Position numbers and translations under genes: made by a program
Source: an uncultured bacterium
GTDB lineage: Bacteria; DRYD01
NCBI GenBank assembly: GCA_937139605.1
Contig: CAKZQG010000010.1
Location: 1-7,489, forward strand
Direction: 5' to 3'
DNA length: 7,489 nt
Notes under the pieces: generated by a model
Seen by the model: only the letters and a program-made list of their open reading frames with translations
What the model was told of the DNA's origin: nothing
Databases searched by the model: none
In this document: positions 1 to 7,489 of the stretch, piece after piece
Layout: each line of letters starts with the position of its first letter
Numbering within the stretch: position 1 is the stretch's first letter

Positions 1-114
1 AACCACCTACAGGATTACCAAAACCACCTACAGGATTACCAAAACCACCTACAGGATTACCAAAACCACCTACAGGATTACCAAAACCACCTACAGGACT
101 ACCAAAACCACCTA
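1..114 (-). repeat. 21-bp in-frame tandem repeat encoding GGFGNPV
   Basis: Five consecutive 21-base units begin at 1, 22, 43, 64 and 85, followed by a degenerate sixth at 106. The first four are identical base for base, and the fifth differs by one substitution that turns Asn into Ser. Because 21 is a multiple of three, gain or loss of units changes protein length without breaking the frame. The array is cut by the window edge, so the copy number is unknown. There is no spacer sequence between units. Confidence 0.95.
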
Positions 115-328
115 TTGGGTTCATAGAAATAGGAGAAAAACTATTATTAAAAGAGTTCAACATATTTCTTAAAAACATTAGTAATAAAGGTATTAGATAA
201 TCTAAATTCTGACCGCTTAATAGCAAAGAATCATTTATATTATAAATAGAATTAGCGTTATTAAATCCAACATTATTAAATCCAACATTATTTATAGAAT
301 TTGAAAATATATTATTATTTATCCTCAT
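1..328 (-). CDS. Partial glycine-rich GGFGNPV heptapeptide-repeat protein (C-terminus outside window)
   Basis: I do not recognise this protein. The start is ATG at 328-326, seven bases after a GGGGGG run, and the frame stays open for 109 codons to the left edge. The N-terminus is Asn-rich (MRINNNIFSNSINN) with a short duplication of NVGFN at about residues 14-23. A hydrophobic stretch, LDYLIPLLLMFLRNML, covers roughly residues 43-58 and could be a membrane-associated helix. From about residue 73 the protein becomes perfect heptapeptides: one GGFGSPV, then GGFGNPV copies running off the edge. There is no obvious cleavable signal peptide, so secretion is not shown. The gene lies downstream of the M23 hydrolase on the same strand, with a 150-base spacer that suggests its own leader. 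Gly/Phe/Asn/Pro repeats of this kind are usually flexible or self-associating, but function is unknown. The reading frame is well supported because the repeat is in frame and codon use matches the neighbours. Confidence 0.75.
   Translation of the reverse strand, partial: MRINNNIFSNSINNVGFNNVGFNNANSIYNINDSLLLSGQNLDYLIPLLLMFLRNMLNSFNNSFSPISMNPIGGFGSPVGGFGNPVGGFGNPVGGFGNPVGGFGNPVGG
258..287 (-). repeat. 15-bp direct duplication encoding NVGFN
   Basis: Two identical adjacent copies of TTATTAAATCCAACA (plus strand) lie at 258-272 and 273-287. They duplicate five codons near the N-terminus of the repeat protein. This is a second, independent in-frame tandem duplication in the same short gene, which suggests the locus is prone to slippage. 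Confidence 0.85.
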
Positions 329-335
329 TATTTAT

Positions 336-341
336 CCCCCC
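336..341 (-). promoter_or_regulatory. Homopolymeric G6 ribosome binding site of the repeat protein
   Basis: On the minus strand, GGGGGG stands seven bases before the ATG at 328. It is the only Shine-Dalgarno-like stretch near the start and so decides the start choice. A pure G run rather than GGAGG is unusual here and could vary in length by slippage. Confidence 0.6.
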
Positions 342-420
342 TTTTCTTAAAATATACTCTCCAATTTAAAGCTCCCTAATTTATATTTTTTTAAGTATTA
401 AAAATATGATAAATAAAAAA

Positions 421-440
421 ATAAAAAAAATTTTTTTTTG
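421..440 (-). terminator. Possible AT-only terminator after the M23 gene
   Basis: About 40 bases past the hydrolase stop, the minus strand reads nine A followed by eight T, one A and another T-run. The A/T block can fold on itself and is followed by U-rich RNA. There is no GC stem, so this is a weak candidate. The rest of the 329-478 spacer is AT-rich and includes two copies of TTTTTGTAAA (435-444 and 455-464, plus strand). I see no gene in it. Confidence 0.25.
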
Positions 441-478
441 TAAAATAAATTAAATTTTTGTAAATTTTTTTAATAAAT

Positions 479-1642
479 TTACAAGTAATTGAATGGATTA
501 ACTGGATTCCCGTTAATTCTTACTTCAAAATGTAGATGTGGTCCTGTAGAATTTCCAGTAGATCCAACATAACCTATAACTTGTCCTTTAGACACATATT
601 GTCCTGCTTTAACAATAATAGAAGAACAATGAGCATATAAAGTAGATACCCCATCTCCGTGATCTATAATAATACAATAACCATATCCGCCATACCATGA
701 AGCGAATATAACTTGTCCATTTTCAGCTGCATAAATTGGAGCTCCATAATGAGCACCTATATCTATACCTGAATGGAATCTAGTTGTTCCATAAATAGGA
801 TGAACTCTATAACCGAAATAAGAAGTAATTAAATTAGAAGTGGTAGGCCAAAGAAATCTACCACCAGTATATCTTAAATTTCTATTTAAAGATTGTGTTT
901 TCACTATAAATCGTTGTAATTCTTCATATTTCTCTTTTTGGATATCTTCATAATAATCTATATCTTGTTTAGTTTTTGATATTTCTTGACTATATTTAGC
1001 TAACAATTCTCTTCTTTTTGATAATAAAGAATTATAATATTTTCTTTCATAAGATAATTTATTTTTATAGTTAGCTAGTTTAATTTGCTCTTCATTTAGT
1101 AATTTCATATTTTGTTGAAGTTCAAGATATTCTTTAGAAAGAGATCTAACTAATTTAACATCTACTACTATTGTTTTTTTTATTAAATAGAAAGCATCTA
1201 AGAGTGTATCAGCAGAAGATATACTAAAAGCAAAGAAAATCCAATTCCCACTATATTTTAAGGCTATATTTAATTTTGCATCTATTAAGGTTTGAATATC
1301 TTCTATTTTTTCTCTATTTTTACTTATTTTAGTTTCATATATTTTAATTTTATTATTAATATTTTTTATTTTTTTATTAATATTATTTATTTTTGCTTCA
1401 TATTCTATAATTTTGGCCCATGTTTCATTTAATTGCTTTTCAATATCTTTTTTAGCTAAATTTTGATAATATAATCTTTTTTTAGATTCTTTAAGTTTTT
1501 TATTAATAAGATTTAATTCTTTTCTTATTTCATTTATATCTTTAGAAAAACTAATATTAATAATAATAAAACTAAAGATTAAAATAAAAAAAAACAAATA
1601 AAAAATATTTTTAATTTTAACTTTAAGTTTATTATTTTCCAT
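479..1642 (-). CDS. Membrane-anchored coiled-coil M23 (LytM) peptidoglycan endopeptidase, EnvC/PcsB-like
   Basis: This is a probable cell-division peptidoglycan hydrolase of 387 residues. Residues 12-33 form one hydrophobic segment, a membrane anchor or uncleaved signal. A long coiled coil (about 34-125) is followed by a more hydrophobic hairpin tip (about 128-170, with GNWIFF and LLDAFYLIKKTIV) and a second coiled coil to about 248. This is the layout of EnvC and PcsB, whose coiled coil docks on the FtsX outer loop. The LytM domain occupies about 265-387. H290 and D294 (HSGID) and H371 fit the zinc ligands; H338 (LYAH) and H369 (PHLH) fit the catalytic histidines. All are present, so the protein should cut peptide cross-links itself, unlike E. 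coli EnvC, which only activates amidases. The gene follows ftsX by 18 bases. ATG at 1642 is the only ATG start before an upstream in-frame stop, and it lacks its own close ribosome site. Confidence 0.93.
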   Translation of the reverse strand: MENNKLKVKIKNIFYLFFFILIFSFIIINISFSKDINEIRKELNLINKKLKESKKRLYYQNLAKKDIEKQLNETWAKIIEYEAKINNINKKIKNINNKIKIYETKISKNREKIEDIQTLIDAKLNIALKYSGNWIFFAFSISSADTLLDAFYLIKKTIVVDVKLVRSLSKEYLELQQNMKLLNEEQIKLANYKNKLSYERKYYNSLLSKRRELLAKYSQEISKTKQDIDYYEDIQKEKYEELQRFIVKTQSLNRNLRYTGGRFLWPTTSNLITSYFGYRVHPIYGTTRFHSGIDIGAHYGAPIYAAENGQVIFASWYGGYGYCIIIDHGDGVSTLYAHCSSIIVKAGQYVSKGQVIGYVGSTGNSTGPHLHFEVRINGNPVNPFNYL

Positions 1643-1649
1643 TGTAATA

Positions 1650-1672
1650 CTATTTTAACATTACTCTCCTTG
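1650..1672 (-). promoter_or_regulatory. ftsX-M23 junction with a three-codon minicistron
   Basis: The last codons of ftsX contain CAAGGAGAG (1672-1664), a good ribosome site. The nearest ATG (1661-1659) overlaps the ftsX stop as TAATG but reads only Met-Leu-Lys before TAG at 1652-1650. The real hydrolase ATG is at 1642, 21 bases from that ribosome site and 7 bases after the TAG. This is seen in the sequence; that ribosomes terminate and re-initiate here, coupling the hydrolase to FtsX translation, is inference. Confidence 0.45.
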
Positions 1673-2557
1673 AGCTAATTTTTTTAGATATTTTTCAATT
1701 GTATTAGAAGTCATAAATATAATTAAAATAAAGGAAATTAGTATTATGTAATTTCTAATAGTATTAAAAAAATCTGAGGGTATTAAAGAAATAAAAGAAG
1801 CGTTAGAAAAAATCCAATTAGAAAATACATTGTAAAAAATCTTAACAAAATAAAAAGCAAAAAAATTAGATAAAAATAATATTATTATTCCTTCAGTAAT
1901 TAATGGGTATTTAATGAACCAGTTTGGTGCTCCAACTAAATGCATTATCCTTATTTCATTTCTCCTGGCTAATATTGTCATTTTCACTGTATTTGATATT
2001 ATAGTCAATATCCCAAATGATAATAAAACTATTAAAAATATAAATATTTTATTTAAAATATCTATAATTTTAGATAAATTTTTAACATATTCTTGCCAAT
2101 AATCTATTTCTTTAACACCTTTTATTTTCTTAATATTATTTGCTACGTCATCTATTTTCCTTGGATCTCCTACTTTTACATAAACTATATTTGGTAATGG
2201 ATTAACTACTAAATCCTTTGAAATATCTATATTAAGTTCTTTTTCTATCCTCCTTAAAGCTTCACTTGATGAAATATACTGAATACTTACAATATCATTT
2301 ATTCTTTCTAATTGATATATAACTTCCCTTACTTTTTCTCCTTTAATATCCTTATCTAAATAAACATGAATAGTAAGTTGATTTATAATTTTTTTTTGAA
2401 TATTTTCAATATTAAAATAAAAAATTAATAATAAATATAAGACTAAAAAAGATAAAGAAGTAGTAGTTAAAGCACTAAAAAACATCCCTAAATTCTTTGA
2501 AATACTATTTATAACTTCTCTTGTAAATGAAATTAATATAGTTTCTAAATACTTCAT
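1661..2557 (-). CDS. ftsX: Cell division protein FtsX
   Basis: This is the permease-like half of the FtsEX complex, which is related to ABC transporters but transmits a conformational signal to murein hydrolases at the division site. The 298 residues fit the family's usual length of about 300. The order is a cytoplasmic N-terminus, TM1 at about 26-49, an extracytoplasmic domain at about 50-165, TM2 at about 168-190, TM3 at about 218-247 and TM4 at about 268-284. The outer domain starts with the characteristic ITHVYLD-like strand (LTIHVYLDKD, 61-70) and contains SSSEAL (97-101 region). The cytoplasmic stretch ARRNEIRIMHLVGAPNWFI (197-215) is the conserved signature after TM2. The ATG at 2557 has an AGGA site upstream. 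The downstream gene encodes the expected coiled-coil hydrolase partner. FtsE, normally encoded directly upstream, is absent, and a non-coding spacer takes its place. Confidence 0.95.
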   Translation of the reverse strand: MKYLETILISFTREVINSISKNLGMFFSALTTTSLSFLVLYLLLIFYFNIENIQKKIINQLTIHVYLDKDIKGEKVREVIYQLERINDIVSIQYISSSEALRRIEKELNIDISKDLVVNPLPNIVYVKVGDPRKIDDVANNIKKIKGVKEIDYWQEYVKNLSKIIDILNKIFIFLIVLLSFGILTIISNTVKMTILARRNEIRIMHLVGAPNWFIKYPLITEGIIILFLSNFFAFYFVKIFYNVFSNWIFSNASFISLIPSDFFNTIRNYIILISFILIIFMTSNTIEKYLKKLAQGE

Positions 2558-2846
2558 AAAAATTCCTAAAAATCTATTATACTTATTTTATAATGAAAGT
2601 AATTAAACTCTAAAATTTAATTATGAAGCAGTTTAGTTATGAAATTAATAAACAATTATAAGAGTGTTTCTTATAAAAATATTGTAATTCCTATTTTAAA
2701 ATTATTACTATTTTTTTATAATAGAATAGTTCTCTGATAAAATTATTTTTTTAATAATAAATAATATCTTATTTTATATATGATTTATATATAGTTTATC
2801 TGCTACTTATAGATGTATTAGTTTTTAATTTTTTTACTTTAATAAA
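2558..2846. other. AT-rich spacer between acpP and ftsX; no gene seen
   Basis: No open frame of useful length with a ribosome site is visible on either strand, and I see no trace of FtsE (no Walker A or signature motif). The spacer holds two perfect AT-rich inverted repeats: TTATAAGA/TCTTATAA with a 5-base loop at 2656-2676, and TAATTAAA/TTTAATTA with an 8-base loop at 2600-2623. The first contains the only C/G-bearing stem and might act as an mRNA end or a factor site. In DNA this rich in A and T such palindromes arise by chance. The ftsX promoter presumably lies here but cannot be picked out. Confidence 0.4.
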
Positions 2847-3104
2847 TTAATTAGTAGTGGTAGATTTAGTTTTTTCTTCAATAAAATCAACTATATCTTT
2901 AACAGTTAATATTTTTTGGCTTTCTTCTTCAGAAATTTCTATTTTAAATTCTTCTTCAAATTTCATTAATAATTCAACTAAATCTAAGGAATCCACTCCT
3001 AAATCATCTACTAATGAAGAATCTTCTTTAATATCATTTTCATTAACAGACAATTTTTCTACTAAGATTTTTTTTACTTTTTCAAATATCTCTTGTTTTG
3101 ACAT
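2847..3104 (-). CDS. acpP: Acyl carrier protein
   Basis: This small acidic cytoplasmic protein carries growing acyl chains during fatty acid synthesis. At 85 residues it is slightly longer than the usual 75-80, with a short KSTTTN tail. Ser39 in the signature DLGVDSLDLVEL is the attachment site for 4'-phosphopantetheine, added by holo-ACP synthase. Helix I (KQEIFEKVKKILVEKL), the DSSLVDDLG loop and the helix III/IV region ending in VKDIVDFIEE are all in place. Dedicated lipid genes such as fabF, fabD or plsX do not adjoin it; it follows a peroxiredoxin gene and precedes ftsX. No clear Shine-Dalgarno sequence precedes the ATG. The 15 bases before it are A-rich, and immediately upstream sits the pseudoknot-like island, so translation may depend on that leader. 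Confidence 0.96.
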   Translation of the reverse strand: MSKQEIFEKVKKILVEKLSVNENDIKEDSSLVDDLGVDSLDLVELLMKFEEEFKIEISEEESQKILTVKDIVDFIEEKTKSTTTN

Positions 3105-3119
3105 AGTTATTTTTATTCT

Positions 3120-3158
3120 CTGGGGAATTTATATTCCGCTATACCCCCAGCAAGCGGA
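3120..3158 (-). ncRNA. Candidate H-type pseudoknot in the acpP leader
   Basis: Read on the minus strand as RNA, stem 1 is UCCGCU (3158-3153) with AGCGGA (3140-3135). Stem 2 is CUGGGG (3150-3145) with CCCCAG (3125-3120). Both are 6 bp with perfect Watson-Crick pairing, and the halves alternate, which defines an H-type pseudoknot. The loops are UG (2 bases), GUAU (4 bases) and a 9-base A/U-rich loop, lengths compatible with crossing six-pair helices. The element ends 15 bases before the acpP ATG. A TATAAAAT just 5' of it could be a -10 box, placing the RNA 5' end close to the fold. It is the most GC-rich patch in the spacers. The two hairpins could alternatively be mutually exclusive. I cannot match it to a known riboswitch class. 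Confidence 0.55.
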
Positions 3159-3207
3159 TTTTATATTTTTTTATATTTAGTTTATTTTTTTATAGCTGTT
3201 TTATTAT

Positions 3208-3738
3208 TTATTTAACTAATTCTTCATCCCAGTTAGGCATACAAACTTTTCCAGGATTATCATATACATATTTACAAGCCTTTAATGTTCTTAAAATTTC
3301 TTTAGTATTTCTACCTACAAAATAATCATTGATACTAACATGCATAACAACTCCTTCCGGATTTACTATTAAAGTACCCCTTCTAGATAATCCTGTATTT
3401 TCATCATAAGTTCCTAATTTACAAGTGATTTGATGATTAGAGTCTGATAACATAGGAAAACTAATATTAGACATTTCAGGAGTATGTTCTACCCAAGCTT
3501 TTAAAGTATAAACACTATCAGTAGAAACGCTAAATAAATGAGCACCTAATTTATTATATTCATTTTGATCTTTAGCTAATTCTATCAATTCATTTTGACA
3601 AACCCCTGTAAAAGCAGCAGGATGTGAAACTATTACTAACCATTTCCCTTTATATTCTTCTAAATTTACTTCTTTTATTTCTCCCTTATGATATGCTTTA
3701 GTTTTAAAATAACAGAATTTATCTCCCACTTTGTACAT
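3208..3738 (-). CDS. Peroxiredoxin, AhpC/Prx1-Prx6 type, likely two-cysteine
   Basis: This thiol peroxidase reduces hydrogen peroxide and organic peroxides in the cytoplasm. It has 176 residues, near the usual 170-200. The active site reads SHPAAFTGVC, with Pro40, Thr44 and the peroxidatic Cys47. The catalytic Arg is probably R120 in the SRRGTLIVNPEG strand. A C-terminal Cys166 in GKVCMPNW matches the resolving cysteine of typical two-Cys AhpC enzymes. NDYFVGRNTKEILRTLKA (about 137-154) is the conserved segment preceding that tail. The SHPAAFT loop resembles one-Cys Prx6 proteins rather than the FYP-DFTFVCPTE loop of AhpC, and the usual Pro after the cysteine is Gln48. Cys9 and Cys155 are extra cysteines. 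The electron donor is unknown, as no ahpF, thioredoxin or rubredoxin gene adjoins. ATG at 3738 follows a perfect AAGGAGGT (3755-3748) by nine bases. Confidence 0.93.
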   Translation of the reverse strand: MYKVGDKFCYFKTKAYHKGEIKEVNLEEYKGKWLVIVSHPAAFTGVCQNELIELAKDQNEYNKLGAHLFSVSTDSVYTLKAWVEHTPEMSNISFPMLSDSNHQITCKLGTYDENTGLSRRGTLIVNPEGVVMHVSINDYFVGRNTKEILRTLKACKYVYDNPGKVCMPNWDEELVK

Positions 3739-3954
3739 AATTATTAAACCTCCTTGTATTAAAGTTTTTTATACATTTTTATACCAATCTTTTAGTACAA
3801 TATAATAATTCTATACTATTTTCTTTTTTTCCTTTTTAGCTAATTTAAACAGGACTAAAATAAAAAATAAATTAATATTATTAAAGGTACATATAAATAA
3901 ACATTTAAATATAAAAATAAAATTATAAAATTAAAATAAAGGAGTTAAGAAGAT
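3739..3954. promoter_or_regulatory. Divergent intergenic region between peroxiredoxin and cysS
   Basis: The two transcription arms diverge from this 216-base spacer, so it must hold promoters for both. Ribosome sites are clear: AAGGAGGT (3755-3748, minus) for the peroxiredoxin gene and AAAGGAG (3938-3944, plus) for cysS, ten bases before its ATG. TATAAA-type -10 candidates occur on both strands, but no convincing TTGACA -35 box sits at the right distance. I see no T-box leader before cysS. Confidence 0.6.
3800..3814 (-). promoter_or_regulatory. Possible PerR-like operator before the peroxiredoxin gene
   Basis: ATATAATAATTCTAT (plus strand) matches 11 of the 14 defined positions of the Bacillus PerR consensus TTATAATnATTATAA and forms a near-perfect dyad. 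It lies 62-76 bases upstream of the peroxiredoxin ATG, where a repressor could cover the promoter. Peroxiredoxin genes are common PerR targets. The match is weakened by the AT-rich background, which produces such strings readily. Confidence 0.25.
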
Positions 3955-5370
3955 ATGAAAATATATAATACTTTAACTAACAAAATAGAGGAATTTATGG
4001 AGATAGAAAAAGGAAAGGTTAAAATATATTGTTGTGGTCCAACTGTATATGATTACCCCCATATAGGGAATTTAAGAACATTTTGTGCCGTAGATTTCCT
4101 TGTTAGAACATTTGAATATTTTAACTATGAAGTTATATACGTTATGAATATAACAGATGTGGATGATAAAATAATAAAAAACATAAAAGAACAAAAAACC
4201 AGTTTAAAAGAATATACTTTAAAATACGAAAATATATTTTTTGAAAGTATAGAAAAACTTAATATAAGAAAAGCTAATTTTTATCCAAAAGCTACCGAAC
4301 ATATAAATGAAATGATAGAAATAATAAAAAAATTACTAGAAAAAGGGATAGCGTATAAAACAGAAGACGGAAGTATATATTATTCTATAAATAAATTTAA
4401 AGATTATGGGAAATTATCTAAGATAAAATTGGATAATTTAAAAGTTGGAGCAAGGGTAAATGTAGATGAATATGATAAAGAAAATCTAGTAGATTTTGCC
4501 TTATGGAAAGCTTATAATGAAGAGGATTTGGATGTATATTGGGAAACGGAAATAGGGAAAGGAAGACCAGGTTGGCATATAGAATGTAGTGCTATGAATA
4601 GAAAATATCTAAATCAGCCGTTTGATATTCATGCAGGAGGTATAGATTTGATATTTCCACATCATGAAAATGAGATTGCCCAATCTGAAGCGGCCTTTGA
4701 TACTAAATTAGCTAACTACTGGTTCCATGTTAATCATTTAATAGTAGAAGGCCAAAAAATGTCGAAATCTTTAAAAAATATTATAACTATAAAAGATATA
4801 GATAACACATTAGCTCTTAGAATATTATACCTACAAACTCACTATAGAAATAAATTAAATTTTACTTTTGAAAACTATAAAGGTTCTAAAACTGCTTTAA
4901 ACTCTTTATTAGCTTTTACTAATAACATATTTGATATAATGACTTATTTTTCTTTTCAAAAAGATCAAAAAACTAATATAAATCCTAATATAAAGTCAAT
5001 AGTAGATAATTATAAAACTAATTTTGAATTAGCTTTAAAAGATGATTTAAACACCCCAAAAGCTATTTCCCTTCTTTTTGAATTAATTAATAATTTAAAT
5101 AATATAATTAATAAAAATCCTAAAGATATAAATTATTTTGATGCTGAATATATTTTTAATGTTATAAAAGAAACAGACAAAGTATTTGGCTTAAAATTAA
5201 CAGAATTTGAAGAAATAGATCAAGAAGTTAAAAATTTAATGTTAAAAAGAAATGAATTTAGAAAAAATAAACAATATGAGCAAGCTGATATAATAAGAAA
5301 TGAAATATTAAATAGGGGTTATATAGTAGAAGATACTTCCTGGGGTAGTAGAGTAAGAAAAAAAATATAA
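3955..5370 (+). CDS. cysS: Cysteinyl-tRNA synthetase
   Basis: This class I aminoacyl-tRNA synthetase attaches cysteine to tRNA-Cys in two ATP-dependent steps. At 471 residues it is full length (the E. coli enzyme has 461). The HIGH motif is HIGN at 36-39 and the KMSKS loop is exact at 268-272. The zinc ligands that recognise the cysteine thiol are all present: Cys27 (CCGPTVYD), Cys211 (GWHIECSAM), His236 and Glu240 (FPHHENE). The insertion and helical-bundle region follow, with the DALR-like segment around FELALKDDLNTPKAI. The tail (EQADIIRNEILNRGYIVEDT) is the family's normal C-terminus. The start is set by AAAGGAG ten bases upstream, and the N-terminus KIYNTLTNKIEEF matches the family. The PolX-like gene follows after 14 bases, so the two are probably co-transcribed. 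No sign of truncation or reassigned codons. Confidence 0.98.
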   Translation: MKIYNTLTNKIEEFMEIEKGKVKIYCCGPTVYDYPHIGNLRTFCAVDFLVRTFEYFNYEVIYVMNITDVDDKIIKNIKEQKTSLKEYTLKYENIFFESIEKLNIRKANFYPKATEHINEMIEIIKKLLEKGIAYKTEDGSIYYSINKFKDYGKLSKIKLDNLKVGARVNVDEYDKENLVDFALWKAYNEEDLDVYWETEIGKGRPGWHIECSAMNRKYLNQPFDIHAGGIDLIFPHHENEIAQSEAAFDTKLANYWFHVNHLIVEGQKMSKSLKNIITIKDIDNTLALRILYLQTHYRNKLNFTFENYKGSKTALNSLLAFTNNIFDIMTYFSFQKDQKTNINPNIKSIVDNYKTNFELALKDDLNTPKAISLLFELINNLNNIINKNPKDINYFDAEYIFNVIKETDKVFGLKLTEFEEIDQEVKNLMLKRNEFRKNKQYEQADIIRNEILNRGYIVEDTSWGSRVRKKI

Positions 5371-5384
5371 AAAAATTAATCATA

Positions 5385-7391
5385 ATGAAAAACAATAACA
5401 TTTATAATAGTTTAAAAAATATAAACGAAGTAGATAAAACCGATGAAATTAATTTAATAGAAGATATTATTTATAAAATTAAAGAATATACTTTTCTGTT
5501 AAGTTTAGCTAATGAAAATGAAGAAAAAATTAAATATTATAAAAGAAAAATTAAATTCTTAGAAGATTTTTTTTATTTTTTAAAAAATCAAAATATTCTA
5601 ATAAATTTACAATATTTTTTAAATTACAAAAAAATAGATAAAAATATTTATCAAAAATTTCTAGAAATTCAAAATCAAAAAATATTTAAAAATTATTACA
5701 AAGTACTCCTAAAAGCTACTCTTTTTAAATTAATTGATTTAGTTAGTATAAAAATAGATAATTATACAGAATATATAGAAGAATTAGCTAAAAAAAATCT
5801 AAATAATTTTGATGAAATTCTAAGGAAATATAAAATATTTAATTTACAAGATTTAAATAATAGATTAAAAAATTCAAAAATTTTTTTTAAAATCTTTTCC
5901 AATTTTTTAATAAACATTTTAAAATCTCTTAATTTGCCTGATTTAAAAGATTTAGATTACCTAATAAATGATTTAATAAATCCAAAAAAAATAACAAATT
6001 TTCTAATTGAAAACTATTATAAACAAAATAGTTTTTTTTATGAAATATATTTTAAATTTTTAGAAATAAGGAATTATTTTAAAAATAGTGGTTTAAATTT
6101 TATAGTAAGTAATTCTATTTCAAAGTTTGTTTTAAATATAAATGAAATAACTTTTATTATACACTATAAAAAAAACTTAAAAAGTATTATTAATTTAATA
6201 AAGAATCTCTCTTATTATTTGAACTTGAAAATAATTAAAATAGAAAAAGAAAAACTAATTAATAACGATTATTTAATTAAAATATATTTTTATAATTTAA
6301 AGGTTCCTTTAATTTTAGTATTTTCCGAAGATATTTTTAATTTTTTATTATATGATTTATATTTTATCTATAAAGATACAATAAATGAAGAGATTTTTTT
6401 TAAAAATATTCTTAAAGTATCTAATTATTTTTCTTTAAAAGATTTTAACAAACATTTCTTTAAAACAAACAAATATAATGATTTAAAATATGATTTAAAT
6501 AAAATAAAAGATTTTGATAACATAAAATTTTATGAGTTATTTTATAACTACTTTGGTTTAAATCATATACCATCTGAACTTTCTGATTATCCTAATATAC
6601 TTGAAATAGCTAAAAATAAGGATTTTAAAGATTTAATTGCTTTAGATGATATAAAAGGAGATTTACATATACATACCAATCTATCAGACGGGCTTAATTC
6701 CATTAATGAAATTTTTAATTTTATTAGATTTAATAAAACAAATTATAAATATATTGGAATAACAGATCATGTAGATCAAGTAAATCTGAATAAATTAATA
6801 GAATTAAAAAATTATATAAAAAATAATTTAACTTCTGATAAATTAAAGATTATTTTAGGAGTAGAAGAAAATATAGATGAAAATGGTATTTTATATTATC
6901 AAAAATTAGATGGTAACTTACAATCAGATTTTATAAAAAATATTGATTTCATAAATGCTTCTATTCATTCAAATTTTAATTTATCAGAAGAAGAACAATA
7001 TAATAGATTAATAAAAATAGCTAAATCTAAAAATCCGAAAATTATAGCGATATCACATTTAACTACTAGAATCTTAAATATAAGAAAACCCATAAATTTA
7101 AATATAAACAAAATCCTAAAAATTATAAATGAATTAAACAAAAATAATAAATATATTGAAATAAATTGTCATTTAGATAGACTAGATGTAGATTATAATA
7201 TCTTAAGAGAATATACTTTTAAATATAATATTTTACCTAAGGTAGTTATATCTACAGATAGTCATAATATTAATCATATAGATTATATGGAATATGGGGT
7301 AAAAATAGCTAGAAAATCTTTGATTCCAAAGCACAATGTATTAAATACTAAAGAAAAATTTTTTGATATATTTTATATAAGGAATTTATAA
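5385..7391 (+). CDS. PolX-family protein with intact PHP nuclease domain and degenerate polymerase core
   Basis: The layout matches bacterial family X DNA polymerase (PolX/YshC): N-terminal helix-hairpin-helix region, nucleotidyltransferase core, C-terminal PHP domain. Residues 27-62 match the first helices. The PolX linker IPSELSDYPNILEIAKN (395-411) leads into the PHP domain (425-668). PHP metal ligands appear complete: H428, H430, D435, H462 (TDH), E494, H528 (ASIHS), H558, D625 and H627 (STDSH), plus the PolX signature HLDRLD (596-601). By hand alignment, the polymerase motif GS...GDID becomes NS (243-244)...NEIT (253-256), so its two aspartates are E254 and T256. The third aspartate becomes P308. 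The hairpin loops PGIGK, PGLG and PGFG become KKIDK (82-86), VSIK (120-123) and SKIF (164-167). Expected activity is therefore 3'-5' exonuclease or AP-site repair, not synthesis. It is about 100 residues longer than usual PolX. No ribosome site precedes the ATG, so translation may be coupled to cysS. Confidence 0.85.
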   Translation: MKNNNIYNSLKNINEVDKTDEINLIEDIIYKIKEYTFLLSLANENEEKIKYYKRKIKFLEDFFYFLKNQNILINLQYFLNYKKIDKNIYQKFLEIQNQKIFKNYYKVLLKATLFKLIDLVSIKIDNYTEYIEELAKKNLNNFDEILRKYKIFNLQDLNNRLKNSKIFFKIFSNFLINILKSLNLPDLKDLDYLINDLINPKKITNFLIENYYKQNSFFYEIYFKFLEIRNYFKNSGLNFIVSNSISKFVLNINEITFIIHYKKNLKSIINLIKNLSYYLNLKIIKIEKEKLINNDYLIKIYFYNLKVPLILVFSEDIFNFLLYDLYFIYKDTINEEIFFKNILKVSNYFSLKDFNKHFFKTNKYNDLKYDLNKIKDFDNIKFYELFYNYFGLNHIPSELSDYPNILEIAKNKDFKDLIALDDIKGDLHIHTNLSDGLNSINEIFNFIRFNKTNYKYIGITDHVDQVNLNKLIELKNYIKNNLTSDKLKIILGVEENIDENGILYYQKLDGNLQSDFIKNIDFINASIHSNFNLSEEEQYNRLIKIAKSKNPKIIAISHLTTRILNIRKPINLNINKILKIINELNKNNKYIEINCHLDRLDVDYNILREYTFKYNILPKVVISTDSHNINHIDYMEYGVKIARKSLIPKHNVLNTKEKFFDIFYIRNL

Positions 7392-7393
7392 AA

Positions 7394-7431
7394 AAAATTA
7401 TAATATAAAAATAAAATTATAATATAAAAAT
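7394..7431 (+). repeat. 19-bp perfect tandem duplication carrying two TATAAT boxes
   Basis: The unit AAAATTATAATATAAAAAT occurs twice back to back at 7394-7412 and 7413-7431. Each copy contains a perfect TATAAT (7399-7404 and 7418-7423). The array fills most of the spacer between the PolX-like stop and the next gene's ribosome site, so it may supply a duplicated -10 promoter element. No -35 consensus is visible. Confidence 0.6.
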
Positions 7432-7449
7432 ATGAAAGGAGGGAATTAA

Positions 7450-7489
7450 ATGAAAAATAATAAAAAAAATCTAATAAATTTAAAAATCT
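7450..7489 (+). CDS. N-terminal fragment of an unidentified gene, cut by the window edge
   Basis: An ATG at 7450 follows AAAGGAGGG (7435-7443) by six bases, one of the best ribosome sites in the window. The 13 visible codons read MKNNKKNLINLKI. Nothing can be said about function. An earlier ATG at 7432 lies upstream of the ribosome site and stops after five codons, so it is not the start. Confidence 0.6.
   Translation, partial: MKNNKKNLINLKI

Follow-up and report, generated by a model that had tools for sequence, protein, structure and literature searches.

The gene at positions 5385-7391 (+) of the window, the stretch of 7,489 nucleotides analysed here, most probably encodes a noncanonical PolX that acts as a PHP nuclease, its former polymerase half scaffolding DNA during gap or nick clean-up; we place the probability of this reading at roughly 0.8. 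By analogy with characterized enzymes, the product is most likely an Mn-dependent repair nuclease that would trim 3' ends. A polymerase-dead, exonuclease-active PolX was published in 2022 (PMC9226535), so the kind is already known, and what differs here is the loss of the helix-hairpin-helix (HhH) motifs. The gene extends polymerase-dead PolX enzymes to an uncultured thermophilic phylum and presents a further stage of decay, in which the gap-gripping hairpins are also gone, yet parts of the polymerase core remain under selection.

Gene, domains and host

The following features of the window are referred to throughout, each with the evidence that defines it:

3955..5370, + strand: cysS, cysteinyl-tRNA synthetase, immediately 5' of polX (gene call, domain match)
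5385..7391, + strand: polX, 668 aa, predicted noncanonical (polymerase-dead) PolX (ORF calls, motif alignment, structural match)
5385..6647, + strand: N-terminal half, residues 1-421, with decayed 8-kDa, thumb, palm, fingers and linker parts (profile alignment, structural match)
5526..5549, + strand: basic helix KIKYYKRK in the 8-kDa domain, residues 48-55, family-invariant (alignment)
5631..5669, + strand: former first HhH, residues 83-95, both glycines gone; D85, K86, N87, K91 and E94 are family-invariant (alignment)
5721..5786, + strand: former second HhH in the thumb, residues 113-134, glycines gone; partial deletion in the sister genus (alignment)
6144..6152, + strand: E254-I-T256, in the palm columns of the first two catalytic Asp (alignment columns)
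6306..6308, + strand: P308, palm position of catalytic Asp 3 (alignment columns)
6648..7388, + strand: PHP nuclease domain, residues 422-668, with nine metal ligands (Pfam and PRK matches, motif columns)

The polX ORF is uninterrupted, begins with ATG and is separated from cysS by 14 bases; it is the sole PolX match found in the source genome. The cysS-polX order recurs in the second genome of the source genus, and the neighbourhood is not conserved across genera, where cysS-polX, prs-rodA-polX and, in the sister family, polX-ligA arrangements were found. GC content is 14.1% in the N-terminal half, 18.5% in the PHP part and 24.1% in cysS, with an identical GC3 of 9.3% in both halves of polX.

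The host is a MAG of Candidatus Calescibacterota (1.88 Mb draft, 88.5% complete), and the window is the whole of its contig 10. The source organism is a hot-spring bacterium from a tiny uncultured phylum; Calescamantes, the lineage that includes ‘Candidatus Calescibacterium sp. SKYB25’, have been reported from thermal springs (PMC4791363). The phylum was sampled through seven genomes from two families, all of them incomplete MAGs (71-90% complete). At the contig end, positions 1-114 of the window hold a 21-base tandem repeat in 5.4 copies, encoding PVGGFGN repeats in an ORF at 2-328 (-); this repeat may be the reason for the assembly break there.

Polymerase, hairpin and nuclease motifs

Motif columns were read across 160 PolX-type proteins from many lineages; a scan of genome contigs with a single sequence gave no match. 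The 127 with an acidic triad served as the canonical reference, and the other 33, which lack it, include several that miss the region altogether. In the canonical proteins the three palm columns are D (100%), D (100%) and D/E (100%); the window protein carries E254, T256 and P308 and thus does not share the three acidic palm residues of canonical PolX, as the earlier note had read from the sequence. The dNTP motif GSxRR is replaced by NSISK, and I328 and Y329 occupy the two fingers columns in which 100% of canonical PolX have TG. As shown at the level of sequence, the PolX at 5385-7391 would be unable to bind the two catalytic metals or a dNTP.

All six HhH glycines are likewise absent. The columns of the first motif that hold glycine in 94% and 98% of canonical proteins are K83 and D85, those of the second (83% and 99%) are S121 and K123, and the hairpin glycine columns of the third are D/N. 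This agrees with the earlier note, which had described three hairpins stripped of their glycines and a gap-free alignment of residues 113-134 to the canonical second HhH; the latter also holds, with a deletion at this place in the sister genus. The broader statement that the DNA-gripping motifs were lost is only partly right: it stands for the hairpin glycines but not for KIKYYKRK, K86, K91 and E94, which do not vary among the five family members. KIKYYKRK aligns with the canonical F-K-I-R-A-Y-R-x-A, with K48 and Y52 in columns that hold K/R and Y/F in canonical proteins; at the position of K91, only 60% of canonical PolX have lysine. The invariant columns of the 8-kDa domain may correspond to the 5'-phosphate pocket (K35, Y39) and the lyase lysine (K72) of Pol beta.

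The PHP half retains all nine metal ligands (HHHEHHEDH) in the motif columns, so that the claim of untouched PHP ligands is confirmed. Pfam PHP matches residues 426-596, and PRK08609.1 (PolX) matches residues 382-657 only, at 1.7e-45 and below its cut-off. By sequence, the domain matches the PHP of PolX best and other PHP families far more weakly. The nuclease of Bacillus subtilis PolX is crippled by mutation of F440, R469, R474, N498, R503 or K545 (PMC6616362); by motif position, the window protein has the identical counterparts F531, R562, R567, N594, R599 and K644, the pairing of K545 with K644 being the least certain.

Fold and selection of the N-terminal half

No library model matched the N-terminal half in the PRK and Pfam scan. 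In profile-profile comparison with 125 canonical N-terminal halves, it aligned over 322 columns with its linker included (E 5.5e-5); without the linker, it reached a score of 23.1 across 240 collinear columns, and the best of 100 column shuffles reached 21.5 over 18 columns. The 8-kDa and thumb segments alone exceeded the shuffles (23.5 vs 20.6), and the palm and fingers segment alone gave no significant alignment to canonical PolX. With only the four closest family sequences, AlphaFold2 returned a poor model of this half (pLDDT 46). With 45 sequences including canonical PolX, pLDDT rose to 78 with a pTM of 0.71, and the model matched Thermus thermophilus PolX (3AU6) best (Z 32, 471 aligned, 19% identity; window residues 27-666 against 3AU6 5-571), with a Z of 30.3 to Deinococcus radiodurans PolX and of 23.6 to YcdX, the next best. 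Because canonical PolX stood in the 45-sequence alignment, the N-terminal fold is not fully independent of it, and the model is support rather than proof. The PolX domain order of 8 kDa, thumb, palm, fingers and PHP is recovered in the model, aided by the alignment, and in the collinear profile match. These results support the interpretation of the N-terminal half as a decayed PolX core with a predicted PolX-like fold. The profile alignments and the structural match rule out an unrelated domain, in keeping with the earlier assignment of the gene as a PolX homologue.

The N-terminal half could possibly have taken on a new role, in protein contact or in a DNA grip replacing the hairpins, with the PHP domain as effector. 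This reading is tentative, although it is compatible with the nuclease-scaffold explanation preferred here. The family-specific invariants KIKYYKRK and DKN, unlike those of canonical PolX, and the purifying selection described below speak for it, as does the net charge of the half, +18 in the window protein against a canonical median of -4. However, the sister genus ranges from -7 to -2, so charge is no family trait and may reflect AT-driven enrichment of lysine, and the modelled fold still matches PolX. A similarly tentative elaboration is that this phylum has converted a dead polymerase into a nuclease of DNA ends that works independently of Ku, the family-specific basic helix replacing the HhH grip.

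Selection was measured in one close pair from the sister genus (L035 and L036; 43 of 577 residues differ) rather than on the window gene itself, with dN/dS of 0.143 (95% 0.088-0.238) in the N-terminal half and 0.102 (95% 0.044-0.197) in the PHP part. A codon-model fit across genera had saturated branches and was not used. Amino-acid changes in this pair number 1 of 72 in the 8-kDa domain and 4 of 107 in the palm, against 12 of 235 in the PHP domain (Fisher p 0.31 and 0.78, respectively). The thumb (13/76, p 0.002) and the fingers (10/46, p 0.0008) change faster. Identity between the window protein and its congener L004 is 66% in the 8-kDa domain, 59% in the palm, 56% in the fingers and 38% in the thumb. 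From the segment changes and these within-genus identities, it follows that the N-terminal half in its entirety has not been released to decay. Both halves are under purifying selection in the sister genus, and the earlier proposal of selection on the nuclease alone is not supported, given the dN/dS values and an 8-kDa domain and palm whose conservation equals that of the PHP domain.

The same data bear on the view that the protein amounts to a free-standing PHP phosphoesterase of the YcdX or histidinol phosphatase type, acting on a small molecule and carrying its N-terminal half as a folded remnant. YcdX comes next after PolX among the structural matches, and the thumb and fingers drift; nevertheless, the residues of the PolX PHP DNA path are all kept, the domain matches PolX PHP in sequence and other PHP families far more weakly, and the 8-kDa domain and palm hold as firmly as the PHP domain in the close pair, which makes this view unlikely. 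Nor does the protein consist of PHP alone as stand-alone PHP proteins do, given an N-terminal half of 421 residues that is under selection in relatives.

Far less probable is the persistence of a weak or altered polymerase, in which E254 and a nearby acid such as D316 could bind metal. Some PolX do have glutamate in the triad, E254 itself is an acidic residue, and four of five relatives retain D316, but position 2 is T or C and position 3 is P in all five, position 1 is N in the sister genus, GSxRR and the fingers TG are absent, and a Deinococcus PolX whose triad reads AEE is polymerase-inactive (PMC9226535). Neutral drift toward a pseudogene, suggested by a fast-diverging and extremely AT-rich N-terminal half, is the least credible reading, with ORFs intact in all complete relatives, dN/dS well under 1 in both halves and perfect PHP ligands.

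Relatives, known systems and proposed role

The double loss of triad and HhH is common to four relatives, namely L004 from the same genus, in which a contig end removes most of the PHP domain, and L034-L036 from the sister genus, whose triad is N-C-P and whose second and third HhH are not alignable; a sequencing slip is therefore not the cause. In the sister family, the triad of L008 is altered too (N-D-R), with nearly intact HhH. Inactivation may predate the split from the sister family: a single clade was not rejected by the AU test (p 0.95), but a separate tree placed L008 beside a canonical PolX (support 93/86). In trees with many weak branches, the window family groups apart from the main altered cluster; the larger of them requires about 12 triad-state changes, as repeated loss would predict.

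Prostova et al. found that 27.5% of non-redundant prokaryotic PolX lack triad residues and that noncanonical Deinococcus PolX has no polymerase activity but strong 3'-5' exonuclease activity (Prostova et al., 2022; PMC9226535). A 2026 survey likewise found stronger conservation at the PHP site than at that of the polymerase (PMC12926913). The window protein resembles the noncanonical enzymes of D. radiodurans and D. gobiensis in its altered triad, missing dNTP motifs, full PHP site and domain order. Well-conserved 8-kDa and thumb domains are typical of noncanonical PolX, although not group-defining (PMC9226535), and this trait is not found in the window protein, which lacks every HhH glycine and has a decayed thumb, partly deleted in the sister genus. 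The setting differs as well, as a search of the phylum's seven genomes gave no Ku. With canonical PolX (T. thermophilus 3AU2/3AU6, B. subtilis), the protein has the overall fold, linker and PHP domain in common but not the catalytic aspartates, GSxRR, fingers TG or HhH glycines. The PolX-like proteins of Actinobacteria are also PolX-type PHP proteins without a working polymerase (PMC12926913); they lack the polymerase region, whereas the window protein has it, palm and fingers included, and the region is conserved in relatives. In genus g110, a separate lineage from the window family, PolX (L157/G352, L160/G113) has a P-E-K triad and has lost most HhH glycines, with HHHEHHEDH kept.

From these comparisons, an ancestral gap-filling polymerase would have lost catalytic-metal and dNTP binding and would now act as a PHP nuclease. 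By extension from the B. subtilis and Deinococcus enzymes, the PHP site would coordinate divalent metals and, in an Mn2+-dependent manner, trim nucleotides or blocked ends from 3' termini, and it may also cut AP sites. The former polymerase half most likely holds DNA and positions the 3' end for the PHP site. Grip and scaffold would come from the 8-kDa basic helix and the palm, and the thumb and fingers, which a polymerase requires to insert nucleotides, would be left to drift. Gap or nick clean-up, probably ahead of Pol I and ligase, is proposed because Ku was found in none of the seven phylum genomes; at 71-90% completeness, its absence is uncertain for any single genome. A role in Ku-dependent end joining was accordingly set aside. 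In the sister family, L008 polX (612-2378, -) lies directly before ligA, the NAD-dependent DNA ligase gene (2-592, -), a single case that fits a role near ligation.

PolX as sole AP endonuclease is not supported, as the source genome holds a distant deoxyribonuclease IV (Nfo)-like ORF (L174 122-958, +), far below the curated cut-off. An Nfo-like match is also present in three sister-genus genomes. The Xth match in the source genome is very weak and resembles a generic protein of the endonuclease/phosphatase fold. The window family opens to test how a polymerase core serves a PHP nuclease without polymerization and whether a dead PolX can take part in repair without Ku-dependent end joining.

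Other decayed forms were also observed. L153 and L155 (G097, G221), from one genus, are full-length PolX homologues with a D-N-S triad and the first HhH kept, and their PHP ligands have changed from HHHEHHEDH to RSAERPEGQ or RGAERLEGQ. Purifying selection acts on the pair, with an overall dN/dS of 0.20 and a value of 0.16 for the PHP part, and it looks like a conserved double pseudoenzyme. L171 and L172 (G031, G400), PHP proteins of the PolX type and roughly 300 aa long, have no polymerase region and carry the altered ligands HHHEPKEDH.
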